DNA from: Actinomycetaceae bacterium
GTDB lineage: Bacteria; Actinomycetota; Actinomycetes; Actinomycetales; Actinomycetaceae
Length of the DNA: 64,000 nt
Assembly (NCBI GenBank): GCA_030532405.1
Contig: JAUNLF010000006.1
Coordinates: forward strand, 1-64,000
Direction of reading: 5' to 3'
Shown here: in pieces, positions 1-64,000 of the stretch
Layout of the letters: every line of letters begins with the position of its first letter
Position numbering within the stretch: the stretch's first letter is position 1
Made by a program: the position numbers and the translations under genes
Notes under the pieces: model-generated
Databases searched by the model: none
The model's input: only the letters and a program-made list of their open reading frames with translations
What the model was told of the DNA's origin: nothing

Positions 1-81
1 GTTAGGTTATGGCTAAAGTATAAACTATGTCGAACAAGGCGATTACTTCATTCACAGCTTTACGATACTTAAGGGCGCACC

Positions 82-660
82 TTAAAGAATCCCTCGAACA
101 GACATTAGGATCTCATGCTGCTTCGCAATGTCCCTAGCCGTTTTATCAACAATTTGAATATCGTGTTTAGCCCTACTACCGCCTACACCTACTGCAAATA
201 ATGAAACTATAACCACGATTGAGTTAGCTAACGACTCCGACTCGTTACCGCTTTGAAAAAGTGTCAAAGAAACAGGTATCAATAGCACCAGCAGTTCGCG
301 GACCTCAAGGAATGCAGTCGCAAGCGGAACGTCATTCGACCACCTCCGAAATCCCACCAACACCCAGATAATAATAGTGAGGTAACCGATGATACCGCTC
401 ATCAATTCCTCATCAATAAAACCGCGAAACACGAGATACATCGCCATTAACAAACTAAACGCCACTAACGACCTCAACAACCAATCATCACTCTTATTTT
501 CCGCCATCTTATTCACGACGGACTGTTCAGCTTTATTCCAGATTTCCACGACGCTGCAATCGTGCTCTTTAGCGAGCTCACAGATCCGTTTATGAGCTTC
601 TTGAACCGAGCCCCATTCCGACTCTTCAATCGCTATTTCTAGTTCAGCACGCTTACACAT
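82..660 (-). CDS. Hypothetical membrane protein
   Basis: No family is recognised. The 192-residue product has a soluble, charged N-terminal third rich in Glu/Lys, then about four hydrophobic segments (two around residues 65-105, two around 120-165), then a short basic helical tail, so it is probably an inner-membrane protein with a cytosolic N-terminal domain. An ATG at 675 is also in frame, but the ATG at 660 is preferred because a strong purine-rich Shine-Dalgarno (GGAGGGGAGG) sits just before it. The gene is more AT-rich than the core genes to the right, in line with acquired DNA. It is divergent from the methyltransferase gene and its function is unknown. Confidence 0.6.
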   Translation of the reverse strand: MCKRAELEIAIEESEWGSVQEAHKRICELAKEHDCSVVEIWNKAEQSVVNKMAENKSDDWLLRSLVAFSLLMAMYLVFRGFIDEELMSGIIGYLTIIIWVLVGFRRWSNDVPLATAFLEVRELLVLLIPVSLTLFQSGNESESLANSIVVIVSLFAVGVGGSRAKHDIQIVDKTARDIAKQHEILMSVRGIL

Positions 661-847
661 TAGCCTCCCCTCCATAAAACTCGATAAACTTCATATAAAT
701 AAAATCAATTACACAGAACGGCACCTCTGAACGCTGTCGCATGCCGTCACAACACGAATTCACACAATCACATCTAAAATCAATTGTCTTCATACAATTA
801 AAATCAATTAAGCGGCATGGTTCCCGACATGCCGCTAACCGGCGCAA
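653..847 (-). CDS. Possible small leader protein with an internal repeat
   Basis: This 64-codon frame lies in the divergent gap. Its stop overlaps the ATG of the membrane-protein gene (ATGTGTAA), which would allow translational coupling. It encodes two similar stretches, IDFNCMKTIDF and IDFIYMKFIEF, because the 99-bp-spaced DNA direct repeat in this gap is in register with the frame. The Cys-rich composition and the lack of an obvious ribosome binding site leave the gene uncertain; the repeat may instead be a DNA binding site. Confidence 0.25.
   Translation of the reverse strand: MRRLAACREPCRLIDFNCMKTIDFRCDCVNSCCDGMRQRSEVPFCVIDFIYMKFIEFYGGEANV
689..809. repeat. AT-rich direct repeats in a divergent promoter gap
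   Basis: A 22-bp sequence at 689-710 recurs at 788-809 with 20 of 22 bases identical, and the core AAAATCAATT appears a third time at 776-785. The copies lie between the divergent membrane-protein and methyltransferase genes, where operator sites would be expected. No known regulator is assigned. Confidence 0.55.
811..836. other. Hairpin / inverted repeat upstream of the methyltransferase
   Basis: AGCGGCATG (811-819) pairs perfectly with CATGCCGCT (828-836) across an 8-nt loop. On the minus strand it is followed by a T-rich tract, so it could terminate leftward transcription. It may equally be an operator dyad for the nearby methyltransferase promoter. Confidence 0.45.
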
Positions 848-916
848 CTAACTCCGTTCTAAGCAGGCGCGCACCTTGTTTCACTAAAGATCACAGACTG
901 GGCGCAGTCTTCCTCT

Positions 917-944
917 TTGCATTGTCCTAGGTAGTTGCTATGCT
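917..944 (+). promoter_or_regulatory. Predicted promoter of the RM operon
   Basis: TTGCAT (917-922) and TATGCT (939-944) are 16 bp apart, and TGC before the second hexamer makes an extended -10. It lies about 35 bp upstream of the chosen methyltransferase start. Confidence 0.5.
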
Positions 945-979
945 GCGTGTAGTTAGTGTTAAAAGAGGGAAGAAAACTG

Positions 980-2065
980 ATGGATACGCGCTCGACGTCT
1001 ACGCGCCAACCAACCACTTACCGCCTTGGGGAGCTGTTTAGCGGCCCGGGCGGTCTTGCTGTTGGTGCTCACTTGGCAAATATTGGCAACGGCGACCGTA
1101 TCGCACACCAGTGGGCTACTGACTACGACGCAGACACAGTTAAGACTTATGCCGCGAACATTCCCGGCGCCTCCGCTGAGAGTGTAGTGCTATCAGATAT
1201 TCGAGAACTTGACTACCAAGTACTACACGATCTTGGAGATATTGACGCACTAGCGTTTGGTTTTCCGTGCAATGACTTTTCCGTAGTTGGAGAACAAAAA
1301 GGGTTTAACGGAGAATTTGGGCCGCTGTACACCTACGGCGTAAAAGCCCTCAAAGAGTTTCAACCGAAATGGTTCCTAGCTGAGAACGTGGGAGGACTAA
1401 GGAGCGCTAACGAAGGCGCCGCCTTCGTGAAAATCCAGCACGACCTGCGCGAAGCTGGCTACAAACTCGTCACTAACCTATACAAGTTCGAACAGTACGG
1501 CGTTCCACAAGCACGCCACCGGATCATCATTATTGGCATTAGGGACGACATCGATCGTGCTTATCGCGTTCCTTCGACCGAACCGTTTGAGGACGCAGAC
1601 GTGAGTGTGCGCACCGCTCTTACAGTGCCACCGATTACCCCTGACATGTCTGGCACTGAGAAGACGCGTCAATCGGCCACAGTTGTCGAGAGGCTAAAAC
1701 TGATCAAACCCGGTCAAAACGCTTTTACAGCCGACCTCCCGGAGCACCTCCAAATCAAGACCGCAACGAAGATCAGTCAAATCTACAAGCGCCTACACCC
1801 CGACCAGCCCGCCTACACAGTTACCGGTAGCGGCGGAGGAGGTACGCACATGTATCACTGGGATGAACCACGCGCACTAACAAACCGCGAACGCGCACGC
1901 CTGCAAACCTTCCCCGACGACTTCAACTTCCACGGGAGCAAAGAACAGGTGCGCAAACAGATCGGCATGGCCGTGCCAGCAAAAGGCGCGCAAGTAATCT
2001 TCGAAGCAGTCATGAAAACAATGGCCGGAATCGACTACCCAAGCCAAGAAGCAAACATGGACTAG
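980..2065 (+). CDS. DNA (cytosine-5)-methyltransferase
   Basis: This enzyme transfers a methyl group from S-adenosylmethionine to C5 of cytosine and should protect host DNA from the nuclease encoded next to it. The motifs occur in the standard order: motif I ELFSGPGG (about residues 18-25), catalytic motif IV PCNDFS with Cys97, motif VI ENV (135-137), motif VIII QARHR (177-181), a variable target-recognition region, and motif X GMAVPAKGA near the C-terminus. At 361 residues it is a normal length. The ATG at 980 is chosen because GAGGGAAG precedes it at good spacing; an in-frame GTG at 956 lacks this. It lies 59 bp before the nuclease gene on the same strand. No controller-protein gene is seen. 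Confidence 0.92.
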   Translation: MDTRSTSTRQPTTYRLGELFSGPGGLAVGAHLANIGNGDRIAHQWATDYDADTVKTYAANIPGASAESVVLSDIRELDYQVLHDLGDIDALAFGFPCNDFSVVGEQKGFNGEFGPLYTYGVKALKEFQPKWFLAENVGGLRSANEGAAFVKIQHDLREAGYKLVTNLYKFEQYGVPQARHRIIIIGIRDDIDRAYRVPSTEPFEDADVSVRTALTVPPITPDMSGTEKTRQSATVVERLKLIKPGQNAFTADLPEHLQIKTATKISQIYKRLHPDQPAYTVTGSGGGGTHMYHWDEPRALTNRERARLQTFPDDFNFHGSKEQVRKQIGMAVPAKGAQVIFEAVMKTMAGIDYPSQEANMD

Positions 2066-2124
2066 CCCAAAGAGGTTTATCTTTCAGTACAGTTGTAGAA
2101 AACCACTGGCTCGAAAGACTAACC

Positions 2125-3711
2125 ATGCACAACACTTGGTGGGTAACACGCCCCAAACGCTACCTTGCCTCCGTGCCGCGCGCTCTCGCAGCGGTGTCCT
2201 TGGCTGTTGGCACCCCTTGGAAAACGCAAGACAAGACCACTGAGCTACAGATCGAAGCGGCACTAGAAGCCTCCAACGTTAAGAGAGTCGGCACTAGACG
2301 AGACCAACAAGGCGGCGGCGCGCGCACCTACAGATCATGGCTAAAGAGTCTGGGCCTGCTGTTTATGGACAACCAAGACCGCTTACAGCTAACCCTTGCT
2401 GGGGAAGACCTGCTTAAGGGCGAGAACCCCATTCCTATCCTTAGAAAACAAGTTCTTGACTTCCAATACCCTTCAAACTGGGCTTTGAAAGGCGCCTCAA
2501 GTGTAAACCCGAGGTTCCGCCTCCACCCCTTTAGATTCATCCTTGGACTCTTAGCCGATGAGCGCCTTGAAGGCTACCTCACTGAAGCTGAGGACGTAGC
2601 AAAGATAGTCATCTGCTACGCCGAAACCCCCGACAGCCACGAAGACGTGGTGGAACGTATCTTGCAGCTACGCCAAAAGGGCGACGCCTCCCTGGAGACT
2701 GACTATTACGAGACATTCAAATCAGGCCGCATAAGTCACGGCCGCCTAGACAAGCTCTTTAGCAATCACGCCGATATTGCTAACACACTGGGCAACTGGC
2801 TCGAATACTCCCAACTCATTGTCAGAGACGCTGGAGCGTGGAGACTAAACCCGGTTGCAGACTCCCTCATCGAAGCAACGCTAGGGCAACGGCCAAAACT
2901 GATAGACCGCGCCGACGATGAAGAATACTTCCAACGCCGCTACGGTATCGGGCTTAACCGCACTAAAGACCTGCGCGACTTGACCAACTCGCGCACCATC
3001 TCAAAGGCTCTCATCGAGGAACACAACCTCAACGCCTCCTATCTGGGCATTGCCAGCCAAAAACTCATCACCAGAATAGACGCCAGTCTTGTAGGTGAAT
3101 TAGCTAAGAAAGCTGGAACCACACAGGCTACGGCCGAGCGTTTTCTGCACCGAAACTACCCCAAGGGCAGCGCCAACCTATTCTTGTCCGAATACGCGGA
3201 TATGGCAGTAGCCTCCAGAACCCGAGCTACAGAGTTCGAGATAGCCACTGTAGAAATCTTCCAGCAAGTCTTTGGCTACGACGCCTTCCACATAGGCGCG
3301 CAAGGCGTAGTGCCGGACATTTACCTTGAATCCGCCTCCGAGCGCTACAGCGCGATTATCGACAATAAAGCATACAAGGACGGGTATTCCATCACGAATG
3401 ACCACTTCAACCGAATGACCTACAACTACATTCCGGAGATAGACAGCTACCGGCCGACCACGAATAGCTACGCTCTTGCCTTCTTTACCTACATTGCGGC
3501 CGACTACAAGAAAACAGTAAACGCAAAACTTAAAGAGATTAGTGATCAAACCCAAGTGGCAGGCAGTCTGATCACCGCAACGAGCGTGATCCACCTAGTC
3601 GAGCTACACCAAGACAAGCCCTTCACCCACCAAGCTCTTAGACAGCTGTTCTCACTAGGTAAAGCAATCACTATGCAAGACATTCACGAGATTCACTCCA
3701 ACGCCGCATAA
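2125..3711 (+). CDS. Restriction endonuclease with FokI/AlwI-like cleavage domain
   Basis: Likely the nuclease partner of the adjacent methyltransferase. The 528-residue protein has a long N-terminal part that probably recognises DNA, including winged-helix-like stretches. Its C-terminal region (about 370-510) resembles the FokI/AlwI cleavage domain: an E-rich helix, FGYDAFHIGAQG, PDIYL with Asp398, then IIDNKAY with Asp413 and Lys415, followed by GYSI and a Met-containing helix. This is the PD-(D/E)xK order, with KAY..GY as in FokI. FokI-type enzymes usually cut outside an asymmetric site; specificity cannot be read here. The ribosome binding site is weak, so translation may depend on the upstream gene. 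The cleavage-fold call is firm; the subtype is inferred. Confidence 0.8.
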   Translation: MHNTWWVTRPKRYLASVPRALAAVSLAVGTPWKTQDKTTELQIEAALEASNVKRVGTRRDQQGGGARTYRSWLKSLGLLFMDNQDRLQLTLAGEDLLKGENPIPILRKQVLDFQYPSNWALKGASSVNPRFRLHPFRFILGLLADERLEGYLTEAEDVAKIVICYAETPDSHEDVVERILQLRQKGDASLETDYYETFKSGRISHGRLDKLFSNHADIANTLGNWLEYSQLIVRDAGAWRLNPVADSLIEATLGQRPKLIDRADDEEYFQRRYGIGLNRTKDLRDLTNSRTISKALIEEHNLNASYLGIASQKLITRIDASLVGELAKKAGTTQATAERFLHRNYPKGSANLFLSEYADMAVASRTRATEFEIATVEIFQQVFGYDAFHIGAQGVVPDIYLESASERYSAIIDNKAYKDGYSITNDHFNRMTYNYIPEIDSYRPTTNSYALAFFTYIAADYKKTVNAKLKEISDQTQVAGSLITATSVIHLVELHQDKPFTHQALRQLFSLGKAITMQDIHEIHSNAA

Positions 3712-3825
3712 AGTGCGGCCGTAGCAGCGCACACCTCCTACACGCTATAGGTTGCGTGCATTAACGGTCGTTTTTGCGCGCTCTGCGCGGCCGCACACGC
3801 GGCCGCGAAATACCGGCACTACTGC

Positions 3826-3889
3826 GCGTGCAAAACTTGCGCGCAAAACTCCCATCGTTCAAAACTGCGTGTCGATGAGTTTTGCACGC
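3826..3889. other. Res-like recombination site
   Basis: GCGTGCAAAACT (3826-3837) and AGTTTTGCACGC (3878-3889) are perfect 12-bp inverted repeats. Between them are further AAAACT half-sites, including a CAAAACT/AGTTTTG pair 11 bp apart, and the palindrome TTGCGCGCAA (3837-3846). Dyad subsites directly upstream of a resolvase gene are the usual layout of a res site, which also autoregulates the resolvase. Confidence 0.6.
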
Positions 3890-3929
3890 CCGCGACATAG
3901 AATTATTGGAGAGCGGGAAGGAGCTTGAG

Positions 3930-4484
3930 GTGAGTCTTATTGGTTATGCGCGCGTGTCTACGGCCGAACAACATCTAGACGCGCAACTTGCTGCGCTTAA
4001 TGACGCGGGCTGTAGTCGTGTCTTTACCGATCAAGCCTCTGGAGCGCGCACAGACCGACCCGAACTAGCGGCCGCGCTGGACTACTTGCGCGAGGGCGAC
4101 ACTCTAGTGGTGTGGAAGCTTGATAGGCTCGGCCGCTCACTTGCACACCTTGTGCACGTCATTGAGGACTTAGAAAAGCGCGGCGTGGAGTTTCGTTCCC
4201 TTAGCGAATCGATCGACACGACTACTCCGGGCGGGCGTTTGGTGTTCCATATGGCGGCCGCCTTCGCGCAGTTTGAACGCGACCTTATACGCGAGCGTAC
4301 TAATGCAGGCTTGGAAGCCGCTCGGGCTAAAGGAAAAGTGGGAGGCCGTCCCAGCGTTATGACTGCTGATCGGATCAAGGCCGCTAGGGACATGTACAGC
4401 CAAGGCGCCACTTACACGCAAATAGGCGCGGTGCTTGGAGTGAGTCGCTCTAGTGTTTCGCGGGCGCTTAATAATGAGGCGTGA
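3930..4484 (+). CDS. Serine recombinase (resolvase/invertase family)
   Basis: This site-specific recombinase cuts DNA through a 5'-phosphoserine and would resolve multimers or cointegrates of the element. The N-terminus IGYARVST carries catalytic Ser10, and KLDRLGRS and the FERDLIRERT helix are typical of the family. The C-terminal 45 residues form a Hin-like helix-turn-helix (TQIGAVLGVSRSSVSRAL). At 184 residues it matches small Tn3-type resolvases. The GTG at 3930 is chosen because GGGAAGGAG precedes it and the product then starts two residues before IGYARVST; the longer frame from 3882 would overlap the res-like site. It is not a large serine integrase, so it probably does not drive integration of the whole element. 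Confidence 0.9.
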   Translation: MSLIGYARVSTAEQHLDAQLAALNDAGCSRVFTDQASGARTDRPELAAALDYLREGDTLVVWKLDRLGRSLAHLVHVIEDLEKRGVEFRSLSESIDTTTPGGRLVFHMAAAFAQFERDLIRERTNAGLEAARAKGKVGGRPSVMTADRIKAARDMYSQGATYTQIGAVLGVSRSSVSRALNNEA

Positions 4485-4576
4485 ACGCTTGGCGTTCACA
4501 CTGTTACTACCGCGCGCGGCGCGGTAGCCTCACGCACGGCGTGAGCATTTGCCTTTAGTAATGGCGCGTTGCGCCA
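4481..4576. repeat. Cluster of short perfect hairpins with 3-nt loops
   Basis: Four consecutive perfect palindromes, each with a 3-nt spacer, follow the resolvase: GTGAACGC-ttg-GCGTTCAC (4481-4499), CTACCGCGC-gcg-GCGCGGTAG (4507-4527), CTCACGC-acg-GCGTGAG (4529-4545) and TGGCGC-gtt-GCGCCA (4562-4576). A fifth starts the repeat that follows. The first overlaps the resolvase stop. They may act together as a terminator or be a palindromic repeat family. Confidence 0.7.
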
Positions 4577-4582
4577 CTTGGA

Positions 4583-4608
4583 CGCGCACGGTGTGCGCGC
4601 GGTTTTTT
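4583..4608 (+). terminator. Rho-independent terminator after the resolvase
   Basis: CGCGCAC-ggt-GTGCGCG (4583-4599) is followed after CGG by six Ts. The same structure is at 7348-7373 in copy B of the repeat. Confidence 0.6.
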
Positions 4609-4830
4609 CTTAGTGGTTTTTTCCTGCTGGCTTTCCACTCTACGACGCGCGGCAGTGTTGCCAAACGCTACGCGTTCAAGCACGCGGAGGCTTTCGCGGC
4701 ATAAACCACTTCGCTTGCGCTTCGTTATTTATTCCACGATCCCCCGCCTACTTGCCCTGCGGGTGACAACACTGCCTTAATCGCGTCGTTATCGCTTTGC
4801 TCGCCAGCAGGCAAAAAAGAAAGTCACACC

Positions 4831-4857
4831 CGGCACACAGGGAACAAGTCCCAGCCG
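4831..4857 (+). promoter_or_regulatory. Conserved leader hairpin, copy 1
   Basis: CGGC-acaca-GGGA-acaag-TCCC-a-GCCG forms an outer and an inner stem separated by an asymmetric internal loop, about 22 nt before the ATG of the following gene. The same hairpin with small changes occurs at 5468-5493 and 7596-7623, each before a gene. The best guess is a cis-regulatory RNA or protein-binding hairpin. Confidence 0.5.
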
Positions 4858-4879
4858 AACTTTAGAAAGGAAAGACAAC

Positions 4880-5368
4880 ATGTCTACTCGTTCTTATGTA
4901 GGAGTCATCGAGGGCAACACGATCAGCTTCATCTACGTGCATTTTGACGGCTACTTGCAAGGCGTGGGTGCCGCACTTGCCACCGGGTTCCCCAAAGCAA
5001 AGGACATTAAACCCATCATCGCCTTGGGAGACAGGTCAGGACTGACTCTAACCAGTTATGCAGGAGACGGCGACTCATATGCAGAGCAAGGCGAAGTTAG
5101 TGACCACCTCAAGCCTTCCACGCGGACGATCGCCCAAGGCGCGAAAGAGGAGACAATCAAGGAACTAATTACCTATGCAGGCCAAAATGGAATTGAGTTC
5201 CTATACCTACTCGACGGCAAGAAATGGCGGGCATGGAGCTGCTTCATGGAGTGGGCAGGCAAAGAGCACGACTTGTCCACCTATTGCAAGGCCGGGTTCG
5301 CGTGGCAGATCACCGAGCTCGCTAGAGCTTGGAGAAAGCAACAGGCACCAGCGCCCATACCAGCTTAA
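4880..5368 (+). CDS. Conserved mobile-element protein of unknown function
   Basis: The N-terminus MSTRSYVGVIEGNTISFIYVHFDGY matches a pattern I know from small phage and plasmid proteins (an MxTRSxxGI start, then HFDGY) whose function is not established. The 162-residue protein has no membrane segment or signal peptide, is mixed alpha/beta by composition, and ends in a Pro/Ala tail. Its ribosome binding site (GAAAGGAAA) lies at the end of the 294-bp repeat. A GC-rich hairpin follows at 5376-5400, so it is probably a single-gene transcript. Confidence 0.65.
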   Translation: MSTRSYVGVIEGNTISFIYVHFDGYLQGVGAALATGFPKAKDIKPIIALGDRSGLTLTSYAGDGDSYAEQGEVSDHLKPSTRTIAQGAKEETIKELITYAGQNGIEFLYLLDGKKWRAWSCFMEWAGKEHDLSTYCKAGFAWQITELARAWRKQQAPAPIPA

Positions 5369-5375
5369 GCGCATC

Positions 5376-5400
5376 GAGCGGCCGCCAGCGGCGGCCGCTC
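5376..5400 (+). terminator. Hairpin after the 162-aa gene
   Basis: GAGCGGCCGC (5376-5385) pairs with GCGGCCGCTC (5391-5400) over a 5-nt loop. There is no T-run, so termination is possible but not certain. Confidence 0.4.
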
Positions 5401-5429
5401 AACCAGTTCAAAACAATAAGCGAAAACAC

Positions 5430-5459
5430 TTGACGTGTCCGGTTGATCGGACATACAAT
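5430..5459 (+). promoter_or_regulatory. Promoter with an operator dyad filling the spacer
   Basis: TTGACG (5430-5435) and TACAAT (5454-5459) are close to consensus with an 18-bp spacer. That spacer is exactly the dyad TGTCCG-gttgat-CGGACA (5436-5453). A protein bound there would sit between the two RNA polymerase contacts. It drives the gene at 5517. Confidence 0.7.
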
Positions 5460-5467
5460 TTAGGGGA

Positions 5468-5493
5468 CGGCACACAGGGAACAAGTCCCGGCC
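5468..5493 (+). promoter_or_regulatory. Conserved leader hairpin, copy 2
   Basis: GGC-acaca-GGGA-acaag-TCCC-g-GCC lies about 24 nt before the ATG at 5517. It keeps the hairpin seen at 4831 and 7596 although the surrounding sequence differs. Confidence 0.5.
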
Positions 5494-5516
5494 ACAGAGA
5501 TCAAGGAGAGATTCTC

Positions 5517-6290
5517 ATGATGACAACGCAACTTAACCCGACACTAGCGCACGCAGTCCACGGATTGTGGACGGTCACCACGGTAGGCGGGGTGACGTAT
5601 CAAGCAACGCTTCGCAGAAACCCTGACGCAAAAGGTTGGATTGTGAGTGTTGTTGATACGCGCACCGGCGCAGCCGTACTACTAGCACACCCGCTAACTA
5701 CACCGAATTATGGAGATGTTGCTTGGGTGCTTGACCGGCGCGCGCGTGACCTTAACGGCGGCAAACCTGAGCTATTGGGCGTGGACTTTAACGAGTACCG
5801 GGATTACGCGGCCGAGTGCCGCGATAAGGAAGTGAAGAACCCGCAACGGTTCATTATCACTGAGAGCCCGCGCGGGGAGTTTTGGGCGGGAACGATTGCA
5901 GACCTCCTTCGGTTCGACAACCATTATCAGCGCGCGTATGACTACTTGCGCTACTCCGGGCTACTCGCTGAGCCGGATGAAGATGACGACGACTACCCGC
6001 AGATGAGCGACATTTACGCCGCGATGACGCGGGAGGCGTTGCAGGCGGCGTGCGACGCGGACTTTGTTTACGTTACTGATCTTTACGGTGACGTGCTTGG
6101 AACTCTTGACACGCTACAGGCCACCATCGAGGGCTGGGACGGCACCGAACGCGAGGTTGCCCTTGCTCATCACAGTTTTATGATTGCTCAACTCGTAGTC
6201 GATACCGGCAGCGCAAAGCGGGTCGCGAGCGTGACGGGCTTGAGTGAAGAGGACGTGCTTGAACGCGTTAAACGCGCAAGAGCAAAGTGA
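5517..6290 (+). CDS. Hypothetical protein with acidic linker
   Basis: No family is recognised. The 257-residue protein has a beta-rich N-terminal third (TVTTVGGVTYQATL..GWIVSVVD), a helical middle, and a strongly acidic stretch EPDEDDDDYPQMSD about two-thirds along. The C-terminal 70 residues look helix-turn-helix-like (SAKRVASVTGLSEEDVLERVKRA). The ATG at 5517 has AAGGAGAG upstream. It has its own promoter with an operator dyad and the shared leader hairpin, so it is probably regulated. The next gene, an HTH protein, starts 64 bp downstream on the same strand. Confidence 0.55.
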   Translation: MMTTQLNPTLAHAVHGLWTVTTVGGVTYQATLRRNPDAKGWIVSVVDTRTGAAVLLAHPLTTPNYGDVAWVLDRRARDLNGGKPELLGVDFNEYRDYAAECRDKEVKNPQRFIITESPRGEFWAGTIADLLRFDNHYQRAYDYLRYSGLLAEPDEDDDDYPQMSDIYAAMTREALQAACDADFVYVTDLYGDVLGTLDTLQATIEGWDGTEREVALAHHSFMIAQLVVDTGSAKRVASVTGLSEEDVLERVKRARAK

Positions 6291-6354
6291 ATCAACGGCG
6301 GTGAGGGGCGCGCCTAGCTTGCCCCTCACCTCAAGACAATAGGGAGCATCAATA

Positions 6355-6777
6355 GTGGATGGGACGGAGTTTTACTACAAGCGGAGGGGAATGGGGCTTA
6401 CGCAAGAAGAACTTGCAGTACAGCTCGGTGTTAATGAGCGGACTGTTAGGCGATGGGAGAAAAATGACTTCACCATTCCCGAAGGTGTCACGCAAGATTT
6501 AAACGAGTTGTACACCAGCTTTGGTGAGCGCGTCCTATCATCGGTGGATTTACTACTTGAGCAATTCGAATCTGTTCACGACGGCGCAGGCCAGAGTCGT
6601 GACGACCCTGACGGGCGGCCAGTAGTTGAAATCGCCACGTTTAAAACACCTGAATCGCACGAGCTTGCTCACCCCGGAGAGTCATGGACGCAGCATAAGG
6701 CGTTGGTCTCCGCTATCGGCATGGTCTTGGCAGGCGAGGGCTTTAGCGTGCGGTTTACAAGCGTCACTGAGCAGTAA
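6355..6777 (+). CDS. XRE-family helix-turn-helix protein
   Basis: A 140-residue DNA-binding protein. Residues about 8-40 (RGMGLTQEELAVQLGVNERTVRRWEK) form a Cro/CI-type helix-turn-helix. The C-terminal 70 residues have no recognised domain. It starts with GTG behind AGGGAG. It is 64 bp after the 257-aa gene and 17 bp before the next gene, so the three are probably one transcript. It is a candidate regulator of the dyad-containing promoter at 5430, but this is inference from position only. Confidence 0.7.
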   Translation: MDGTEFYYKRRGMGLTQEELAVQLGVNERTVRRWEKNDFTIPEGVTQDLNELYTSFGERVLSSVDLLLEQFESVHDGAGQSRDDPDGRPVVEIATFKTPESHELAHPGESWTQHKALVSAIGMVLAGEGFSVRFTSVTEQ

Positions 6778-6794
6778 GCAGGGAGGGACTAGTA

Positions 6795-7184
6795 GTGGAA
6801 GACTACGAGTTTGAAGCGTTTATGGGTATTCCAGGCTTGGAATACTCTGAGGAAGCGTTAGAAGTTATCCGCTATGTGTTTGAAGAATACGAAGCGGAAC
6901 ACAAGTACAGGCGCGATGACGGCACCGACTGTGAGTGGGAGTACGAGCTGCGCTTTCCCGAGTTTGCCAGCGGGGTAGTGGGTGTCGCGGAGGGAGTCGT
7001 GACCCTTGAGAATATAAAGAAGGAATGGGCAGACGCCCACCAGAAGCTCATGTACAAGCAGGCGGAGCTTGTAGGCGCAGTGCGCGCGTCGCACGCGATG
7101 GGAATGAGTGTAGCGGACATCAGGCAGAAGACCGGTCTGTTGGAGTGGGTAATTGAACAATGGCTGGAGAGAGCCTTTGACTAG
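6795..7184 (+). CDS. Small acidic hypothetical protein
   Basis: The 129-residue product is very acidic in its first half (EDYEFEAFMGIPGLEYSEE..FEEYEAEH). It ends in a region resembling a sigma-70 region 4 or HTH fold (AVRASHAMGMSVADIRQKTGLLEWVIEQW). The GTG start has GGGAGG upstream, 17 bp after the preceding HTH gene. Two strong hairpins follow its stop. No function can be named; a DNA-mimic or small regulator would fit the composition but is unproven. Confidence 0.5.
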   Translation: MEDYEFEAFMGIPGLEYSEEALEVIRYVFEEYEAEHKYRRDDGTDCEWEYELRFPEFASGVVGVAEGVVTLENIKKEWADAHQKLMYKQAELVGAVRASHAMGMSVADIRQKTGLLEWVIEQWLERAFD

Positions 7185-7216
7185 TCCGGCTTTGTTTGTT
7201 CAGGTCTGCATTACTT

Positions 7217-7277
7217 AACCGCCTGCCCCTTGATTGGGCAGGCGGTTCCTAATCTCTGGCACGGAGATTAGGAACCG
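7217..7277 (+). terminator. Two overlapping, mutually exclusive hairpins
   Basis: AACCGCCTGCCC (7217-7228) pairs with GGGCAGGCGGTT (7236-7247). CGGTTCCTAATCTC (7243-7256) pairs with GAGATTAGGAACCG (7264-7277). Bases 7243-7247 are used by both, so only one can fully form. This is terminator- or attenuator-like structure at the end of the three-gene transcript. Confidence 0.6.
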
Positions 7278-7344
7278 TACAAGTGGGGGGCGTGGAGCAC
7301 GCTTTGCGTGCGCTGTATTGGTTCGGGCGTTGCCCGGTGTATGC

Positions 7345-7639
7345 GGACGCGCACGGTGTGCGCGCGGTTTTTTCTTAGTGGTTTTTTCCTGCTGGCTTTC
7401 CACTCTACGACGCGCGGCAGTGTTGCCAAACGCTACGCGTTCAAGCACGCGGAGGCTTTCGCGGCATAAACCACTTCGCTTGCGCTTCGTTATTTATTCC
7501 ACGATCCCCCGCCTACTTGCCCTGCGGGTGACAACACTGCCTTAATCGCGTCGTTATCGCTTTGCTCGCCAGCAGGCAAAAAAGAAAGTCACACCCGGCA
7601 CACAGGGAAACAAGTCCCAGCCGAACTTTAGAAAGGAAA
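7345..7639 (+). repeat. 295-bp direct repeat, copy B (structured leader)
   Basis: Second copy of the segment at 4580, 2765 bp away in the same orientation. It differs by one extra A in the terminal hairpin loop (GGGAAACAAG against GGGAACAAG). It gives the dprA-like gene its leader and ribosome binding site. The gap upstream (7278-7344) holds two more 3-nt-loop hairpins (7297-7311 and 7324-7336) and no gene. Confidence 0.9.
7596..7623 (+). promoter_or_regulatory. Conserved leader hairpin, copy 3
   Basis: CGGC-acaca-GGGA-aacaag-TCCC-a-GCCG lies 20 nt before the dprA-like ATG. It is the same hairpin as at 4831 and 5468, with a 6-nt instead of a 5-nt loop. Confidence 0.5.
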
Positions 7640-7643
7640 TAGC

Positions 7644-8339
7644 ATGACGACTCTAAACGGACTTATTGAAGGCGAGTCAGTAGCTACCTACAAGATTGAA
7701 GCAGGAGGCATTAACTGGCCAAGTGCTCTTAATGTTCTTGGAGATAAGGCGCCTAAGTCTTTGTGGGTGAAGGGGCAACTGTCGGATGCGCCACGTGTTG
7801 CGATTGTGGGTAATCGTGGGTGTAGCGTGAACGGGTTTGCCTTTGCGCGAGAGTTAGCAGGTGATCTTGCCAAGCTTGGGATAGAGATTGTTTCAGGAGG
7901 GGCTTGCTGTATTGGCACTGCCGCTCACATGGGCGCGTTGGAACACGGCCGCACGATAGCTGTCCTTGCTGGAGGCGTGGAGAATCTATACCCGAAGTCG
8001 AACTCGGACTTGTTTGCCAAGATAGCCCAACAAGGTGCGCTAGTGAGTGAGTATGAGCCGCAGTGTCCTCCTACGCGCGGATCGTTCTTGAGGCGCAATG
8101 AACTAATCGCGGCGTTGGCTGATGTCACCGTGATTGTGGACGCGTCGAGGCGGTCGGGCGCTGTGCACGTTCTTGAGATTGCGCGCAAACTTAATCGACC
8201 AACGGCGGCGGTGCCAGCTAATCCAAGCGAGGAAATGGCAGCTGGATGTAACGAAGCGATCAAGCGCGGTCATGCGCACCTAGTGACTTGTGCACGCGAC
8301 GTTATTGAGCTTCTTGATCATCAGCTAGTCACTCCTTAG
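7644..8339 (+). CDS. DprA/Smf-like DNA-processing protein
   Basis: DprA proteins bind incoming single-stranded DNA and help load RecA; plasmid copies are thought to act on transferred strands. The 231-residue protein is essentially the DprA Rossmann core: RVAIVGNRGCSVNG (about 51-64), SGGACCIGTAAHMGALE (84-100), FLRRNELIAALAD (148-160) and VIVDASRRSGA (163-173). The family's usual GIDxAAH reads CIGTAAH here, so one conserved Asp is missing. The C-terminal winged helix of full-length DprA is also missing. It sits between the duplicated leader and the mobilisation genes. Family is firm; a role in conjugation is inferred from position. Confidence 0.85.
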   Translation: MTTLNGLIEGESVATYKIEAGGINWPSALNVLGDKAPKSLWVKGQLSDAPRVAIVGNRGCSVNGFAFARELAGDLAKLGIEIVSGGACCIGTAAHMGALEHGRTIAVLAGGVENLYPKSNSDLFAKIAQQGALVSEYEPQCPPTRGSFLRRNELIAALADVTVIVDASRRSGAVHVLEIARKLNRPTAAVPANPSEEMAAGCNEAIKRGHAHLVTCARDVIELLDHQLVTP

Positions 8340-8425
8340 GTGCTAGACGTAGCGTCGACGATAGTTGAGTTCTTCGAACTTGTTGCGGAGTCAAACTCGA
8401 TTAGCTCTTAGATGCTCATATGTTT

Positions 8426-8457
8426 GTGGCCTCCAACCCGAGCGGGTTGGAGGCCAC
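8426..8457. terminator. Strong hairpin between convergent genes
   Basis: GTGGCCTCCAACCC (8426-8439) pairs perfectly with GGGTTGGAGGCCAC (8444-8457) over a 4-nt loop. It lies between dprA (+) and the 85-aa gene (-) and probably terminates both, though no T-run follows. A second dyad, CTGCGGCCGC/GCGGCCGCAG (8536-8567), lies nearer the minus-strand gene. Confidence 0.55.
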
Positions 8458-8605
8458 GACGCGATTACAAAATGAACAAAAACGGAACCGCGATGTATTG
8501 AGTCTAACTCATTGCCGCGCAAACACTGGCGCGAGCTGCGGCCGCACAATGCCATGCGCGGCCGCAGTACTTTGGCGTGATGAGATTAGTGCGTGTTGTG
8601 GAGTC

Positions 8606-8863
8606 TCACTGTTCTTGAGTGTCGTATGAGGTGGAGGCTTGCTCGATCTTCTTGACCTTGGGCAACTTGGTTGCGTCGAAGAATCCAGCAGCGAGTAGGT
8701 CACGCTTAAGCCAGCCCGCGTCGATTGCAGCTTTGTGTGCGTCCTTGTATGTAGACACGGCCGCTTCGAGTGCAACCATCGCTTCACCTAGTTCACGCAC
8801 AGCGCGTTCTTTGTTCTCATCACGGTTGAGTAGCTTGGCAACAGGATCGAACTGAGTAGTCAT
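8606..8863 (-). CDS. Small helical hypothetical protein
   Basis: The 85-residue product is predicted helical, with a heptad-like middle (ENKERAVRELGEAMVALEAAVSTYKDAHKAAI) and a Lys-rich end. It has no recognised domain. ATG 8863 is chosen because AAAGGA lies upstream at normal spacing; a longer frame starts at 8878. It is divergent from mobC across the oriT-like region, a position often taken by relaxosome accessory or regulator genes in mobilisable elements. Function unknown. Confidence 0.5.
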   Translation of the reverse strand: MTTQFDPVAKLLNRDENKERAVRELGEAMVALEAAVSTYKDAHKAAIDAGWLKRDLLAAGFFDATKLPKVKKIEQASTSYDTQEQ

Positions 8864-8911
8864 TAATTTTCCTTTCACATCGTAAAGCCCATCGTTTGAT
8901 GGCTTCGTAAG

Positions 8912-8932
8912 TTACGTAGGGTGTGCGCGCAC
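8912..8932. promoter_or_regulatory. Operator-like motif shared with the transfer operon
   Basis: The 21-bp sequence here starts TTACGTAGGGTGTGCGC and matches 18 of 21 bases of the sequence at 20740-20760 in front of the T4SS operon. An overlapping dyad GTGTGCGCG/CGCGCACAC (about 8921-8945) adds symmetry. It may be bound by a common regulator of mobilisation and transfer genes. Confidence 0.45.
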
Positions 8933-9197
8933 AAAACGCGCACACCCCCAGACCCGACCCGACCTGTTGTAACTACACGCACGTGCGGGCGTGTGAGGTG
9001 ACCTGTGCCGACGTGTTTCGCGTGCGCTTTGCGCGCACGCCCGCGCGCCACAGGCGCGGCCAATGGAAAGGGCGTAGCCCTTCGCCGTTCTCGCAAGCGC
9101 GCGAGGCGACGCGCGAAGAATGAGCGGCGGCATCTACTCGCAGTAGCTTGCAACCCGAGCCAACCAAACGCACAAGGTGCGATTACCTTGCGACCTA

Positions 9198-9290
9198 GCA
9201 CGCGCAACAGCGCGTGCGGACGCCCGGGTAGCAAGCTATATGTTATTGGTACCAATAACAGGCTTGCAGGTAGACACGGGGTTCTACCTG
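9198..9290 (+). other. Candidate origin of transfer (oriT)
   Basis: The 483-bp gap 8864-9346 holds no gene but is dense in dyads. These include GCACGCGC-aaca-GCGCGTGC (9198-9217), a perfect 20-bp palindrome TGTTATTGGTACCAATAACA (9241-9260), and CAGGTAGA-N8-TCTACCTG (9267-9274/9283-9290). A further hairpin, AAGGGC-gta-GCCCTT, is at 9068-9082. Inverted repeats directly upstream of mobC and a relaxase gene are typical of oriT; the nick site cannot be placed. Confidence 0.55.
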
Positions 9291-9346
9291 AGGCACACTA
9301 GAAGTGTGATCCCTTCGGGTCGCTTCGCTGAGGAGACTGAGACTAG

Positions 9347-9763
9347 ATGAGTGCCATGAACGATTCTGAGCGGCAGAGCGTAGCGCCGAGCGACGTTCGT
9401 CGTGCACCTCGTTCAGTTAATGGAATTCAGCGCACGTCCCTACGCGTTCATTTGACTATTAGTGAGCGCGCCCTGCTTGAAGCGAAGGCTCGCAATCGCG
9501 GTTGGTCTCTTTCGCGCACGCTCGTACACTCCGCGCTGCACCCAACGTCGGCAGAAGATATTGATTCAGACAATCTTGCTGAGGTCATTACTGATTTACG
9601 CGACTACCGCCGCAAGCTTGCTGGCATGGCGAACAATCTTAACCAGCTCACCCGCTATGCGCACTCAAAGCAGGAACTACCCAAGCAAATTGAGGACGTG
9701 CTTGGGCAGGTAGAACGTAGCGTTGATGAGATCAACTATTTGCTTGCGAGCGTGCGCCGATGA
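9347..9763 (+). CDS. MobC-like relaxosome accessory protein
   Basis: The protein should bind near oriT and help the relaxase nick DNA. Its 138 residues have a disordered N-terminus and then a ribbon-helix-helix-like segment (TSLRVHLTISERALLEAKARNRGWSL, shown in part). A helical domain with LRDYRRKLAGMANNLNQLTRYAHS follows, the signature region of bacterial MobC proteins. GAGGAG lies about 13 nt upstream; a second in-frame ATG at 9356 is possible. The stop overlaps the relaxase start by 4 nt (ATGA), so the two are translationally coupled. Confidence 0.82.
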   Translation: MSAMNDSERQSVAPSDVRRAPRSVNGIQRTSLRVHLTISERALLEAKARNRGWSLSRTLVHSALHPTSAEDIDSDNLAEVITDLRDYRRKLAGMANNLNQLTRYAHSKQELPKQIEDVLGQVERSVDEINYLLASVRR

Positions 9764-11583
9764 TCCCCAATATCGTTGATGGTGGAGACATGGGCGGCCT
9801 CATGCGCTACTTGGTTGGGCCGGGTCGCGCTAATGAGCACACCGAACCGCACCTAGTCGCCGGTTCACGCACGATCATGAACAGATGGGGCGACTGGAAT
9901 GAATTGTCCGTAGCGCAAGCAAGTGAGATAGCGAACTATCTCGACTCGTTTATGCAAGAGACCGAAAGCTATCCAACCGGGCCGATTCGCAAGTTCGATC
10001 CTGAGACAGGTAAGACCCGAGCAGTCGATTACGGGCCTAACCACGTGTGGCATTGTTCGGTGTCGCTCTCTCCTGACGAAGGCCCCCTATCGGAGGACAA
10101 GTGGGCTGCCATTGCGAGCGACTTCATGGATCAGATGGAGTTTACTTCCGCGTCGGGGAAGGCTGAGTGTAGATGGGTTGCAATCCATCACGGCGTGTCG
10201 AAGAACGGCGGCGACCACATTCATATCGCGGCCAACATTATTCGCGAGGACGGCACGCGATGGAATTTCTGGAACGATCAGCCGCGTAGCCAGCGCGCGT
10301 GCAACATGCTGGAGCACAAGTACGGGCTACGTATCCTAGAGTCGCGTGAGCACGCGCGTGGTTCTAAGTGCGATAGCGCGCAGGCGCTCAATGCCGCTAA
10401 GCGCGCAGGCAAGCCAGTCACTGATCGCGCGGCGTTGGAGACGCGGTTGCGCGCCGCATCGAAGGCGGCAGGCAATGAAGTAGAGTTCATCCGCAACGCG
10501 CGTAGCATGGGCGTGAGGTTGCGTCCGCGCTTTGCTAAGGGCCGCACCGACGTGGTGGTTGGTTACTCCGCCGCGCTACACACCAAGCCCGGTGTGAAGA
10601 CGCAATGGTATGCGGGAGGCTCGATCGCGCGAGACTTGACGCTCAGTGCATTGCGCGAGCGTTGGCCAGACACTATTGAGCACTCCAGCGAGGCAGTGAG
10701 CGCGTGGCAAGACGCTTGGAAGGGAATGCCGCTTCGCCCACAACGACGCTCTTACACTACACAAGAGTGGCAGGGGCATAAGCGCGCGTTTGAAACTTAC
10801 CGTGAGCACCTTTGCGGGGTTGATCCATCTGACCCGCTTGCACTTGCCAACGCCACTAACGATGTGGCGGGCCTTCTAGCTGCGGCCGCGCAACAGCGAG
10901 ACCTTAGTGAGGACGAGAGGCGCGCACTTGATTTCGCGGCGCGCCAAGTTGGTCGCAACGCCCAACTCAAACACCGTCCGGCCAAGCATACTGGCGCCAG
11001 TCCTTGGGTCGTGCTTGGCGCGCAACTGCTTAGCACTGCAGTTATGCCGAAGAACAGTGAGGTCAGCTACGCGCTCATGCTCGTAGCCACACTTGAGCTG
11101 GTCAAAGCATTGGCTGACTTGTACGTGCAAGCACAGCAAGCCAACACGGCTAGGGCAATGCTGCGTGATACTCGCGCCGTGTACGACTACTTGCACGCCG
11201 ATGGCGCGCCAGTGCCGCACGACTTCAACGAGCTCCAACTTAACGCACCGTTGCAACAAGACGCGCTACCCGAAAGTGTTGCAACACCTTCCGAGCCGCT
11301 CACAGTCGATGAGATTGTCGAGCCTTCGCTCGCACACGCTAGTGCGCAAGTGGACACCAAGGGTGCGGATGACTTTAACCAACAGCTACGCAAGCAGTAC
11401 CCGTGGCTGGTCATGCCTGAAGACTTCACCGGCCGCACAAGTGCTAACGGTGATCAAAGCAGGCAGTCCCGCCCCCACCTGCCTGACATGCCGCCACCAT
11501 CGACTAAGAAGAAGCGCAAGGGCTCTCACCCCCTTCCCCCACCCTTTGACCCGTTTGGGCGCGGGCAGGGTCGTGGCCGTTAG
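9760..11583 (+). CDS. Relaxase (MobA/VirD2 type)
   Basis: Nicks oriT and becomes attached to the 5' end of the transferred strand. The N-terminal domain carries HVWHCSVSLSPDEG and the metal-binding motif HHGVSKNGGDHIHI, with His143, His153 and His155. Tyr17 in MRYLVGPG is a plausible catalytic tyrosine. A helical middle follows. Residues about 410-470 hold a hydrophobic stretch (VVLGAQLLSTAVMP and on), and the C-terminus is Pro-rich and basic. At 607 residues it is typical of actinobacterial relaxases. It overlaps mobC by 4 nt and is followed by a DUF4913-like gene. The relaxase call is firm; the MOB class is not assigned. Confidence 0.9.
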   Translation: MIPNIVDGGDMGGLMRYLVGPGRANEHTEPHLVAGSRTIMNRWGDWNELSVAQASEIANYLDSFMQETESYPTGPIRKFDPETGKTRAVDYGPNHVWHCSVSLSPDEGPLSEDKWAAIASDFMDQMEFTSASGKAECRWVAIHHGVSKNGGDHIHIAANIIREDGTRWNFWNDQPRSQRACNMLEHKYGLRILESREHARGSKCDSAQALNAAKRAGKPVTDRAALETRLRAASKAAGNEVEFIRNARSMGVRLRPRFAKGRTDVVVGYSAALHTKPGVKTQWYAGGSIARDLTLSALRERWPDTIEHSSEAVSAWQDAWKGMPLRPQRRSYTTQEWQGHKRAFETYREHLCGVDPSDPLALANATNDVAGLLAAAAQQRDLSEDERRALDFAARQVGRNAQLKHRPAKHTGASPWVVLGAQLLSTAVMPKNSEVSYALMLVATLELVKALADLYVQAQQANTARAMLRDTRAVYDYLHADGAPVPHDFNELQLNAPLQQDALPESVATPSEPLTVDEIVEPSLAHASAQVDTKGADDFNQQLRKQYPWLVMPEDFTGRTSANGDQSRQSRPHLPDMPPPSTKKKRKGSHPLPPPFDPFGRGQGRGR

Positions 11584-11604
11584 TGTGCGCGCACGCTGTA
11601 CGAG

Positions 11605-11991
11605 ATGAGCATGAGCGAAGAAAATGAAATGCCCCTGTACTACCCAAACCTCGACGCGTTTGTTCGAGACTTCCTCTCGACCATCTACGACCGCGCGCTT
11701 CCTAAAGGACGAATGACTTGGTGCCCGCAATGGTGGAAGCACGCTGAGGCGGTCTACCGGTTGCAAGCCTTATGGCTGTCGTGGGAATACATGCGCGTGA
11801 ACGAAGGGCCGGTAGGCACTGTGCAGTGGCTCGTGTCGTATGCAGACCCGATTATGAATGTGCTGTTTGATAACGACGGCCCTTTCAAGGGGTGCAGTGT
11901 TGAGGGCGGACACCGTGAGCTTCGACCTCACCCCGGCGGGCGACTTCCTTGCGACCCTGCTGACTTGGACATTTTCACTCCACGTGAATAA
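11605..11991 (+). CDS. DUF4913-like plasmid protein
   Basis: The 128-residue protein has the pattern I associate with DUF4913: RMTWCPQWWKHAEAVYRLQALWLSWE, then a GTVQWLVSYADPIMNVLFDNDGPFKGC block (both shown in part). These proteins are common on actinobacterial plasmids and ICEs beside transfer genes, and their function is unknown. An in-frame ATG at 11605 and a second one two codons later are both possible. It is 21 bp after the relaxase and probably in the same transcript, which ends at the strong terminator overlapping its stop. Confidence 0.7.
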   Translation: MSMSEENEMPLYYPNLDAFVRDFLSTIYDRALPKGRMTWCPQWWKHAEAVYRLQALWLSWEYMRVNEGPVGTVQWLVSYADPIMNVLFDNDGPFKGCSVEGGHRELRPHPGGRLPCDPADLDIFTPRE

Positions 11992-12030
11992 AACAGTGGC
12001 CGACACCTTAATGTCGGCCACTGTTTTATT
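11987..12030. terminator. Bidirectional terminator
   Basis: A perfect 19-bp stem (11987-12005 with 12012-12030) closes a 6-nt loop and has TTTTATT on the right arm and the matching A-run on the left. It separates the rightward mob operon from the leftward T4SS operon and overlaps the ends of both. Confidence 0.9.
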
Positions 12031-13093
12031 ACATGCGGCGCGTTTGAGTTCGCGCTGCTGGTTTGGCTTGGGGTGCGCTTCGCGGCGCACTGGCAGTGTT
12101 CGTCTTTCGCGTAGCTTCTCTCGCGGGTCGATGTAACGCCTTATCAGCGGTCATAGCTGCTTGCACTGCCGCTGGGTCGCTACCCTTGCCTAACAGTGCT
12201 TGCGCGTGTGCTTCACGCGCACTGGCACTATCCCACGCGGCCTTCTCTCCACGTGAGGCGCTTTTCGCTTCACCGACTTCTTTGTCCACACGCTCTTGAC
12301 TTGCCTCGTCGTTATTGCCTTCGTCTGCCAACTCCACGGCCTGCGTGGCTTCTCTCTGTTCCACGCGCGCTACTTCACGCGCGTGACTTGCTTGCCCTAG
12401 CGCGATAGCGCTTTGGGTTTGCGCGGCCTTAAGGTCGGGGTAGATGTCTTTGATTCTAGCGTCCACCTGCTCACTTACCCCTAGCCAGCCAGACAGGTCG
12501 CCTCTCCATAGAGTATTAAGCCACTCTGGCGCACTGTCCTTTTGGCTCTCCACGTAGTCTAGGATCGCTTCAGCACGGTCTTGATCTACCATCTGGAAGT
12601 CGCCATCTTGGTATGCGCGGTACAGGGCTTGCTGCACCACAGGCTTTACTTCTTGGACTGTCTCGGTCTCAAGCATGGGAGCTACTTGTATTGCTTCTTC
12701 CACGCTTGGAATATCCTCCACCTCCTCGATGGGGCGACGCACATCTATATTCCAGCGTTCCTTCGCTTCACGCTCGCACCTGCGGGCTGCCAGCTCGGCT
12801 TGCGGGTCAATGTCGCTGAACCTTCGAGCGAGCCCATACACGTAGATTGCGTCGTCTTGCGTGACGCCGCTAGACCACCAATTGCGGTTGAGCGCACGCT
12901 CGTAAACCTTTTGAGCAAGCGCGCGTTCGTGATCGATCACGCGTCTGAGTGCGCGCTCTTGCTCGATAGAGGACTGCTGGGCGTTTCGCAATGCCTGCTC
13001 ACGGCGCGCGGCCATGAAACGGCCGATAACCATCGCGGCACGCCAAGCGCGAACCATTTCCGCGTTTGCCTCATTTATTACCTGATCTGCCAT
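12029..13093 (-). CDS. Coiled-coil protein, last gene of the transfer operon
   Basis: The 354-residue protein is almost wholly helical and highly charged, with long Glu/Arg/Ala-rich coiled-coil segments (about 25-75 and 215-310), an acidic Pro-containing middle, and a basic Ala/Pro/Arg tail. There is no membrane segment and no recognised enzymatic motif. The ATG follows AAAGGATT and lies 16 bp after the coupling-protein gene. Position at the end of the T4SS operon suggests a cytosolic transfer factor, perhaps acting with the coupling protein; this is inference. Confidence 0.65.
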   Translation of the reverse strand: MADQVINEANAEMVRAWRAAMVIGRFMAARREQALRNAQQSSIEQERALRRVIDHERALAQKVYERALNRNWWSSGVTQDDAIYVYGLARRFSDIDPQAELAARRCEREAKERWNIDVRRPIEEVEDIPSVEEAIQVAPMLETETVQEVKPVVQQALYRAYQDGDFQMVDQDRAEAILDYVESQKDSAPEWLNTLWRGDLSGWLGVSEQVDARIKDIYPDLKAAQTQSAIALGQASHAREVARVEQREATQAVELADEGNNDEASQERVDKEVGEAKSASRGEKAAWDSASAREAHAQALLGKGSDPAAVQAAMTADKALHRPAREATRKTNTASAPRSAPQAKPAARTQTRRM

Positions 13094-13109
13094 GGCAAGA
13101 ATCCTTTAA

Positions 13110-14819
13110 CTACTTTGTTTCCAAACTGGGCTGTTCCCAAAACGGGATCAGCCGCACCAATGTGGCTACCGCGCCCGAAGCAAACACCCACGCCCTGCCT
13201 TGGGGTAGCGCTTGCAAGTCGGACACTGTAGCTATGGGACGTTGCTGAGAGGCTTTAGAAGTGGAGTAAGACCGGCCCGAAGAAGAACTCGACACTTGGG
13301 TCGAGTCCACCCAATGCACGCCAATCAGTTCAGAGACGTTGCGCAGGAACTCCGGTTCGGATACGCCGCCGCCATAAACCTTCAAATTCGCGGCCGACCA
13401 TAGAGCCTTCATTCCCTTTTCACCCCACACGCGCTCTCCTTGACTCCACGACTGCAAAACCGTGTCCACACAAAGCCCGCGCGAACCGAAGTGAGAGTAT
13501 TGATTCGGCAACTCATTCCACCGACACACGTTGGCCGCCTCGTCCAGCTCGATCAACATAGGAGTCTTGAGCCGCCCACCCGCTTGAGTAGTTGCATACG
13601 CTGTTGCTGCCTCCACCACGGCCACGGTCAGCGGCGTGACAATCTGTGTTGCACTGCCGCGCCCTTCTTGGGACAGGCAGTAAAGCGTTTCATGGGTACG
13701 CACAAAGTCTTCGGGTTTAAACTCGGGCAGTTCTTCGGACGGGGTAACCCAGCGCATGAGGCGCGTGTTATTCAAAAAGTGCATGATTCGCACCGCGCCA
13801 CCGTAGACACTGCCGCGCGTCTCGACGGGCATACCCATGAAACCTTCCAAACTGGTCGCGGCCTTCTTGAAGTCCTCCTTCAAATACTCGTCTTTGGTCT
13901 CGCTTGCCAGTGCGCGTAGCACCAACACGGCTTCATCGTTAGTTTGATCCGACAACCACTCATGTAGTGCTGTAATTGGACGTCCCGACTTCGCGGCCGC
14001 AAGGAGCATAGGAGCTATGAGCTGGCACGACCAGCGATCCCACATGTCATTGCCGTCTTTGTTACTTGCGTCTTCGGCAGATAAGAACATGTCTGCAAGC
14101 GCGCCCGCTTGCACATAGTCAGTGACATAGGAAAGGGGGTTCCACCACCATGACTGGGTGGTGCCCGCTAGATTCTGCGGGTCAAACACCCACGCGTACT
14201 CACCCGTGGTCTGTTCGCGTCGAGCGCGAGTCTCATCCACTATGTCGCGCTTGTTAGACGTGGCTACAACCGCGCCTGGAGCTGCGAAAATGCGGGGCAC
14301 GACCCAAGAAGTAGTCTTGCCTGTACGCGGGCCTGCAATCGTGATACACACGTCCTCGAACGAAGACAACACCGCTACGTCGCCAGCCACCGTGCGACCC
14401 ACTGGGAAGCCGCGCGCACCTTCGACACCTAAACGTTCAGCCTTAGCCGCGACCGCACGTTCAGTAATTGGCTCAATGTCACGCCCGCGACCAGCCCACT
14501 GTGCGGCCTCATCACCGCGCCGCGCTTTGCCCGACTTGCGTCGCCCCACCAAAAGGACGACTGCAACTACTAGGACAAGTAGGAACACTCCTACCCCACC
14601 GATCCACCACGCCACCTGCCCCGAAGGGTCTAAACTGCCGTCAATCAAGCCAAAGACAAGGGTGAAAGGGTTCCACGACGCTTCCACACCGGTAACGAGT
14701 GCCCAAGCGTGGACGCCAAGAGTAATGACTACGGCCGCTAGGGTAGTTAAAGCGATAAAGACTGCCATGAGAATAGTGGAGGGTTCCCAAGTAGCCACAT
14801 CCTGCTTCACGCTCATCAC
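13110..14819 (-). CDS. Type IV coupling protein (VirD4/TraG-like ATPase)
   Basis: Couples the relaxase-DNA complex to the secretion channel at the membrane. Two transmembrane segments lie near residues 16-43 and 69-92. Then follow Walker A GPRTGKTT (163-170), a TSNKRDIVDET block after it, FDPQN and WNPL motifs, and Walker B MLIELDEAAN (around 410). At 569 residues it is normal length. It starts with GTG or the next ATG, overlapping the VirB4 stop (TGATG). The C-terminal Ser-rich stretch around 535-548 is low complexity. TraM/TraD-type naming is possible; the coupling role is well supported. Confidence 0.92.
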   Translation of the reverse strand: MMSVKQDVATWEPSTILMAVFIALTTLAAVVITLGVHAWALVTGVEASWNPFTLVFGLIDGSLDPSGQVAWWIGGVGVFLLVLVVAVVLLVGRRKSGKARRGDEAAQWAGRGRDIEPITERAVAAKAERLGVEGARGFPVGRTVAGDVAVLSSFEDVCITIAGPRTGKTTSWVVPRIFAAPGAVVATSNKRDIVDETRARREQTTGEYAWVFDPQNLAGTTQSWWWNPLSYVTDYVQAGALADMFLSAEDASNKDGNDMWDRWSCQLIAPMLLAAAKSGRPITALHEWLSDQTNDEAVLVLRALASETKDEYLKEDFKKAATSLEGFMGMPVETRGSVYGGAVRIMHFLNNTRLMRWVTPSEELPEFKPEDFVRTHETLYCLSQEGRGSATQIVTPLTVAVVEAATAYATTQAGGRLKTPMLIELDEAANVCRWNELPNQYSHFGSRGLCVDTVLQSWSQGERVWGEKGMKALWSAANLKVYGGGVSEPEFLRNVSELIGVHWVDSTQVSSSSSGRSYSTSKASQQRPIATVSDLQALPQGRAWVFASGAVATLVRLIPFWEQPSLETK

Positions 14820-16300
14820 GCTCTCCTATTCCACCGTTGATTCGTGTCAGAAAGCTGTGCTTCGCCTTCAACGAAACGTACTTGGAACGGCGTGCCCGGC
14901 GCGTTTGATGTCTTGAGCATGAACTTGCCCATCCCCAAAGGCGGCGCGTCCCTACCGGTAGTGGGGTCATACGTGCCCGGCGCGTTCCACGAGGTGAGCA
15001 TGTCCTTTTCCTTTTGTGTCAAGGAAAAAACGCCCTCCAAAAGGCTCATCTCGCGAGCCGGGAGACCACCTAAGAAAAGCATTTTTGACCTCTCCACAAA
15101 GCCCAAGGCTTTGAGTCGGTCAGCTTGGGAGGCCAGAGCATTGAAATCAGCCATAGAGTGCGTGACCATGAGCTGGCCAACGCCGACCGTTCGGTTAAGG
15201 CGCGTTAGCGAGTCGATACGCTCTACTAGACCAGAGGAGGCGCGCAGAATACGCCACAACTCGTCCATTACGATCTTGTAGCGCCTCCTTGGCGCTACAC
15301 CCGCGTCCGCAAGGGTTTGGGCGATCTCCACCGTGGCGAACCCATACGACCAGCACGACAACAGTAGTGCCGCTTGCAAATCTTCTGACGCCTCTTTAAA
15401 CGCAGACACGTCGAAAACCACCGAGCGATCCATCATCATCGGAGTTGTTGTCTCCACCGCGAAAAGCCCGCCAAACCGGCCCGATAGCAACGCCATAAGG
15501 GAGGCTTCTAGACTCTCAGTTACCTGTCGGTAATGGTTAATATCGCCGCGATCCAGTGCGGCCGCGCGTAACTCATCCGGCGCACTTCTGACCACTTCGA
15601 GCAAATCAGCCAAAACAACCGGACGTCCGTAGGTTTCCAAAATACGAATCGCCTCATCCACGATCGTTTCTTCACGATCCGTGGGAGGGGTGCGGCGAAT
15701 AATGTGGATTAGTGAGCACACCATGTCTTTTTTGCGCTCATGAGCGGCTGCAAGGAGTTTGTCGCGATCCTCCAGCTTGCCCGCTTCTTCCAAAAGCGCG
15801 ACCGCGTGAGCGACGTTGCCCGCGTCCAGCGGGTTAATACCGGCTCCTCCGTGCTCAATACTGATCACTTGCCCGCCAAGAGCCTCGATCAACGCCACAT
15901 AGTCAGGCTTAATATCCCCCAGCACCATTGTGTGCACGCCAAAACCGGCCGACGCAGTAATCATGCGGCGCACTAAGGAAGACTTACCCAAGCCATTCAA
16001 GCCCAGCACCATTGCCGAAGGTGCAGAGATCAGGCCGCGCTCAAACCAACTGATTTCATCGGCACAAACCGCTCCCCCACCGTGCAAGGCTCGCCCCAAG
16101 GGTGCGCCAACCAGCGCGGCGTTAGACCCAACGATAAACGGGAAAAGGCCGCACACTTGCTTAGATGTTGCGCGCCACGGCTGTATTACTGGCTGATTAG
16201 CCGGACTGCCAGACCCTGCCGCGCCCTTGTGAGTCGGGGACGGTGCCCCAGAGGTAAAAAGGGCTGTGAATAAGTCTTTAACAAACGCCACGGCTACCAC
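14816..16300 (-). CDS. VirB4-like conjugation ATPase
   Basis: An energy-providing ATPase of the type IV secretion channel. Walker A GLNGLGKSS is at about 100-108, LGDIKPDY follows, and Walker B is IVMDELWRIL near 345, with THSMADF after it, as in VirB4/TraC proteins. The 494-residue length covers the ATPase part only; the usual VirB4 N-terminal part appears to be supplied by the SCO6880-type protein encoded just upstream. The frame opens at GTG 16300; a GTG three codons on (16291) has better spacing from GGTGG. It overlaps neighbours on both sides, showing a tightly coupled operon. Confidence 0.88.
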   Translation of the reverse strand: MVAVAFVKDLFTALFTSGAPSPTHKGAAGSGSPANQPVIQPWRATSKQVCGLFPFIVGSNAALVGAPLGRALHGGGAVCADEISWFERGLISAPSAMVLGLNGLGKSSLVRRMITASAGFGVHTMVLGDIKPDYVALIEALGGQVISIEHGGAGINPLDAGNVAHAVALLEEAGKLEDRDKLLAAAHERKKDMVCSLIHIIRRTPPTDREETIVDEAIRILETYGRPVVLADLLEVVRSAPDELRAAALDRGDINHYRQVTESLEASLMALLSGRFGGLFAVETTTPMMMDRSVVFDVSAFKEASEDLQAALLLSCWSYGFATVEIAQTLADAGVAPRRRYKIVMDELWRILRASSGLVERIDSLTRLNRTVGVGQLMVTHSMADFNALASQADRLKALGFVERSKMLFLGGLPAREMSLLEGVFSLTQKEKDMLTSWNAPGTYDPTTGRDAPPLGMGKFMLKTSNAPGTPFQVRFVEGEAQLSDTNQRWNRRA

Positions 16301-17775
16301 CTGCCAGACAGTGCTTGAGATACCGGACGCAACCCAAGGGGTAGACCTAGCGCAAACGCGGTGTCTTGCGCCCCATACGCCGGTCGCACCAATAACCGCG
16401 ACGAAGCGGCCAGTGCGGTAACCGCGCTGGAGGTATCATCCATTTCCCCATCAGTGGTAGTAGCACTAATAACCATGCCGAAGTCGAGCAAACCGGCACC
16501 AGAGGCTTCCTCATCTGCCACTTGCTGTGCGGCGCGAAGCTCACGCCGAGCTGTAGCAGTAGGACGCGGCATATTCTCCACGCGCGCGGCCGCCCGGTTC
16601 ACATCCGCGTCCGCAGCGGCCGGGGCTTTCGCCGCGTCCAGCGGCCGGTAAATGATTGTCACGCGCTTGCGCTCCACGTCGCGCGAAGGCTCCAAAATCT
16701 TTCGAAGCACGCCCGACTGGACGTATCCGCGCGCGGGCCTAGACATCACCCACGAGCGCGAAAGGCCCGAATCGTGCCTATAAGAGTCCCACGCGGCGAC
16801 CGCGCGAATCGGCCCCGCGTCACCCCACACCAACTCCACTTCTTCCCCCGCATTGGCTGCCTGCTCAAACAGCGTCTCCGAGGCTGGGTCATACGCTACG
16901 CGGGTTAGCTGACAAATCTCGCGTGCGCTAAGCAAATGCACGCCACCCGCCCCGCTTCCCATAAGCGTCTGCGTAAGACCGGGAAGGTCTGAGCTAATCC
17001 GAGAGACAACTTGCGAGCGTTTTTTCGCCGACGTCCCCATCTTGGCAGGATCAAAAGTTACGGTAATCCACGCGCGAACCCTTGCTGCACCTTGACCGTA
17101 ATCTTCCACTACCCGATTAAGAATCTGTCGCGCCACCAGCGGGGACTCATCAGACATGCGAGAGGAAACCTCTCTGCGTAGCCTGTCGCCACTATCGGGG
17201 ATAGTCTCTACCGTCACCGACGCCTGAGCCACGCCCATTTGCCCACCAAGATCACCTAGCCACATGCCCCACAAGGCCACTTGCCTATCAATCGTGTCTT
17301 GATCGGTCAGTCCCCCACCTTCAGGCGACACACTCATGACCACGGCCAACGTTCCATCACCGTGCTCGATAAGACCGAAGGGGCGCTCATAGGAGTCCCT
17401 ATGCTCGCTTAACCCTGAGGGATGCAGCATTCCGGGCAGTTCACACTTACCTTCAGTAACGTGAGGCGCTAAAGCGCCACTAGCGTGAATATTTGACTTC
17501 CTACGAACCGACCTTGCAAACCGCATTCTTTGTCCCGCTCTTTCTAAAACCGATACCCCGTGAATATCGCGGGTAACCACCACGCCGACCACGGCCGCAC
17601 ACAAGACGCCAACGCCCACGCCAGCTAAGACTGACACAGACATAGCCGTGATTGACACAACTGCAAGACCGGCAAGGATTAGGAGTGACTCTCCAAAGCC
17701 GAGCTTGCCAAAACCGGCACGCCGGGGAATCCGCCAATTTCCATACGTGCGAACTGCCACTGCTTCTTCACTCAC
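16294..17775 (-). CDS. SCO6880-family conjugation protein
   Basis: Matches the SCO6880-type proteins of actinobacterial T4SS loci. It begins with a PrgI/VirB3-like membrane hairpin (two hydrophobic segments between about residues 28 and 67), followed by a large soluble domain thought to correspond to the N-terminal part of VirB4. No Walker motif is present, as expected. It has 493 residues. GTG start with AGGAGG upstream; the start overlaps the preceding stop by 4 nt (GTGA). Its order, directly before the VirB4 ATPase gene, fits a split VirB3-VirB4 arrangement. Confidence 0.8.
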   Translation of the reverse strand: MSEEAVAVRTYGNWRIPRRAGFGKLGFGESLLILAGLAVVSITAMSVSVLAGVGVGVLCAAVVGVVVTRDIHGVSVLERAGQRMRFARSVRRKSNIHASGALAPHVTEGKCELPGMLHPSGLSEHRDSYERPFGLIEHGDGTLAVVMSVSPEGGGLTDQDTIDRQVALWGMWLGDLGGQMGVAQASVTVETIPDSGDRLRREVSSRMSDESPLVARQILNRVVEDYGQGAARVRAWITVTFDPAKMGTSAKKRSQVVSRISSDLPGLTQTLMGSGAGGVHLLSAREICQLTRVAYDPASETLFEQAANAGEEVELVWGDAGPIRAVAAWDSYRHDSGLSRSWVMSRPARGYVQSGVLRKILEPSRDVERKRVTIIYRPLDAAKAPAAADADVNRAAARVENMPRPTATARRELRAAQQVADEEASGAGLLDFGMVISATTTDGEMDDTSSAVTALAASSRLLVRPAYGAQDTAFALGLPLGLRPVSQALSGRW

Positions 17776-19085
17776 GAGCGAACCTCCTGACCGCCACTAG
17801 GGCCTTCTCCAGACGCGCCCGGCCCGCCCCGCGAACCCATCGCCGGTGGTGTTTGACCATCAACTCCAGCAACACCTTGCGCACCAGAAGCGCCAGATGC
17901 ACCGTCTTGACCACTAGCCCCCGGTGCGCCTTCCCCACCGGACATTCCCACGGCGCCAGTTGCACCAGCACTACCAGCACTGCCGTCACTACCATTAGCG
18001 CCAGCGCTACCGGCACTTCCTTGCGCGCCTAGGGACGTAACACCACCCCCGGCGCTACCGCCTGCGCTTCCTTCTACTGCGCTTGTTGTCGCACCGTGCG
18101 CGGCACTCGCCGCGCCAGCTCCTGCGGCAACCAGTTCGCTTGTCCCTCCACTTGCTGCTGCGCCGCCCACACGGGCCACGGTCATAGCTCCTGTGGCAAG
18201 TACCGCGCCAGCTCCTGCCGCCGCTCCCCCACCGCCACTACTTATAGCCTCCGTTGCGGGCACCATAAAAGTAATCAACGCTGGAAGGGACATTACGGCT
18301 AAACCGAGCATAATAACGCCGGTTATAAAGCCCGTTAGGTCATCTTCGGTGAACACCGTCCAGTGCCCCCCTGAGACGAGTTTTATAGCTAATGCGTAAA
18401 TGATTGACGCGGCCGGTTTATACAGTAAGAACGCGAAAAACCACGCCACCATTTTCCACAGCCAGCCGCGCCCCCACTTCGTGAAGTACGCTGCCCCCGC
18501 CAGCGGCATGACACCTACGAGCAGGATCAGCATTGCCGAGCGGACAAACATAAGCCCGATCTGCAACATATTCGCGATCAATGCCGCTAGGCCGCCAATA
18601 ATGATGACGACCATGCCCACCGCACCGGTAAGACTACTAACAGACAGAATCTTCGAAGCGAACTGACCCGTGTCCTGCGCTGCGACTAGAGAAATAATCC
18701 AAATAGAAAACTCATCCGACGCCTCTACCAGCATTTGGCCCGCGCCTACAGACACACTTGAAACCACAGCAAGGGTTAGTAGCCCTTGCAAAATGTTCAG
18801 CGCGCCTTCACCGCGACGTGAGAATGCCAGATGGATACCTGCCACCATCAACGACGCTATCGCTACCGCTATGACCAGTAAGCGAGTGGAGGAGTGGATG
18901 AACCCCACTGCCGACCCTGACGCTGTTAAGTCCGGGACTTGCACGCCGACCCACGTCGAGCCGACCGTAATGAGGGTGTCAGACACTCCCTGCAAAACGG
19001 CTTGCGCCCACTGAGCGATAATATTGTCTACCGCGTCGGAGACCGCTTCACCAGCTTTGCATGACAGTTCCCAAAAGTGGCACAT
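17772..19085 (-). CDS. VirB6/TrbL-like channel protein with collagen-like tail
   Basis: A polytopic membrane protein of the T4SS inner-membrane channel. About six hydrophobic segments fall between residues 60 and 285, with a Trp-rich KWGRGWLWKMVAWFF loop typical of TrbL/VirB6 proteins. After residue about 290 the composition switches to Gly/Ala/Ser, and from about 355 the sequence runs in Gly-X-Y triplets (GASGQDGASGASGAQGVAG) to near residue 405. Such tails are not part of the family core. The ATG immediately follows the stop of the upstream gene, so translation is coupled. The TM core assignment is by topology and gene order. Confidence 0.78.
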   Translation of the reverse strand: MCHFWELSCKAGEAVSDAVDNIIAQWAQAVLQGVSDTLITVGSTWVGVQVPDLTASGSAVGFIHSSTRLLVIAVAIASLMVAGIHLAFSRRGEGALNILQGLLTLAVVSSVSVGAGQMLVEASDEFSIWIISLVAAQDTGQFASKILSVSSLTGAVGMVVIIIGGLAALIANMLQIGLMFVRSAMLILLVGVMPLAGAAYFTKWGRGWLWKMVAWFFAFLLYKPAASIIYALAIKLVSGGHWTVFTEDDLTGFITGVIMLGLAVMSLPALITFMVPATEAISSGGGGAAAGAGAVLATGAMTVARVGGAAASGGTSELVAAGAGAASAAHGATTSAVEGSAGGSAGGGVTSLGAQGSAGSAGANGSDGSAGSAGATGAVGMSGGEGAPGASGQDGASGASGAQGVAGVDGQTPPAMGSRGGPGASGEGPSGGQEVRS

Positions 19086-19838
19086 CTAGGCAATCCATTC
19101 AATAAATCCCTCTAAGGGCAGCGAGTCAATCACTCGCTCACCCCAAGAGTCGATCGAAGGTGCTTCCACCTTCCAATCCCCGTTTTGCCATTCAAGAACT
19201 AGCGGCCAAGCCACGAGCTTATCCGGGTAGGAAACCGCCGACACTGCAAGCACTACCATCGCGTGATCCGGGCCGCGATCTTCGTAAATGTAGCCATGAA
19301 TCTTAAACGGCGAGCCCGTTTGCCCTTGCCACTGCTCCTTAATCTGCGCCTCCAGCCGATCCCGGTTAGGGCCTTCAGCCATAAGTGCAACTACTGTTTC
19401 GTCGATTTGCTGTTGGGAAGAAAACCACGTCAAAAAGTTCGCGGCCGCCAAAATAGCGCCTGCCGGATTGTGCGAATAACAATGCGAAATCCCATCAGTA
19501 ACGCCAGGGCCATAACCTTCAATACTAGGCACGTGAAGCCCTTGTCCAACCTCCAAAGGAGTTGAAGGCAAGGCTTGGGTAGGGATCACGTTATCCAGGG
19601 CTGTAAGCCCGCAAACAGAGTCCGAGTCTCCAGCGGCCGCTACCGGCTCAGTAGCGCCCTGCGCTTGGTCGCCACTGGCAGTTGTGGGCGCTGGCGCTTC
19701 AGGGGACGCGCCAGTGTCAGCAGGTTCCTTAGTGGCCACTAAATAGCCCAGCCCCACAAGTAAAGCCACGACTACCAGTGCCGAGGCAATAAACGCCGGA
19801 CGGGCAAAAATGTTCACGCTCTTTTCTTCACCAGTCAT
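19086..19838 (-). CDS. Single-pass conjugation accessory protein (VirB8-like position)
   Basis: The 250-residue protein has a short cytosolic N-terminus, one transmembrane segment (about 16-38), a Pro/Thr/Ala/Glu-rich linker, and an extracytoplasmic domain of about 165 residues containing two Cys. That topology and the operon place resemble VirB8-like proteins of Gram-positive systems, but no sequence motif proves it. The ATG overlaps the stop of the small upstream gene (TGATG); a GTG one codon earlier is possible. Confidence 0.65.
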   Translation of the reverse strand: MTGEEKSVNIFARPAFIASALVVVALLVGLGYLVATKEPADTGASPEAPAPTTASGDQAQGATEPVAAAGDSDSVCGLTALDNVIPTQALPSTPLEVGQGLHVPSIEGYGPGVTDGISHCYSHNPAGAILAAANFLTWFSSQQQIDETVVALMAEGPNRDRLEAQIKEQWQGQTGSPFKIHGYIYEDRGPDHAMVVLAVSAVSYPDKLVAWPLVLEWQNGDWKVEAPSIDSWGERVIDSLPLEGFIEWIA

Positions 19839-20146
19839 CACACCAGTGCCTTTGCTAGAGCCGATGCGGACGCAATCACGATAGCGCCAATGATGACAAA
19901 GCCAATACGGCGAACATTCTCGTTACCCATACCCCGCTCATTCGAAATGATGAGCATAATTCCCCCGACAACAAAGCCGACGAACACCGAAATGGTGCCG
20001 ATCCAAAACAGCCAATCCAAGACTGTTTTCACCTTCTCCTCCACTCCGGGGGGAGCCACTGGAGAAGGATTAAGATCCAACCCCACAAGCCCAGCCACCA
20101 CGCGAGAATATGCAGACTCCAAACCAGAGATCACCTTAGAAAACAC
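19838..20146 (-). CDS. Small two-TM protein of the transfer operon
   Basis: A 102-residue protein with a Pro-rich segment (NPSPVAPPGVEE) and two hydrophobic helices (about 43-67 and 80-101). This is the size and topology of VirB2/TrbC-type pilin-like subunits in Gram-positive T4SS operons, but no processing site is evident. It starts with GTG directly after the upstream stop, with GAAAGGAAAG as ribosome binding site, and overlaps the next gene. Confidence 0.6.
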   Translation of the reverse strand: MFSKVISGLESAYSRVVAGLVGLDLNPSPVAPPGVEEKVKTVLDWLFWIGTISVFVGFVVGGIMLIISNERGMGNENVRRIGFVIIGAIVIASASALAKALV

Positions 20147-20719
20147 TTAACTTTCCTTTCCGATTAGCGACAACTCTTTCAACACTTTGCGAACGTCCCG
20201 CGACGCGGGTACATCCCAAGCAAGCGAGGCACGCCAAGCAGGCTGAAAACCCACATGCCACACCCGGGGGAACGCGCCTTCAATACGCTTGCGAAACTCC
20301 ACTAGCGACTTCACCGGCTTGCCCGGCACGTCGGCAGTTAGAATCAGGCCGACCAACTCCACGCCTTCGACTTGACCCGACGCCCACTGAATTGCGGCGG
20401 CCTGCGCGGCCTTTAACCCTGTAAAACTGCTTCGCGCCACAACCACGGCGCGCGTATAGCCTTGCGTAGCAGGCCACGCAACGCCCGCGTCACCCGCACC
20501 AAGCAAACGCGCCCACGACGTCGCACCCGCACCACCATGTGCGGCTACAACCCACAACGGACAGTCTTGCCCCTTAGACGACACAATCGGCAGCCCCGAA
20601 ACCATACTGACCTGCGCACCCGGCTTCCAAGCACGCGCGGCGCGCACCGGCCTACTCGGAGCCTGCGCCACCTCTGGCGCCACCACAGTCTCAACCGCCC
20701 ACGGATTAATCTCACTCAT
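20147..20719 (-). CDS. P-loop-like protein, first gene of the transfer operon
   Basis: The 190-residue protein contains WVVAAHGGAGATSWARLLG, a degenerate ParA-like nucleotide-binding loop lacking the Lys, then hydrophobic strands (AVVVARSS, VELVGLILTADVPG) as in a P-loop fold. It resembles proteins annotated as DUF6668 in actinobacterial elements; that name is from memory. The ATG at 20719 is chosen for the preceding GAGGAGG; the frame extends to 20809 without a better site. It heads the leftward operon behind the dyad at 20731. Confidence 0.65.
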   Translation of the reverse strand: MSEINPWAVETVVAPEVAQAPSRPVRAARAWKPGAQVSMVSGLPIVSSKGQDCPLWVVAAHGGAGATSWARLLGAGDAGVAWPATQGYTRAVVVARSSFTGLKAAQAAAIQWASGQVEGVELVGLILTADVPGKPVKSLVEFRKRIEGAFPRVWHVGFQPAWRASLAWDVPASRDVRKVLKELSLIGKES

Positions 20720-20730
20720 GTGCGCCTCCT

Positions 20731-20760
20731 CTCTACGTATTACGTAGAGCGTGCGCACAC
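20731..20760. promoter_or_regulatory. Operator dyad between transfer operon and surface-protein gene
   Basis: CTCTACGT-att-ACGTAGAG (20731-20749) is a perfect 8-bp inverted repeat directly upstream of the GAGGAGG of the T4SS operon. The adjoining TTACGTAGAGCGTGCGC is near-identical to the sequence at 8912, next to the mob region. Confidence 0.6.
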
Positions 20761-20780
20761 AGAAAAAAGGGGAAAATAAA

Positions 20781-21839
20781 ATGCCGGGCTGGCCGCCAAT
20801 AACCATCACTCAAAACGATGACGAAACCGTCACCGTTACCGCCGCCAAAGTCATCCAAGCCCATCTACCCGCTGGGCCAACCGTCCATCAAGACGCAATG
20901 GAAATAGCGCGCGAGCAAGCCAAATACTACCGTCGCACCCTGCCAGTAACAGCTATCAGCAAACACGGCACTTTCTACATGACCGTCGCCCCTGACGGAA
21001 CCATCGAAACCCTAGACACGCCACACCAAAACACCAGTACTGACAGCGCCACCAGTGCCACCGGCACTACCAGCAGTACTGGCACCACCGTCAAACACGC
21101 AGACCCCGCCGATACCTCCACCATCGACGACGAGCAGGCACCCAAGACACTGCCCAAGCAGGCCACCCTCCCCGCGCAGGCTCCACACTCAGCGCCACGC
21201 GCGCTACAACCCGCGCCGACGCCTCAAACTTCTACAGTTGGTGCCAGAAAAGCCACGAAAGCGATACTCTCCTTAGTAGGCGCTTTCGCGCTTATTGCAA
21301 GCGCCAGCCTGTTCGCTATTCACCAGCTCAACACTGAGCAAGACCCACAACCCACAACAACTCAAACCACTATCCCAACAACAACCGCCACGCGACCAAC
21401 AACAACAACGGCCAAAACCGAACCAGCTACAACCCCAACAACGACCGCGCCCACCACGGCGGCACCAGAGCCAGAACCTGAACCCATCCCACAGCCCGCG
21501 CCTGAACCCGCGCCTGCACCACAACCAGCACCCCAACCACCTGCGCCTGAACCACAGCCAGCACCGCAGCCCGCACCGCCACCACCCGCTCCGCAGGGGG
21601 TAACCTCGATGAGTACCTCCGTCAGCACCAGCGGCAACGGCGGCGCCTACTTCGCCATAAGCCTCAGCGGCAGCGGTAGCACCACATGCAGTATCAGTAT
21701 TGGGGGACGCGGTACAAGCACGAGCGCCCCCGTACCCGGCACCGCAACAGCAACAGTTACAGGCATACCACTAGGCACTCAAAGCTGGACTACCAGCTGT
21801 GACGGCCTCACCAACACAGGCACCATCACCGTTTACTAG
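20781..21839 (+). CDS. Membrane-anchored Thr/Pro-rich stalk protein
   Basis: No enzymatic domain is recognised. The 352-residue protein has an N-terminal cytosolic region (about 1-160), one transmembrane segment (about 166-184), a Thr-rich then Pro/Glu/Ala/Gln-rich extended stalk (about 190-270, with repeated PAPEPAP/PQPAP units), and a C-terminal Ser/Thr/Gly-rich beta domain of about 80 residues with two Cys. This layout suggests a type II membrane protein displaying a small domain at the cell surface. ATG 20781 has GGGG upstream. It is divergent from the T4SS operon; a role in mating contact is a guess. Confidence 0.65.
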   Translation: MPGWPPITITQNDDETVTVTAAKVIQAHLPAGPTVHQDAMEIAREQAKYYRRTLPVTAISKHGTFYMTVAPDGTIETLDTPHQNTSTDSATSATGTTSSTGTTVKHADPADTSTIDDEQAPKTLPKQATLPAQAPHSAPRALQPAPTPQTSTVGARKATKAILSLVGAFALIASASLFAIHQLNTEQDPQPTTTQTTIPTTTATRPTTTTAKTEPATTPTTTAPTTAAPEPEPEPIPQPAPEPAPAPQPAPQPPAPEPQPAPQPAPPPPAPQGVTSMSTSVSTSGNGGAYFAISLSGSGSTTCSISIGGRGTSTSAPVPGTATATVTGIPLGTQSWTTSCDGLTNTGTITVY

Positions 21840-21851
21840 AAAGAACCCAAC

Positions 21852-22124
21852 ATGCAAGAACTGGACTACTACCCCGAATACATCGTCACTTTCGAAGGTC
21901 AAACCCCAGAAGAAGCAAAAGGTCACTCGCTCCCATCTCCGGACTACGACATCGCCAAAAGTATCGGAATCGAAATGGCATACGACTACGGGCACGACCC
22001 GGACAAAAACCGAATCTTTTACCGCACAGTCATCATCGCCTCAACCGACTGGGTAGAAGTGGGCGACGATAGCAACTACGAAGAAGTGATTGAACAAATC
22101 AACCGAGAATTCAGACCGTTCTAA
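21852..22124 (+). CDS. Small acidic hypothetical protein
   Basis: A 90-residue acidic protein with no recognised domain, rich in Tyr and Asp. It starts 13 nt after the stalk-protein stop with a weak GAAAGAA site, so it is probably translated from the same transcript, which ends at the hairpin just downstream. Confidence 0.5.
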   Translation: MQELDYYPEYIVTFEGQTPEEAKGHSLPSPDYDIAKSIGIEMAYDYGHDPDKNRIFYRTVIIASTDWVEVGDDSNYEEVIEQINREFRPF

Positions 22125-22133
22125 GAACGAAAA

Positions 22134-22160
22134 AGCATGGTGCAAATATTGCACCATGCT
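22134..22160. terminator. Bidirectional terminator
   Basis: AGCATGGTGCAA (22134-22145) pairs with TTGCACCATGCT (22149-22160) over a 3-nt loop, preceded by an A-run and followed by CTAAAATCTTTTT. It separates convergent genes. Confidence 0.8.
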
Positions 22161-22183
22161 CTAAAATCTTTTTGTGATCCTCA

Positions 22184-23260
22184 TCACACAAGAGAAGTTG
22201 CTGTATCAAACGACTCGACCAGCTTGCGAGCCTCTAAGGTAAGAGCCTCATCATCGAGTGTCAGAATACCACCCTTCGTGCCACGTCGAGAACCCACAAG
22301 CATAGTCATCCACGCGCGGGCCGCGTGCGGAGGAACTCCCAAATCCGAAAGGCGCGGGTCTGCACCGGCCGCACTATGACGCCGACTTGCATCCCCTACC
22401 GCAAGTTCAGCAACTCGTAGCGTACCCGCCCAAGCAAGAGTCTCACTCATGCCAGCACTAATAAGCGCGTCCACCAAGCGAACGAAAGTGCCTTCAAAAT
22501 CATCGACGCTAACCCACACATCGCCTTCAAAGCCCATACCCGGGCGCAGCCCTTCCTCAGGCATTTCAGCAGGCTCCACGGCGCGTTCCACACTCACCAG
22601 CTCCTCGCGCCCTGCGCGACGCCGGTTCACTATCGTAGTGAGCATTGCCCACGGACGCTGAGCCTGCACCAGCTTGTCTGCAAGCGTGGTCGCCGCCTCC
22701 CACGCAATACCGATCGTATCGGCCTCCGCTTCCTGTCTCGTCATGCCACCAAACTGCATAGCCCCGGCAATCGCGACAGCGAACTGGCGCGCTCCTACCT
22801 CTTTCAAAGCTACCGCTAAACGCTCACCAGCCGCGCCCTGCCAACCTTGAGTACTTCCTTGAACCAGCAGAGCGCGTAGCCCTTCATTATCTGACGGGTC
22901 AAGCACACAGGGCACCTCCACCGAAGCGTCGCCCTTAGCCCCCGCCAAAGCAACATCATCATTGGACTTAGCACGCTCGCTTGCTCCTGCCGTGGCGTGC
23001 AAAACAAAGCGTGACGACGCCTTCTTGCCGTCTTTATATCTCATCTGCCGCGAAAGCGCTCCGCGCGCCTCCAAGCCACTTAGAGCGTAAAACACAGCAC
23101 GGCGAGATATCCCCGTAATTGTCGTCAAATGCTCAACTGCGCAAATGACAACGCCATGAGAATCAGCAAGGCGAGCCAACTCGAACAGCACCAGCGACTG
23201 CGAAGGCGTCAAACCGCGCAACCCTTGCGCCCACACCGGCCAAGACATGTGTTGAGTCAT
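22184..23260 (-). CDS. Winged-helix protein (replication/regulation operon)
   Basis: The 358-residue protein starts with a winged helix-turn-helix of about 85 residues (LRGLTPSQSLVLFELARLAD..ITGISRRAVFYALSGLEARGALSR, shown in part). A helical C-terminal region follows with no named domain. The winged helix is the same type as in the two preceding genes. The ATG overlaps the upstream stop by 4 nt. Position in a xis-rep-like operon next to iteron-like repeats suggests a plasmid replication or copy-control protein; not proven. Confidence 0.65.
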   Translation of the reverse strand: MTQHMSWPVWAQGLRGLTPSQSLVLFELARLADSHGVVICAVEHLTTITGISRRAVFYALSGLEARGALSRQMRYKDGKKASSRFVLHATAGASERAKSNDDVALAGAKGDASVEVPCVLDPSDNEGLRALLVQGSTQGWQGAAGERLAVALKEVGARQFAVAIAGAMQFGGMTRQEAEADTIGIAWEAATTLADKLVQAQRPWAMLTTIVNRRRAGREELVSVERAVEPAEMPEEGLRPGMGFEGDVWVSVDDFEGTFVRLVDALISAGMSETLAWAGTLRVAELAVGDASRRHSAAGADPRLSDLGVPPHAARAWMTMLVGSRRGTKGGILTLDDEALTLEARKLVESFDTATSLV

Positions 23261-24423
23261 CCTGCAACACTCCTACCCAGCGCCTCAACCCGCGCCAAAG
23301 TAAGCTTCATTTGCTCCACGCGCGAAACGTTTGGATAAGCCGTAGCCACGTCTTCCCAAGCCTGCGCCCACACCGGGTCTACCTCTGACACCACCTCGGC
23401 AGCTATCTCCTCGCTAATACGCTGCCGATCGCTAACAACATCCGCCCACAGGCGAGTCTCTGAAGCTGCAGCTCGCACTCGCGAAGGTGCCAGTTCCGGA
23501 GCAACATTCACGTCAAGCCTATGCGCTACAAGCGACGACAAGCGCCTAACCTTGTCCGGCAAGGGCTGATCCATCGCAAGGCGAATCGCCTCCGTACTCC
23601 ACCCGGCCTCAATACGCTCACGCAACAGCGCCACCACACGCACAGCGCCCTGCAGGTCTAAACCTTGCAACTGTTGCGGCAAACAAGCCGCTAACAGCCT
23701 CAAGTCCTCATCATCGAGGCGAACGCCGGGCACATCGACATTCCTTCCCGTAGCAAAGTTCCCAGAATCGCCTTGCCCCGCCTCACTCGGATTACCGGTG
23801 GAAGCTGAGTAATCATCACTTGAAACACTTCCCGACCCGACCGAACCAACTCGCGGCGCCACCGCGTCGCGAGACTCTTCAGCGCGAACACGTCTACGCA
23901 CAGGTCTGGTCTGGTCTGGTTGGGGGTTTAATTGGGGGTTATATGTACATATGGGTGCAGGTAGTTGCATGTGTGGACTACGTGATTTTGCATGTGTGGA
24001 ACCCTCACCATCCTCACATGTGCAAGATTTGCATGTGTGGCCGCAACCGCTACATTCCGCGGAAAAGTCCACATGTGCAAGATTTGCATGTGTGGACTTA
24101 ACGTCACCCACTACCTCCAAATGCAAAACATAAGTCGTGCCAGAACGGTGCTTATGAGCCGGCTTGCCAGCACACAAGCCGTCACGATCTTGACACCACG
24201 TATAGCGGGGCCTACGCGAAATAAGACCCAACTCATCCAAAGACTTTAAATGCGTCGCCACGCTACGAAGCGAGCACTCCGCTCGCGCCGCAATCTCCTC
24301 GCGCGAACGCCACGTCTCGTCCTCGTCATTAGCAAACTCGGCCAACGCTAGCAGCACTAGCTTCTCGCCCTGCGAAAGACCCCTAATCCGGTCAAACGCC
24401 CACGAAACAGCCCTGAAACTCAT
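23257..24423 (-). CDS. Rep-like winged-helix protein containing iterons
   Basis: Probable replication initiator of the element. The 388-residue product starts with a winged helix-turn-helix (about 5-75: SWAFDRIRGLSQGEKLVLLALAEFAND, in part). Then comes a Cys/His-rich stretch (CSGCGHTCKSCTCEDG) encoded by the repeat array at 23965-24097, a disordered linker, and a helical C-terminal domain. ATG 24423 overlaps the stop of the previous gene by 4 nt (ATGA), which favours it over a longer frame from 24474. Replication proteins of theta plasmids often bind iterons near or within their gene. Function is inferred from the winged helix, iterons and operon. Confidence 0.65.
   Translation of the reverse strand: MSFRAVSWAFDRIRGLSQGEKLVLLALAEFANDEDETWRSREEIAARAECSLRSVATHLKSLDELGLISRRPRYTWCQDRDGLCAGKPAHKHRSGTTYVLHLEVVGDVKSTHANLAHVDFSAECSGCGHTCKSCTCEDGEGSTHAKSRSPHMQLPAPICTYNPQLNPQPDQTRPVRRRVRAEESRDAVAPRVGSVGSGSVSSDDYSASTGNPSEAGQGDSGNFATGRNVDVPGVRLDDEDLRLLAACLPQQLQGLDLQGAVRVVALLRERIEAGWSTEAIRLAMDQPLPDKVRRLSSLVAHRLDVNVAPELAPSRVRAAASETRLWADVVSDRQRISEEIAAEVVSEVDPVWAQAWEDVATAYPNVSRVEQMKLTLARVEALGRSVAG
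23965..24097. repeat. Iteron-like repeats inside the rep-like gene
   Basis: TTGCATGTGTGG occurs exactly four times: 23965-23976, 23988-23999, 24029-24040 and 24084-24095. The last two are preceded by an inverted partner ACATGTGCAA (24016-24025, 24071-24080) separated by GAT, forming a 24068-24097 dyad. Spacing of the first two is 23 bp, close to two helical turns. This is a candidate replication origin or autoregulatory site. Confidence 0.75.
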
Positions 24424-24686
24424 TGCTGACCACCTAACAATAAACGGGCTGACCAACAGCCCGAATCTGACCATCTACGCGCCTCAATCAGCCCCGCACG
24501 CTCCAAAGACGACAAGCACGCCTCAACGCCAGAAACGCTCAAACCTGTAACGCCCGCCACCACAGCCGGATCAACACGAACAGCACCCTCGCTGTCCGCC
24601 TTCCACGCAAGACGCAAAAGCACGAGCTTATCGCTCAACCGCCGACACTGGATACGCCAAGCCCACTGAACCGCCTCAGCGCTCAC
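24420..24686 (-). CDS. Small winged-helix protein
   Basis: The 88-residue product is essentially one winged helix (LSDKLVLLRLAWKADSEG..VTGLSVSGVEACLSSLERAGLI, in part), matching the N-terminal domains of the next two genes. GTG 24686 is chosen because it overlaps the end of the excisionase-like gene (GTGAGCGCTGA), giving coupled translation; the frame is open to 24734. It is probably a small DNA-binding copy-control or regulatory factor. Confidence 0.6.
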   Translation of the reverse strand: MSAEAVQWAWRIQCRRLSDKLVLLRLAWKADSEGAVRVDPAVVAGVTGLSVSGVEACLSSLERAGLIEARRWSDSGCWSARLLLGGQQ

Positions 24687-24951
24687 CAGAACCACCGTTA
24701 AGCGAGCCAAAACCCGGCAGCTCCTGATCTTCAACGAGACTTACACTCGAGGCCGATGCCGCGCGATAAACGGGAAGATTCTCTATCACTCCGCGCTCAA
24801 AAAACACACGACGATTCGGAAGGCGAACCGACGGTATCTTCCCGCTACGCGCCCAGCGCAAAATGCTCTGAGCAGACGTGTTAGGCAAAAGACGCGCAGC
24901 CTCATCAGCTGTTAAGAGTTCAGTCTTATCGTTAGTGTCATTAACGCTCAT
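24676..24951 (-). CDS. Excisionase-like helix-turn-helix protein
   Basis: A 91-residue protein with a MerR/excisionase-type HTH (LLTADEAARLLPNTSAQSILRWARSGKIPSVRLPNRRVFFERGVIEN, in part) and a disordered Ser/Gly-rich C-terminus. Such proteins act as recombination directionality factors or as repressors of element promoters. It is first in the leftward operon and is preceded by paired CGTTA..TTAACG dyads that may be its own operators. No integrase lies next to it in this window, so a purely regulatory role is also possible. Confidence 0.75.
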   Translation of the reverse strand: MSVNDTNDKTELLTADEAARLLPNTSAQSILRWARSGKIPSVRLPNRRVFFERGVIENLPVYRAASASSVSLVEDQELPGFGSLNGGSGER

Positions 24952-24983
24952 GCTGTTACAGTAATCCGTTAATTTACTTAACG
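24930..24983. promoter_or_regulatory. Paired operator dyads
   Basis: CGTTAGTGTCATTAACG (24930-24946) and CGTTAATTTACTTAACG (24967-24983) share CGTTA..T.T..TTAACG and are 37 bp apart, flanking the start of the excisionase-like gene. This is typical of an autoregulated divergent promoter. Confidence 0.6.
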
Positions 24984-24996
24984 CAAGTGAATCATC

Positions 24997-25025
24997 TTGA
25001 ACTTAGTGGAACGATTTGATACTGT
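24997..25025 (+). promoter_or_regulatory. Promoter for a leaderless HTH transcript
   Basis: TTGAAC (24997-25002) and TACTGT (25020-25025) are 17 bp apart. The expected start point falls at or next to the ATG at 25032, so the mRNA would be leaderless, in line with the absence of a ribosome binding site. Confidence 0.5.
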
Positions 25026-25031
25026 TTGCAC

Positions 25032-25406
25032 ATGAGCATTGAACGAATTGCGGCAAGCCTAACGCCTGCGCAAGCCACCGGCTTAACCGTCAATCAGATT
25101 ATGTTTTTTCAGGGTGTTACCCGGTCTGAATTGGCTAAGCGGGTAGGACTTTCGCGCCCCTCCATTTCGCTGAAGATTGCCGGAGAGGTTAGCTGGTCGC
25201 TCGAAGACCTCTTGTCTGTAGCGGCGGCACTAGGTGTCGAAGCAGAGCAATTGCTGCCCAAGCGTGATAGCTCTGGCAACTGGATTCCGGCGCCGTTTGT
25301 GCCCGGACATGCAAAAACCCCCGCTTACGCGGGGGTGTCATCGGAGCCACCTGTGGGAATCGAACCCACGACCTATTCATTACGAGTGAATCGCTCTGCC
25401 GACTGA
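25032..25406 (+). CDS. XRE-type HTH protein whose end is encoded by a tRNA gene
   Basis: The 124-residue product has a clear Cro/CI helix-turn-helix (about 18-75: MFFQGVTRSELAKRVGLSRPSISLKIAGE, in part, then SLEDLLSVAAALGVEAEQLL). The last roughly 35 residues (from about KTPAYAGV) are translated from the tRNA-Thr terminator and the complement of the tRNA gene itself; PPVGIEPTTYSLR is the familiar false translation of tRNA complements. The reading frame thus crosses the element/chromosome junction, and the native C-terminus may have been different. It is divergent from the excisionase-like gene and probably a regulator of that operon. Confidence 0.7.
   Translation: MSIERIAASLTPAQATGLTVNQIMFFQGVTRSELAKRVGLSRPSISLKIAGEVSWSLEDLLSVAAALGVEAEQLLPKRDSSGNWIPAPFVPGHAKTPAYAGVSSEPPVGIEPTTYSLRVNRSAD
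25313..25336 (-). terminator. tRNA-Thr terminator
   Basis: Read on the minus strand, ACCCCCGC-gtaa-GCGGGGGT is followed by TTTTT, 8 nt past the tRNA 3' end. It is a typical Rho-independent terminator. Confidence 0.85.
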
Positions 25407-25417
25407 GCTAAGGCGGC
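25345..25417 (-). tRNA. tRNA-Thr (anticodon CGU)
   Basis: The minus strand gives a full cloverleaf of 73 nt. The 7-bp acceptor stem is GCCGCCT/AGGTGGC, the D arm contains AGCTCAGTCGGCAGAGC, the anticodon loop CTCGTAA carries CGT, the T arm is GTGGGTTCGATTCCCAC, and the discriminator is T. CCA is not encoded. It is the boundary between the accessory region and the core chromosome, and tRNA 3' ends are common integration sites; the 3' end faces the element. Confidence 0.95.
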
Positions 25418-25529
25418 GTCACCTACAGCCATCAAGGCTCCAGGCACGAAGTCAACTTTAACCAATTCAGGCGCGCACTATCAAACGCGCCGGCTGTGAT
25501 GTACGCCGAAAAGCCGGTAAAAGACACCT

Positions 25530-27077
25530 TTACGGCAGTTGACAGCTCAAGTCGTCTGCGGGAAGCTCGCCGTCTAACAGGAACTGATCAACCGCGGAAG
25601 TCACGCAGTCACCCGCGGTACGCGAGTAAGCGCAGTGCTTCCACCCATCCACAGTCAGCAAGTGCGCGGACTCCAACTGTCCAGCCAGAGCCTGCGCCCA
25701 CTCATACGGAGTCGCGGGATCGTGCGTCACACCCACAACCAGAATCGGCGGCGCCCCCGCGCCCGACACCGGCTTACGCGTATCCCGCGACTCCACCGGC
25801 CAAGCCTCAATCATCGCCGACGCCAACCCAAACTCGCCGCCCAACAAAGGCAAATCCTGGCGCAACTGCTCCGCGCGAGCAACCCACTCGCCCTCAGACC
25901 CGACCTCCTTATAATCCAACGAATTCACCACATTAAACGCGTCAAACGAATTCGTCGCATACGAACCATCCGGCCTACGATCCGCGTAAAGATCCGCAAT
26001 CTGCAACAACATCGACCCGTCAAACTGCCGCATCGCCTGCGTCAAACCAGTCGACAACAAGTCATACGTGTCCGTGTCATACAACAACGACACCAACGCC
26101 GTCGTCGCCAAAGCCTTCGTGAGCGGCCGATTCGGATCCGACGTTGGAATCGGCCTATCCTCCAACGAATCCAACCAGCCCCGCAAGTCAGCCTTCGCCC
26201 GATCCACATCCACAGGCAACGGAATCCGCCCCGCCCGCGACGCCTCTTCCAACCAGTGCTCCGCGGCAGCCTCAAAACCCTTAGCCTGCCCCTCCGACAC
26301 CGCGTCCACATCGGCCGCCGGATCCATCGCACCATCCAACACGAAACGCCCCACATTCTCCGGGAAATTATCCGCATACAACGCGCCTAAAAACGTTCCA
26401 TACGAAAACCCAAAATAATCGAGGACGTCCCGCCCCAACGCGGCCCGCACAATATCCAAATCCCGCGCCGCGGACATCGAATCCGAATGCTGCGCCATGT
26501 CCGGCGAGCGATCCAAACACTTCTGCCCAAGCTCCGCCGACTCAGCGCGAATACTCTCCACGGTCACCTCCGAAGTGACCGACCGGACCTCATCAATCTC
26601 CGAATCCGACAAGCACTGCACCGGCGCTGACAAGCCAACCCCGCGCGGATCCACCGCCACAATGCCGTAACGCTGCAGCAGATCCTCCGTAAACACGTAA
26701 TCCACCATCGACGGCAACGACGAAATCGCCGACCCGCCCGGCCCACCCGGGTTATACACCAAAGGCGTCACACCCCTAGCGCCCGCGTACTGCACCACCT
26801 GCAAGTCGATCGTCTCACCCTGCGGATCCTCGTAATCCAGCGGAACTTGCACACTACCGCACTCAAACTTACGGTCACGCGCCTTACCGTCCGTCACGTC
26901 AAGCACGCCCTCATTATCCGAACACGACTGCCAATCAATACGCTGATCGTAAAACCCCTGCAACGCGGGTTCAGGCGCCGTGAAAGTCTTCTCAGACTCG
27001 GCAGGATCCGCGCCAGCGCACGCCGCCAGCATGATCGCCACCACCGACCCGGTCGCAGCCAGTTTCAAACGTCGCAT
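25530..27077 (-). CDS. Secreted lipoprotein alpha/beta hydrolase (tripeptidyl aminopeptidase-like)
   Basis: An exported peptidase-type hydrolase. The signal peptide ends in the lipobox LAAC with Cys20 for lipid attachment. The fold shows NPGGPGGS (109-116, oxyanion region), VDPRGVGLS (142-150), nucleophile GFSYGT with Ser225, an acid in GVTHDPATPY, and His in GWKHCAYSR near the end, with a TAP-like C-terminal domain. At 515 residues it matches the SlpD/E-type tripeptidyl aminopeptidases. The start gives an ideal signal peptide. It lies 24 bp after holB on the same strand, so it may be cotranscribed with tmk-holB. Confidence 0.9.
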   Translation of the reverse strand: MRRLKLAATGSVVAIMLAACAGADPAESEKTFTAPEPALQGFYDQRIDWQSCSDNEGVLDVTDGKARDRKFECGSVQVPLDYEDPQGETIDLQVVQYAGARGVTPLVYNPGGPGGSAISSLPSMVDYVFTEDLLQRYGIVAVDPRGVGLSAPVQCLSDSEIDEVRSVTSEVTVESIRAESAELGQKCLDRSPDMAQHSDSMSAARDLDIVRAALGRDVLDYFGFSYGTFLGALYADNFPENVGRFVLDGAMDPAADVDAVSEGQAKGFEAAAEHWLEEASRAGRIPLPVDVDRAKADLRGWLDSLEDRPIPTSDPNRPLTKALATTALVSLLYDTDTYDLLSTGLTQAMRQFDGSMLLQIADLYADRRPDGSYATNSFDAFNVVNSLDYKEVGSEGEWVARAEQLRQDLPLLGGEFGLASAMIEAWPVESRDTRKPVSGAGAPPILVVGVTHDPATPYEWAQALAGQLESAHLLTVDGWKHCAYSRTAGDCVTSAVDQFLLDGELPADDLSCQLP

Positions 27078-27101
27078 TTCGATTCCCTTCGTGACGCGGC
27101 C

Positions 27102-28289
27102 TCACCGGTGCGGGACCAGGGCCGTGAGCATTGCCTCAACAATTAGTAGCGGAGTCGTATTCGTCTGCAACCGGGAGCGCGCCAACTCGACACTCTCAAT
27201 CGCCTCCAACGTCTGCTGCGGCGACGTCATCTGCGCATAATTCTGCACCGCACCGCTCAGGCCCACGTTAATCTCACCGACCTGCGCGCCAAGCTGCCGC
27301 GCCAACACGTCCCGATAAAACGCGAGCAAATCCAGCATCACCCGGTCCAACGCGTCACGCTGCATACGCGTCGCCTGGCGATCCTGATCCTCCTTCAGCC
27401 GCGTAAAATGATGTTTCATATGCGAGGGCGGCGCTTCGCCCTCTTCAATCCCAAGCGTTCGCCGCAGGGCGGACTCGGCCTTCTCGAAGTCCTTCTCCTG
27501 CTGCTTCTTCTCAATCTCCGTCGCCCGCGAAATCAGTTTCCCCGCGTTGAGGACGGCCTCCCCCGTTGAACGCGCGGACAGGGCGAGTTGCATGAGCTCC
27601 TGGTATTCGCGAATCTTACCGTCGTCAGATAGCAGGCCCTTCGCGCGGCCAATATGGGACTGCGCCAGGCGGGCGGCCGCCACCGCGCGTTCGGGAGGCA
27701 CATCAAACTGGCGTTGCAAAAGCTCCGCAACAACCCCCGCGGGCGGAATACGCAGCGACACGTGGCGGCAACGCGAACGAATCGTCGTAATCATGTCCTC
27801 CGGGCTCGGCGCGCAAAGTAGCCAGACAGTACGTTCGGGGGGCTCCTCAATTGCTTTTAGGAGGACGTTCGACGCGCGCTCCATCATGCGGTCCGCGTCT
27901 TCAATCAGGATGACCCGCCACCGGCCGCGCGAAGGCGCCGACTGGGACTGGTACACCAGGTCGCGAACCTCTTCAATCGAGATGATCACCTTCGTGGTGA
28001 CAACATCCGCGACATCGCCGTTACTGCGCGCCAAAGTGGACTTACACCCCGGGCACTGGCCGCACCCAACCGGCTCACCCGTACACTGCAGAGCCGCCGC
28101 AAACGCGCGTGCCGCCGTGGAACGGCCCGACCCCGGCGGCCCGGTAATCAGCCACGAGTGCGTCATCCCCCGCGCGCCATCGCCCTCGGCCCCTTGCGCG
28201 CCCTCCACGATTGCGCGGGCGTGCTGCGCGGCAGCCTGCAAGGTCTGTACAGCCTGCGATTGTCCGACCAGGTCGTCCCAAACGGTCAC
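27102..28289 (-). CDS. holB: DNA polymerase III subunit delta'
   Basis: Part of the clamp-loader complex of the replisome. The AAA+ domain has GPPGSGRST (Walker A, about 50-58), a four-Cys zinc site (CGQCPGC and upstream Cys), IEDADRM (Walker B position), and the IRSRCRH (SRC) motif. The C-terminal half is the helical collar-forming domain. At 395 residues it is normal for actinobacteria. Its start overlaps the tmk stop by 4 nt, the usual tmk-holB arrangement. Confidence 0.92.
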   Translation of the reverse strand: MTVWDDLVGQSQAVQTLQAAAQHARAIVEGAQGAEGDGARGMTHSWLITGPPGSGRSTAARAFAAALQCTGEPVGCGQCPGCKSTLARSNGDVADVVTTKVIISIEEVRDLVYQSQSAPSRGRWRVILIEDADRMMERASNVLLKAIEEPPERTVWLLCAPSPEDMITTIRSRCRHVSLRIPPAGVVAELLQRQFDVPPERAVAAARLAQSHIGRAKGLLSDDGKIREYQELMQLALSARSTGEAVLNAGKLISRATEIEKKQQEKDFEKAESALRRTLGIEEGEAPPSHMKHHFTRLKEDQDRQATRMQRDALDRVMLDLLAFYRDVLARQLGAQVGEINVGLSGAVQNYAQMTSPQQTLEAIESVELARSRLQTNTTPLLIVEAMLTALVPHR

Positions 28290-28945
28290 TTCGAATCGCC
28301 CTCGTGAAGTTTTTGAATAAACGGCGTGAGGGCGGCGCGAATGTCAGCCTGCACGGAATCAATATCCTGCGCGGCGTCAATCACGCGGTAACGGTCCGCG
28401 TACTGGTCGGCGAGCGCATGGTACTGCGCACGCACCAAGTGCTGAAAGGTGGTGGGTTCGCGCTCTAGGCGGTCGGGCTCGCCGGTGCGGCGAGTGTGCG
28501 CAACCTCGGGGTCGAGGTCCAGCAGGATCGTCACGTCAGGCATGAGCGAGTACGTCGCCCAAATGTTAAGGTCGCGGATTTCTTCAACACCAAGGTCGCG
28601 CGCCGCACCCTGGTATGCGATCGACGAGTCCAGGAAACGGTCCTGCAAAACCACTCGCCCCGATTCCAACGCCGGCCGGATCTTCGTGGCCACGTGGTAG
28701 GAGCGTTGCGCGGCGTACAACAGGGCCTCCGTGCGCGGGTCAACATCATCAGGACCGTGGATCACGAGTTCGCGAAGCTGCTCACCCAGCGGCGTACCAC
28801 CCGGCTCGCGAGTCAACACCGGGTTAATCCCCTGCTCCTTAAGCCACTGGTGGGTAAGCCCCACCTGCGTGCTCTTACCGCAAGAATCCCCGCCCTCAAA
28901 CGTGATAAACAAGCCGGGAAAAGTTGTGTCAGCCGCTGAACTCAT
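28286..28945 (-). CDS. tmk: Thymidylate kinase
   Basis: Phosphorylates dTMP to dTDP. It has the P-loop FEGGDSCGKST (residues about 15-25), TREPGGTPLGE, the DRFLDSSIAYQG nucleotide-monophosphate site, and a LID region with RRTGEPDRLE. The usual GAGKS reads SCGKS. The ATG at 28945 gives a 219-residue protein of family length; an in-frame GTG at 28963 is possible, and neither has a strong ribosome binding site. It is first in the tmk-holB-lipoprotein order. Confidence 0.93.
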   Translation of the reverse strand: MSSAADTTFPGLFITFEGGDSCGKSTQVGLTHQWLKEQGINPVLTREPGGTPLGEQLRELVIHGPDDVDPRTEALLYAAQRSYHVATKIRPALESGRVVLQDRFLDSSIAYQGAARDLGVEEIRDLNIWATYSLMPDVTILLDLDPEVAHTRRTGEPDRLEREPTTFQHLVRAQYHALADQYADRYRVIDAAQDIDSVQADIRAALTPFIQKLHEGDSK

Positions 28946-28991
28946 ACGTCTATCTTTACACACCCCGCGGACAGGCAGTCAGTTGGGCCTA

Positions 28992-30107
28992 TCATTCACC
29001 CGGGTAGCGAACGCCCAGTTGGGCGCGGACCTTGTCCATGATTTCCATGACGGCGATAGTGTCGTCCCACGGCATGATTTCAGATTGCGTGAGGCCCGCG
29101 TTCACGCAGCGCGCGACCTCCGCGGCTTCGTATTGGAGGCCGCCTTGGATGTGTCCGTCCCAGGTCCAGGACAGGCCCTCCGCGGGAACGGGCGCGCTGG
29201 GGTCTGAATCGCGGTAAACGTTGATGCGTCCCGGCGTGTAGAACTGGTCGCGAAACTCGATGCGCCCTCCCCGGCACGCAATGTGCGCACTGGTTGGCGT
29301 TGCGGACCGCATATTCGAGGTCGCCGTCGCCAACGCGCCAACGTACGTCATCGCGATGATTTCGTGCTCGTCAATGCCCTCGGGATTTACGAGCCCCACC
29401 GCGTCAATCATCTCCGGATTGCCCAGGATCGACTGGATGAAGCTGATCGGATACACGCCGAGGTCCAGCAGCGCTCCCCCGCCTAACTCCAACTTTTCCA
29501 GGCGCTCAATGCCGTCCAGTTTCTGCCCGTGATCCGCATAAATCGACACGATGTCGCCGAGGGCGCCCGAGCGCAGCACCTCCCGCGCCATCAGCTGATG
29601 CGGCAAGAACCTGGTCCACATCGCCTCCATGGCGAACAGCCCGGCCGCCCGCGCTTCCATGAAAACATCCTGCGCCTGCCGCGCGTTAATAGTGAAAGAT
29701 TTTTCGACGAGGACGGGCTTGCCCGCCCTCAATGCCAATAGTGCGCACTCGTAGTGAGCCGGATGCGGGGTGGCAACGTAGATGGCTTCAACGTCGGGGT
29801 CTGCAACGAGCGCTTCGTAGGACCCGTAGGCCTGCGGAATGCCGAAGCGTTTCGCGAAGCGGGTGGCGCGATCCTGCGTGCGAGACCCCACGGCGACGAT
29901 GTTGCCGGTGGAATACTTCGGAATCTGACCCGCGAACGCAGACGCGATCCCACCCGTGCCCATGATTCCCCACTTCAAAGCGGGCGCACTCATCGGGTCC
30001 GGGATCGTGAATCCCGGCGAGATCTGCAAAACCTCCTGCGGAATATCCACAGTCAAGGGTGAATCGTCCACCCTAATATCCGTGTCTACCGTAGTCGACG
30101 AGTTCAC
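28992..30107 (-). CDS. Gfo/Idh/MocA-family oxidoreductase
   Basis: An NAD(P)-dependent dehydrogenase of sugar or trans-dihydrodiol type. The Rossmann domain starts near residue 42 (KWGIMGTGGIASAFAG) and continues to VEKSFTINARQA, where the Glu-Lys is the usual catalytic lysine motif. The C-terminal alpha/beta domain contains GGGALLDLGVYP. GTG 30107 is chosen because AAGGAGG precedes it, but this adds about 40 non-family residues; ATG 29993 would start right at the Rossmann fold but has no ribosome binding site. Substrate is unknown. Confidence 0.85.
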   Translation of the reverse strand: MNSSTTVDTDIRVDDSPLTVDIPQEVLQISPGFTIPDPMSAPALKWGIMGTGGIASAFAGQIPKYSTGNIVAVGSRTQDRATRFAKRFGIPQAYGSYEALVADPDVEAIYVATPHPAHYECALLALRAGKPVLVEKSFTINARQAQDVFMEARAAGLFAMEAMWTRFLPHQLMAREVLRSGALGDIVSIYADHGQKLDGIERLEKLELGGGALLDLGVYPISFIQSILGNPEMIDAVGLVNPEGIDEHEIIAMTYVGALATATSNMRSATPTSAHIACRGGRIEFRDQFYTPGRINVYRDSDPSAPVPAEGLSWTWDGHIQGGLQYEAAEVARCVNAGLTQSEIMPWDDTIAVMEIMDKVRAQLGVRYPGE

Positions 30108-30170
30108 CTGGGCCTCCTTAAGCACATTTAACATGAGCCTACAACGAAGTGGGCGCCCAAAGAGCGAACA

Positions 30171-32891
30171 CTACTTTTTCGTGGCGGTTTTACCCGTGGT
30201 CGTCTTCTTCGCCGTTGTCTTCTTAGTAGTCGTCTTTTTGGCGGTCGTCTTGCGAGTGCGCTTGACGGGCCCCTTGGCGCGTTTTTCGGCGAGTAGTTCA
30301 AAAGCGCGTTCTTGGGTTAGGCCCTCGACGGTTTCGGTTTTGGGAACCGAAATGTTCGTCGTGCCGTCGGTGATGTAGGGCCCCCAGCGCCCGTCCTTGA
30401 CGACGACCTTCTTTTGCGAAACCGGGTCGAGGTCGAACTCGCGTAGCGGCGGCTTCGCAGCCCGGCGCCCGCGCGTCTTCGGCTGCGCGAGCAACGCGAG
30501 GGCTTCTTCCAGGGTCAGGGTAAAGATTTGCTCTTCGCTTTCCAGCGACCGCGAATCCGAACCCCGCTTAATGTAGGGCCCGTACCGGCCGTTTTGCGCG
30601 GTGATGGCCACGCCCTCGTCGTCCTTTCCAACTTCGCGCGGAAGGGACAAAAGCTTCAGGGCATCTTCTAACGTGACCGTCGCCAGGTCCATTGATTTGA
30701 ATAGGGAGGCCGTAGCCGGCTTGATCTTCTTCTTGGAGCCGGCTTGCTCTTCTTCAGAGATCACCTCGGATACGTACGGCCCAAAACGGCCGTTCATTGC
30801 GGCGATCTCACGGCCATTTTCGGGGTTTGTGCCCAGAACGCGGCCGTCGTTTTCGGCTTCCTTGAATAGCTCCGCAACCTTTTCGGGGGTTAGCTCGTCG
30901 GGGGCGACCTCGGCGGGAATGTTGGCGCGGGTTTCGTCGTCGCGCTCCAGGTACGGGCCGTAGCGCCCCACGCGCACCGTCACGCCGTCACCCAAATCCA
31001 AAGAGTTCACCGCGCGCGCGTCGATGTCGCCCAGCGACTCCACCTGGTAGCGCAGGCCCTGCCCGTCCTCGGAAACCTTCGGCGCGTCGTCACCATCGCC
31101 TAGGTAGAAGGATTTGAGCCACGCAACCGAGTCTTGGTCGCCGGCCGCAATGTGGTCCAGGTCTTGCTCCATGGTCGCGGTGAAATCGTAGTCGACCAGG
31201 TTGCCCAGGTTTTCCTCAAGCAGGCGGGTCACCGAGAACGCCAGCCACGACGGCACCAGGGCCTGTCCGCGTTTGGTTACGTAACCGCGGTCGGATATCA
31301 CCGAAATGGTGGCGGCGTACGTGGACGGGCGGCCAATGCCGCGCTCCTCCAGCGCTTTCACAAGCGACGCTTCCGTGTACCTTGGCGGCGGAGTCGTGTC
31401 ATGCCCCTCGGCGGCGGCGCCAAGCACGTTTACCTTCGAGCCTTCCTCCAACTTCGGCAGCCGCTGGTCCGCCCTCGCGTCCTTTGCATGCTGTTCGTCG
31501 TCGCGACCCTCCTCGTAGGCGGCCAAGAACCCGCGGTGCGTAATCACCGTGCCGGAAACCGACGCAACAACCTTGTGCTCTCCAGATGCGAGCGGCCCGG
31601 CCTCATCCATTTCACCCGTTTGCATCGCGATGCGCAGCGTGTCCGTTGTGCCCGTAGCGTCCGTCATTTGCGACGCAAGTGTGCGTTTCCAAATCAGATC
31701 GTAGAGGGCGAGCTGGGCCGAACTAAGCTCGCCGGCAACCTCTTTGGGTGTGCGGAACGACGTGCCCGCGGGGCGGATAGCTTCGTGAGCTTCCTGCGCG
31801 CCCTTGGCCTTCTTCGCAAACACGCGGGGCTTCTCAGGAACGGAGCTCGCGCCGAACAGTTCGCGCGCCTGCTTGCGCGCGGCGGTGAGCGCCTCGTTAG
31901 ACAGCGCCACCGAGTCGGTACGCATGTACGTGATGTAACCGTTTTCGTACAGCGACTGGGCCGTGCGCATCGTGTCGCGCGCGTTCCACCGCAGTTTACG
32001 GCCCGCCTCCTGCTGCAGCGTTGAGGTCGTGAAAGGCGGAGCCGGGCGACGCTTGTAGGGTTTGTGCTCAACCGAATCTACCTGCGCGCCACCAGCGCCC
32101 AGGCCGGCAAGTTCTTCGGAGAGCTTGCGAGCTGCGTCCTCATTAAGGTGAAGAATTTCAGACGGCTTCTTTAGTTCTCCGTCGTCGGTAAAGTCGCGGC
32201 CCTGCGCGACTCGTAGGCCGTCCACGTGGCTGACTTTCGCGGTGAACGATTCGCCGGATTCCAGGTCTACGTCAATGTCCCAGTAGTTCACGGACACGTG
32301 GGCCATGCGTTCACGCTCACGATCCACAACCAGGCGCGTTGCAACCGACTGGACGCGTCCAGCCGACAGGCCGCGGTTCACTTTGCGCCACAGGACGGGC
32401 GAAACTTCGTAACCGACCAGGCGGTCCAAGATTCTGCGCGTTTCTTGCGCGTCCACAAGCCGGTCGTCAATTTCGCGCGTATTTTCGAGGGCGGACGTGA
32501 CGGCTTCCTTGGTGATCTCGTTGAACACCATGCGCTTTACCGGGATCTTGGGTTTCAGCACTTCCAGCAGGTGCCAGGCAATCGCTTCACCTTCGCGGTC
32601 CTCATCAGTTGCCAGGTAGAGTTCGTCGGCCTCTTTAAGCGCACGACGAAGCTCGGTGACGGTTTTCTTCTTGTCGGGGTTAACGATGTAGTACGGCTTG
32701 AACCCGGCTTCAATGTCTACGGCGAACTTGCCGAGCGGCCCCTTCTTCTTGTCGGCGGGCAGTTCTGAGGGCTGCGGCAAGTCACGAATGTGTCCCACCG
32801 ACGCTTTGACAGTGAAGTCCGGCCCCAAATAGTTGGCGATAGTCTTCGCTTTTGCCGGAGACTCCACAATAACGAGTTTCTTACCCGCCAC
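30171..32891 (-). CDS. topA: DNA topoisomerase I
   Basis: Type IA topoisomerase that relaxes negative supercoils. MAGKKLVIVESPAKAKTI opens the TOPRIM domain, with ATDEDREGEAIAWH as the metal site. The active-site tyrosine is Tyr322 in GYITYMRTDS. After the core, four or five repeats of about 70 residues carry RYGPY/RFGPY motifs, replacing zinc fingers as in actinobacteria. The C-terminus is a Lys/Thr tail (KKTTTKKTTAKK) typical of actinobacterial TopA. At 906 residues it is full length. The ribosome binding site is GAGGAAGAGGG. Confidence 0.97.
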   Translation of the reverse strand: MAGKKLVIVESPAKAKTIANYLGPDFTVKASVGHIRDLPQPSELPADKKKGPLGKFAVDIEAGFKPYYIVNPDKKKTVTELRRALKEADELYLATDEDREGEAIAWHLLEVLKPKIPVKRMVFNEITKEAVTSALENTREIDDRLVDAQETRRILDRLVGYEVSPVLWRKVNRGLSAGRVQSVATRLVVDRERERMAHVSVNYWDIDVDLESGESFTAKVSHVDGLRVAQGRDFTDDGELKKPSEILHLNEDAARKLSEELAGLGAGGAQVDSVEHKPYKRRPAPPFTTSTLQQEAGRKLRWNARDTMRTAQSLYENGYITYMRTDSVALSNEALTAARKQARELFGASSVPEKPRVFAKKAKGAQEAHEAIRPAGTSFRTPKEVAGELSSAQLALYDLIWKRTLASQMTDATGTTDTLRIAMQTGEMDEAGPLASGEHKVVASVSGTVITHRGFLAAYEEGRDDEQHAKDARADQRLPKLEEGSKVNVLGAAAEGHDTTPPPRYTEASLVKALEERGIGRPSTYAATISVISDRGYVTKRGQALVPSWLAFSVTRLLEENLGNLVDYDFTATMEQDLDHIAAGDQDSVAWLKSFYLGDGDDAPKVSEDGQGLRYQVESLGDIDARAVNSLDLGDGVTVRVGRYGPYLERDDETRANIPAEVAPDELTPEKVAELFKEAENDGRVLGTNPENGREIAAMNGRFGPYVSEVISEEEQAGSKKKIKPATASLFKSMDLATVTLEDALKLLSLPREVGKDDEGVAITAQNGRYGPYIKRGSDSRSLESEEQIFTLTLEEALALLAQPKTRGRRAAKPPLREFDLDPVSQKKVVVKDGRWGPYITDGTTNISVPKTETVEGLTQERAFELLAEKRAKGPVKRTRKTTAKKTTTKKTTAKKTTTGKTATKK

Positions 32892-33029
32892 TTTTCCCTC
32901 TTCCTCCCGCGCACTGCCGCGCGGATCGCGGATTTAAACGGCTGTTGCCCGCTTTTTCCTTACACCTTCGCACACGCTAGCCTAAATTCGCTAGTTCCTT
33001 TGCGCCAAGTCTCAGTTTTTTCACCGATT

Positions 33030-34589
33030 TCACGCGGAAACTTTACGATTTAGCATTCCTGCACGAACCAAATGTGCTAGCTGATCGTATACCCGCGCGC
33101 TGATGTCGGCTCGATCGTCCTCGGTGAGGATGTGGAGGGCGGATATGATCTGTCCTACTGTTAATTCTCCGTCGCTTGCGCCGAGCACTGCCGACATTGA
33201 CGTATTTAATTGTATGCGCCTGCCGAACCCGCCCCCTTGCGTCGCAATGATCACTTGCGGGTCGGATTGGCCGGGTTCGAAGTGGCGTTCTTCGCGCACG
33301 TCGCTTGCGCGCACGAAAACCACGTCGTCGCTGACGGCAGGGTCGGCGATTTCGGGGTTTTCGAACAGTTCCGTCATAGTGCGAGCTACGTAGTCGCCGG
33401 GCGCCGTGGTTGTCGTTACTACTTCTTCGAACACCGCGACGGGTTTGTTTGTTTTCGATTTACGAGGGCGTTGCAAGGTGAGCACACCCAGCCCAATGCC
33501 TGCGACCCCGCGCTGGTCAAAGTCCGCAAGCCACCGCGAGTACGCGTCCTCGTACTGCGACGGGGTCATCGCCAGGCGCGCCCCGTTGTCGCGCATCCAC
33601 ATTTCCACGTACTGCGCCGGGTCGAGCCTCTCGCGCTGAATCACCCACGCGTGCAACCCCGACTCGCGCACCCAGGTGCGCGGGTGCGCCGCCCAGTCGG
33701 GTGCGGACTCGGGCCCGTCGGCGGCGGCGTCGATTTCCCAGTTACCAAGCATGACCGCGCGGCCGCCCTCACTCAGGTGGGATGCCGCACCCGCGACGAC
33801 TTCGCGGACAAGTTCGTCGCCGCGTCGCCCTCCGTCGCGATATTCAACAACGCCATCGCCGCGCAGCGAATCGGGCGTGATGACGAACGGAGGGTTCGAG
33901 ACGATGAGGTCGAAACGCTCCCCCGCGACGGGTTCAAACAGGGAGCCGAGGCGCAGGTCAATGTCGAGTTCGTTCAACGCAAAGTTGAAGCGAGCGAACG
34001 CGACGGCACGTTCGGAAAGGTCAGTGGCGACAACCCGGTCGGCGTGGGTTGCCGCGTACATTGCGAGCACACCGCAACCCGTCCCTAAATCCAGAACGGA
34101 CCCGGTGGCCTCGCGCGGAGTCATCTGCAGCAGCGTGCGCGTGGCCCCACCGATTCCGAGCACGTGGTCGCGGCCGGGCGCGCGGCCGGTCAGGCCCTCG
34201 CCCAGGTCGGACGCTATCCACCACCGGTGCACGGCGTCGTTAATCACAGCCTCGTGCGGTTGCAGTTGCACCCCGGCACGCACAAGCTCGCCCTCGTAAA
34301 CGCTTACAAGCCCAAGCGAAACTAAACCGTCAACCCCAAGGTTTGGCAGGGCGCCAGCGACGTCCTCGGACGCGACGAAATCCCACAGCACGAAAAGGCG
34401 CGTTAAAACGGCCAGGATCGAATCGTCTTCGCGGGCGGCTTTCAGGGCTGATACGCGTTCATTGCGTAAGAGGGCGCTGCTGGCGCGCTCGCCCAGCAGG
34501 GCGTTCACGGCGTCGACTGTGAACTGCGTGGAACGCAAGTCCGTGCGTAGCGCGGCGAGCAAAACCGGGTCAGTGGTCGGTGTGTTCAT
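33030..34589 (-). CDS. HemK-like SAM-dependent methyltransferase
   Basis: A class I methyltransferase with a long N-terminal domain (about 1-160). The SAM site is VLDLGTGCGVLAMYAA (about 165-180), and the substrate motif SNPPFVITP near residue 230 is the N-(P/S)-P-P-(Y/F) signature of glutamine or adenine N-methyltransferases. A C-terminal beta-rich domain follows that is found in actinobacterial relatives of this size (519 residues). It is the first gene upstream of topA on the same strand but 138 bp apart. The substrate cannot be read; a protein or RNA target is most likely. Confidence 0.82.
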   Translation of the reverse strand: MNTPTTDPVLLAALRTDLRSTQFTVDAVNALLGERASSALLRNERVSALKAAREDDSILAVLTRLFVLWDFVASEDVAGALPNLGVDGLVSLGLVSVYEGELVRAGVQLQPHEAVINDAVHRWWIASDLGEGLTGRAPGRDHVLGIGGATRTLLQMTPREATGSVLDLGTGCGVLAMYAATHADRVVATDLSERAVAFARFNFALNELDIDLRLGSLFEPVAGERFDLIVSNPPFVITPDSLRGDGVVEYRDGGRRGDELVREVVAGAASHLSEGGRAVMLGNWEIDAAADGPESAPDWAAHPRTWVRESGLHAWVIQRERLDPAQYVEMWMRDNGARLAMTPSQYEDAYSRWLADFDQRGVAGIGLGVLTLQRPRKSKTNKPVAVFEEVVTTTTAPGDYVARTMTELFENPEIADPAVSDDVVFVRASDVREERHFEPGQSDPQVIIATQGGGFGRRIQLNTSMSAVLGASDGELTVGQIISALHILTEDDRADISARVYDQLAHLVRAGMLNRKVSA

Positions 34590-34724
34590 GGGTTTAACTA
34601 ACTCCGCTCATGGGTTTAACTAACTCCCCCGTCACCTAATAGGGCTGTCAAAAATGACTGAAACCCACTATATCCCGCGGTTTTGGGTGCGATTTTGCAA
34701 GCGCGCCCTCAACACCCTAAGATG

Positions 34725-34756
34725 TCTCGATTTCGAGAGATTGCTTACTTTATAAT
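34725..34756 (+). promoter_or_regulatory. sodA promoter with dyad at the -35 region
   Basis: TATAAT (34751-34756) is a perfect -10. In place of a consensus -35, the dyad TCTCGA-tt-TCGAGA (34725-34738) covers that region. A regulator bound there could activate or repress sodA. The transcript would have a leader of about 90 nt. Confidence 0.5.
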
Positions 34757-34853
34757 GCGACCGCCGTCATACTTGGGTATCTTGAAAGTGTAGCGATACG
34801 GAAAACAATCCATTTCGCATGTAAGTACGGACACCTACACATTAGGAGTGACC

Positions 34854-35483
34854 ATGGCTGTCTACACTTTGCCTGAACTTGATTACGATTACGCAGCACT
34901 AGAGCCGCACATTTCGGCCCAGATCATGGAGCTGCACCACAGCAAGCACCACGCAAACTACGTTGGTGGCGCAAACACCGCTTTGGAAAAGCTTGAAGAG
35001 GCTCGCGAGAAGGAAGACTTCGCGGCTATCAACCTTTACGAGAAGAACCTTGCGTTCAACCTCGGTGGCCACGCAAACCACTCGGTGTTCTGGAAGAACA
35101 TGACCCCGAACGGTCAGGGTCGCCCCGAGGGAGAACTTGCCGCCGCTATCGATGAGTACTTCGGTTCGTTCGAGAAGTTCCAGGGCCAGTTCGCAGCTGC
35201 CGCTCTTGGCCTGCAGGGCTCGGGCTGGGGCATCCTCGCGTTCGACACGATTTCGGGCCGCCTGGTCACCTTCCAGCTGACCGACCAGCAGGGCAACATT
35301 CCGGTTGGCGTTGTACCCCTACTGATGCTTGACATGTGGGAGCACGCCTTCTACTTGGATTACAAGAACGTGAAGGCCGACTACGTGAAGGCTTGGTGGA
35401 ACGTCGTTAACTGGGAGGACGTTGCTAAGCGCTTCGAAACCGCCCGCGAGAAGTACGGCGAGCTTCTGGTTGTGAAGAACTAA
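34854..35483 (+). CDS. sodA: Superoxide dismutase (Mn/Fe)
   Basis: Dismutates superoxide in the cytosol. The N-terminal hairpin has [11 protein letters not shown] with the first metal His, [12 protein letters not shown] supplies the second, and [13 protein letters not shown] supplies Asp and His. QGSGWG and [10 protein letters not shown] are family hallmarks. At 209 residues it is full length. ATG 34854 follows TAGGAGTGACC; an upstream in-frame start two codons earlier is less likely. It is monocistronic, with a terminator just after. Metal choice between Mn and Fe is not certain from sequence alone. Confidence 0.96.
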
Positions 35484-35521
35484 CAGTTTGCTAGGCGCGC
35501 CGCGCCCACGCTGACGCATAA

Positions 35522-35555
35522 AAGGATGCCCACACCGTTTGGTGTGGGCATCCTT
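35522..35555. terminator. Terminator after sodA
   Basis: AAGGATGCCCACACC (35522-35536) pairs perfectly with GGTGTGGGCATCCTT (35541-35555) over a 4-nt loop. Confidence 0.8.
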
Positions 35556-35649
35556 GTGTGTAGACCCTTTGTATATGAGGGCGGTCGCCGGGCTAGCTTG
35601 CGTTCAGCAGGCTAGCCGTTTGGCCCCGTGGCGCCGCCCTCGGCTGGGT

Positions 35650-38154
35650 CTACTCGATTGCCGCGAGCGCTTCGACGGGCGTTGCCTTGGAGGCGCTTCG
35701 TGCCGGCAAGATGGAGGCGACCAGTGCGGCCAGGACCGCTACGGCGGCGGCGGGGATGACTTGGAGCCAGGGAATCACGATGAGGCGGTCGATGCCTAGT
35801 TCGCCAAACGGCATGGCTTTAATGCCGATGATTCCGTACCCGATGCCGAGCCCCACGCCGATGAGTACGGCGATGACTGTGATCAGTAGGGTTTCCCACG
35901 TGATCATGGAGCGAATGTTTCCGCGGGTCATGCCGAGCGCGCGTAGCAGCCCGTTTTCGCGGCGGCGTTCCACAACCGACAGGGCCAGCGTGTTCGCCAC
36001 ACCGACCAGCGCGACGACGATTGATACGCCCAGCATGACGACCGTTGCGATCAGCATGCCGTTGATCATTGCCATCATGAATGCGCGTTCGAGGGCGCTG
36101 CCACCCACCACGGTGTCGGGCACCTTGGATTGGATGTCGTTGGTCATGTCGTTGACGTCACTCATGGATAGGTCTTCGGTGACGCGGGCGTACAGCACCG
36201 TGGTGTCGATCGCCTGGTCGCCGAGCGCGTCGCGCATTTTGTCGTAGTCTTCGGGTGCGAGCGTGTAGGCTTCGGTCCTCGCCAGGACGGGTTCAAACTC
36301 GAATGTTTGATCGCCGACCTCGAAAGTAACCTTGTCTTGGCCCTCGACCCAGAGCCAACCGTTAACCGCGATGGTTCCGGGCTTCGGGGTTGTGATCGGA
36401 GTGTGTGCCACCCCGGACAGTTCCGTTCCCTTGTTGATGCGCACAGGCTCGCCCTCGTTGTCGAATGCGAATACGTCCACTTCGATGACCTGTTCAATGT
36501 TTTTGACGCTGCGAACGTCTTTGATTTCTTGTTCGGTCATTTGGCGCGGTGCCGTCATTGTGACGGCGATGTCGATCGGGCGGTTCGTGTCGATTTCGGT
36601 TGCCATGGTTTTTTGCATTGAGGACGCGCCGACCATCATCATGACGACGAGTGTGAGGCCGAGGACGAGCGCGGCTCCGGTGGCTCCCGTGCGGCCGGGG
36701 TTGCGCCACGTGTTTTCGCCGGCCATTTGCATGGTGACGGAGCGGACGCCAAACAGCTTGCCGACGCCGCGCGTGATGTAGGGCAGCAGCCAGCTCATGA
36801 AGATGAGGACGCCGATGAAGCTGATTGCGGATCCGATGAACGCGAAGCCGAACTGGGCGACCTCGGCGCCGAAATCTTCGCTGGTCATGGTTGCGACCAG
36901 GATTGCTCCACCCGCGAGTGTGACTACGAGGCCGGTTACTAGGCGCGCGATGCGGCGCTTTTCGGCCAGTTGGTTACTTTCAACGGGTTGGAGGGCGACC
37001 ATGGGCGACAGGCGCGACGCGCGCAGGGCGGGGCGCAGGCCGGCTACCAGGGTGATGAGTACGCCGGTGACGATGGTGGCGACGTAGCCCCACCACGGGA
37101 TCGCGGCGATTCCGGCGAGGTAGGACGGGGTGAGTTCGGAGAACACGTTGACACCCGCGGCGAGCAGGGAGCCGGCGACCAGGCCTGCGAGGGAGGCGAG
37201 CAGGCCGATCATCACGTTTTCTTTCAGCATGAGCCGTCGGATTTGTGAGGAGTCCGCACCGATCGAGCGCAGGAGGGCGAGTTCGCGTTGGCGCTGGGTG
37301 AGCATCACTTGGAAGGTTGTCGAGATGACGATGATCGCGGTGACCGCGGCGATGCCGGGGAAGATGAGGACGACCGCGAGCATGCCGGCCAGGCCGGAGG
37401 CAACCAGGTTCATCTGCGCTTCGATGTATTCGCTGGACGTTTGAACTTTAACGACGTTCAGGTTTGCGTCGTCTAGCATGTCTTTGACGTACGTGGCGGC
37501 GGCCTTGTCGTTCATACCGTTCGCGCGGTATAGAAGGATGTCGGGCTGCATTTGCGGCCACAGGTTGGTGATTTCACCGTCCGCGACGGTTGCGGATGGC
37601 ATGGACATGCCGGCGGTGGTTTTTTCAATGCCTACGACTGTGAAGGTCGCGGGCTCGCTCGTGCCTTCTCCACCCATGACGACGTGGTCTTCGACGAGCG
37701 TTGATCCGATTTGTACGTTTAGGGTTGATGCTTGGTCTTCGGTGAGGACGATTTCGCCTGACTTTTCGGGGAGTTTCCCCTCTTTGAGTTCGGGCTGCCT
37801 GTAGGGCTTTTGGTAGAGCTCGTCTAGGCGTAGGCCACTGCCGGTTTCGGTGCCTTCTTTTACTACGTACACCCAGGCTTGGTAGTAGATGGGTTCGACC
37901 GATTCGATGTTGGGGTCGTTTTGAAGCGCCTCGAAAACTTTATTTCCGTCCTGGTTGGTGTCCGTGTAGCTGGTTTCTATGGCGCCTTGGGCGCCTTCGA
38001 TTTCGGATGCGATGGAGGTTCGCATGGAGTAGCTGAAGCCTCCTGCGACTCCGAAGCACAGCATGATGAATGTGGTTGCGAGCATGATCGCAATGCCTGT
38101 GGCGGTGTAGCGCCTGCCGTGCGCTTTGAGGTTTGCGGCGAGTAGGCCTTTCAT
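35650..38154 (-). CDS. ABC transporter permease (FtsX/MacB family)
   Basis: An 834-residue membrane protein with the double FtsX arrangement: N-terminal TM segment (about 17-40), a large extracytoplasmic domain, three TMs of the first FtsX domain (about 255-385), two central TM segments (about 405-460), a second extracytoplasmic domain, and three terminal TMs (about 705-830). The repeated motif RRRENGLLRALGMTRGNIRSM and RQRELALLRSIGADSSQIRRLM marks both FtsX domains. It overlaps the ATPase stop by 4 nt. Such exporters handle peptides, lipids or cell-wall signals; substrate is unknown. Confidence 0.9.
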   Translation of the reverse strand: MKGLLAANLKAHGRRYTATGIAIMLATTFIMLCFGVAGGFSYSMRTSIASEIEGAQGAIETSYTDTNQDGNKVFEALQNDPNIESVEPIYYQAWVYVVKEGTETGSGLRLDELYQKPYRQPELKEGKLPEKSGEIVLTEDQASTLNVQIGSTLVEDHVVMGGEGTSEPATFTVVGIEKTTAGMSMPSATVADGEITNLWPQMQPDILLYRANGMNDKAAATYVKDMLDDANLNVVKVQTSSEYIEAQMNLVASGLAGMLAVVLIFPGIAAVTAIIVISTTFQVMLTQRQRELALLRSIGADSSQIRRLMLKENVMIGLLASLAGLVAGSLLAAGVNVFSELTPSYLAGIAAIPWWGYVATIVTGVLITLVAGLRPALRASRLSPMVALQPVESNQLAEKRRIARLVTGLVVTLAGGAILVATMTSEDFGAEVAQFGFAFIGSAISFIGVLIFMSWLLPYITRGVGKLFGVRSVTMQMAGENTWRNPGRTGATGAALVLGLTLVVMMMVGASSMQKTMATEIDTNRPIDIAVTMTAPRQMTEQEIKDVRSVKNIEQVIEVDVFAFDNEGEPVRINKGTELSGVAHTPITTPKPGTIAVNGWLWVEGQDKVTFEVGDQTFEFEPVLARTEAYTLAPEDYDKMRDALGDQAIDTTVLYARVTEDLSMSDVNDMTNDIQSKVPDTVVGGSALERAFMMAMINGMLIATVVMLGVSIVVALVGVANTLALSVVERRRENGLLRALGMTRGNIRSMITWETLLITVIAVLIGVGLGIGYGIIGIKAMPFGELGIDRLIVIPWLQVIPAAAVAVLAALVASILPARSASKATPVEALAAIE

Positions 38155-38939
38155 CGGGTCACCTCGGCGATCTTGTCGACGCTGGGTTTTGCCAGGTCGT
38201 TTACGATCTTGCCATCGCGCACGATGAGTGTGCGGTCGGCGATTGCGGCGGCATTGGTGTCGTGGGTGACCATGATGACGGTTTGGCCTAGTTGGTCGGC
38301 TGCGTCGCGTAGCAGGGTTAGTACTTCCGCGGATGAGGTCGAGTCTAGGTTTCCGGTGGGCTCGTCGGCGACTAGGACGGCGGGGCGGGAGACGAGTGCG
38401 CGTGCTACTGCGACGCGTTGTTGCTGTCCGCCGGAGAGTTCGTGCGGCTTGTGGTGTAGTCGTTCGCGTAGTTGGAGGGCGTCCACGACTTGTCCCATCC
38501 AGGTGGCGTCGACGGTGCGTTTTGCTAGGCGCATGGGGAGTTTGATGTTTGCTTCGGCGTCAATGGTTGGGACTAGGTTGAAGGATTGGAAGACGAAGCC
38601 GATGTTGTCGCGGCGGAAGTGTGTGAGGGCTTTGTCGCCGAGGCTGGTGATTTCGATTCCTGCTACGGAGATGACGCCGCTGGTGACTGAGTCGAGTCCG
38701 GCTAGTGCGTGTAGGAGTGTGGATTTGCCGGAACCGGAGGGTCCCATTATGGAGGTGAACTGGCCTTCAAAAATGTCTACGTTTACGTTGTCGAGGGCGA
38801 TTACTCGCGTGGCTTCGTCGCCGCCGTAGACTTTGGTGACGCCGCGTAGTTGGACGATGGGCATCGCGGTTTGCGATGCGTGCCGGCCGCGCGCGGGGGT
38901 GGGTTGCGAGGCCTGGTTTGGAACTGTTTGATGGGCCAT
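38151..38939 (-). CDS. ABC transporter ATP-binding protein (LolD/MacB type)
   Basis: Energises the FtsX-type permease encoded immediately downstream. Walker A GPSGSGKST (66-74), Q-loop in FVFQSFNL, signature LSGGQQQR (168-175), Walker B VLVADEPTGNLD and H-loop THD are all intact. A 26-residue extension precedes the domain. The ATG has GGAAGGAT at good spacing. No regulator or two-component gene accompanies the pair here. Confidence 0.94.
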   Translation of the reverse strand: MAHQTVPNQASQPTPARGRHASQTAMPIVQLRGVTKVYGGDEATRVIALDNVNVDIFEGQFTSIMGPSGSGKSTLLHALAGLDSVTSGVISVAGIEITSLGDKALTHFRRDNIGFVFQSFNLVPTIDAEANIKLPMRLAKRTVDATWMGQVVDALQLRERLHHKPHELSGGQQQRVAVARALVSRPAVLVADEPTGNLDSTSSAEVLTLLRDAADQLGQTVIMVTHDTNAAAIADRTLIVRDGKIVNDLAKPSVDKIAEVTR

Positions 38940-39224
38940 GGTTGATCCTTCCGAATATGTCCAGTTCTAACTACTTCTAACGCTACGTTTCAGGACATTT
39001 TTTCGTTATCGGGTATCCCCCTGATTTCCCCCTGATCCTCAACCCTGAGGGTCGGGGTGCGCGCACCTGGAGTGCGGGGCGACGCGGGTTTTGGCGAGTC
39101 CATGACCGTGACCCTGAGCAGGCTCGCCCTCCAAAACGGGGAAAAATCAGGGTGATCCCTAATGTTTATTTGGTGGCGGGCAACGCACAATGGAGGTGTT
39201 GCAAGTTCCACCAAGGAGGCCCAA

Positions 39225-39419
39225 ATGTACCCGCGTCTTTACCGCTCCAAAACTGACCGTTATATTGCTGGCGTTTGCGGAGGCATCGCCAGAACATACG
39301 GGTGGGATCCAGCGCTCGTGCGCATCCTCGCCCTCATCCTGGTGCTGTCCGCAGGTTCCGGACTGCTCGTCTACTTAATCCTGTGGCTCGTTATCCCGTT
39401 GGAACCAATGGGAAATTAA
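39225..39419 (+). CDS. PspC-domain protein
   Basis: A 64-residue PspC protein: RLYRSKTDRYIAGVCGGIARTYGWDPALVRI (shown in part) followed by one hydrophobic helix ending LWLVIPLE. PspC proteins belong to envelope-stress responses; short stand-alone forms are common in actinobacteria. ATG 39225 follows AAGGAGG. A terminator lies at 39553. Confidence 0.9.
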   Translation: MYPRLYRSKTDRYIAGVCGGIARTYGWDPALVRILALILVLSAGSGLLVYLILWLVIPLEPMGN

Positions 39420-39552
39420 TACACGAGGGCGTCGCTGCCCGACGTCGCACGGCCTGGTAGCGCCCACGCGGCCGGCTGCTGCGCGCGTGTTGCATAACTG
39501 GATATCAGCGCGGTGACATGGTCGAGCCTGCTGCGCGTCGGTAAGTGTTGGT

Positions 39553-39590
39553 GGCCGGGGACAAAAGATTGTATGTCCCCGGTCACTTTT
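39553..39590 (+). terminator. Terminator downstream of the PspC gene
   Basis: GGCCGGGGACA and TGTCCCCGGTC pair (one G-T) over a 10-nt loop and are followed by ACTTTT. Confidence 0.7.
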
Positions 39591-39639
39591 AGTCTGGAGG
39601 TGTAAGGAAAAGGGAGCGGATTGTTTAGGGGTTCGAGCA

Positions 39640-40089
39640 ATGGAACAGCAGAAGCTAATCTTGGTAGATATTGAAAATTTGGCGCGGGGATCAACACACG
39701 TCGCCGAGTATGCGGAACAAATCAGGGCGGATCTGTACGACCTCGTTGATGTGAAGGAACAAGACCAGGTGATCGTGGCGTCAGGGGTGAGGGCGCATCC
39801 TGGTTGGGCGTTCGTGTGGCCGGACGCAAGTCCCCGTATTCGACGCGGTATTGGGGGCGCGGATTTCGAGTTGTTGCATGAACTTGAGCACGTGGTTCCG
39901 GGGCGTTACAGCGAAGTAGTGATCGCGTCGGGTGACGGCGTTTTCGCGAAGCTCGTCCGCAAACTGGGAACAGCCGGGGTGCCCGTAACGGTCGTGTCGC
40001 AAGCGGGCTGTTGCTCGAAAAAACTGCGTCGCGCAGCCAAAGAAATGATTACCTACACCCCTAGCGACAACTTAACGGTGGTTGCATGA
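39640..40089 (+). CDS. NYN (PIN-like) domain protein, putative RNase
   Basis: The 149-residue protein is one NYN/PIN-like domain. It has LVDIENLARG at the N-terminus with the first conserved Asp, GGADFELLHEL in the middle, and VVIASGDGVFAKLVRKLG with the third Asp. NYN proteins are metal-dependent RNases acting on tRNA, mRNA or phage RNA; the target is unknown. A strong terminator follows, so it is a single gene. Confidence 0.8.
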   Translation: MEQQKLILVDIENLARGSTHVAEYAEQIRADLYDLVDVKEQDQVIVASGVRAHPGWAFVWPDASPRIRRGIGGADFELLHELEHVVPGRYSEVVIASGDGVFAKLVRKLGTAGVPVTVVSQAGCCSKKLRRAAKEMITYTPSDNLTVVA

Positions 40090-40126
40090 GACACACACAA
40101 ACCAAGAGCTCACAGCTCAGTTCACT

Positions 40127-40160
40127 AAAAGGTCGAGGACGAAAGTTCTCGACCTTTTTT
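40127..40160 (+). terminator. Rho-independent terminator
   Basis: AAAAGGTCGAG (40127-40137) and CTCGACCTTTT (40148-40158) pair over a 10-nt loop, with further Ts. Confidence 0.88.
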
Positions 40161-40218
40161 GTTTGTCATACGGGTTAGATAGTATTCAATCAACCATTTT
40201 TAAACGAAGGTAAACACG

Positions 40219-40914
40219 ATGCCAAGCGATCGCGTCCAAACAGCTACGACAAAAATTCTTGACGCAATAGCTTCAAAGCATTTTAAGGTTGGCGAAGCTT
40301 TACCACCCGAAGCTGAGCTTGCAGAGTGGCTTGAAGTTGCTCGCCCAACCATGCGTGAGGCTGTTCGCGCACTAGCCGAACGAGGCGTGCTCAACGTAGT
40401 GCACGGCCGCGGAACCTTCGTGGTTGCCCCATCACAGTGGACCGACCTCAATTCAATAATTTGGTGGCATTCCAAAAACTGTTCACCCTTAGAGCTTGGA
40501 ATGTACCTAGTAGAAGTACGCCGAATGATTGAAGTTGGAGCTAGTGGCCTCGCAGCCGAGCGACGTACCGAGTCCGACATCGACCGCCTTCGTAAGACGC
40601 TGGAAAACTACGACGCCGCAATAGAGGCAGATGATATCGACACCGCGACGCGCGAAGATTTAGAGTTTCATCAAGCAATTCTTAGCGCTTCGCATAATCC
40701 ATTTCTCGCCGCCGTAATGGCGCCGCTGTCTTCGGCTCTTCGAGATTCCCGGTTCCTTACAACTTCTGTTCCTGAAATCCGCAAAAGGGCTAGGTCATAC
40801 CACTATCAATTGCTGGATGCGATCGAAAAATCGAACGCGCAAGAAGCTAAAGACGTCATGCGCATGCACATGACACAAACGCGCAACGATATCGCAAAAC
40901 ACCTCTCTGACTAG
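40219..40914 (+). CDS. FadR-type GntR transcriptional regulator
   Basis: A GntR-family repressor with an N-terminal winged helix (about 5-70: EALPPEAELAEWLEVARPTMREAVRALAERGVL, in part) and an all-helical FCD effector domain (about 90-225) with the usual Asp and His metal or ligand residues (for example in REDLEFHQAILSAS). It probably senses a C4 sugar acid and controls the following operon, since a perfect dyad lies in the promoter between them. ATG 40219 has GAAGG upstream. Confidence 0.92.
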   Translation: MPSDRVQTATTKILDAIASKHFKVGEALPPEAELAEWLEVARPTMREAVRALAERGVLNVVHGRGTFVVAPSQWTDLNSIIWWHSKNCSPLELGMYLVEVRRMIEVGASGLAAERRTESDIDRLRKTLENYDAAIEADDIDTATREDLEFHQAILSASHNPFLAAVMAPLSSALRDSRFLTTSVPEIRKRARSYHYQLLDAIEKSNAQEAKDVMRMHMTQTRNDIAKHLSD

Positions 40915-40923
40915 CGCGGTTGC

Positions 40924-40983
40924 TTGACACCCCGTTTCACGAACGCCTACGCTTAAAGAACCTTAGACCTCTGAGGTCTAAGG
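40924..40983 (+). promoter_or_regulatory. Promoter and GntR operator of the C4 acid-sugar operon
   Basis: TTGACA (40924-40929) and TACGCT (40948-40953) form a promoter with an 18-bp spacer. CCTTAGACCT-ctg-AGGTCTAAGG (40961-40983), a perfect 10-bp inverted repeat, covers the expected transcription start, a repressing position. Confidence 0.75.
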
Positions 40984-41016
40984 TTTGAGTTCGCTTTCAA
41001 CAAAGGAGTTGTTTGC

Positions 41017-42453
41017 ATGGCTAAGACACTGTCTGAGCTAACCCAAAATCACGCCGATCCCGTCACCGTAGACACTCAGGATGTTCGCGAAGCAAACGAA
41101 GAAGCTTCAGCGCCCGTTTTGGTGGTTCTGGATGATGATCCCACGGGAACCCAATCAGTTGCAGATCTGCCGGTCCTAACGGCTTGGACCCCCGAAGACC
41201 TCAAGTGGGGTTTCGAGACCAAAAAGCCAGCCATTTATGTAATGACCAACTCGCGGTCCCTATCTCCCGAGGATGCTCGCAAGATTAATCGCGAAGTAGC
41301 CCAGTCCGCGTATGAGGCGGCAGAAGAGTTTGAAGATCTGAAAATCAGTTTCGTCTCCCGATCAGATTCCACGTTGCGCGGCCACTTCCCGCTGGAGCCG
41401 AATGTGCTCGCGGATGCAGTCCTTGACCAGACCGGTCGTGACGTCGACGGCATCGTCGTTATCCCCGCGTTTGCCGATGCTGGACGTATCACTGTAGATG
41501 GAATCCACTACGCGGGTTCCGAAGCCACTGGGTTCACGCCCGTTGGGGAAACCGAATTCGCAAAAGACGCCACCTTCGGATTCACGTCCTCTTCCCTACC
41601 CGAATGGATTGAAGAAAAGACGGAAGGTGACGTAAAAGCCGGCCAGGTTATCGCAATTGACTTGACGACACTCCGCACCGATTTGGATGAAGTCGTGGCC
41701 AAGCTTCGTGGCGCCAAAGATAGGCAACCGATTATTTGCGACTCGGTTACTGAAGATGACCTTCGCTTGCTTGCCCTGGCTCTGAACCGGGCTGAACAGG
41801 CGGGGTCGCACTTTTTGTACCGTGTTGGTCCACCATTTGTTCGTGCGCGCATCGGGCAAGATCCCAAGGCGCCACTTTCTGTCGAAGAAGTTAACCAGTC
41901 GCGACAGGGACGGGAAACTTCAAAGGGCGGACTAATCGTAATCGGCAGTCACGTTGACCTAACCACACGGCAACTGAACTACCTGCGCGACGACCTTGAA
42001 CTCGAAGAGTTTGAGATCGACGTTCAACAGATCCTTGACGATGAGACCCGCGAGCGCCATATTTCTAAGATCGTTGAAGACGCAGTCGCTAACCTGCAAG
42101 ACGGTCACGTTGTTGTGCGCACGTCACGCAAGCTGGTTCGCGGAAGTGACGGACAGTCTTCTCTCGAGATTTCAAGGCGTGTTTCCGCAGCGGTCGTTGC
42201 AGTTGTCCAGGGGATCATTAAGCGCGTTACCCCTCGCTTTGTGATTGCTAAGGGAGGCATTACGTCCTCGGATGTGGCGTCAAAGGGGCTGGCAATCAGG
42301 AGGGCGACCGTTGTTGGTCCAATGCTTCCAGGCATCGTGTCCTTGTGGAGTGGGCAGAATGATCCCGCCCGCGGTATCCCCTACATCGTATTCGCGGGGA
42401 ACGTGGGGGACGAGACTTCGCTTTCCACTGTCGTACAAAAACTTTCCAACTAA
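41017..42453 (+). CDS. Four-carbon acid sugar kinase (DUF1537 family)
   Basis: Phosphorylates a 3-keto C4 sugar acid (oxidised threonate or erythronate) with ATP. The N-terminal domain shows VVLDDDPTGTQSV and SRSDSTLRGHFPLE, the substrate-binding signatures. The C-terminal domain shows VIAKGGITSSDVA and GIVSLWSG, with NVGDE at the end, the nucleotide-binding part. At 478 residues it is family-sized. The ATG follows AAAGGAG. First gene of the operon behind the GntR operator. OtnK and DtnK cannot be told apart from sequence alone. Confidence 0.88.
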   Translation: MAKTLSELTQNHADPVTVDTQDVREANEEASAPVLVVLDDDPTGTQSVADLPVLTAWTPEDLKWGFETKKPAIYVMTNSRSLSPEDARKINREVAQSAYEAAEEFEDLKISFVSRSDSTLRGHFPLEPNVLADAVLDQTGRDVDGIVVIPAFADAGRITVDGIHYAGSEATGFTPVGETEFAKDATFGFTSSSLPEWIEEKTEGDVKAGQVIAIDLTTLRTDLDEVVAKLRGAKDRQPIICDSVTEDDLRLLALALNRAEQAGSHFLYRVGPPFVRARIGQDPKAPLSVEEVNQSRQGRETSKGGLIVIGSHVDLTTRQLNYLRDDLELEEFEIDVQQILDDETRERHISKIVEDAVANLQDGHVVVRTSRKLVRGSDGQSSLEISRRVSAAVVAVVQGIIKRVTPRFVIAKGGITSSDVASKGLAIRRATVVGPMLPGIVSLWSGQNDPARGIPYIVFAGNVGDETSLSTVVQKLSN

Positions 42454-42481
42454 CTTCTGACAGATCAAAGGAGATCAAAAA

Positions 42482-43366
42482 ATGTCTAAGAAAATTGCCG
42501 TCCTCGGTTTGGGTGCAATGGGCCTACCGATGGCCACGAACTTTGCGAAAACTTTTGAAGTTAGCGGCTTTGACCCGGTCGCAAAACGCGTAGTACTCGC
42601 CAATGATGCCGGCATCAAGACTGCATCTTCAGCACGTGACGCGGCGCGGGGCGCAGACTTTGTGGTGCTCGCAGTACGTAACCAGGCTCAGCTTGATAAT
42701 GCGTTGTACGGCGATGACGGGGTTGTGGATGTTCTTGATGAGGGCGCGACCATCATCCTTACATCCACCGTTGGTGTGGAAGTTGCTGAAAATGCTGAAG
42801 CTCCGCTCATGGAGAAGGGCATTGGTCTGGTCGACGCCCCGGTATCAGGCGGACCTGTTCGCGCTGGCGAAGGTGACCTGCTGGTCGTCGTTGGAGCAGT
42901 TCCTGAGGTTTATGAGCGTGCTCTGCCCGTCCTCGATGCGATGGCGGGAACTCTTGTGAAGGTCGGAGATGCCTCCGGTAAGGGCCAGGCTATGAAGACT
43001 GTCAACCAGCTACTGTGCGGTGTTCACATTGCCGCAGCTGGCGAGGCACTCGCACTGGCTCGCAAGCTTGAGCTTGATGTGGAGCAGGCACTTAACGCCC
43101 TCATGGCCGGTGCGGCTGCTTCTTTCATGTTGGGCGATCGTGGTCAGCGGATGCTCGATGCTTACGGGGATGAGGACGTGGAGGTCAAGTCTCGCCTGGA
43201 CATTTTCGTGAAGGATATGGGGATCGTGACTGATGCGGCTAAGGCTGTTGGACTCGCTGTCCCTGTGGCTGCTGCCGCACAGCAGGAGTATCTGATTGGC
43301 GTGGCCCAGGGCATGGCAGCCAAGGATGATTCTTCAGTTATTCGCGTAATCGCGCCGGAGGCTTAA
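42482..43366 (+). CDS. 3-hydroxyacid dehydrogenase (threonate dehydrogenase-like)
   Basis: Probably oxidises L-threonate or D-erythronate to the 2-oxo acid that the kinase uses. The N-terminal Rossmann domain has VLGLGAMGLPMA. The substrate motif is DAPVSGGPVRAGEGDL, and catalytic Lys lies in GKGQAMKTVNQLL. The C-terminal helical domain includes KDMGIVTDAAKAVG. At 294 residues it matches the GarR/LtnD group. It begins 28 bp after the kinase with AAAGGAG. Confidence 0.9.
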   Translation: MSKKIAVLGLGAMGLPMATNFAKTFEVSGFDPVAKRVVLANDAGIKTASSARDAARGADFVVLAVRNQAQLDNALYGDDGVVDVLDEGATIILTSTVGVEVAENAEAPLMEKGIGLVDAPVSGGPVRAGEGDLLVVVGAVPEVYERALPVLDAMAGTLVKVGDASGKGQAMKTVNQLLCGVHIAAAGEALALARKLELDVEQALNALMAGAAASFMLGDRGQRMLDAYGDEDVEVKSRLDIFVKDMGIVTDAAKAVGLAVPVAAAAQQEYLIGVAQGMAAKDDSSVIRVIAPEA

Positions 43367-43367
43367 C

Positions 43368-44744
43368 ATGTCCGCAGGAATGCTACTTTTCATCGCAGCT
43401 GTCGCGGTTGCGGTACTTCTATTCCTTGTTATCAAGGTAAAGATGTCAGCTTTTGTTGGGCTGTTACTGGTTGCGCTAGGCACTGCTTTGGCAACTGGTA
43501 TCCCGATTGGTGATGTCATTCCAACAATGGTTGAGGGCATGGGGAAAACCCTCGGTAACGTGATGTTGATCGTCGGTCTTGGCGCAATGCTTGGTCGACT
43601 CATTGAGGTGGCGGGTGGCGCTGAGTCTCTGGCGCGTTACTTCACGGAGAAGCTCGGCACTACGCGAGTTATCGGCGCTGTCACGATTGCGGCGTTTATC
43701 CTCGGTATCCCGGTGTTCTTTGATGTTGGCTTCATTATTTTGGCTCCGATCATTTTCGGCTTCGCTAAGGTTGCCAAGATTGATCCGCTAAAGATTGGTC
43801 TGCCGGTTGGTGCTGTGATGCTCACGGTTCACGTTGCACTACCTCCCCACCCGGGTCCTGTGGCGGCGGCTGAAATTCTTGGTGTTGATGCCGGCCAGAT
43901 GATCATGGTCGCATTGCCAATCTCTGCGGTAACCGGCGTTATTGGGTTCTTTGCGGCTAAGTTCATCAAGACCGACAAGATTGTTATGGGGCCAAGCCCC
44001 GCTGCAGAATTCTTGGAGGGCGATCTTGACTCAGGGTCGGCAGGTGGATCGCTCAAACAGAAGGTTAAGGCGCCTGGCGCATTCACGGTGACCGCACTGA
44101 TTTTGCTTCCGATCCTTCAAATCATGGTTGGAACTGTGGGCACGATGCAGGTTGACCCCGACAGTACAGCGCACTCTGTTTTCTCGTTTATTGGCGCTGC
44201 TCCCCTAGCACTGTTGGTAGCTGTGATCGTGGCTTACCTAGTTATTGGCAATCAGCAAAAATGGAGCCTTGAAAAGCGCGGTTCCGTTCTGGACTCAGCC
44301 CTTCCTGCCGTTGCGGTGATCGTATTCGTGACTGGTGCCGGTGGCGTGTTCGCGAATGTTCTCGTGAAATCGGGTATTGGCGACGCGCTCTCGAACGCTC
44401 TGTTCGCAACTCACATTCCGATCATCTTGATGGGTTACGTGATCGCGCTAGCACTGCGCGCTTCACAGGGCTCAGCAACTGTCGCTATCTTGACTTCGGC
44501 TGGTCTGCTTGCGGCTCCTATGGTCGCTGCGGGTTACACACCGCTTCAGTCGACGCTGGTAACCATCGCGATGTGTTTCGGTGGCCTTGGTCTATCGCAC
44601 ATTAACGACTCCGGTTTCTGGATTGTCACCAAGTACTTGGGACTGACCGTTAAAGACGGAATCAAGACTTGGACGGTTCTAACGACCATCTTCAGCTTGA
44701 CTGGCTTCGTGTTGACTGCGATCGTGTTCGCCTTGGTTAGCTAA
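43368..44744 (+). CDS. GntP-family gluconate/C4 acid permease
   Basis: A proton symporter for sugar acids, with about 12 membrane segments over 458 residues. Family motifs include GLGAMLGRLIEVAGGA, the HVALPPHPGPVAAAE loop and the SHINDSGFWIV motif near the C-terminus. It starts 1 nt after the dehydrogenase stop with GGAGG inside the previous gene, so it is tightly coupled and presumably imports the substrate of this operon. Confidence 0.93.
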   Translation: MSAGMLLFIAAVAVAVLLFLVIKVKMSAFVGLLLVALGTALATGIPIGDVIPTMVEGMGKTLGNVMLIVGLGAMLGRLIEVAGGAESLARYFTEKLGTTRVIGAVTIAAFILGIPVFFDVGFIILAPIIFGFAKVAKIDPLKIGLPVGAVMLTVHVALPPHPGPVAAAEILGVDAGQMIMVALPISAVTGVIGFFAAKFIKTDKIVMGPSPAAEFLEGDLDSGSAGGSLKQKVKAPGAFTVTALILLPILQIMVGTVGTMQVDPDSTAHSVFSFIGAAPLALLVAVIVAYLVIGNQQKWSLEKRGSVLDSALPAVAVIVFVTGAGGVFANVLVKSGIGDALSNALFATHIPIILMGYVIALALRASQGSATVAILTSAGLLAAPMVAAGYTPLQSTLVTIAMCFGGLGLSHINDSGFWIVTKYLGLTVKDGIKTWTVLTTIFSLTGFVLTAIVFALVS

Positions 44745-44773
44745 GAACCAGCCGCGGGTTTTCGCAAAGACTG

Positions 44774-44805
44774 TTTAGGGACTCCGGGTTTCCGGGGTCC
44801 CTAAA
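44774..44805. terminator. Terminator after the permease
   Basis: TTTAGGGACTCCGG (44774-44787) pairs with CCGGGGTCCCTAAA (44792-44805), with one T-G pair and a 4-nt loop. It works in both directions between convergent genes. Confidence 0.75.
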
Positions 44806-44877
44806 CTATGCATTCCGGGCGATCCGCGGTTCACGCCCCAAGCTACCCGGCACGGCCCGCGGGCGGGCTTACCCCGC

Positions 44878-45609
44878 CTAGAGCGTCGTTTCTTTCAAGA
44901 TCCGGGCCACGTCATAGCGGGTGACTAAGCCCCGAAGTTCGCCCTTTTTAGTTCCATCCGTAGTGATCAGAGCTGCGGCTGGCCCTTCGGAGGAGCTTAG
45001 CTTTTCGCACACGGCATACGCGTACGTGTTTGGCGAGAAAAATGATGCTCTGTCGGATGCTTCATTGAACTCTAAAACCTGACCGACCGTTACGTTTTCC
45101 GCAAGTAGAGATCCGTCGGTATCTATGTGCGCGCTGAGCCAGCGGGCCATCGAATTCGTGGTGAATAAGCCAAGATAGTCGCGACCTGAATACACGGGCA
45201 TTTGCGAGACTTCATATTCAAGGATCGTCTTTGCCGCATCGGCCAAAGAGCTTTCAGGGGAAAGCACACTGACATTCTTCACCATGTGGTTGCGAATCTT
45301 GGGGATATTTTCAATCCAGCGAGCTAGCTGTTCCATGCGCTCAACAGTGTCACGACGCGGCACTGCAATCGGAAGGCCTTTCAATACACGACTGTGTTGC
45401 ATGACGTTCCTCAAGGCATTGAGCGCCTTCAACTCATCGAAGGAATTTTTAGGCATCGGATGGCCCTTCTCCTCGGCCCAATTAAGCGCTTGTCCTAAAC
45501 CAGTAAAACCGCGCTTGTATTCCCGTTCAAACGCTCGCTTAGCATCCTCAATCGCATTAATAAAACGGTCCACCAATTCATTCGGATCAGCCTCTTTTGC
45601 CATTTCCAT
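44878..45609 (-). CDS. CBS-domain protein
   Basis: The 243-residue protein has a helical N-terminal part (about 1-105) with no named domain, followed by a pair of CBS motifs (about 108-240: MVKNVSVLSPESSLADAAKTILEYEVSQMPVY and ENVTVGQVLEF to VTRYDVARIL, in part). CBS pairs bind adenosyl ligands and regulate partner proteins; no partner is encoded next to it. The frame starts at ATG 45609, but ATG 45603 is better spaced from GGGAG. Confidence 0.82.
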   Translation of the reverse strand: MEMAKEADPNELVDRFINAIEDAKRAFEREYKRGFTGLGQALNWAEEKGHPMPKNSFDELKALNALRNVMQHSRVLKGLPIAVPRRDTVERMEQLARWIENIPKIRNHMVKNVSVLSPESSLADAAKTILEYEVSQMPVYSGRDYLGLFTTNSMARWLSAHIDTDGSLLAENVTVGQVLEFNEASDRASFFSPNTYAYAVCEKLSSSEGPAAALITTDGTKKGELRGLVTRYDVARILKETTL

Positions 45610-45751
45610 ACTCCCAACCAGCTTGTGTAGAAACCATGTTCAAGATTGATCCTAGACATGTGTTTACCCAAAGTTTGTGGTTTCTCACCGGATCGGTAGT
45701 TAGGGTGAAAGAGGGCGCAGTCCGCCCTCGTAAATCTTCAAGGGGGAACAC

Positions 45752-46342
45752 GTGGGACACCCTGTATTGGACGTAGTGGCGTGGGTTCTGGTTGCGTTAA
45801 CGCTGGCGTCGTTCCTCATGATGATGTTCACGAACGCAGTGACAAAAGAGGCGGGGAGACGACACGCACTCTCGCAAAGTGCCCTGCTGCTGTTTATCTA
45901 CGGCACGCTCGCGCTAATCGGACTGACACTGCTCTGGGTGGCGCCGTGGAGAATGCCAGCCACGCCAACCCTCCTGGTGAGAATCGTTGGCACACTCCTG
46001 CTGGTCGCCTTTACGATCTGGACGATCCAAAAAATCTCGGGCTACTTGCAAACGTACCGAAAAGGCGCGGCCCTCGCGCGGGGTGACATCATCGGCTACG
46101 AGATCGACAACATTGAAGCCACCGGCCAATGCGCCCTGATCATTCGTATTAAAGGTGACGAGGACGAGTACGAACTCGACCGCGACCTTTACCTCAAGGT
46201 TCGCGAAAGCATCCCTCAACTACCGCACTATGAGGACGTCATCGGATACGTCAAGGATTACCTGCCTTCAGAGATCCCGGCAACCCTGGAGCTCTATCCC
46301 GGCTGGACCATGATCAAATCGATCGAGGTCGAAAAACCCTAG
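45752..46342 (+). CDS. Membrane protein of unknown function
   Basis: The 196-residue protein has three hydrophobic segments (about 6-27, 43-65 and 72-95) and then a soluble C-terminal half of about 95 residues with a beta-rich, acidic start (GQCALIIRIKGDEDEYELD). No family is recognised. It starts with GTG behind AAGGGGGAA. It is divergent from the CBS gene. Confidence 0.65.
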   Translation: MGHPVLDVVAWVLVALTLASFLMMMFTNAVTKEAGRRHALSQSALLLFIYGTLALIGLTLLWVAPWRMPATPTLLVRIVGTLLLVAFTIWTIQKISGYLQTYRKGAALARGDIIGYEIDNIEATGQCALIIRIKGDEDEYELDRDLYLKVRESIPQLPHYEDVIGYVKDYLPSEIPATLELYPGWTMIKSIEVEKP

Positions 46343-46400
46343 GCTGGCCTCTCCGTGGAGGCGGTGCGCGGGAGGCCCGGGTTTCGAACGCCCGGATCCG

Positions 46401-46514
46401 GGCGCGCCTCGCGCGTGCGCAGAGTCGGTGTGTCACACGCGGGGCACACGGGCGCGACTCGTGCGTGCGCAGAGTTGGGGTGTCACACGCGGGGCACACG
46501 GGCGCGATTGGCCC
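46401..46514. repeat. 50-bp tandem repeat, about 2.2 copies
   Basis: 46401-46450 and 46451-46500 match at 46 of 50 positions, and a third copy begins (GGCGCGATTG). The unit contains GTGTCACAC and GGGGCACACGGGCGCGA. It lies in the gap between the membrane-protein gene and the DUF1801-like gene and reaches the predicted promoter of the latter. Confidence 0.88.
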
Positions 46515-46527
46515 TAGACTCACTTTT

Positions 46528-46914
46528 ATGGCGATTAAGACTTTAGACGAGTACCTGCAGACCATCCCTGATGCGGACAACCGCGAGCGCATGGTCAGCG
46601 TCCTGGACTGGGTGAAAGAAACGTACCCCGACCTGGAGCTACGCATCGCGTGGAACCAGCCCATGTATACGCATCACGGGACGTACATTATTGGGTTCTC
46701 CGCGGCAGCCAAACACATGGCTATGTCCCCTGAACGCGAACCCATGATCCACTTCGAGGACGTGCTCAAAGACCGGGGCGTCAGCTACGGGACCATGCTC
46801 GTACGCCAACCCTGGAACAAGCCGTTCGACTTCGAACTAGCAAAACTTTTCATCGACTATCAGCTAGAAACAAAAGCCGACGTCACCACGTTCTGGCGAC
46901 CCAAGGAAGCGTAA
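46528..46914 (+). CDS. DUF1801-like protein (YdhG family)
   Basis: A 128-residue protein with the DUF1801 pattern: KTLDEYLQTIPDADNRERM, then LELRIAWNQPMYTHHGTYIIGFSAAAKHMAMSPE (in part), then KPFDFELAKLFIDYQ. The family includes frataxin-like iron chaperone candidates; function here is unproven. ATG 46528 has no ribosome binding site, and TAGACT (46515-46520) sits 7 nt before it, so the transcript may be leaderless, with the promoter touching the 50-bp tandem repeat. Confidence 0.82.
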   Translation: MAIKTLDEYLQTIPDADNRERMVSVLDWVKETYPDLELRIAWNQPMYTHHGTYIIGFSAAAKHMAMSPEREPMIHFEDVLKDRGVSYGTMLVRQPWNKPFDFELAKLFIDYQLETKADVTTFWRPKEA

Positions 46915-46973
46915 GCCACCGAAGCGTGGTGGGCGAACGCCCAAAAGTAGTCACCAAGACCGCTAGACAACGC

Positions 46974-47003
46974 GAACGCGGCGCCGGATTCGGCGCCGCG
47001 TTC
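46974..47003. terminator. Hairpin between convergent genes
   Basis: GAACGCGGCGCCG (46974-46986) pairs perfectly with CGGCGCCGCGTTC (46991-47003) over GATT. It terminates the DUF1801-like gene and possibly glgP. Confidence 0.7.
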
Positions 47004-47100
47004 TTGCGTCTAGCTCACCCGTACCGGTTAGTTAAACCAACCCGGGGCGGGCGCGAGCCGCCTTCACTAAAGCCAAGGCAGGCTCGCCCTCGAAAATGGA

Positions 47101-49464
47101 TTAAATCGAAGTGGGTTCGATCTTCCAGACTTCTTCCGCGTAGTTGCGGATGGTGCGGTCGGAGGAGAAGCGGCCGGATTCGGTGATGTTCTTCCACGTC
47201 ATCTTCGCCCAGGCGCGACGGTCCGCGTAGTCGGCGGCCATTTGGTCGCGGACCTTGCGGTAGTCTTCGAAGTCGCCGAGCAGGTAGTACGTGTCGGCGG
47301 GCTCGTGGCCGTTGGAGTTCAGTAGTGACCAGCGTAGGTCGTGGAACATGCCCGTACCACCGTCGTCCAGGGTGCCGTCGGTGAACGCGTCGAGGACGCG
47401 GCGCAGGCCCGGCACGGTTTCGTACTGGTGGCGCGGGTCGTATCCCTTACGAAGTTCGGGGAGTTCCTCTTCGCGGGCGCCGAAAATGTACGCGTTGTCG
47501 TAGCCGACCGAGTCGACGATCTCAACGTTCGCGCCGTCCAGCGTGCCGAGGGTCAGGGCGCCGTTCATCATGAACTTCATGTTCGAAGTACCGGACGCCT
47601 CCTTACCCGCGGTCGAGATCTGTTCCGAAACGTCAGCGGCGGGGATGATCTTCTCAGCCGGGGAAACGTTGTAGTTCTCCACGAAGACAACCTTGATGAG
47701 GCCGTTCACGTCCTCGTCGTTATTAACTAGGCGACCAACCTCGTTGATGAGTTTGATGATTGCCTTTGCGCGCACGTATCCGGGGGCTGCCTTCGCACCG
47801 AAGATGAAGACGCGCGGCGGAATGTCAGCCTTCGGGTCTTCCTTGATGCGGAAGTACAGGTCCAGCACGTACATGATGTTCAGCAGCTGGCGCTTGTACT
47901 CGTGCAGGCGCTTGATCTGCACGTCGAAGATCGCGTCGGGGTCGATTTCGATGCCCTGGCGGTCCTTGATCCACTTCGCGAAGTCAACCTTGTTGGCGTG
48001 CTTAATGTCGTTTAGGCGGTCGTAGATTTCGTCGTTGCCGGCATCCACGTAGTTTTTAAGGATGTCGAGGTCGCGAACCCACGCGTCAGACCCGGTTACC
48101 TCGTTCAGCAGGCTGGCCAGGCGCGGGTTGCACTGGTTCAGCCAGCGGCGCGGCGTAACACCGTTGGTCTTGTTGTTGAACTTTTCAGGCCAAACGTCGT
48201 GCCATTCGCCAAGCGTTTCGCGTTTAATAATTTCCGTGTGGAGGGCGGCGACACCGTTGATTGAGTACGCGGCGTAGCACGCGATCCACGCCATGTGGAC
48301 CAGGCCGTTAGAGACGGGGGCCATGTAGTTGATGCGGCCGGCGTCGAGGCCGCGCTCTTCCATGTCCATGCGGAAGCGGCGGTCGATTTCCCACACGATT
48401 TCCATGATGCGCGGGAACAGGCGGTCGAATATCGAGATTTCCCACTTCTCCAGGGCCTCGGCCAGGACGGTGTGGTTCGTGTAGGCGAACGTCTTCGACA
48501 CGATGTCCCAGGATTCCTCCCAGCCCATGTCGTGTTCGTCCATTAGCAGGCGCATGAGTTCGGGGATTGCGAGAACCGGGTGCGTGTCGTTCAGCTGGAT
48601 GGAGTTGTACTTTGCGAAGCTGGACAGGTCGCCGTGAACGTCAAGGTGGTTCTGAACCATCTCTTGCAGCGAGGCGGATACGAAGAAGTACTGTTGGCGA
48701 ACGCGCAGCACCTTACCTTCGTAGGTCGTGTCGTTCGGGTATAGGACGCGGGAGATGTCCATGGTGCGTTCGCGGTCCACAATCGCGTCGGTGAAACGCT
48801 GGGAGTTGAACGCGTCGTAGTCGAACTCTTCGATCGGTTCGGCCTTCCACAGGCGTAGCGTGCCAACGTTGTTCGTGCCGTACCCGGTGATCGGCATGTC
48901 GTAGGGGATTGCGCGGACCTTCAGGTCCGAGTAGTTAACGCTGACCTGCTCTTCTTCGCGGCGGATGACTAGCGGGTAGCCTTCTTCCATCCACGAGTCG
49001 GGGTGCTCGGTTTGGAAACCGTTTTCGAATACTTGCTTGAACAGGCCGTAGCGGTACAGGATGCCGTAGCCGACTGCGGGTAGGTCTTGCGTTGCGCAGG
49101 AGTCGAGGAAGCATGCGGCGAGGCGTCCGAGTCCACCGTTGCCTAGGGCGGCGTCTGGTTCTTGTTCGAGGACGTTGCTGAGGTCCTGACCGAAGGTTTC
49201 TGCGGCCTCTTTCGCTTCATCCACTAGGCCGAGGTTGAGCAGGTTGTTTAGCAACGCGCGGCCCATGAGGAACTCCGCTGAGAAGTAATGTTGGCGGCGG
49301 CCCTGGCGGTACTTTTCGGAGGTAGCGTGCCAGTTATCAGCGATTTGGTCTACCACTGATGCAGAAAGGCCCTGCCAAAATTCCATGGGAGTGGAAGCTG
49401 CGGGCGGGCGGCCGGATACGGCCCGTACCTGGCCCGCGGACGCTTTCTTGAAGTCGTCGGTCAT
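47101..49464 (-). CDS. glgP: Glycogen/alpha-glucan phosphorylase
   Basis: Degrades glycogen or maltodextrin to glucose 1-phosphate with a pyridoxal phosphate cofactor. It shows EPDAALGNGGLGRLAACFLDS near residue 100 (in part), the GT-B core with KRLHEYKRQLLN and the PLP-binding lysine in GTSNMKFMMNGALTLGTLDG near residue 630. At 787 residues it is the usual bacterial length. ATG 49464 is chosen for the preceding AAGGAAAG; the longer frame from 49506 has no such site. Confidence 0.96.
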   Translation of the reverse strand: MTDDFKKASAGQVRAVSGRPPAASTPMEFWQGLSASVVDQIADNWHATSEKYRQGRRQHYFSAEFLMGRALLNNLLNLGLVDEAKEAAETFGQDLSNVLEQEPDAALGNGGLGRLAACFLDSCATQDLPAVGYGILYRYGLFKQVFENGFQTEHPDSWMEEGYPLVIRREEEQVSVNYSDLKVRAIPYDMPITGYGTNNVGTLRLWKAEPIEEFDYDAFNSQRFTDAIVDRERTMDISRVLYPNDTTYEGKVLRVRQQYFFVSASLQEMVQNHLDVHGDLSSFAKYNSIQLNDTHPVLAIPELMRLLMDEHDMGWEESWDIVSKTFAYTNHTVLAEALEKWEISIFDRLFPRIMEIVWEIDRRFRMDMEERGLDAGRINYMAPVSNGLVHMAWIACYAAYSINGVAALHTEIIKRETLGEWHDVWPEKFNNKTNGVTPRRWLNQCNPRLASLLNEVTGSDAWVRDLDILKNYVDAGNDEIYDRLNDIKHANKVDFAKWIKDRQGIEIDPDAIFDVQIKRLHEYKRQLLNIMYVLDLYFRIKEDPKADIPPRVFIFGAKAAPGYVRAKAIIKLINEVGRLVNNDEDVNGLIKVVFVENYNVSPAEKIIPAADVSEQISTAGKEASGTSNMKFMMNGALTLGTLDGANVEIVDSVGYDNAYIFGAREEELPELRKGYDPRHQYETVPGLRRVLDAFTDGTLDDGGTGMFHDLRWSLLNSNGHEPADTYYLLGDFEDYRKVRDQMAADYADRRAWAKMTWKNITESGRFSSDRTIRNYAEEVWKIEPTSI

Positions 49465-49652
49465 TAACTTTCCTTCCAAAGTGAACGGCGAAATTCGCGC
49501 GTTCATACGAGCTGGAACATCACGGCCAGTTTATCGACCCCGCGCGTTTTGCTCGAATTTTTCCCGTTAACAGTCCAGGGTTTACGCGTAATAGTCATTA
49601 TTGCCACACCCCCGGCCACGTCCGCGAGGGTTTATGGGCTTTTTGATGACAG

Positions 49653-49733
49653 ATCGCGGCCTCTTTGTGTTTTCGAGGCCGCGATAGTCAGTGTTGCTTG
49701 AGGCCGCGATAGTCAGTGTTGCTTGCGGCCGCG
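49653..49733. repeat. 25-bp tandem duplication beside a hairpin
   Basis: The 25-bp unit beginning GAGGCCGCGATAGTCAGTG occurs exactly twice (49675-49699, 49700-49724), with a third start GCGGCCGCG. Its first 11 bases pair with ATCGCGGCCTC at 49653-49663, giving a hairpin. It lies just past the end of the beta-glucosidase gene, where a terminator would be expected. The rest of the 246-bp gap shows nothing else. Confidence 0.8.
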
Positions 49734-49752
49734 GCGGTTGGCGGTGTTCGAT

Positions 49753-52344
49753 TTATGAGGGCGTGGCTGGGCTGAAGTGGTCGCTTACGAAGATGTTGTA
49801 GTCGCCGTCCTCGGCCTCCCAGTCGTGTCCGTTCCAAAACTCGATGAAGCGGCGCGGAATGTCGATGGTGACTTGTTTGGTTTCGCCGGGTTCGGCGTAG
49901 ACGACGCTGTAGGCGACGAGCCAGCGTAGCGGGCGGTCGATTTGGGTGTCGAGTTTTTCGACGTACACTTGCGCGACTGTCTTGCCGGGCCGTTGGCCCG
50001 TGTTGGTCACGTTGACGGTGACGGCGTTGAGTGGGGCGAAGGGGTTGAACTCGTCGTCTTCGGGTTCGCCAACTTCTGGTTCAACGACCTCGGCTTCCCC
50101 GAATTTCCACGTGGTGTAGCCCAGGCCAAAGCCGAACGGGACTTGCGGCTGCACGCCGTGTTTGGCGTAGGCGCGGTAGCCGATGTAGACGCCTTCGTCG
50201 TAGTGCAGTTGCCCGTCGGTGGGCACGTTTTCGGGAGCGATGATGGCGTCTGGTTTTGGCCAGGTTGTGGGCATGCGCCCGCCCGGTTCGGCCGCGCCGG
50301 ATAGGACGTTCGCGATCGCGTTACCCATTTCTTGGCCGGGGAACCATACCAACAGGACGGCTGCGACGTCCTCGAACCACGGCATTAAAACGGGTGCGCC
50401 CGCGTTGACGATGACGATGGTGTTTTTGTTGACTTCGGCGACGCGGCTAACGAGTTCGTCTTGCCGGCCGGGTAGCAGTAGGTCTTGGCGGTCGTGCCCT
50501 TCGGATTCGACTTCTTCGGTGGTGCCGACGACAACGACGGCGACTTCGGCGGCCTGTGCGGCCTGAACGGCGCGTTCCAGTTCGGCGTCAGCGTCGCCGA
50601 AGGGTTCGCCGATGTTCAGTTGGAAGCCCCAGTACGGGTTGCCAACTTCGTCGGGGCCGGTGGCTTTGAAGGAGAACTCAAGTTCGGCCTCCTCGCCCTC
50701 GCGCATCGAAATTTCGGTGACGTACTGGCGGGGCGTCATGATGACTTCGACGAAGTCCGTGTCGGTTGGCATCGGCGAGTTCAGGCTGATTTTTGTGGTG
50801 CCGTCGACGTCGAGGCGGATTTGGCCGTGGGCGGACATGCCGATTTTGTAGTTGCCGGCCTCTTCGGCGATGAGCGTGGTGTGGCCGCGGATTTCGGCGA
50901 CGTCGGCGGGTTCGAAGTCTTCGCCGAACCCGTTTACCCAGTTGAATTGTGCGGTGCGGTGGTAGCGCGTGTCGAGGATTTCACCGTTTTTTCCGATGAT
51001 TTCGAGGACGAGGCCGGGCCTGCCGTCCACGAAGTTGAACTGGCCGGAGGCGGCGGGGACGCGATCGGTGGAGAGGACTCCGGGACTGTAGGTGACGCCT
51101 GTTTCGGTGAAGGTGGCGCGGATGGCGTCGAGCGGGTGGGACACGCGGTCGGGGAATACGGACGCGGAGCCGCCGCCCTGCGCGCGGCCTGTGCGGGCGT
51201 TGGGGCCGAGCACCGCCATCGACTTGGGGTGGTTTTGCAGGGGGAGGACGCCCTCGTTGCGTGCGAGGACGAATGACTCCGTGGCGAGGGTGCGCATCAG
51301 GGTGCGGGTTTCCTCATCGAGCGCCCACTCCTCCGGGCCGTCGCCCCGGGTGGGGTCCGCGGCGCTCTCATCGCTGCTCGCAGTGTTCGCTGCTCCCCCA
51401 GCTCCGGACGCTGCTCCCCCGGCGCCGTCAGCGCCGTGCGCGCTGGTTTCACCGGAAGTGTCGCCCAGCTCGCCCTCCTCGGGTAGTTTGAGGGCGCCAA
51501 CGCGGAAGGCGAGCAGGAGGTAGCGGTTCACGGCCTCGTCGATGATTTCTTCAGGTACGTCGCCGGATTGGACGGCGAATTTCATGGCGTCCCATGGTGT
51601 GGTGGGGCCGGGCATGGCGAGGTCGAGGCCGTTGTTGATGGCGGGCGCGACGGAGCGTGTGGCGCCCCAGTCGGACATGATGAGGGCGTCGGAGGCCCAC
51701 TCGTCTTTGATGAGTTCGGCGACTAGTGGGGATTCGGTCATGAAGTGGCCGTTGACGCGGTTGTAGGAGGTCATGTACGTCCACGGGCCGACGGTTTCTT
51801 GAACTTGTTCGAAGGGTGATAGGTAGAGTTCGCGCAGGGTTCGCTCATCGATGATGTTGTTGACTTGGCGGCGGTCGGTTTCTTGGTCGTTGCCGACGAA
51901 ATGTTTGAGGCAGGCTGCTTTGCCGCCGTTTTGGATGCCGCGTACGTATGCGCTGGCGATGCCGCCGGTGAGTGCGGGGTCTTCTGACATGCATTCGAAG
52001 TGGCGGCCGCCGACGGGTGTGCGGTGGAGGTTGATTGTTGGGGCGAGGATGACGTCGACGCCTTTTTTATCTGCTTCATTTGCGAGGACGTTTCCGACCT
52101 TTTCCATGAGTTCGTCATTCCACGTGGCGGCCAGCCCTGTCGGTGAGGGCGTGTTTGCTGACGACTTGCGGTCGTCCCAGTCGGTGCCGCGAACGCCGAC
52201 GGGCCCGTCGGACGTGATGATGGGGCGCAGGCCGATGCGTTCGATGCCGGCGACGGACCAGTTGTCACGCCCGGCGAGTAGCGAGATTTTTTCATCTAAG
52301 GTCAACTCGTGCACGAGGTCGTGCAAGCGGTCTGCGATATTCAT
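49753..52344 (-). CDS. Beta-glucosidase, glycoside hydrolase family 3 with PA14 domain
   Basis: Hydrolyses beta-glucosides; no signal peptide, so probably cytosolic. The GH3 N-domain runs from residue 1 (LTLDEKISLLAGRDNW, SDGPVGVR, KHFVGNDQETDR) with the nucleophile Asp in LIMSDWGATRSV. The C-domain follows, interrupted by a PA14-like insert around 420-560 (ILDTRYHRTAQFNWVNGFG and on). A fibronectin III-like domain closes the protein. A Gly/Ala/Ser linker near 300-335 is unusual. The frame continues to 52566, but the first 74 residues have no family look; ATG 52344 has AAGGTG upstream, and ATG 52359 is also possible. Confidence 0.93.
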   Translation of the reverse strand: MNIADRLHDLVHELTLDEKISLLAGRDNWSVAGIERIGLRPIITSDGPVGVRGTDWDDRKSSANTPSPTGLAATWNDELMEKVGNVLANEADKKGVDVILAPTINLHRTPVGGRHFECMSEDPALTGGIASAYVRGIQNGGKAACLKHFVGNDQETDRRQVNNIIDERTLRELYLSPFEQVQETVGPWTYMTSYNRVNGHFMTESPLVAELIKDEWASDALIMSDWGATRSVAPAINNGLDLAMPGPTTPWDAMKFAVQSGDVPEEIIDEAVNRYLLLAFRVGALKLPEEGELGDTSGETSAHGADGAGGAASGAGGAANTASSDESAADPTRGDGPEEWALDEETRTLMRTLATESFVLARNEGVLPLQNHPKSMAVLGPNARTGRAQGGGSASVFPDRVSHPLDAIRATFTETGVTYSPGVLSTDRVPAASGQFNFVDGRPGLVLEIIGKNGEILDTRYHRTAQFNWVNGFGEDFEPADVAEIRGHTTLIAEEAGNYKIGMSAHGQIRLDVDGTTKISLNSPMPTDTDFVEVIMTPRQYVTEISMREGEEAELEFSFKATGPDEVGNPYWGFQLNIGEPFGDADAELERAVQAAQAAEVAVVVVGTTEEVESEGHDRQDLLLPGRQDELVSRVAEVNKNTIVIVNAGAPVLMPWFEDVAAVLLVWFPGQEMGNAIANVLSGAAEPGGRMPTTWPKPDAIIAPENVPTDGQLHYDEGVYIGYRAYAKHGVQPQVPFGFGLGYTTWKFGEAEVVEPEVGEPEDDEFNPFAPLNAVTVNVTNTGQRPGKTVAQVYVEKLDTQIDRPLRWLVAYSVVYAEPGETKQVTIDIPRRFIEFWNGHDWEAEDGDYNIFVSDHFSPATPS

Positions 52345-52561
52345 TGGCACCTTCACCATGCAACTTTCACCATGCAAAAAAGCGGACATGTGGGTCCAGA
52401 ATATATTGATTCCCGAGGGCGTAGCCCTCTTCCGGTGGGACGCCGGTTTGCGGGTGGCCCCAGCCCGGGTGGAGATGGCTGCTGCACAGCCCCAACTGCT
52501 CCCACAACGGTGACGCACACGCCAGGGAGTGATATCCGACCGGGCGCGTGGCGTTGTCCTG

Positions 52562-52589
52562 TTCACAATTTGTGAATATCCCGTAGAAT
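52562..52589 (+). promoter_or_regulatory. Operator dyad and promoter in the GH3 / ImmA gap
   Basis: TTCACA-att-TGTGAA (52562-52576) is a perfect dyad, with TAGAAT (52584-52589) a likely -10 for the metalloprotease gene. The 344-bp gap also holds a 3-nt-loop hairpin GAGGGC-gta-GCCCTC (about 52415-52429) and no gene. Confidence 0.5.
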
Positions 52590-52688
52590 TGGACTGTTAA
52601 GCCAGCCCCTGTGGATAGCGGATTTTTGGGGTGTTTCGGCTGGTAACGTTCGTGTTTTGGGGACTTTTTGGGTGCGTTGGAGGTGACG

Positions 52689-53663
52689 ATGACTGTTCAT
52701 GTGAGTGTTGCCCCGGAGGTGCTTGTTTGGGCGGTTGATCGCGCCGGCTGGGGTAAGGACGATATTGAGAATCGCATCCCTAAGTTTTTTGATTGGGTGG
52801 CCGGGGACTCTAAGCCAACGTTGAAGCAGATTCAGAGGTTCGCAGAGTCGACTCATGTTCCTTTGTCGACTATGTTTTTGCCGGAACCGCCGCAGGAGTC
52901 TATTCCGATTCCGGATATGCGCACGTTTGCTAATCAGGAGCTGAAGAAGCCATCTGCGAATCTGTTGGACACGATTTATCTTGCTCAAGCTCGCCAGGAT
53001 TGGTTTACGGATTATGCGGCGGATTTCGATTTGGAGAGTCCGGGTTTTGTGGGTTCGGCTAGGTTGACGGATTCGCCGGCGAAGGTGGCGGCACAGATCC
53101 GTGAGGCTCTGGATTTTGGTGTGGATGAGCGGTCTGGATTTCAGACTTGGCAGGACGCGTTGCGTGATTTGATTGATCGGATTGAGCGTCTTGGCGTTCT
53201 GGTGATGGTTAGCGGGATTGTTGGGAACAATACGCATCGGAAGCTGGATCCTAAGGAGTTTCGCGGGTTTGCTCTGTCGGATCCGGTGGCGCCTTTGATT
53301 TTTGTGAATGGTGCGGATACGAAGGCCGCGCAGATTTTTACGCTTGTTCACGAGTTGGCGCATGTTTGGTTGGGTCATAGTGCTCTGTCGGATGCGGCGA
53401 TGGTGGCGCGTTCGTCGGTGGATGAGGAGTTGTGGTGCAACGCGGTGGCGGCGGAGGTGTTGCTACCGAAGGACCATTTGCGTGAGGGCTCTCGAACTAG
53501 CGGTTCTGGTGACATGCGGATATTGCAGGCCGGGCGCTTGTTTTCTAAGGCGGTTATTTGTAGCACGCTGGCGGGATTCACGTCGTACAGGGACGCGTAT
53601 AGGTTACTTGGGGTGAGGAAGCACTCTACGTTCGAGAAACTCGCGGAGAGGTTGCCACACTAA
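52689..53663 (+). CDS. ImmA/IrrE-family metalloprotease (DUF955)
   Basis: A zinc metallopeptidase of the kind that cleaves repressors or acts in toxin-antitoxin-like modules. The zinc motif HELAH is at His221-His225, and DEELWCNAVAAEVLLP supplies the third ligand region. The N-terminal 70 residues resemble the HTH-like domain of COG2856 proteins (LVWAVDRAGWGKDDIENRIPKFFDWVAGDSKPTLKQIQRFA, in part). At 324 residues it is slightly short for the long form (often about 380). ATG 52689 follows GGAGG. The gene downstream on the same strand encodes an HTH-nucleotidyltransferase. Confidence 0.88.
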   Translation: MTVHVSVAPEVLVWAVDRAGWGKDDIENRIPKFFDWVAGDSKPTLKQIQRFAESTHVPLSTMFLPEPPQESIPIPDMRTFANQELKKPSANLLDTIYLAQARQDWFTDYAADFDLESPGFVGSARLTDSPAKVAAQIREALDFGVDERSGFQTWQDALRDLIDRIERLGVLVMVSGIVGNNTHRKLDPKEFRGFALSDPVAPLIFVNGADTKAAQIFTLVHELAHVWLGHSALSDAAMVARSSVDEELWCNAVAAEVLLPKDHLREGSRTSGSGDMRILQAGRLFSKAVICSTLAGFTSYRDAYRLLGVRKHSTFEKLAERLPH

Positions 53664-53808
53664 ACTACGCGCTACTCCCCTATCTATTTACAATCTCATG
53701 CAATCAGCTTGAGATCTGCGCACAGCTAGAAGTCGAAAGCGCAAAGTTTGCGCTTTTCTGTTCTCTTGGTGCGCAAGTCTTGTTACGTTGTCTTTGGGGG
53801 TGAGCTGT

Positions 53809-54282
53809 ATGGAGTTGTCGTTAAGGGCGGTTCGCGCTGAGTTAGGGTGGACGCAGTCGGAGGCTGCTGAGTTTCTGGGCGTGTCGAGAAGGTCTTACCA
53901 GACGTATGAAGGGCAAGAAGATTTAGTGGGATCGGTCAAGTACGAGTACATGCTCGAAAAGCTTCGCGGGATTCTTGAGGACGAGAATAAGCGGGTTCTG
54001 ACGTTGGAGCAGATTCAAGACGCTTGCGCGAAGGTTTTCGCCAACTATGAGGTCTCGTATTGCTACCTGTTTGGGTCGTACGCAAAGGGGAACGCTAGAG
54101 AGGATAGCGATGTCGACCTGCTGGTTGGAACTAGCCTGACGGGACTTATGCTCTTCGCAGTTGTTGAGGACCTACGAACTGCACTACACAAGCGAGTAGA
54201 CGCGCTGACTCCCGGACAGCTAGATGGGAATGGAGCTCTCCTAAGCGAGGTACTCGCGTACGGGGTAAAGATTTACGGATAG
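53809..54282 (+). CDS. HTH-MNT nucleotidyltransferase fusion (antitoxin-like)
   Basis: The 157-residue protein joins an XRE-type HTH (about 1-45: VRAELGWTQSEAAEFLGVSRRSYQTYEG) to a minimal nucleotidyltransferase domain (about 70-157). The catalytic signature GSYAKGNAREDSDVD has Gly89-Ser90 and Asp101/Asp103, and RVDAL gives the likely third Asp. MNT proteins act as antitoxins that AMPylate HEPN toxins; here the partner is not in the usual adjacent, co-directional place. ATG 53809 is preferred behind GGGGGTGAG. It lies 145 bp after the metalloprotease and converges with a protein carrying an Rx4H motif. Confidence 0.82.
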   Translation: MELSLRAVRAELGWTQSEAAEFLGVSRRSYQTYEGQEDLVGSVKYEYMLEKLRGILEDENKRVLTLEQIQDACAKVFANYEVSYCYLFGSYAKGNAREDSDVDLLVGTSLTGLMLFAVVEDLRTALHKRVDALTPGQLDGNGALLSEVLAYGVKIYG

Positions 54283-54317
54283 TCCTTGTCGAAAGAGGGA
54301 TTGGGGAGCCTTTAACT

Positions 54318-54334
54318 CGCTCTGCAACAGAGCG
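54318..54334 (+). terminator. Short hairpin after the HTH-MNT gene
   Basis: CGCTCTG-caa-CAGAGCG, a perfect 7-bp stem with a 3-nt loop, lies between the convergent genes. There is no T-run. Confidence 0.4.
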
Positions 54335-54437
54335 TGAGAACGAACCGTGATCCAACGGTATTTGAAAAGTAGACCCTTCATTGCATGCCCGTGGATAAAT
54401 TATCTGGACCTTTAGAGACAGTTTCGGACCACACTCC

Positions 54438-55598
54438 CTACAGAGCACCCCAGAATTCCTTTGGGTGTTCCTCCGCGTACAGGATCAGACTGGTCAACAG
54501 CGCTAGTGCCTGTGCGGTGTTCCGTTTACTGAATTGCCTCGGCTCTGCCGCGTGTACCGTTGCATGCCGATTGTACTTATATGGAATTTGGTCCCCTTTG
54601 CCCCTACGGAATTCACCGTGGGCATTCCAAATGGGAAGCCATGCCCAAACCTGAGGTAGGTAGTTTTCATCGAGTTTTAGTGGAGGGTCCGCGTCTTTAG
54701 GGCGTTTAGTTATTTTTCCTCGTATCTTATGGTCAGGAATCAACTTGGAGATTAAAGAGTCAATAGTAACCGTCAGAAGAGCCTGGGCTGCGCGATTACA
54801 ATTCGCCCTAATGGCTTTGATTGCCTCTTTCGCATTTCCAACAGCATTTCGAGTCAGAGTTGGCGATAAAGAACCTAGGACTATTTCACAATCATCAACA
54901 ATCGGAGAATACTTGCTATTAAGCAACTTTCTACGTTTTTCGCTCGTTTCCGCACGAACAAAACGCACCAACGTAGATGCTCGTGGAACACCATAAACTG
55001 CCATGGGCTCAACAAGGACAAACCTATGCAATTCTCCCATGGAAATCTCTTTGAGCGCCTCTCGAAGATTCAACGGCAATCCCTCATATTTGACTGCCTC
55101 ATAGCGTTCGGCAATACTGGCCAAATCTTTGGTTAGGCCCAGAACACTCTGGAGCAGTTCTGGATTAAGCTGCCCCAGAGAAGTTAGATTCAAAATCGCT
55201 CGATGCGCATCAAACCACTTGATTTCAAAAATGCTATCGAACGACAGCGATATGCTGTTTGACCAACCGAATAATTCTGCGATACTACTGACCACTGCCT
55301 GAAGATCGCGTTGAGGAATGAGGGTCTTCATTGTCTCCGTAATTAGAGGCTGAAAATCGACTGCTGGTTTCAGCGCGTTCAGCGCGTGCAGATAGTCAGT
55401 ACCAAGGGAAGGCGATCTAATTGCCTGGTAACCACTCACCGCATCAGAAAGCTTCTGTACTTCCGGGCCAAAAAGTTTACCAAAGTCGGGCATATTAATA
55501 TGCAGAGGGGCGACTACCTCCTGCATGCTCTCCGCAAGTTCAGAATCAATGTCGCCGGGTAGTTCTTGAAATTCTTCACTCACAGTTCGATCCGTCAC
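54438..55598 (-). CDS. Large uncharacterised protein with a HEPN-like Rx4H motif
   Basis: No family is recognised with certainty. The protein (386 residues from GTG 55598, which has GGAG upstream; the frame is open to 55661) is largely helical and has no membrane segment. Near the C-terminus it carries YKYNRHATVHAAE, with Arg and His five positions apart (about residues 344 and 349). This matches the R(N/H)x3H pattern of HEPN ribonucleases and the nRHxxxHG pattern seen in abortive-infection proteins. Its place between an MNT-domain gene and a type I restriction system fits a defence role. This is motif-level evidence only. Confidence 0.55.
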   Translation of the reverse strand: MTDRTVSEEFQELPGDIDSELAESMQEVVAPLHINMPDFGKLFGPEVQKLSDAVSGYQAIRSPSLGTDYLHALNALKPAVDFQPLITETMKTLIPQRDLQAVVSSIAELFGWSNSISLSFDSIFEIKWFDAHRAILNLTSLGQLNPELLQSVLGLTKDLASIAERYEAVKYEGLPLNLREALKEISMGELHRFVLVEPMAVYGVPRASTLVRFVRAETSEKRRKLLNSKYSPIVDDCEIVLGSLSPTLTRNAVGNAKEAIKAIRANCNRAAQALLTVTIDSLISKLIPDHKIRGKITKRPKDADPPLKLDENYLPQVWAWLPIWNAHGEFRRGKGDQIPYKYNRHATVHAAEPRQFSKRNTAQALALLTSLILYAEEHPKEFWGAL

Positions 55599-55847
55599 TT
55601 TGCAACTCCGGCATTGCCAGGCAACCATACAAAGCGGTGCAACAAGATGTCTTATTCGCACACTCTAACATCGGCTTCGTAACGGACCTTGCCGAGGGAC
55701 GCAGACTGAGCGTCTTTGTTCGTTTGCGGTCTCGAAGTCGATCGCAAACGAAGGCTTGTTTCTGTGAACTAGATACCATGCCCTCAGCCTAACGAGGACC
55801 CGGACAATGTTTTACCTAGGGGCTGTTAACGCTCGCCCTATTGCATA

Positions 55848-58800
55848 TCAGAGCTCAGCCGCTGCCAAGTGCTCGGCCTGCTCGATAATTAGTTTTACCG
55901 CTTCTTCTTGCTTATCCGGCGGATACTTATACCTTGCCAAAAGTCGCTTGATCCGTGACCTCATGCGCGCACGCACGCTCTCCTTCACAGTCCAATCAAT
56001 CGTCGCAGACTTCTGAATCGTCACCACCAAATCACGAGCAATCGCCTTCAGCGTCTCATCGCCCATCTCCAAAATCGCCGAATCATTCTGAATAATCGCA
56101 TCATAAAGCGCAACCTCAGACTCAGTCAGACCAAGCTCCTCCGCACGCTTCTGGTCCTCACGCATCTCCTTCGCCAAAGCCACAAGCTCCGCAATAATCT
56201 CCGCAGTAGTCAAAGAACGATTCGTGTAACGCTTCACCGCTTCCGACAACATCACCGAAAACTTCCGCGACTTCACCAAATTCTTCTTCTGCATAGTCCG
56301 AATCTGATCATTCAACAAACGACGCAACAAGCCAAGCTGCAAGTTAGGCGTATTACTCTTCGTAAACGAATCCAAAAACTCATCAGACAGCAGAGAAATT
56401 TCGGGGCGCTCCGTCCCCGTTAAGCTGTATACGTCTACCACCTGATCTGCGGTCACCGACTCATTAACCAACTGCTCGAGAACCGAGTCAATGTTTCCGC
56501 TACCCTTGCGAGCCTTACCCGCATCGGGATTCAAAATCTTCAATATTGCAGAACGAACATCGGTAAACAGTCGGACGTCATCTCGGATCGCCTCTGCTTC
56601 CGGACGTGAGGCAACCAGCGCATAAGCCTTGGTAAGAGCAAGCACTTGGTCAATAAACCGCTTAGTCAGATCATCTTCCGCCAACAGGAAATCCATCACC
56701 ATCGCGTGTTGGCTGAGCATTTCCGTAGCCGACAGATCCGGCGAAGAATTATACGAGATCGGGTGCAGGATTCCCCGAATGATGTCGTATTTCTCCAGCA
56801 TCACGTCGACCAGCTCGTCGATCGGCACACCGGCTTGTTCGCGGTCAGACGGCGAGTAGACAGAGAGCGCTTCTTGCAATGAGGTGAACAGTCCGATGTA
56901 GTCGACGATGAGACCACCGGGCTTGTCTTTGAAACGGCGGTTCACGCGCGCAATCGCTTGCATGAGGCCCGCGCCTTGCATCGGCTTGTCCACATACATC
57001 GTATGCAAGGAGGGAGCGTCGAAACCTGTTAGCCACATGTCACGAACGATCACTATCTCGAGCTCATCATCGGGGTTCTTTGCCCGGAGTTTCAGATCTC
57101 TTCGTTCGTCCTTCGAGTAAATGTGTTGCTGGAAGCTCGCAGGATCGGAGGCAGATCCGGTCATGACGACCTTAATTTTCCCCTTATCCAAATCGTCCGA
57201 GTGCCACTCGGGACGTAACGCAGTGATCTTCGCGTAGAGTTCAACCGCAATCCTACGGCTCATCGTCACGATCATCGCCTTGCCACGCATCTGTGCCCGG
57301 CGATCTTCCCAATGGTTGACGATGTCAGCCGCAACCGCGTCGAGTCGAGACTGCGAGCCAACGAGGGCCTCCAACTGCGACCACTTTGATTTAGCGCGTT
57401 CCGACGCCCCAGTCGTGTCGCCCTCGCTCGCTTCATCAACCAGCGCATCAACCTGATCTAGCGTCTCATCGGAAACGTCTATTTTCGCGAGGCGGGATTC
57501 GTAGAAAATCCTGACCGTAGCGCCGTCTTCCACCGCGCGTGTTAGGTCGTAGACATCGATATAGTCGCCAAAAACTGCGCGTGTGGAACGATCGTCAGAT
57601 TCAATCGGAGTACCTGTAAAGCCTAGGAATGTAGCGTTCGGCAACGCGTCTCGCATGTGTTTCGCGAGTCCAGCCTTAAGGCGTCCCTTAGCGTCGAGGG
57701 TTTGTTCGAATCCGTACTGGGAGCGGTGTGCCTCATCTGCGACAACGACGACATTACGCCTATCGGTAAGTACCGGATTCAAGTCTCCGTCTTCTCCCGG
57801 GGCAAACTTGTGGAGGGTCGTGAAGATGATTCCGCCGGACACGCGAGTGAGCAACGCGCGAAGATTATCTCTGCCTTCAGCTTGTACTGGAGTCTCGGGC
57901 AAAATACGGGCAGGTGCAAAGACTTCACCGAAGAGCTGGTCGTCTAGGTCATTGCGATCTGTAATGAACACTAGGGTCGGGTTCGCCATACGCGGGTCGC
58001 GCATAAGTTTCGCAGCGTAGAACACCATTTCGAAACTCTTGCCCGAGCCTTGGGTGTGCCAAACTACTCCTCCACGGCGGTCGCCACCCGGCGCAGAAGC
58101 GCGAACAGTTGATTCGACAGCAGCATTTACAGCCCAGTATTGGTGATACTTGGCGACACGTTTGATTAGTGCGCGGCGACGTTGCCCTGTGGCCGAGTCT
58201 GTGACTGGCTCGTCTGAGAAGACAACGAAGTTGCGCATTATGTCTAGGAAACGACCTTGATCGAATACACCCTTGATCAAGACCTCGAGCGCAGGCCGGT
58301 TCGTTATGACGTCTCTGCCATCGATCGTTTTCCACGGAGCATAGTGTTCGAAGCCCCCGGTGAAAGAACTCATTGCAGCGGCTGATCCGTCAGAAATAAT
58401 GGTGACTGCGTTGTGCAGGAATACGGAGGGGATTTCCGCGCGGTAGGTTTGGATTTGATTCCAAGCGTGCCGCATCGTTGCGTTCGTGTCCGCGGGATTC
58501 TTCAGTTCAAATAAGGCAACCGGGAAACCATTTAGGAAGACAACTACGTCTGGCCTGCGGTTGTGGCCGTTTTCGATGATGGTGAGCTGGTTGAGTGCTA
58601 GCCAGTCGTTGTTTGTGGGTTCTTCAAAATCAACGACCCGAAGAAGTTTGGTAGCTACTTGTCCGTCTGACTCTCTTGTTTCGACGGGCACGCCCTTAAT
58701 CATGAGGTCGTGGAGGCGTTGGTTCTCCATGACAACGTCTTGTGATTCGGGGCGTTGCAAGTACTTGATGGCTTCGGACAGCATTTGCTCTGAAGCATTG

Positions 58801-58970
58801 GGATTCAACCGACGTAAAGACTTTTCGGCAGTACCCCAAAGTACGGCGTCGGAAGGTTGCTCCCTTACTTCACCAACGGCAGCATCAATAGGTCCGAATC
58901 CGGTTCGATACCCGATTTCTTTGAACCAGTCCAGGGCGGCTACTTCGACAGTGTTCTCATTGAATCTCGC
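55848..58970 (-). CDS. hsdR: Type I restriction enzyme, R subunit
   Basis: The motor and nuclease subunit of the type I complex. The N-terminal nuclease domain has the RPDVVVFLNGFPVALFELKNP block (PD-ExK type, in part). The helicase part follows: Walker A TQGSGKS, DEAHRSQYG, FTGTPI, and the later SF2 motif MSRRIA..D, ending with GFDAPSLHTMYVDKP and QAIARVNR. The C-terminal helical domain probably contacts HsdM. ATG 58970 gives 1040 residues, a normal length. It starts 41 bp after hsdS. Confidence 0.96.
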   Translation of the reverse strand, partial: ARFNENTVEVAALDWFKEIGYRTGFGPIDAAVGEVREQPSDAVLWGTAEKSLRRLNPNASEQMLSEAIKYLQRPESQDVVMENQRLHDLMIKGVPVETRESDGQVATKLLRVVDFEEPTNNDWLALNQLTIIENGHNRRPDVVVFLNGFPVALFELKNPADTNATMRHAWNQIQTYRAEIPSVFLHNAVTIISDGSAAAMSSFTGGFEHYAPWKTIDGRDVITNRPALEVLIKGVFDQGRFLDIMRNFVVFSDEPVTDSATGQRRRALIKRVAKYHQYWAVNAAVESTVRASAPGGDRRGGVVWHTQGSGKSFEMVFYAAKLMRDPRMANPTLVFITDRNDLDDQLFGEVFAPARILPETPVQAEGRDNLRALLTRVSGGIIFTTLHKFAPGEDGDLNPVLTDRRNVVVVADEAHRSQYGFEQTLDAKGRLKAGLAKHMRDALPNATFLGFTGTPIESDDRSTRAVFGDYIDVYDLTRAVEDGATVRIFYESRLAKIDVSDETLDQVDALVDEASEGDTTGASERAKSKWSQLEALVGSQSRLDAVAADIVNHWEDRRAQMRGKAMIVTMSRRIAVELYAKITALRPEWHSDDLDKGKIKVVMTGSASDPASFQQHIYSKDERRDLKLRAKNPDDELEIVIVRDMWLTGFDAPSLHTMYVDKPMQGAGLMQAIARVNRRFKDKPGGLIVDYIGLFTSLQEALSVYSPSDREQAGVPIDELVDVMLEKYDIIRGILHPISYNSSPDLSATEMLSQHAMVMDFLLAEDDLTKRFIDQVLALTKAYALVASRPEAEAIRDDVRLFTDVRSAILKILNPDAGKARKGSGNIDSVLEQLVNESVTADQVVDVYSLTGTERPEISLLSDEFLDSFTKSNTPNLQLGLLRRLLNDQIRTMQKKNLVKSRKFSVMLSEAVKRYTNRSLTTAEIIAELVALAKEMREDQKRAEELGLTESEVALYDAIIQNDSAILEMGDETLKAIARDLVVTIQKSATIDWTVKESVRARMRSRIKRLLARYKYPPDKQEEAVKLIIEQAEHLAAAEL

Positions 58971-59011
58971 CATGCTCTTCACTCTTCTCTGAGGAATGCT
59001 GCATCGAACAG

Positions 59012-60247
59012 CTAGGCATCCTCGACCTCCGCATCAACGGTATCCTCAACAACCTCACGGGCTTCAGGCACCCGGACACGGCCTGACATAAGCTCAGGCA
59101 ACAGCGCGTCTCGCAATAGTGCCAATTGCTGGTTCTCAAAGTACAACCTTTGCAAACGTGCGACGAGCGTTGAGGTTTCCGATGCAAGTTTCTCTCGTTC
59201 TTTGTCATCCAATGTCGGAACGCCCCACGATGCTATGTCCTTCCAGGATGTACGGGGCATTCGTGTTCCTGTTGCTGAAGCAGAGACTGCTTCAATCAGT
59301 GCATCTGAACCGGCTATAGCCGCGACTAACGCTAGGTTTTTAGGTGAACGCGGACGTAGCACCAAAATGTCCGTTGAGCAGACGCCGTCGAATGGGGCGA
59401 TAGCTACTTTTTTAAAGTAGGGGCGCAGTTTTCCGAAGAGGATATCTCCCTTCTTAAATCTTGTTTTATTGCTACCGATTGCTTCCGCCTTTGCCGACGT
59501 ACTCAAAAAGAGAGAGCCTTTAGTCATATGTTCTAAAGCAACGTAATTTTCATTTGACGAGATGTGTTCGGGTTTAACGGTTTCTCTTACGAGTTCACAA
59601 TATGTTTCGAACTTGATTTCCTCACCTGTAGAAGAATCAAGCGCTGCGTCGACAAGAGTACGAACTAACTCCTCCCCGATTCGAGTAATTCGCATATTAG
59701 ATTCGATCTTGTCGTCGAGCGCGCCTAGTGTTGCCGCAATCGCACGTTGTTCTTTCATCGGTACAAGATTGATTAGCTCAGTATCAAGAAAATACTCAAA
59801 CTGGAAATTAGCTATACCAGTGGACCTATTCTGATACGCCCAAGCGCGCCCCTCCTGGTACATATTTTGTAGCCACCAGTATGCATAAGAACTATCAACT
59901 TTTTCGGGGTTCACCCGAACCAATTTACAAAAACTTGCAGGAATCACCGGGTACGTAAAACTATTCAATAATCTGCTTGAGATATATGCAGTTCTGCCAG
60001 TCGGCCTGTCAGCCGTCCCACCGGATATTTCAAGAACGATGTCACCTTCTTGCAAGACTCTTTTAGGAAGCTTCTTGTTCGATTCCCACCTGATCGGAAC
60101 ATCTCCATAGGAACCAACTTGGACATTCGGAAAGTCAGCTCCTCGAATAATCGCAACCTGCGTACTTGCTTCAGATGGCGCATCGGTCCCCCACCCTCCA
60201 CTTATGTAATGGGAGACCACATCACGAAAGGGCACCTTCACTGTCAC
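59012..60247 (-). CDS. hsdS: Type I restriction enzyme, S subunit
   Basis: Determines the DNA sequence recognised by the complex. Two target-recognition domains are present (about 1-150 and 205-350), each followed by a conserved helix (KEQRAIAATLGALDDKIESNMRI and DDKEREKLASETSTLVARLQRLYFENQQL, in part). The two differ clearly, so the site should be bipartite and asymmetric. GTG 60247 overlaps the hsdM stop by 4 nt (GTGA). The lower GC of the first target domain suggests exchange. Confidence 0.93.
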   Translation of the reverse strand: MTVKVPFRDVVSHYISGGWGTDAPSEASTQVAIIRGADFPNVQVGSYGDVPIRWESNKKLPKRVLQEGDIVLEISGGTADRPTGRTAYISSRLLNSFTYPVIPASFCKLVRVNPEKVDSSYAYWWLQNMYQEGRAWAYQNRSTGIANFQFEYFLDTELINLVPMKEQRAIAATLGALDDKIESNMRITRIGEELVRTLVDAALDSSTGEEIKFETYCELVRETVKPEHISSNENYVALEHMTKGSLFLSTSAKAEAIGSNKTRFKKGDILFGKLRPYFKKVAIAPFDGVCSTDILVLRPRSPKNLALVAAIAGSDALIEAVSASATGTRMPRTSWKDIASWGVPTLDDKEREKLASETSTLVARLQRLYFENQQLALLRDALLPELMSGRVRVPEAREVVEDTVDAEVEDA

Positions 60248-61806
60248 GACCAGATACCTCCAAGGCGAGACTGAATCTCGTTCTGCAACTCTAAGCCGCG
60301 TTCGAACTCTGTAAAGAGTTCGTGAGTCAGGCGCGCGATCTTCTCATCAATCGGTTCAGCGTCTTCCTCAGCCTCCGGCGTTCCTACATACCGTCCCGGA
60401 GTCAGGATATAATCGTTCTCCGCGATCTCTGCACGCGTCGCAACCTTGCAGAAACCCGGCTCATCCGCATACTTCTCAAAGTCGTCCCTCGACCTCCACG
60501 TGTTGTAAGCTCCCGCAATCTTGGAGATTTCGTCATCCGTTAGCTCACGACGAGCACGCGTAACCATCGTCCCCATCTGCCGAGCATCAATAAACAACAC
60601 TTCCCCATTACGTGCGCGGTGACCGTTACCGTGACGGTTCTTCGAAAGGAACCAAACACTAACAGGAATACCCGTATTCAAAAATAGTCTGTCCGGCAGA
60701 GCAACAACACAGTCGACTAAATCCTCATCGACCAACTTCCGTCGAATCTCCGGATCAGTACCATCCTGCGACGAAACCGCACCATTCGCCATAACAAAGC
60801 CCGCGGTACCAGAAGGAGCAAGATGATAAAGGAAATGCTGAATCCAAGCGTAATTAGCATTCCCCTCACGCGGGGTGCCATAAACCCAACGAGGGTCATC
60901 CGCGAGCGACTCATCCCAATAATCAGAAATATTGAAAGGCGGGTTCGCAAGAATAAAATCTGCACGAAGATCCGAATGCAAATCCTCAGTGAATGAATCC
61001 GCCGACTTCGAACCAAGATCCGCGTCAAGACCACGCAACGCAAGATTCATCTTCGCGAGCTTCCACGTCGTGTTCGTGAACTCCTGGCCATAAATCGACA
61101 ACTGATTGCGGTTACCACCATGAGCCTTAACGAACTCAGCAGACTGCACAAACATGCCACCGCTGCCACAACACGGGTCGAACACTCGGCCCTCAAAGGG
61201 TTGAAGCATCTCAACCAGCGTCTTCACAACGCTTCGAGGCGTGTAGAAAGCTCCGCCTTCTTTACCAGTCTCCTTGCCTGCAAACTGACCCAGGAAGTAC
61301 TCATACACAGAGCCGAGCACATCATCAGAGCCATGATCGTTGTCGGAGCCAAAACCGATCGTTCCGATGAGATCAACCAGCTCGCCTAAACGCTTCTTAT
61401 CGAGCCCTTCACGCCCATAATTACGAGGTAGCACACCTCGAAGTGTCGGATTCTCACGTTCGACCAACTGCATCGCCTGATCGATCAATTGCCCAATCTC
61501 AGGCTGTTTAGCCTGAGCCTGAAGCTCAGACCAACGAGCACCCTCCGGCACCCAAAATACGTTGTGCCCGGTGTATTCATCACGGTCTTCAAGGAAGGTT
61601 TCAAACTGAGACTCGTCAATACCGTCTTCAACCAGCTCGACCTTGAGCGCTTCCCGACGTTCCTCAAACCTATCCGAAACGTACTTTAGAAACACGAGTC
61701 CAAGAACGACGTGCTTATACTCCGACGGCTCCTGATTACCCCGTAACTTATCGGCTGCCTCCCACAAAGTCTGTTCCAGCGTCTTTGCGTTCTTCTTAGC
61801 AGCCAT
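60244..61806 (-). CDS. hsdM: Type I restriction enzyme, M subunit
   Basis: An N6-adenine DNA methyltransferase. The HsdM N-terminal helical domain (LEQTLWEAADKLRGNQEPSEYKHVVLGLVFLKYVSD, in part) precedes the SAM domain, with VFDPCCGSGGMFVQS (motif I, about 212-226) and LANPPFNISDYW (motif IV). At 520 residues it is full length. The ATG follows AAGGAT. It is first in the M-S-R operon. Confidence 0.96.
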   Translation of the reverse strand: MAAKKNAKTLEQTLWEAADKLRGNQEPSEYKHVVLGLVFLKYVSDRFEERREALKVELVEDGIDESQFETFLEDRDEYTGHNVFWVPEGARWSELQAQAKQPEIGQLIDQAMQLVERENPTLRGVLPRNYGREGLDKKRLGELVDLIGTIGFGSDNDHGSDDVLGSVYEYFLGQFAGKETGKEGGAFYTPRSVVKTLVEMLQPFEGRVFDPCCGSGGMFVQSAEFVKAHGGNRNQLSIYGQEFTNTTWKLAKMNLALRGLDADLGSKSADSFTEDLHSDLRADFILANPPFNISDYWDESLADDPRWVYGTPREGNANYAWIQHFLYHLAPSGTAGFVMANGAVSSQDGTDPEIRRKLVDEDLVDCVVALPDRLFLNTGIPVSVWFLSKNRHGNGHRARNGEVLFIDARQMGTMVTRARRELTDDEISKIAGAYNTWRSRDDFEKYADEPGFCKVATRAEIAENDYILTPGRYVGTPEAEEDAEPIDEKIARLTHELFTEFERGLELQNEIQSRLGGIWS

Positions 61807-62067
61807 TCAAAATCCTTAATCTGCACAAATACCAACCGATACGGATTCACCTTCAGGTTTAATCAAACGGTCAAACCTGATCACTCCTATGAATAGTACC
61901 CGGAAGCACTCTCGCAGGTTGCCTACGCCACAACATGCCTGAGGTTCAGATCCCGTCCTTTCAACAGACTTTTGCTGTCACTAACCCGAGCCACCCAAGA
62001 TCATGGGCTGCCCGGTGTGACCGACTTCCGGTTAACCTTCTCTCCTTTATTTAGTACGGTATATTCC

Positions 62068-63621
62068 GTGTTAAGTAATTCTGTGCCCTCCGATTCCACC
62101 GCCCGCCCGTCCAACAACGACGCCGCTCTAACGCCCTCGGACAACGCCGTCCCACAGGCAAACAGCACTTCTGCGAATGCGGCCGTCAGCTCCGCGAGCG
62201 TGCCTACCGGCTCCTCGTCGAACGACACACCGAAGAATCCTGAGACCACAAGCACTTCCGCGAGCGCGGGTGCTTCCTCAGGCAAGCACTCCGCGAGCGG
62301 CTCCTCCAGCGGCTCTCGCGGATCGAAATCCAAAACCTACACGCAAGCCGCACCCAACCAAGCCGCCGCACCCGCAGGCCTCAACCCCGCCGACGGCACC
62401 TCCTACATCCCCGCCATCTGGCGCTGGATCACTCTCCTCACCGGAGGCGCCTCCCTCCTCATCGGCCTCAACCTCGCCCTCAACCTCATCGCCGTCTGGG
62501 CCCCCATCCCCGCACACACCGACGCCTCCCTCCACGGTCAAATCATGACCCTCGGCTTCCTCGGCACCCTCATCACCCTCGAACGCGTCGTCGCGCTCCG
62601 CTCACGCACCCTTCTCATCGCCCCACTCTCACTCGGCATCGGCAGCATCCTCCTACTCACGCCACACCCCCAGTGGGGCCAAAGCCTCCAAATCATCGGC
62701 ATGGCCGGCCTCCTCCTCACCTACATCAAACTCACCAAACGAGACCTCTCCAACGCCCTCGCCATCCAAATCATCGGCTCCATCGCCGGCCTCGCCGCCG
62801 CCACCCTCTGGGCCCTTGGCGCCCAAACCCACACACTCATCCCCCTCATCAGCACCTTCATCGTCCTCACCATCCTCGGCGAACGCGTCGAACTCGCCCG
62901 CATCTCCCTCACCCTCCGCGCCGAACGCCTCGCCTTCGCCCTCTCCGCCCTCCTCATGGCCACCTCACTCGCCCTCCTCGCCGGCGCACCCAGCGAAATC
63001 TACGCCACCAACCTCCTCCTCATCACCGCCTGGCTCACCAAACACGACATCGCCCGCCGCATGGCAACCGTGCCCGGGCTCCCCCGCTACTCCGCCACCA
63101 ACATGCTCCTCGCCACCGCCTGGCTCGGCCTCGGCAGCCTCACCTGGCTCCTCACCGGCCCCCTCGCCACATCCAGCGCCTACGACTCAATCGTGCACGC
63201 CATCCTCCTCGGCTACGGCATGTCCATGATCTTCGCCCACGCCCCCATCATCCTCCCCGCCGTCCTCAAACTCCCCCTCCCCTACCACCCCCTCGCCTGG
63301 ATACCCACCATCGCCCTCAACCTCGGCATCCTCATCCGCTTCTACGCCAACGTGCGCTCCTACCCCACCAGCTGGCAAATCGGCGCCACCCTCACCGTCA
63401 TCGCCATCCTCCTCTTCCTTGCCGCCTCCATCTACGCCTCCGCGACCTCAAACAAGCAAGGCGCAAAACAGGCAGCGAAGCAGGCGGCGAAGGCGAGCAC
63501 TAAGCACGCTCCAAAACAGGCCGCGACGCTGAGTATTAAGCCAAACGACAAGCAGACCGACGAACCGACCACTAAGCCGAACGACAGACAGGGCAACGAG
63601 CAGAAAGGTGCCACCCGATGA
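62068..63621 (+). CDS. Polytopic membrane protein with low-complexity ends
   Basis: A multi-pass membrane protein of unknown function. The N-terminal roughly 110 residues are Ser/Thr/Ala/Asn-rich and disordered. About 12 hydrophobic segments follow, including HGQIMTLGFLGTLITLERVVAL and VHAILLGYGMSMIFAHAPIILPAV (in part), where conserved-looking His residues recall NnrS-like or heme/copper-associated membrane proteins. The last roughly 55 residues are Lys/Gln/Ala-rich. The start is uncertain: GTG 62068 lies just past TATATT, and the frame is open from 61972. Codons in the membrane core nearly all end in C. It overlaps the next gene by 4 nt (ATGA). Confidence 0.65.
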   Translation: MLSNSVPSDSTARPSNNDAALTPSDNAVPQANSTSANAAVSSASVPTGSSSNDTPKNPETTSTSASAGASSGKHSASGSSSGSRGSKSKTYTQAAPNQAAAPAGLNPADGTSYIPAIWRWITLLTGGASLLIGLNLALNLIAVWAPIPAHTDASLHGQIMTLGFLGTLITLERVVALRSRTLLIAPLSLGIGSILLLTPHPQWGQSLQIIGMAGLLLTYIKLTKRDLSNALAIQIIGSIAGLAAATLWALGAQTHTLIPLISTFIVLTILGERVELARISLTLRAERLAFALSALLMATSLALLAGAPSEIYATNLLLITAWLTKHDIARRMATVPGLPRYSATNMLLATAWLGLGSLTWLLTGPLATSSAYDSIVHAILLGYGMSMIFAHAPIILPAVLKLPLPYHPLAWIPTIALNLGILIRFYANVRSYPTSWQIGATLTVIAILLFLAASIYASATSNKQGAKQAAKQAAKASTKHAPKQAATLSIKPNDKQTDEPTTKPNDRQGNEQKGATR

Positions 63622-64000
63622 ACCACATGACCCGCGCCTCCTGGCACCGCATCACCGGCACCACCACCATCCTCTGGATGCTCGCCGCCGCAGCCGCGAT
63701 CACCGCCCACCGCTTCATCCCCGAAGCCAAATGGCTCATGATCCACACCGCCACCCTCGGCATCATCACCAACGCACTCCTCACCTGGACCAACCACTTC
63801 ACCACCTCCATCCTCCGCTCCCGCCCCCAAACCAGCCGCCGCGCCGAAGGCACCATCCTCGCCACCCTCAACGCCGGCATCCTCACGCTCGGCACCGGCA
63901 TGATCCTCGCCCACCCCTGGATCACCGGCGTGGGCGCCACCCTCATTGCCATCGCCGTCACCGCACACATCGCGCGCCTCGCCCACCAAATGAGGGCCGC
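63618..64000 (+). CDS. Membrane N-terminus of a probable multicopper oxidase (partial)
   Basis: The reading frame is open to the end of the window, giving 127 residues. It starts MNHMTRASWHRITG, followed by four hydrophobic segments with His residues in or near the membrane (AAAITAHRFIP, LMIHTATLG, TWTNHFTTS, AHPWITG). I associate this arrangement (SWH start, MIHTATLG, NALLTW..HF) with the N-terminal membrane part of actinobacterial multicopper oxidase / NirK-like proteins, where the cupredoxin domains come later. The diagnostic copper sites are outside the window, so this is a moderate-confidence call. Confidence 0.5.
   Translation, partial: MNHMTRASWHRITGTTTILWMLAAAAAITAHRFIPEAKWLMIHTATLGIITNALLTWTNHFTTSILRSRPQTSRRAEGTILATLNAGILTLGTGMILAHPWITGVGATLIAIAVTAHIARLAHQMRA

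Follow-up and report, generated by a model that had tools for sequence, protein, structure and literature searches.

We suggest that each of two nearly identical leaders in a 64,000-nucleotide stretch of DNA from an Actinomycetaceae bacterium (the window) is probably a single-stranded-DNA promoter, similar to Frpo, that would drive early gene expression in the recipient of a mobile element. The leaders contain a hairpin core that, by sequence comparison, is present on mobile DNA of several bacterial phyla, and their folding points to function on one strand only.

The two copies align with a single inserted A and zero mismatches, and their starts lie 2765 bp apart (Table 1); this repeat did not arise by chance, because a run of 265 nt matches exactly with no gap. 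A sequence-only reading of the window had described this duplication, a terminator hairpin at the 5' end of each copy, nested inverted repeats and a 3' ribosome binding site (AGAAAGGAAA), all of which we recovered, the terminator-like stems at 4583-4599 and 7348-7364 (10 sites in a terminator scan of the region against a shuffle mean of 4.4). Absent from that reading were the arm pair ACGACGCG/CGCGTCGT and the partial copy of the 5'-UTR module, which matches 26 nt of the 3' part of the leader (4831-4856) and is preceded by an ordinary-looking promoter, TTGACG-18-TACAAT (5430-5459); also overlooked was the central ~50 nt, the part of the leader that is conserved elsewhere. An ORF at 7234-7545 runs across leader copy 2; a protein-coding reading of the repeat was considered and is not preferred.

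Table 1. Coordinates of the leaders, their elements and associated genes in the window.
Feature	Position	Strand	Remarks
Serine recombinase gene	3882-4484		
Leader copy 1 (proposed single-strand promoter and 5' UTR)	4580..4873	+	294 nt; folded strand is minus, transcription proposed rightwards
Terminator-like hairpin and T run	4583..4609 (copy 2: 7348-7374)	+	5' edge of copy
Long imperfect hairpin, copy 1	4623..4811	-	three arm pairs
Arm pair CCTGCTGGC / GCCAGCAGG	4623-4631 / 4803-4811		copy 1
Arm pair ACGACGCG / CGCGTCGT	4642-4649 / 4782-4789		copy 1
Arm pair GGCAGTGTTGCC / GACAACACTGCC	4651-4662 / 4765-4776		copy 1
Alternative candidate promoter TTGGCA-16-TAGAGT	4637..4664 (copy 2: 7402-7429)	-	9 of 12; same arm
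Candidate -10 box AACACT	4654..4659	-	tentative; 14-nt spacer, inside GGCAGTGTTG stem
Candidate -35 box TTGAAC	4674..4679	-	tentative; 3' arm of folded strand, follows family pattern
Conserved core TTTCGCGGCATAAA-N21-ATTTATTCCACG, copy 1	4692..4738	+	around apical hairpin
5'-UTR module, GGCACACAGGGAACAAGTCCC to ribosome binding site	4831..4873	+	part common with 5468-5493
First gene behind copy 1	4880..5368	+	162 aa, function unassigned
Third, partial copy (UTR module alone)	5468..5493	+	before a third gene
Gene behind partial copy	5517..6290	+	257 aa, without convincing family
Leader copy 2	7345..7639	+	295 nt; one extra A
Conserved core, copy 2	7457..7503	+	same core
First gene behind copy 2	7644..8339	+	DprA/Smf-like, PF02481, 5.3e-55
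MobC/NikA-like relaxosome protein	9347..9763	+	
MobA/VirD2-like relaxase	9760..11583	+	PF03432

The conserved core comprises 26 bases split by a variable hairpin (TTTCRCGGCATAAA ... ATTTATTCCAYG) and was found in records of six phyla or more. Because a sequence pattern was used to find the loci, part of the core identity is built into the search. With at least 100 nt required on each side we obtained 126 elements, and 92 after removal of near-duplicates: 81 from genome contigs and 11 from matching IMG/VR contigs, which are viral by that membership only. One element containing N was dropped in later scripts, giving n = 91. Searched with a 70-nt probe, the phage collection gave no match up to E = 0.1, and the papers listed in a literature search with ten core letters all had unrelated titles, by which they were judged. 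Near-identical dispersed copies occur in Accumulibacter/Zoogloea and in Caloramator. We rejected an IS-end reading for the window's leaders, as these have no further copies elsewhere in their own genome; it may hold for the dispersed copies, of which L118 and L061 lie close to transposase-like ORFs (L140 and L127 were also inspected).

Folding of these elements is strongly strand-specific. Of the two strands, the minus-type one gave the better fold in 91 of 92 elements with 20 nt on either side of the core, and in 89, 91 and 86 of 91 with 40, 60 and 80 nt; it was still the better strand when a neutral loop stood in place of the core (74 versus 18, 20-nt flanks), and in 320 control windows of the same loci the strands stood at 155 versus 160 (p = 0.72). 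Wobble-compatible mismatches, counted with a pairing count that ignores wobbles, numbered 56 on the minus-type strand and 5 on the plus strand (91 elements, 25-nt arms, p = 6e-12), 122 and 40 with 80-nt arms, and 41 and 4 in 15 plasmid/ICE elements. We judged covariation from arm-swap and pairing counts: pairing was stronger between an element's own arms than after swapping in 88 of 91 elements (-16.3 versus -8.7 kcal/mol), and the R/Y pair of the core was G-C in 84 and A-T in 7 of 91, and mixed in none, in a search whose pattern permitted mixtures. In the window, the leader fold compared with shuffles gave z = -4.90 for the minus strand as DNA, against -2.56 as DNA and -2.47 as RNA for the plus strand, and what had earlier been read as a 'Y' mismatch turns out to be a G.T wobble, present on the minus strand alone. 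Some elements depart from the trend: that of C. callunae has one expected and two unexpected wobbles, L012 and L168 have zero wobbles of either type, the other strand has a slight folding advantage in the divergent enterobacterial cores of ColIb and L165, the expected strand leads only slightly in the F core, and the outer stem is absent from the T. bernardiae copy. By these counts, selection acts on the fold of a single DNA strand, the template strand. Selection on structure, one of the suggestions of the sequence-only reading, is supported, with covariation in the arm swap, the R/Y pair and the wobble counts, and the core is far from unique to this strain.

The folded strand also carries promoter-like boxes. 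TTGAC lies in sense in the right arm of 55 of 92 elements, and the reverse, GTCAA, in 0 of 92. A TTGA -35 box was present on the folded strand in 58 of 91 elements, and 42 of these 58 had a -10 signature (A2 and T6) at a spacer of 13-16, compared with 3-11 of 58 in other spacer bins; on the linear plus strand the signature occurred in 9 of 57 at spacer 13-16 and in 5-14 of 57 in other bins. An ordinary double-stranded promoter was rejected, as the linear plus strands have TTGAC at the frequency given above, yet a -10 signal not above its own background. Across the family the stem-loop rebuilds -35 and -10 boxes; the window has the stem, and its candidate boxes are weak (TTGAAC-14-AACACT or TTGGCA-16-TAGAGT, the -10 of the latter in a stretch that the fold leaves largely unpaired). 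A promoter scan of the region gave 5 promoter-like sites against a shuffle mean of 2.0.

These strand preferences bear on whether the leader is instead a structured regulatory RNA, as had been proposed from the sequence. EGeRS1 of pLS20 would be a precedent, a Gram-positive element with repeated structured leaders before establishment genes; there the transferred strand is the non-template strand, according to passages of PMC8708921, whereas the structure of the core family favours the template strand. The window's leaders do end in a ribosome binding site, and their UTR module also stands behind a normal-looking promoter. We nevertheless regard an RNA leader as improbable, because three features all lie on the strand opposite the RNA sense: the wobbles, the folding energy and the -10 signature, whose enrichment is confined to the folded minus-type strand; the 0 matches to Rfam up to E = 1 in 3700-9800 also count against it.

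Both leader copies lie upstream of the mobC and relaxase genes, and the gene into which each copy reads is oriented towards them. Pfam and PADLOC gave no match for the 162-aa protein; an ORF behind the element of the ICE-like locus G010 is an apparent homologue of its gene. This locus, the window and G007, all ICE-like, agree in orientation, and so do 13 of the 15 annotated plasmids in which oriT/relaxase genes could be seen, L168 and L175 being the two discordant ones. Searches of the window did not find its oriT or nic (four TAWCCTG matches, none within the mob region, which shows inverted repeats only); we therefore infer from the gene layout that the minus strand is transferred. Same-sense downstream genes include ArdA, ArdC, SSB, DNA methylase and ParB. 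Establishment-gene families, chosen after the list was seen, made up 14 of 41 same-sense first genes and 1 of 27 opposite-sense ones (Fisher p = 0.003), with unequal length filters between the two sets (41 of 53 first ORFs taken at >= 80 aa and a start >20 nt from the core, 27 of 37 at >= 100 aa). The association with gene starts noted in the sequence-only reading stands in the window and the annotated plasmids examined and is less clear in genome and viral contigs: a crude ORF caller put the first ORF downstream in the same sense at 53 of 90 loci only, and some copies have no same-sense gene.

We propose that the mobile element would arrive in the recipient single-stranded, as the window's minus strand, whose 5' end would be at an oriT that we presume to lie near 8900-9350. 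On this strand the leader would fold into a long hairpin, whose stem would rebuild a double-stranded -35 region and a partly open -10 region directed away from the loop; the conserved core, between loop and -35, would occupy the place of a UP element. Recipient RNA polymerase would start at the hairpin and transcribe towards oriT, and the 162-aa protein and the DprA-like protein would be made before the second strand. The hairpin-started RNA may also prime second-strand synthesis, and duplex formation would remove the hairpin and stop expression.

Priming could also be the main role, with gene expression secondary. A single-strand initiation site of this kind would have the identical strand and fold, same-sense genes are missing at some copies, and published Frpo/ssi transcripts serve both roles, also priming complementary-strand synthesis (in passages of PMC7736820); among the functions offered in the sequence-only reading, a replication/packaging site comes nearest. 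We consider it unlikely that priming predominates: both window copies have a UTR and ribosome binding site before a gene, and establishment functions are enriched among same-sense genes. That the leaders are a recombination or resolvase substrate rendering the 2.8-kb cassette removable, another earlier suggestion, is very doubtful: near-identical direct repeats 2765 bp apart and a serine recombinase gene would fit, but the structure is kept where a single copy is seen, the strand asymmetry is left unexplained, no sign of a dedicated excision site was seen in the copies, and passages of PMC9849209 present F Frpo1/Frpo2 (92% similar, ~5 kb apart) as a recombination risk, not a purpose; ordinary recombination between the copies is possible.

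As putative single-stranded-DNA promoters, the leaders resemble F Frpo1/Frpo2 (ssiD) and ColIb-P9 ssi2/ssi3 in being long imperfect hairpins, in near-identical copies a few kb apart, with a -35/-10 rebuilt by folding, and probably also in lying on the transferred strand of a leading region with transcription towards oriT; the core family differs in its -10 spacer of 13-16 and in hosts that span phyla. In sequence it appears to be separate from F Frpo. Ahead of ssb in F, the stretch that from its position we take to be Frpo2 (L157 8380-8500) contains no core, and its expected strand folds better (-33.9 versus -30.1). The IncN repeats, presumably the CUP repeats, lie upstream of leading-region genes, such as ardA in R46; the R46 repeats differ in containing, by inspection, an ordinary TTGACT/GATAAT-type promoter, and we rejected them as homologues, because the R46 stretch came no nearer to the core than 8 differing letters in 28. 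In the F and ColIb stretches searched, the closest approach to the core, with 5 of 28 letters differing, is found upstream of a DNA methylase gene, and may be the same place as the 'Frpo (ssi) upstream of ecoGIXM' mentioned in a passage of PMC7736820. The Frpo' and Frpo* candidates of Samuel et al. (2024) have the same proposed function, in leading regions with anti-defence genes; in the portions of PMC11541004 that describe them, the basis of this comparison, they were found by BLAST and a -35/-10/UP consensus, and a core motif goes unmentioned.

We somewhat favour a single family of such promoters, on conjugative and mobilizable elements of at least six phyla including Gram-positives, irrespective of relaxase class, in which a 26-base core that hardly varies, placed where a UP element lies, and a spacing of 13-16 nt between -35 and -10 would make up an 'entry promoter' used by widely differing RNA polymerases. 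If so, early expression from incoming single-stranded DNA would be a widespread strategy with a recognisable signature, and not an enterobacterial speciality. In elements that, like the one in the window, have no known oriT, the core would help to locate leading regions and new anti-defence genes and to tell the direction of transfer; and why one core is kept across the differing sigma-factor preferences of Bacteroidota, Bacillota and Actinomycetota would become testable.

The two leaders differ by a single inserted base, as the sequence-only reading stated, and each has the terminator-like hairpin at its start and the ribosome binding site at its end described there; the nested inverted repeats comprise three pairs of long-range arms, of which that reading named two. 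Elsewhere in the 2.2-Mb genome the leader recurs only as a 26-nt stretch, and no Rfam family matches it up to E = 1. A plasmid search with the leader returned matches confined to its middle, in three Corynebacterium plasmids. Searches of the genus and family found homologues in two genomes, G010, at 77% along most of the leader's length, and G007, whose two copies match at 64-65% across some 240-266 nt. They also found weak matches in seven further genomes; of these, the core is present in Scrofimicrobium canadense (G184) and Trueperella bernardiae (G192), and the remaining matches (G033, G077, G091, G099, G197) look like chance or were left aside. Compared with one another, the good homologues define a core of TTTCRCGGCATAAA, a variable hairpin and ATTTATTCCAYG.

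The distribution of this core is sporadic. A pattern scan of 84,980 genomes found at least 118 stretches, and viral contigs held 11; the matches listed fall in Pseudomonadota, Bacillota, Bacteroidota, Cyanobacteria, Acidobacteriota and Actinomycetota, phyla that we assigned from organism names, many records being metagenome assemblies. Among 396 genomes drawn from the phylum, the exact pattern occurs in the window's own genome alone. Searching with a 70-nt probe gave matches in 107 plasmid records, 89 of which are typed as conjugative or mobilizable, and in zero phage records. In several elements there are two or three copies: identity extends across the leader in the window, in G007 and in two of three X. 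hortorum copies, copies in Leisingera and C. striatum are nearly identical over the leader, and the remaining X. hortorum copy and those of X. albilineans are alike over the core region alone. Accumulibacter/Zoogloea and Caloramator genomes have near-identical copies in several contigs, several at contig ends (loci L051, L071, L080, L084, L118, L140; L028, L061, L111, L130), those of L118 and L061 near transposase-like ORFs.

The loci listed contain at least 132 core matches, 126 of them flanked on each side by 100 nt or more; removing those with flanks 75% or more identical left 92 elements. Of these, 91 fold better on the complement of the RNA-sense strand. Because this bias is partly built into the core, we swapped the core for a neutral loop and repeated the test with 20-nt flanks, and the same strand was favoured by 74 versus 18 (155 versus 160 in control windows). 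With arms aligned by Watson-Crick pairs alone, wobble mismatches in 25-nt arms comprised 56 G.T on the folded strand versus 5 G.T(U) on the other, and ratios in longer arms were 80:18 (40 nt), 107:35 (60 nt) and 122:40 (80 nt). Arms paired far better with their own partner than with a stranger's in 88 of 91 elements. Selection on structure, suggested earlier from the two leaders, is thus supported across homologues; the asymmetry is the mark expected of selection on one strand of single-stranded DNA, and not of selection on RNA.

The folded arms contain promoter-like signals. TTGAC occurs in sense in 55/92 right arms and 38/92 mirrored left arms, its reverse in 0/92. A2 and T6 are the two key bases of the -10 hexamer, and this signature follows at a spacer of 13-16 on the 3' arm of the folded strand in 42 of the 58 elements with TTGA there, versus 3-11 of 58 in other spacer bins; on the linear plus strand it appears in 9/57 (spacer 13-16) and 5-14 of 57 (other bins). 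Mean pairing probability is about 0.9 for the -35 and about 0.55 for the -10 region. In the window the boxes fitting the family pattern are TTGAAC-14-AACACT, and the candidate -10, AACACT, lies within the predicted stem formed by the GGCAGTGTTG inverted repeat noticed earlier. A consensus scan gave a second candidate in the same arm of each copy (TTGGCA-16-TAGAGT, 9/12), with five promoter-like sites in the region overall (mean of shuffles 2.0). Both candidate promoters are weak.

Among first ORFs counted (41 out of 53 same-sense, 27 out of 37 opposite-sense), those in the same sense encode ArdA (1), ArdC (3), RadC (3), SSB (2), N6/N4 methylase (2), ParB (1), DUF932 (1) and SprT (1), along with transposase-type domains and unrelated kinds; those in the opposite sense include one C5 methylase, the rest being transposase, integrase and unrelated domains. 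By inspection, an SSB-like ORF lies behind the G007 element.

We fetched 22 plasmid records with the element, of which 15 had a relaxase, mobC or oriT-proximal tra genes in view and seven (L012, L163, L167, L170, L171, L174, L176) lacked an annotated relaxase in the stretch. The order element, genes, oriT/relaxase runs in one direction in 13 of the 15: L011, L013, L157 (F), L160 (ColIb), L161, L162, L164, L165, L166, L169, L172, L173 and L177, with F and L165 judged from traM/traY, their relaxase lying outside the view. Eight of these cores have 0-1 substitution, four are divergent (5 substitutions in L157 and L160, 3 in L165 and L166) and L172 has the left half alone; the discordant L168 and L175 have perfect cores. 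Relaxase-like ORFs, judged by resemblance, are concordant in G007 and G010, and two Curtobacterium plasmids share the element and its downstream block, adjoining different relaxases.

Both leaders likewise point towards mobC and the relaxase, and the window's start looks like the interior of an integrated or mobilizable element. Chromosomal-looking genes begin at about 25.5 kb, adjoining a tRNA-Thr gene that is a possible attachment site; the contig opens within the element and covers only this end of it. The ordinary-looking promoter between the leaders has a perfect inverted repeat, TGTCCG...CGGACA, as its spacer, likely an operator, and the HTH gene product might be its repressor. DprA-like genes are frequent on plasmids (220 records, many actinobacterial).

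Features of the leaders and their surroundings in the window
Feature	Position	Remark
C5 methylase and FokI-cleavage-domain restriction enzyme genes	956-3711	near contig's left edge
Serine recombinase	3882-4484	
Leader copy 1	4580-4873 (+)	core 4692-4738
Ordinary-looking promoter TTGACG-18-TACAAT	5430-5459	10/12 consensus letters; followed by UTR module common to leaders
26-nt leader repeat	5468-5493	
HTH gene	6355-6777	Aca2/YdiL-like match, at cut-off
Leader copy 2	7345-7639 (+)	core 7457-7503
DprA-like protein	7644-8339	behind copy 2; PADLOC best match ShosA
mobC	9347	downstream of leaders and their genes
MobA/VirD2-like relaxase	9760	after mobC
Large genes resembling conjugation ATPases		after relaxase; by inspection
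tRNA-Thr (cgt)	25343-25417	between element and chromosomal-looking genes

The leaders most probably work like Frpo, the single-strand promoter of plasmid F, as putative promoters that act on single-stranded DNA as it enters the cell; judged by the F stretches searched, they fall outside the F-type sequence family. Plasmid F is described as having two copies, Frpo1 and Frpo2, which share 92% similarity and are separated by about 5 kb (PMC9849209). Divergent cores lie upstream of a DNA methylase gene in F (4010-4061) and ColIb (5722-5773), that of F apart from the stretch before ssb. In R46 (L158, 23212-26643), repeats before ardA and its neighbours hold GGGCATAAAA...AAATTCCGT, which loosely resembles the core but has stem letters without a match. 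The available portions of PMC11541004, PMC9849209, PMC7736820, PMC8708921, PMC10104558, PMC12826799 and PMC11730352 make no mention of the core, in a search that covered few subscription papers and zero preprints. PMC12826799 ran 5 known and 13 putative Frpo sequences against PLSDB at E 1e-6, a search that would probably miss so short a core. The interest of the family lies in its breadth and in its one-strand signature.
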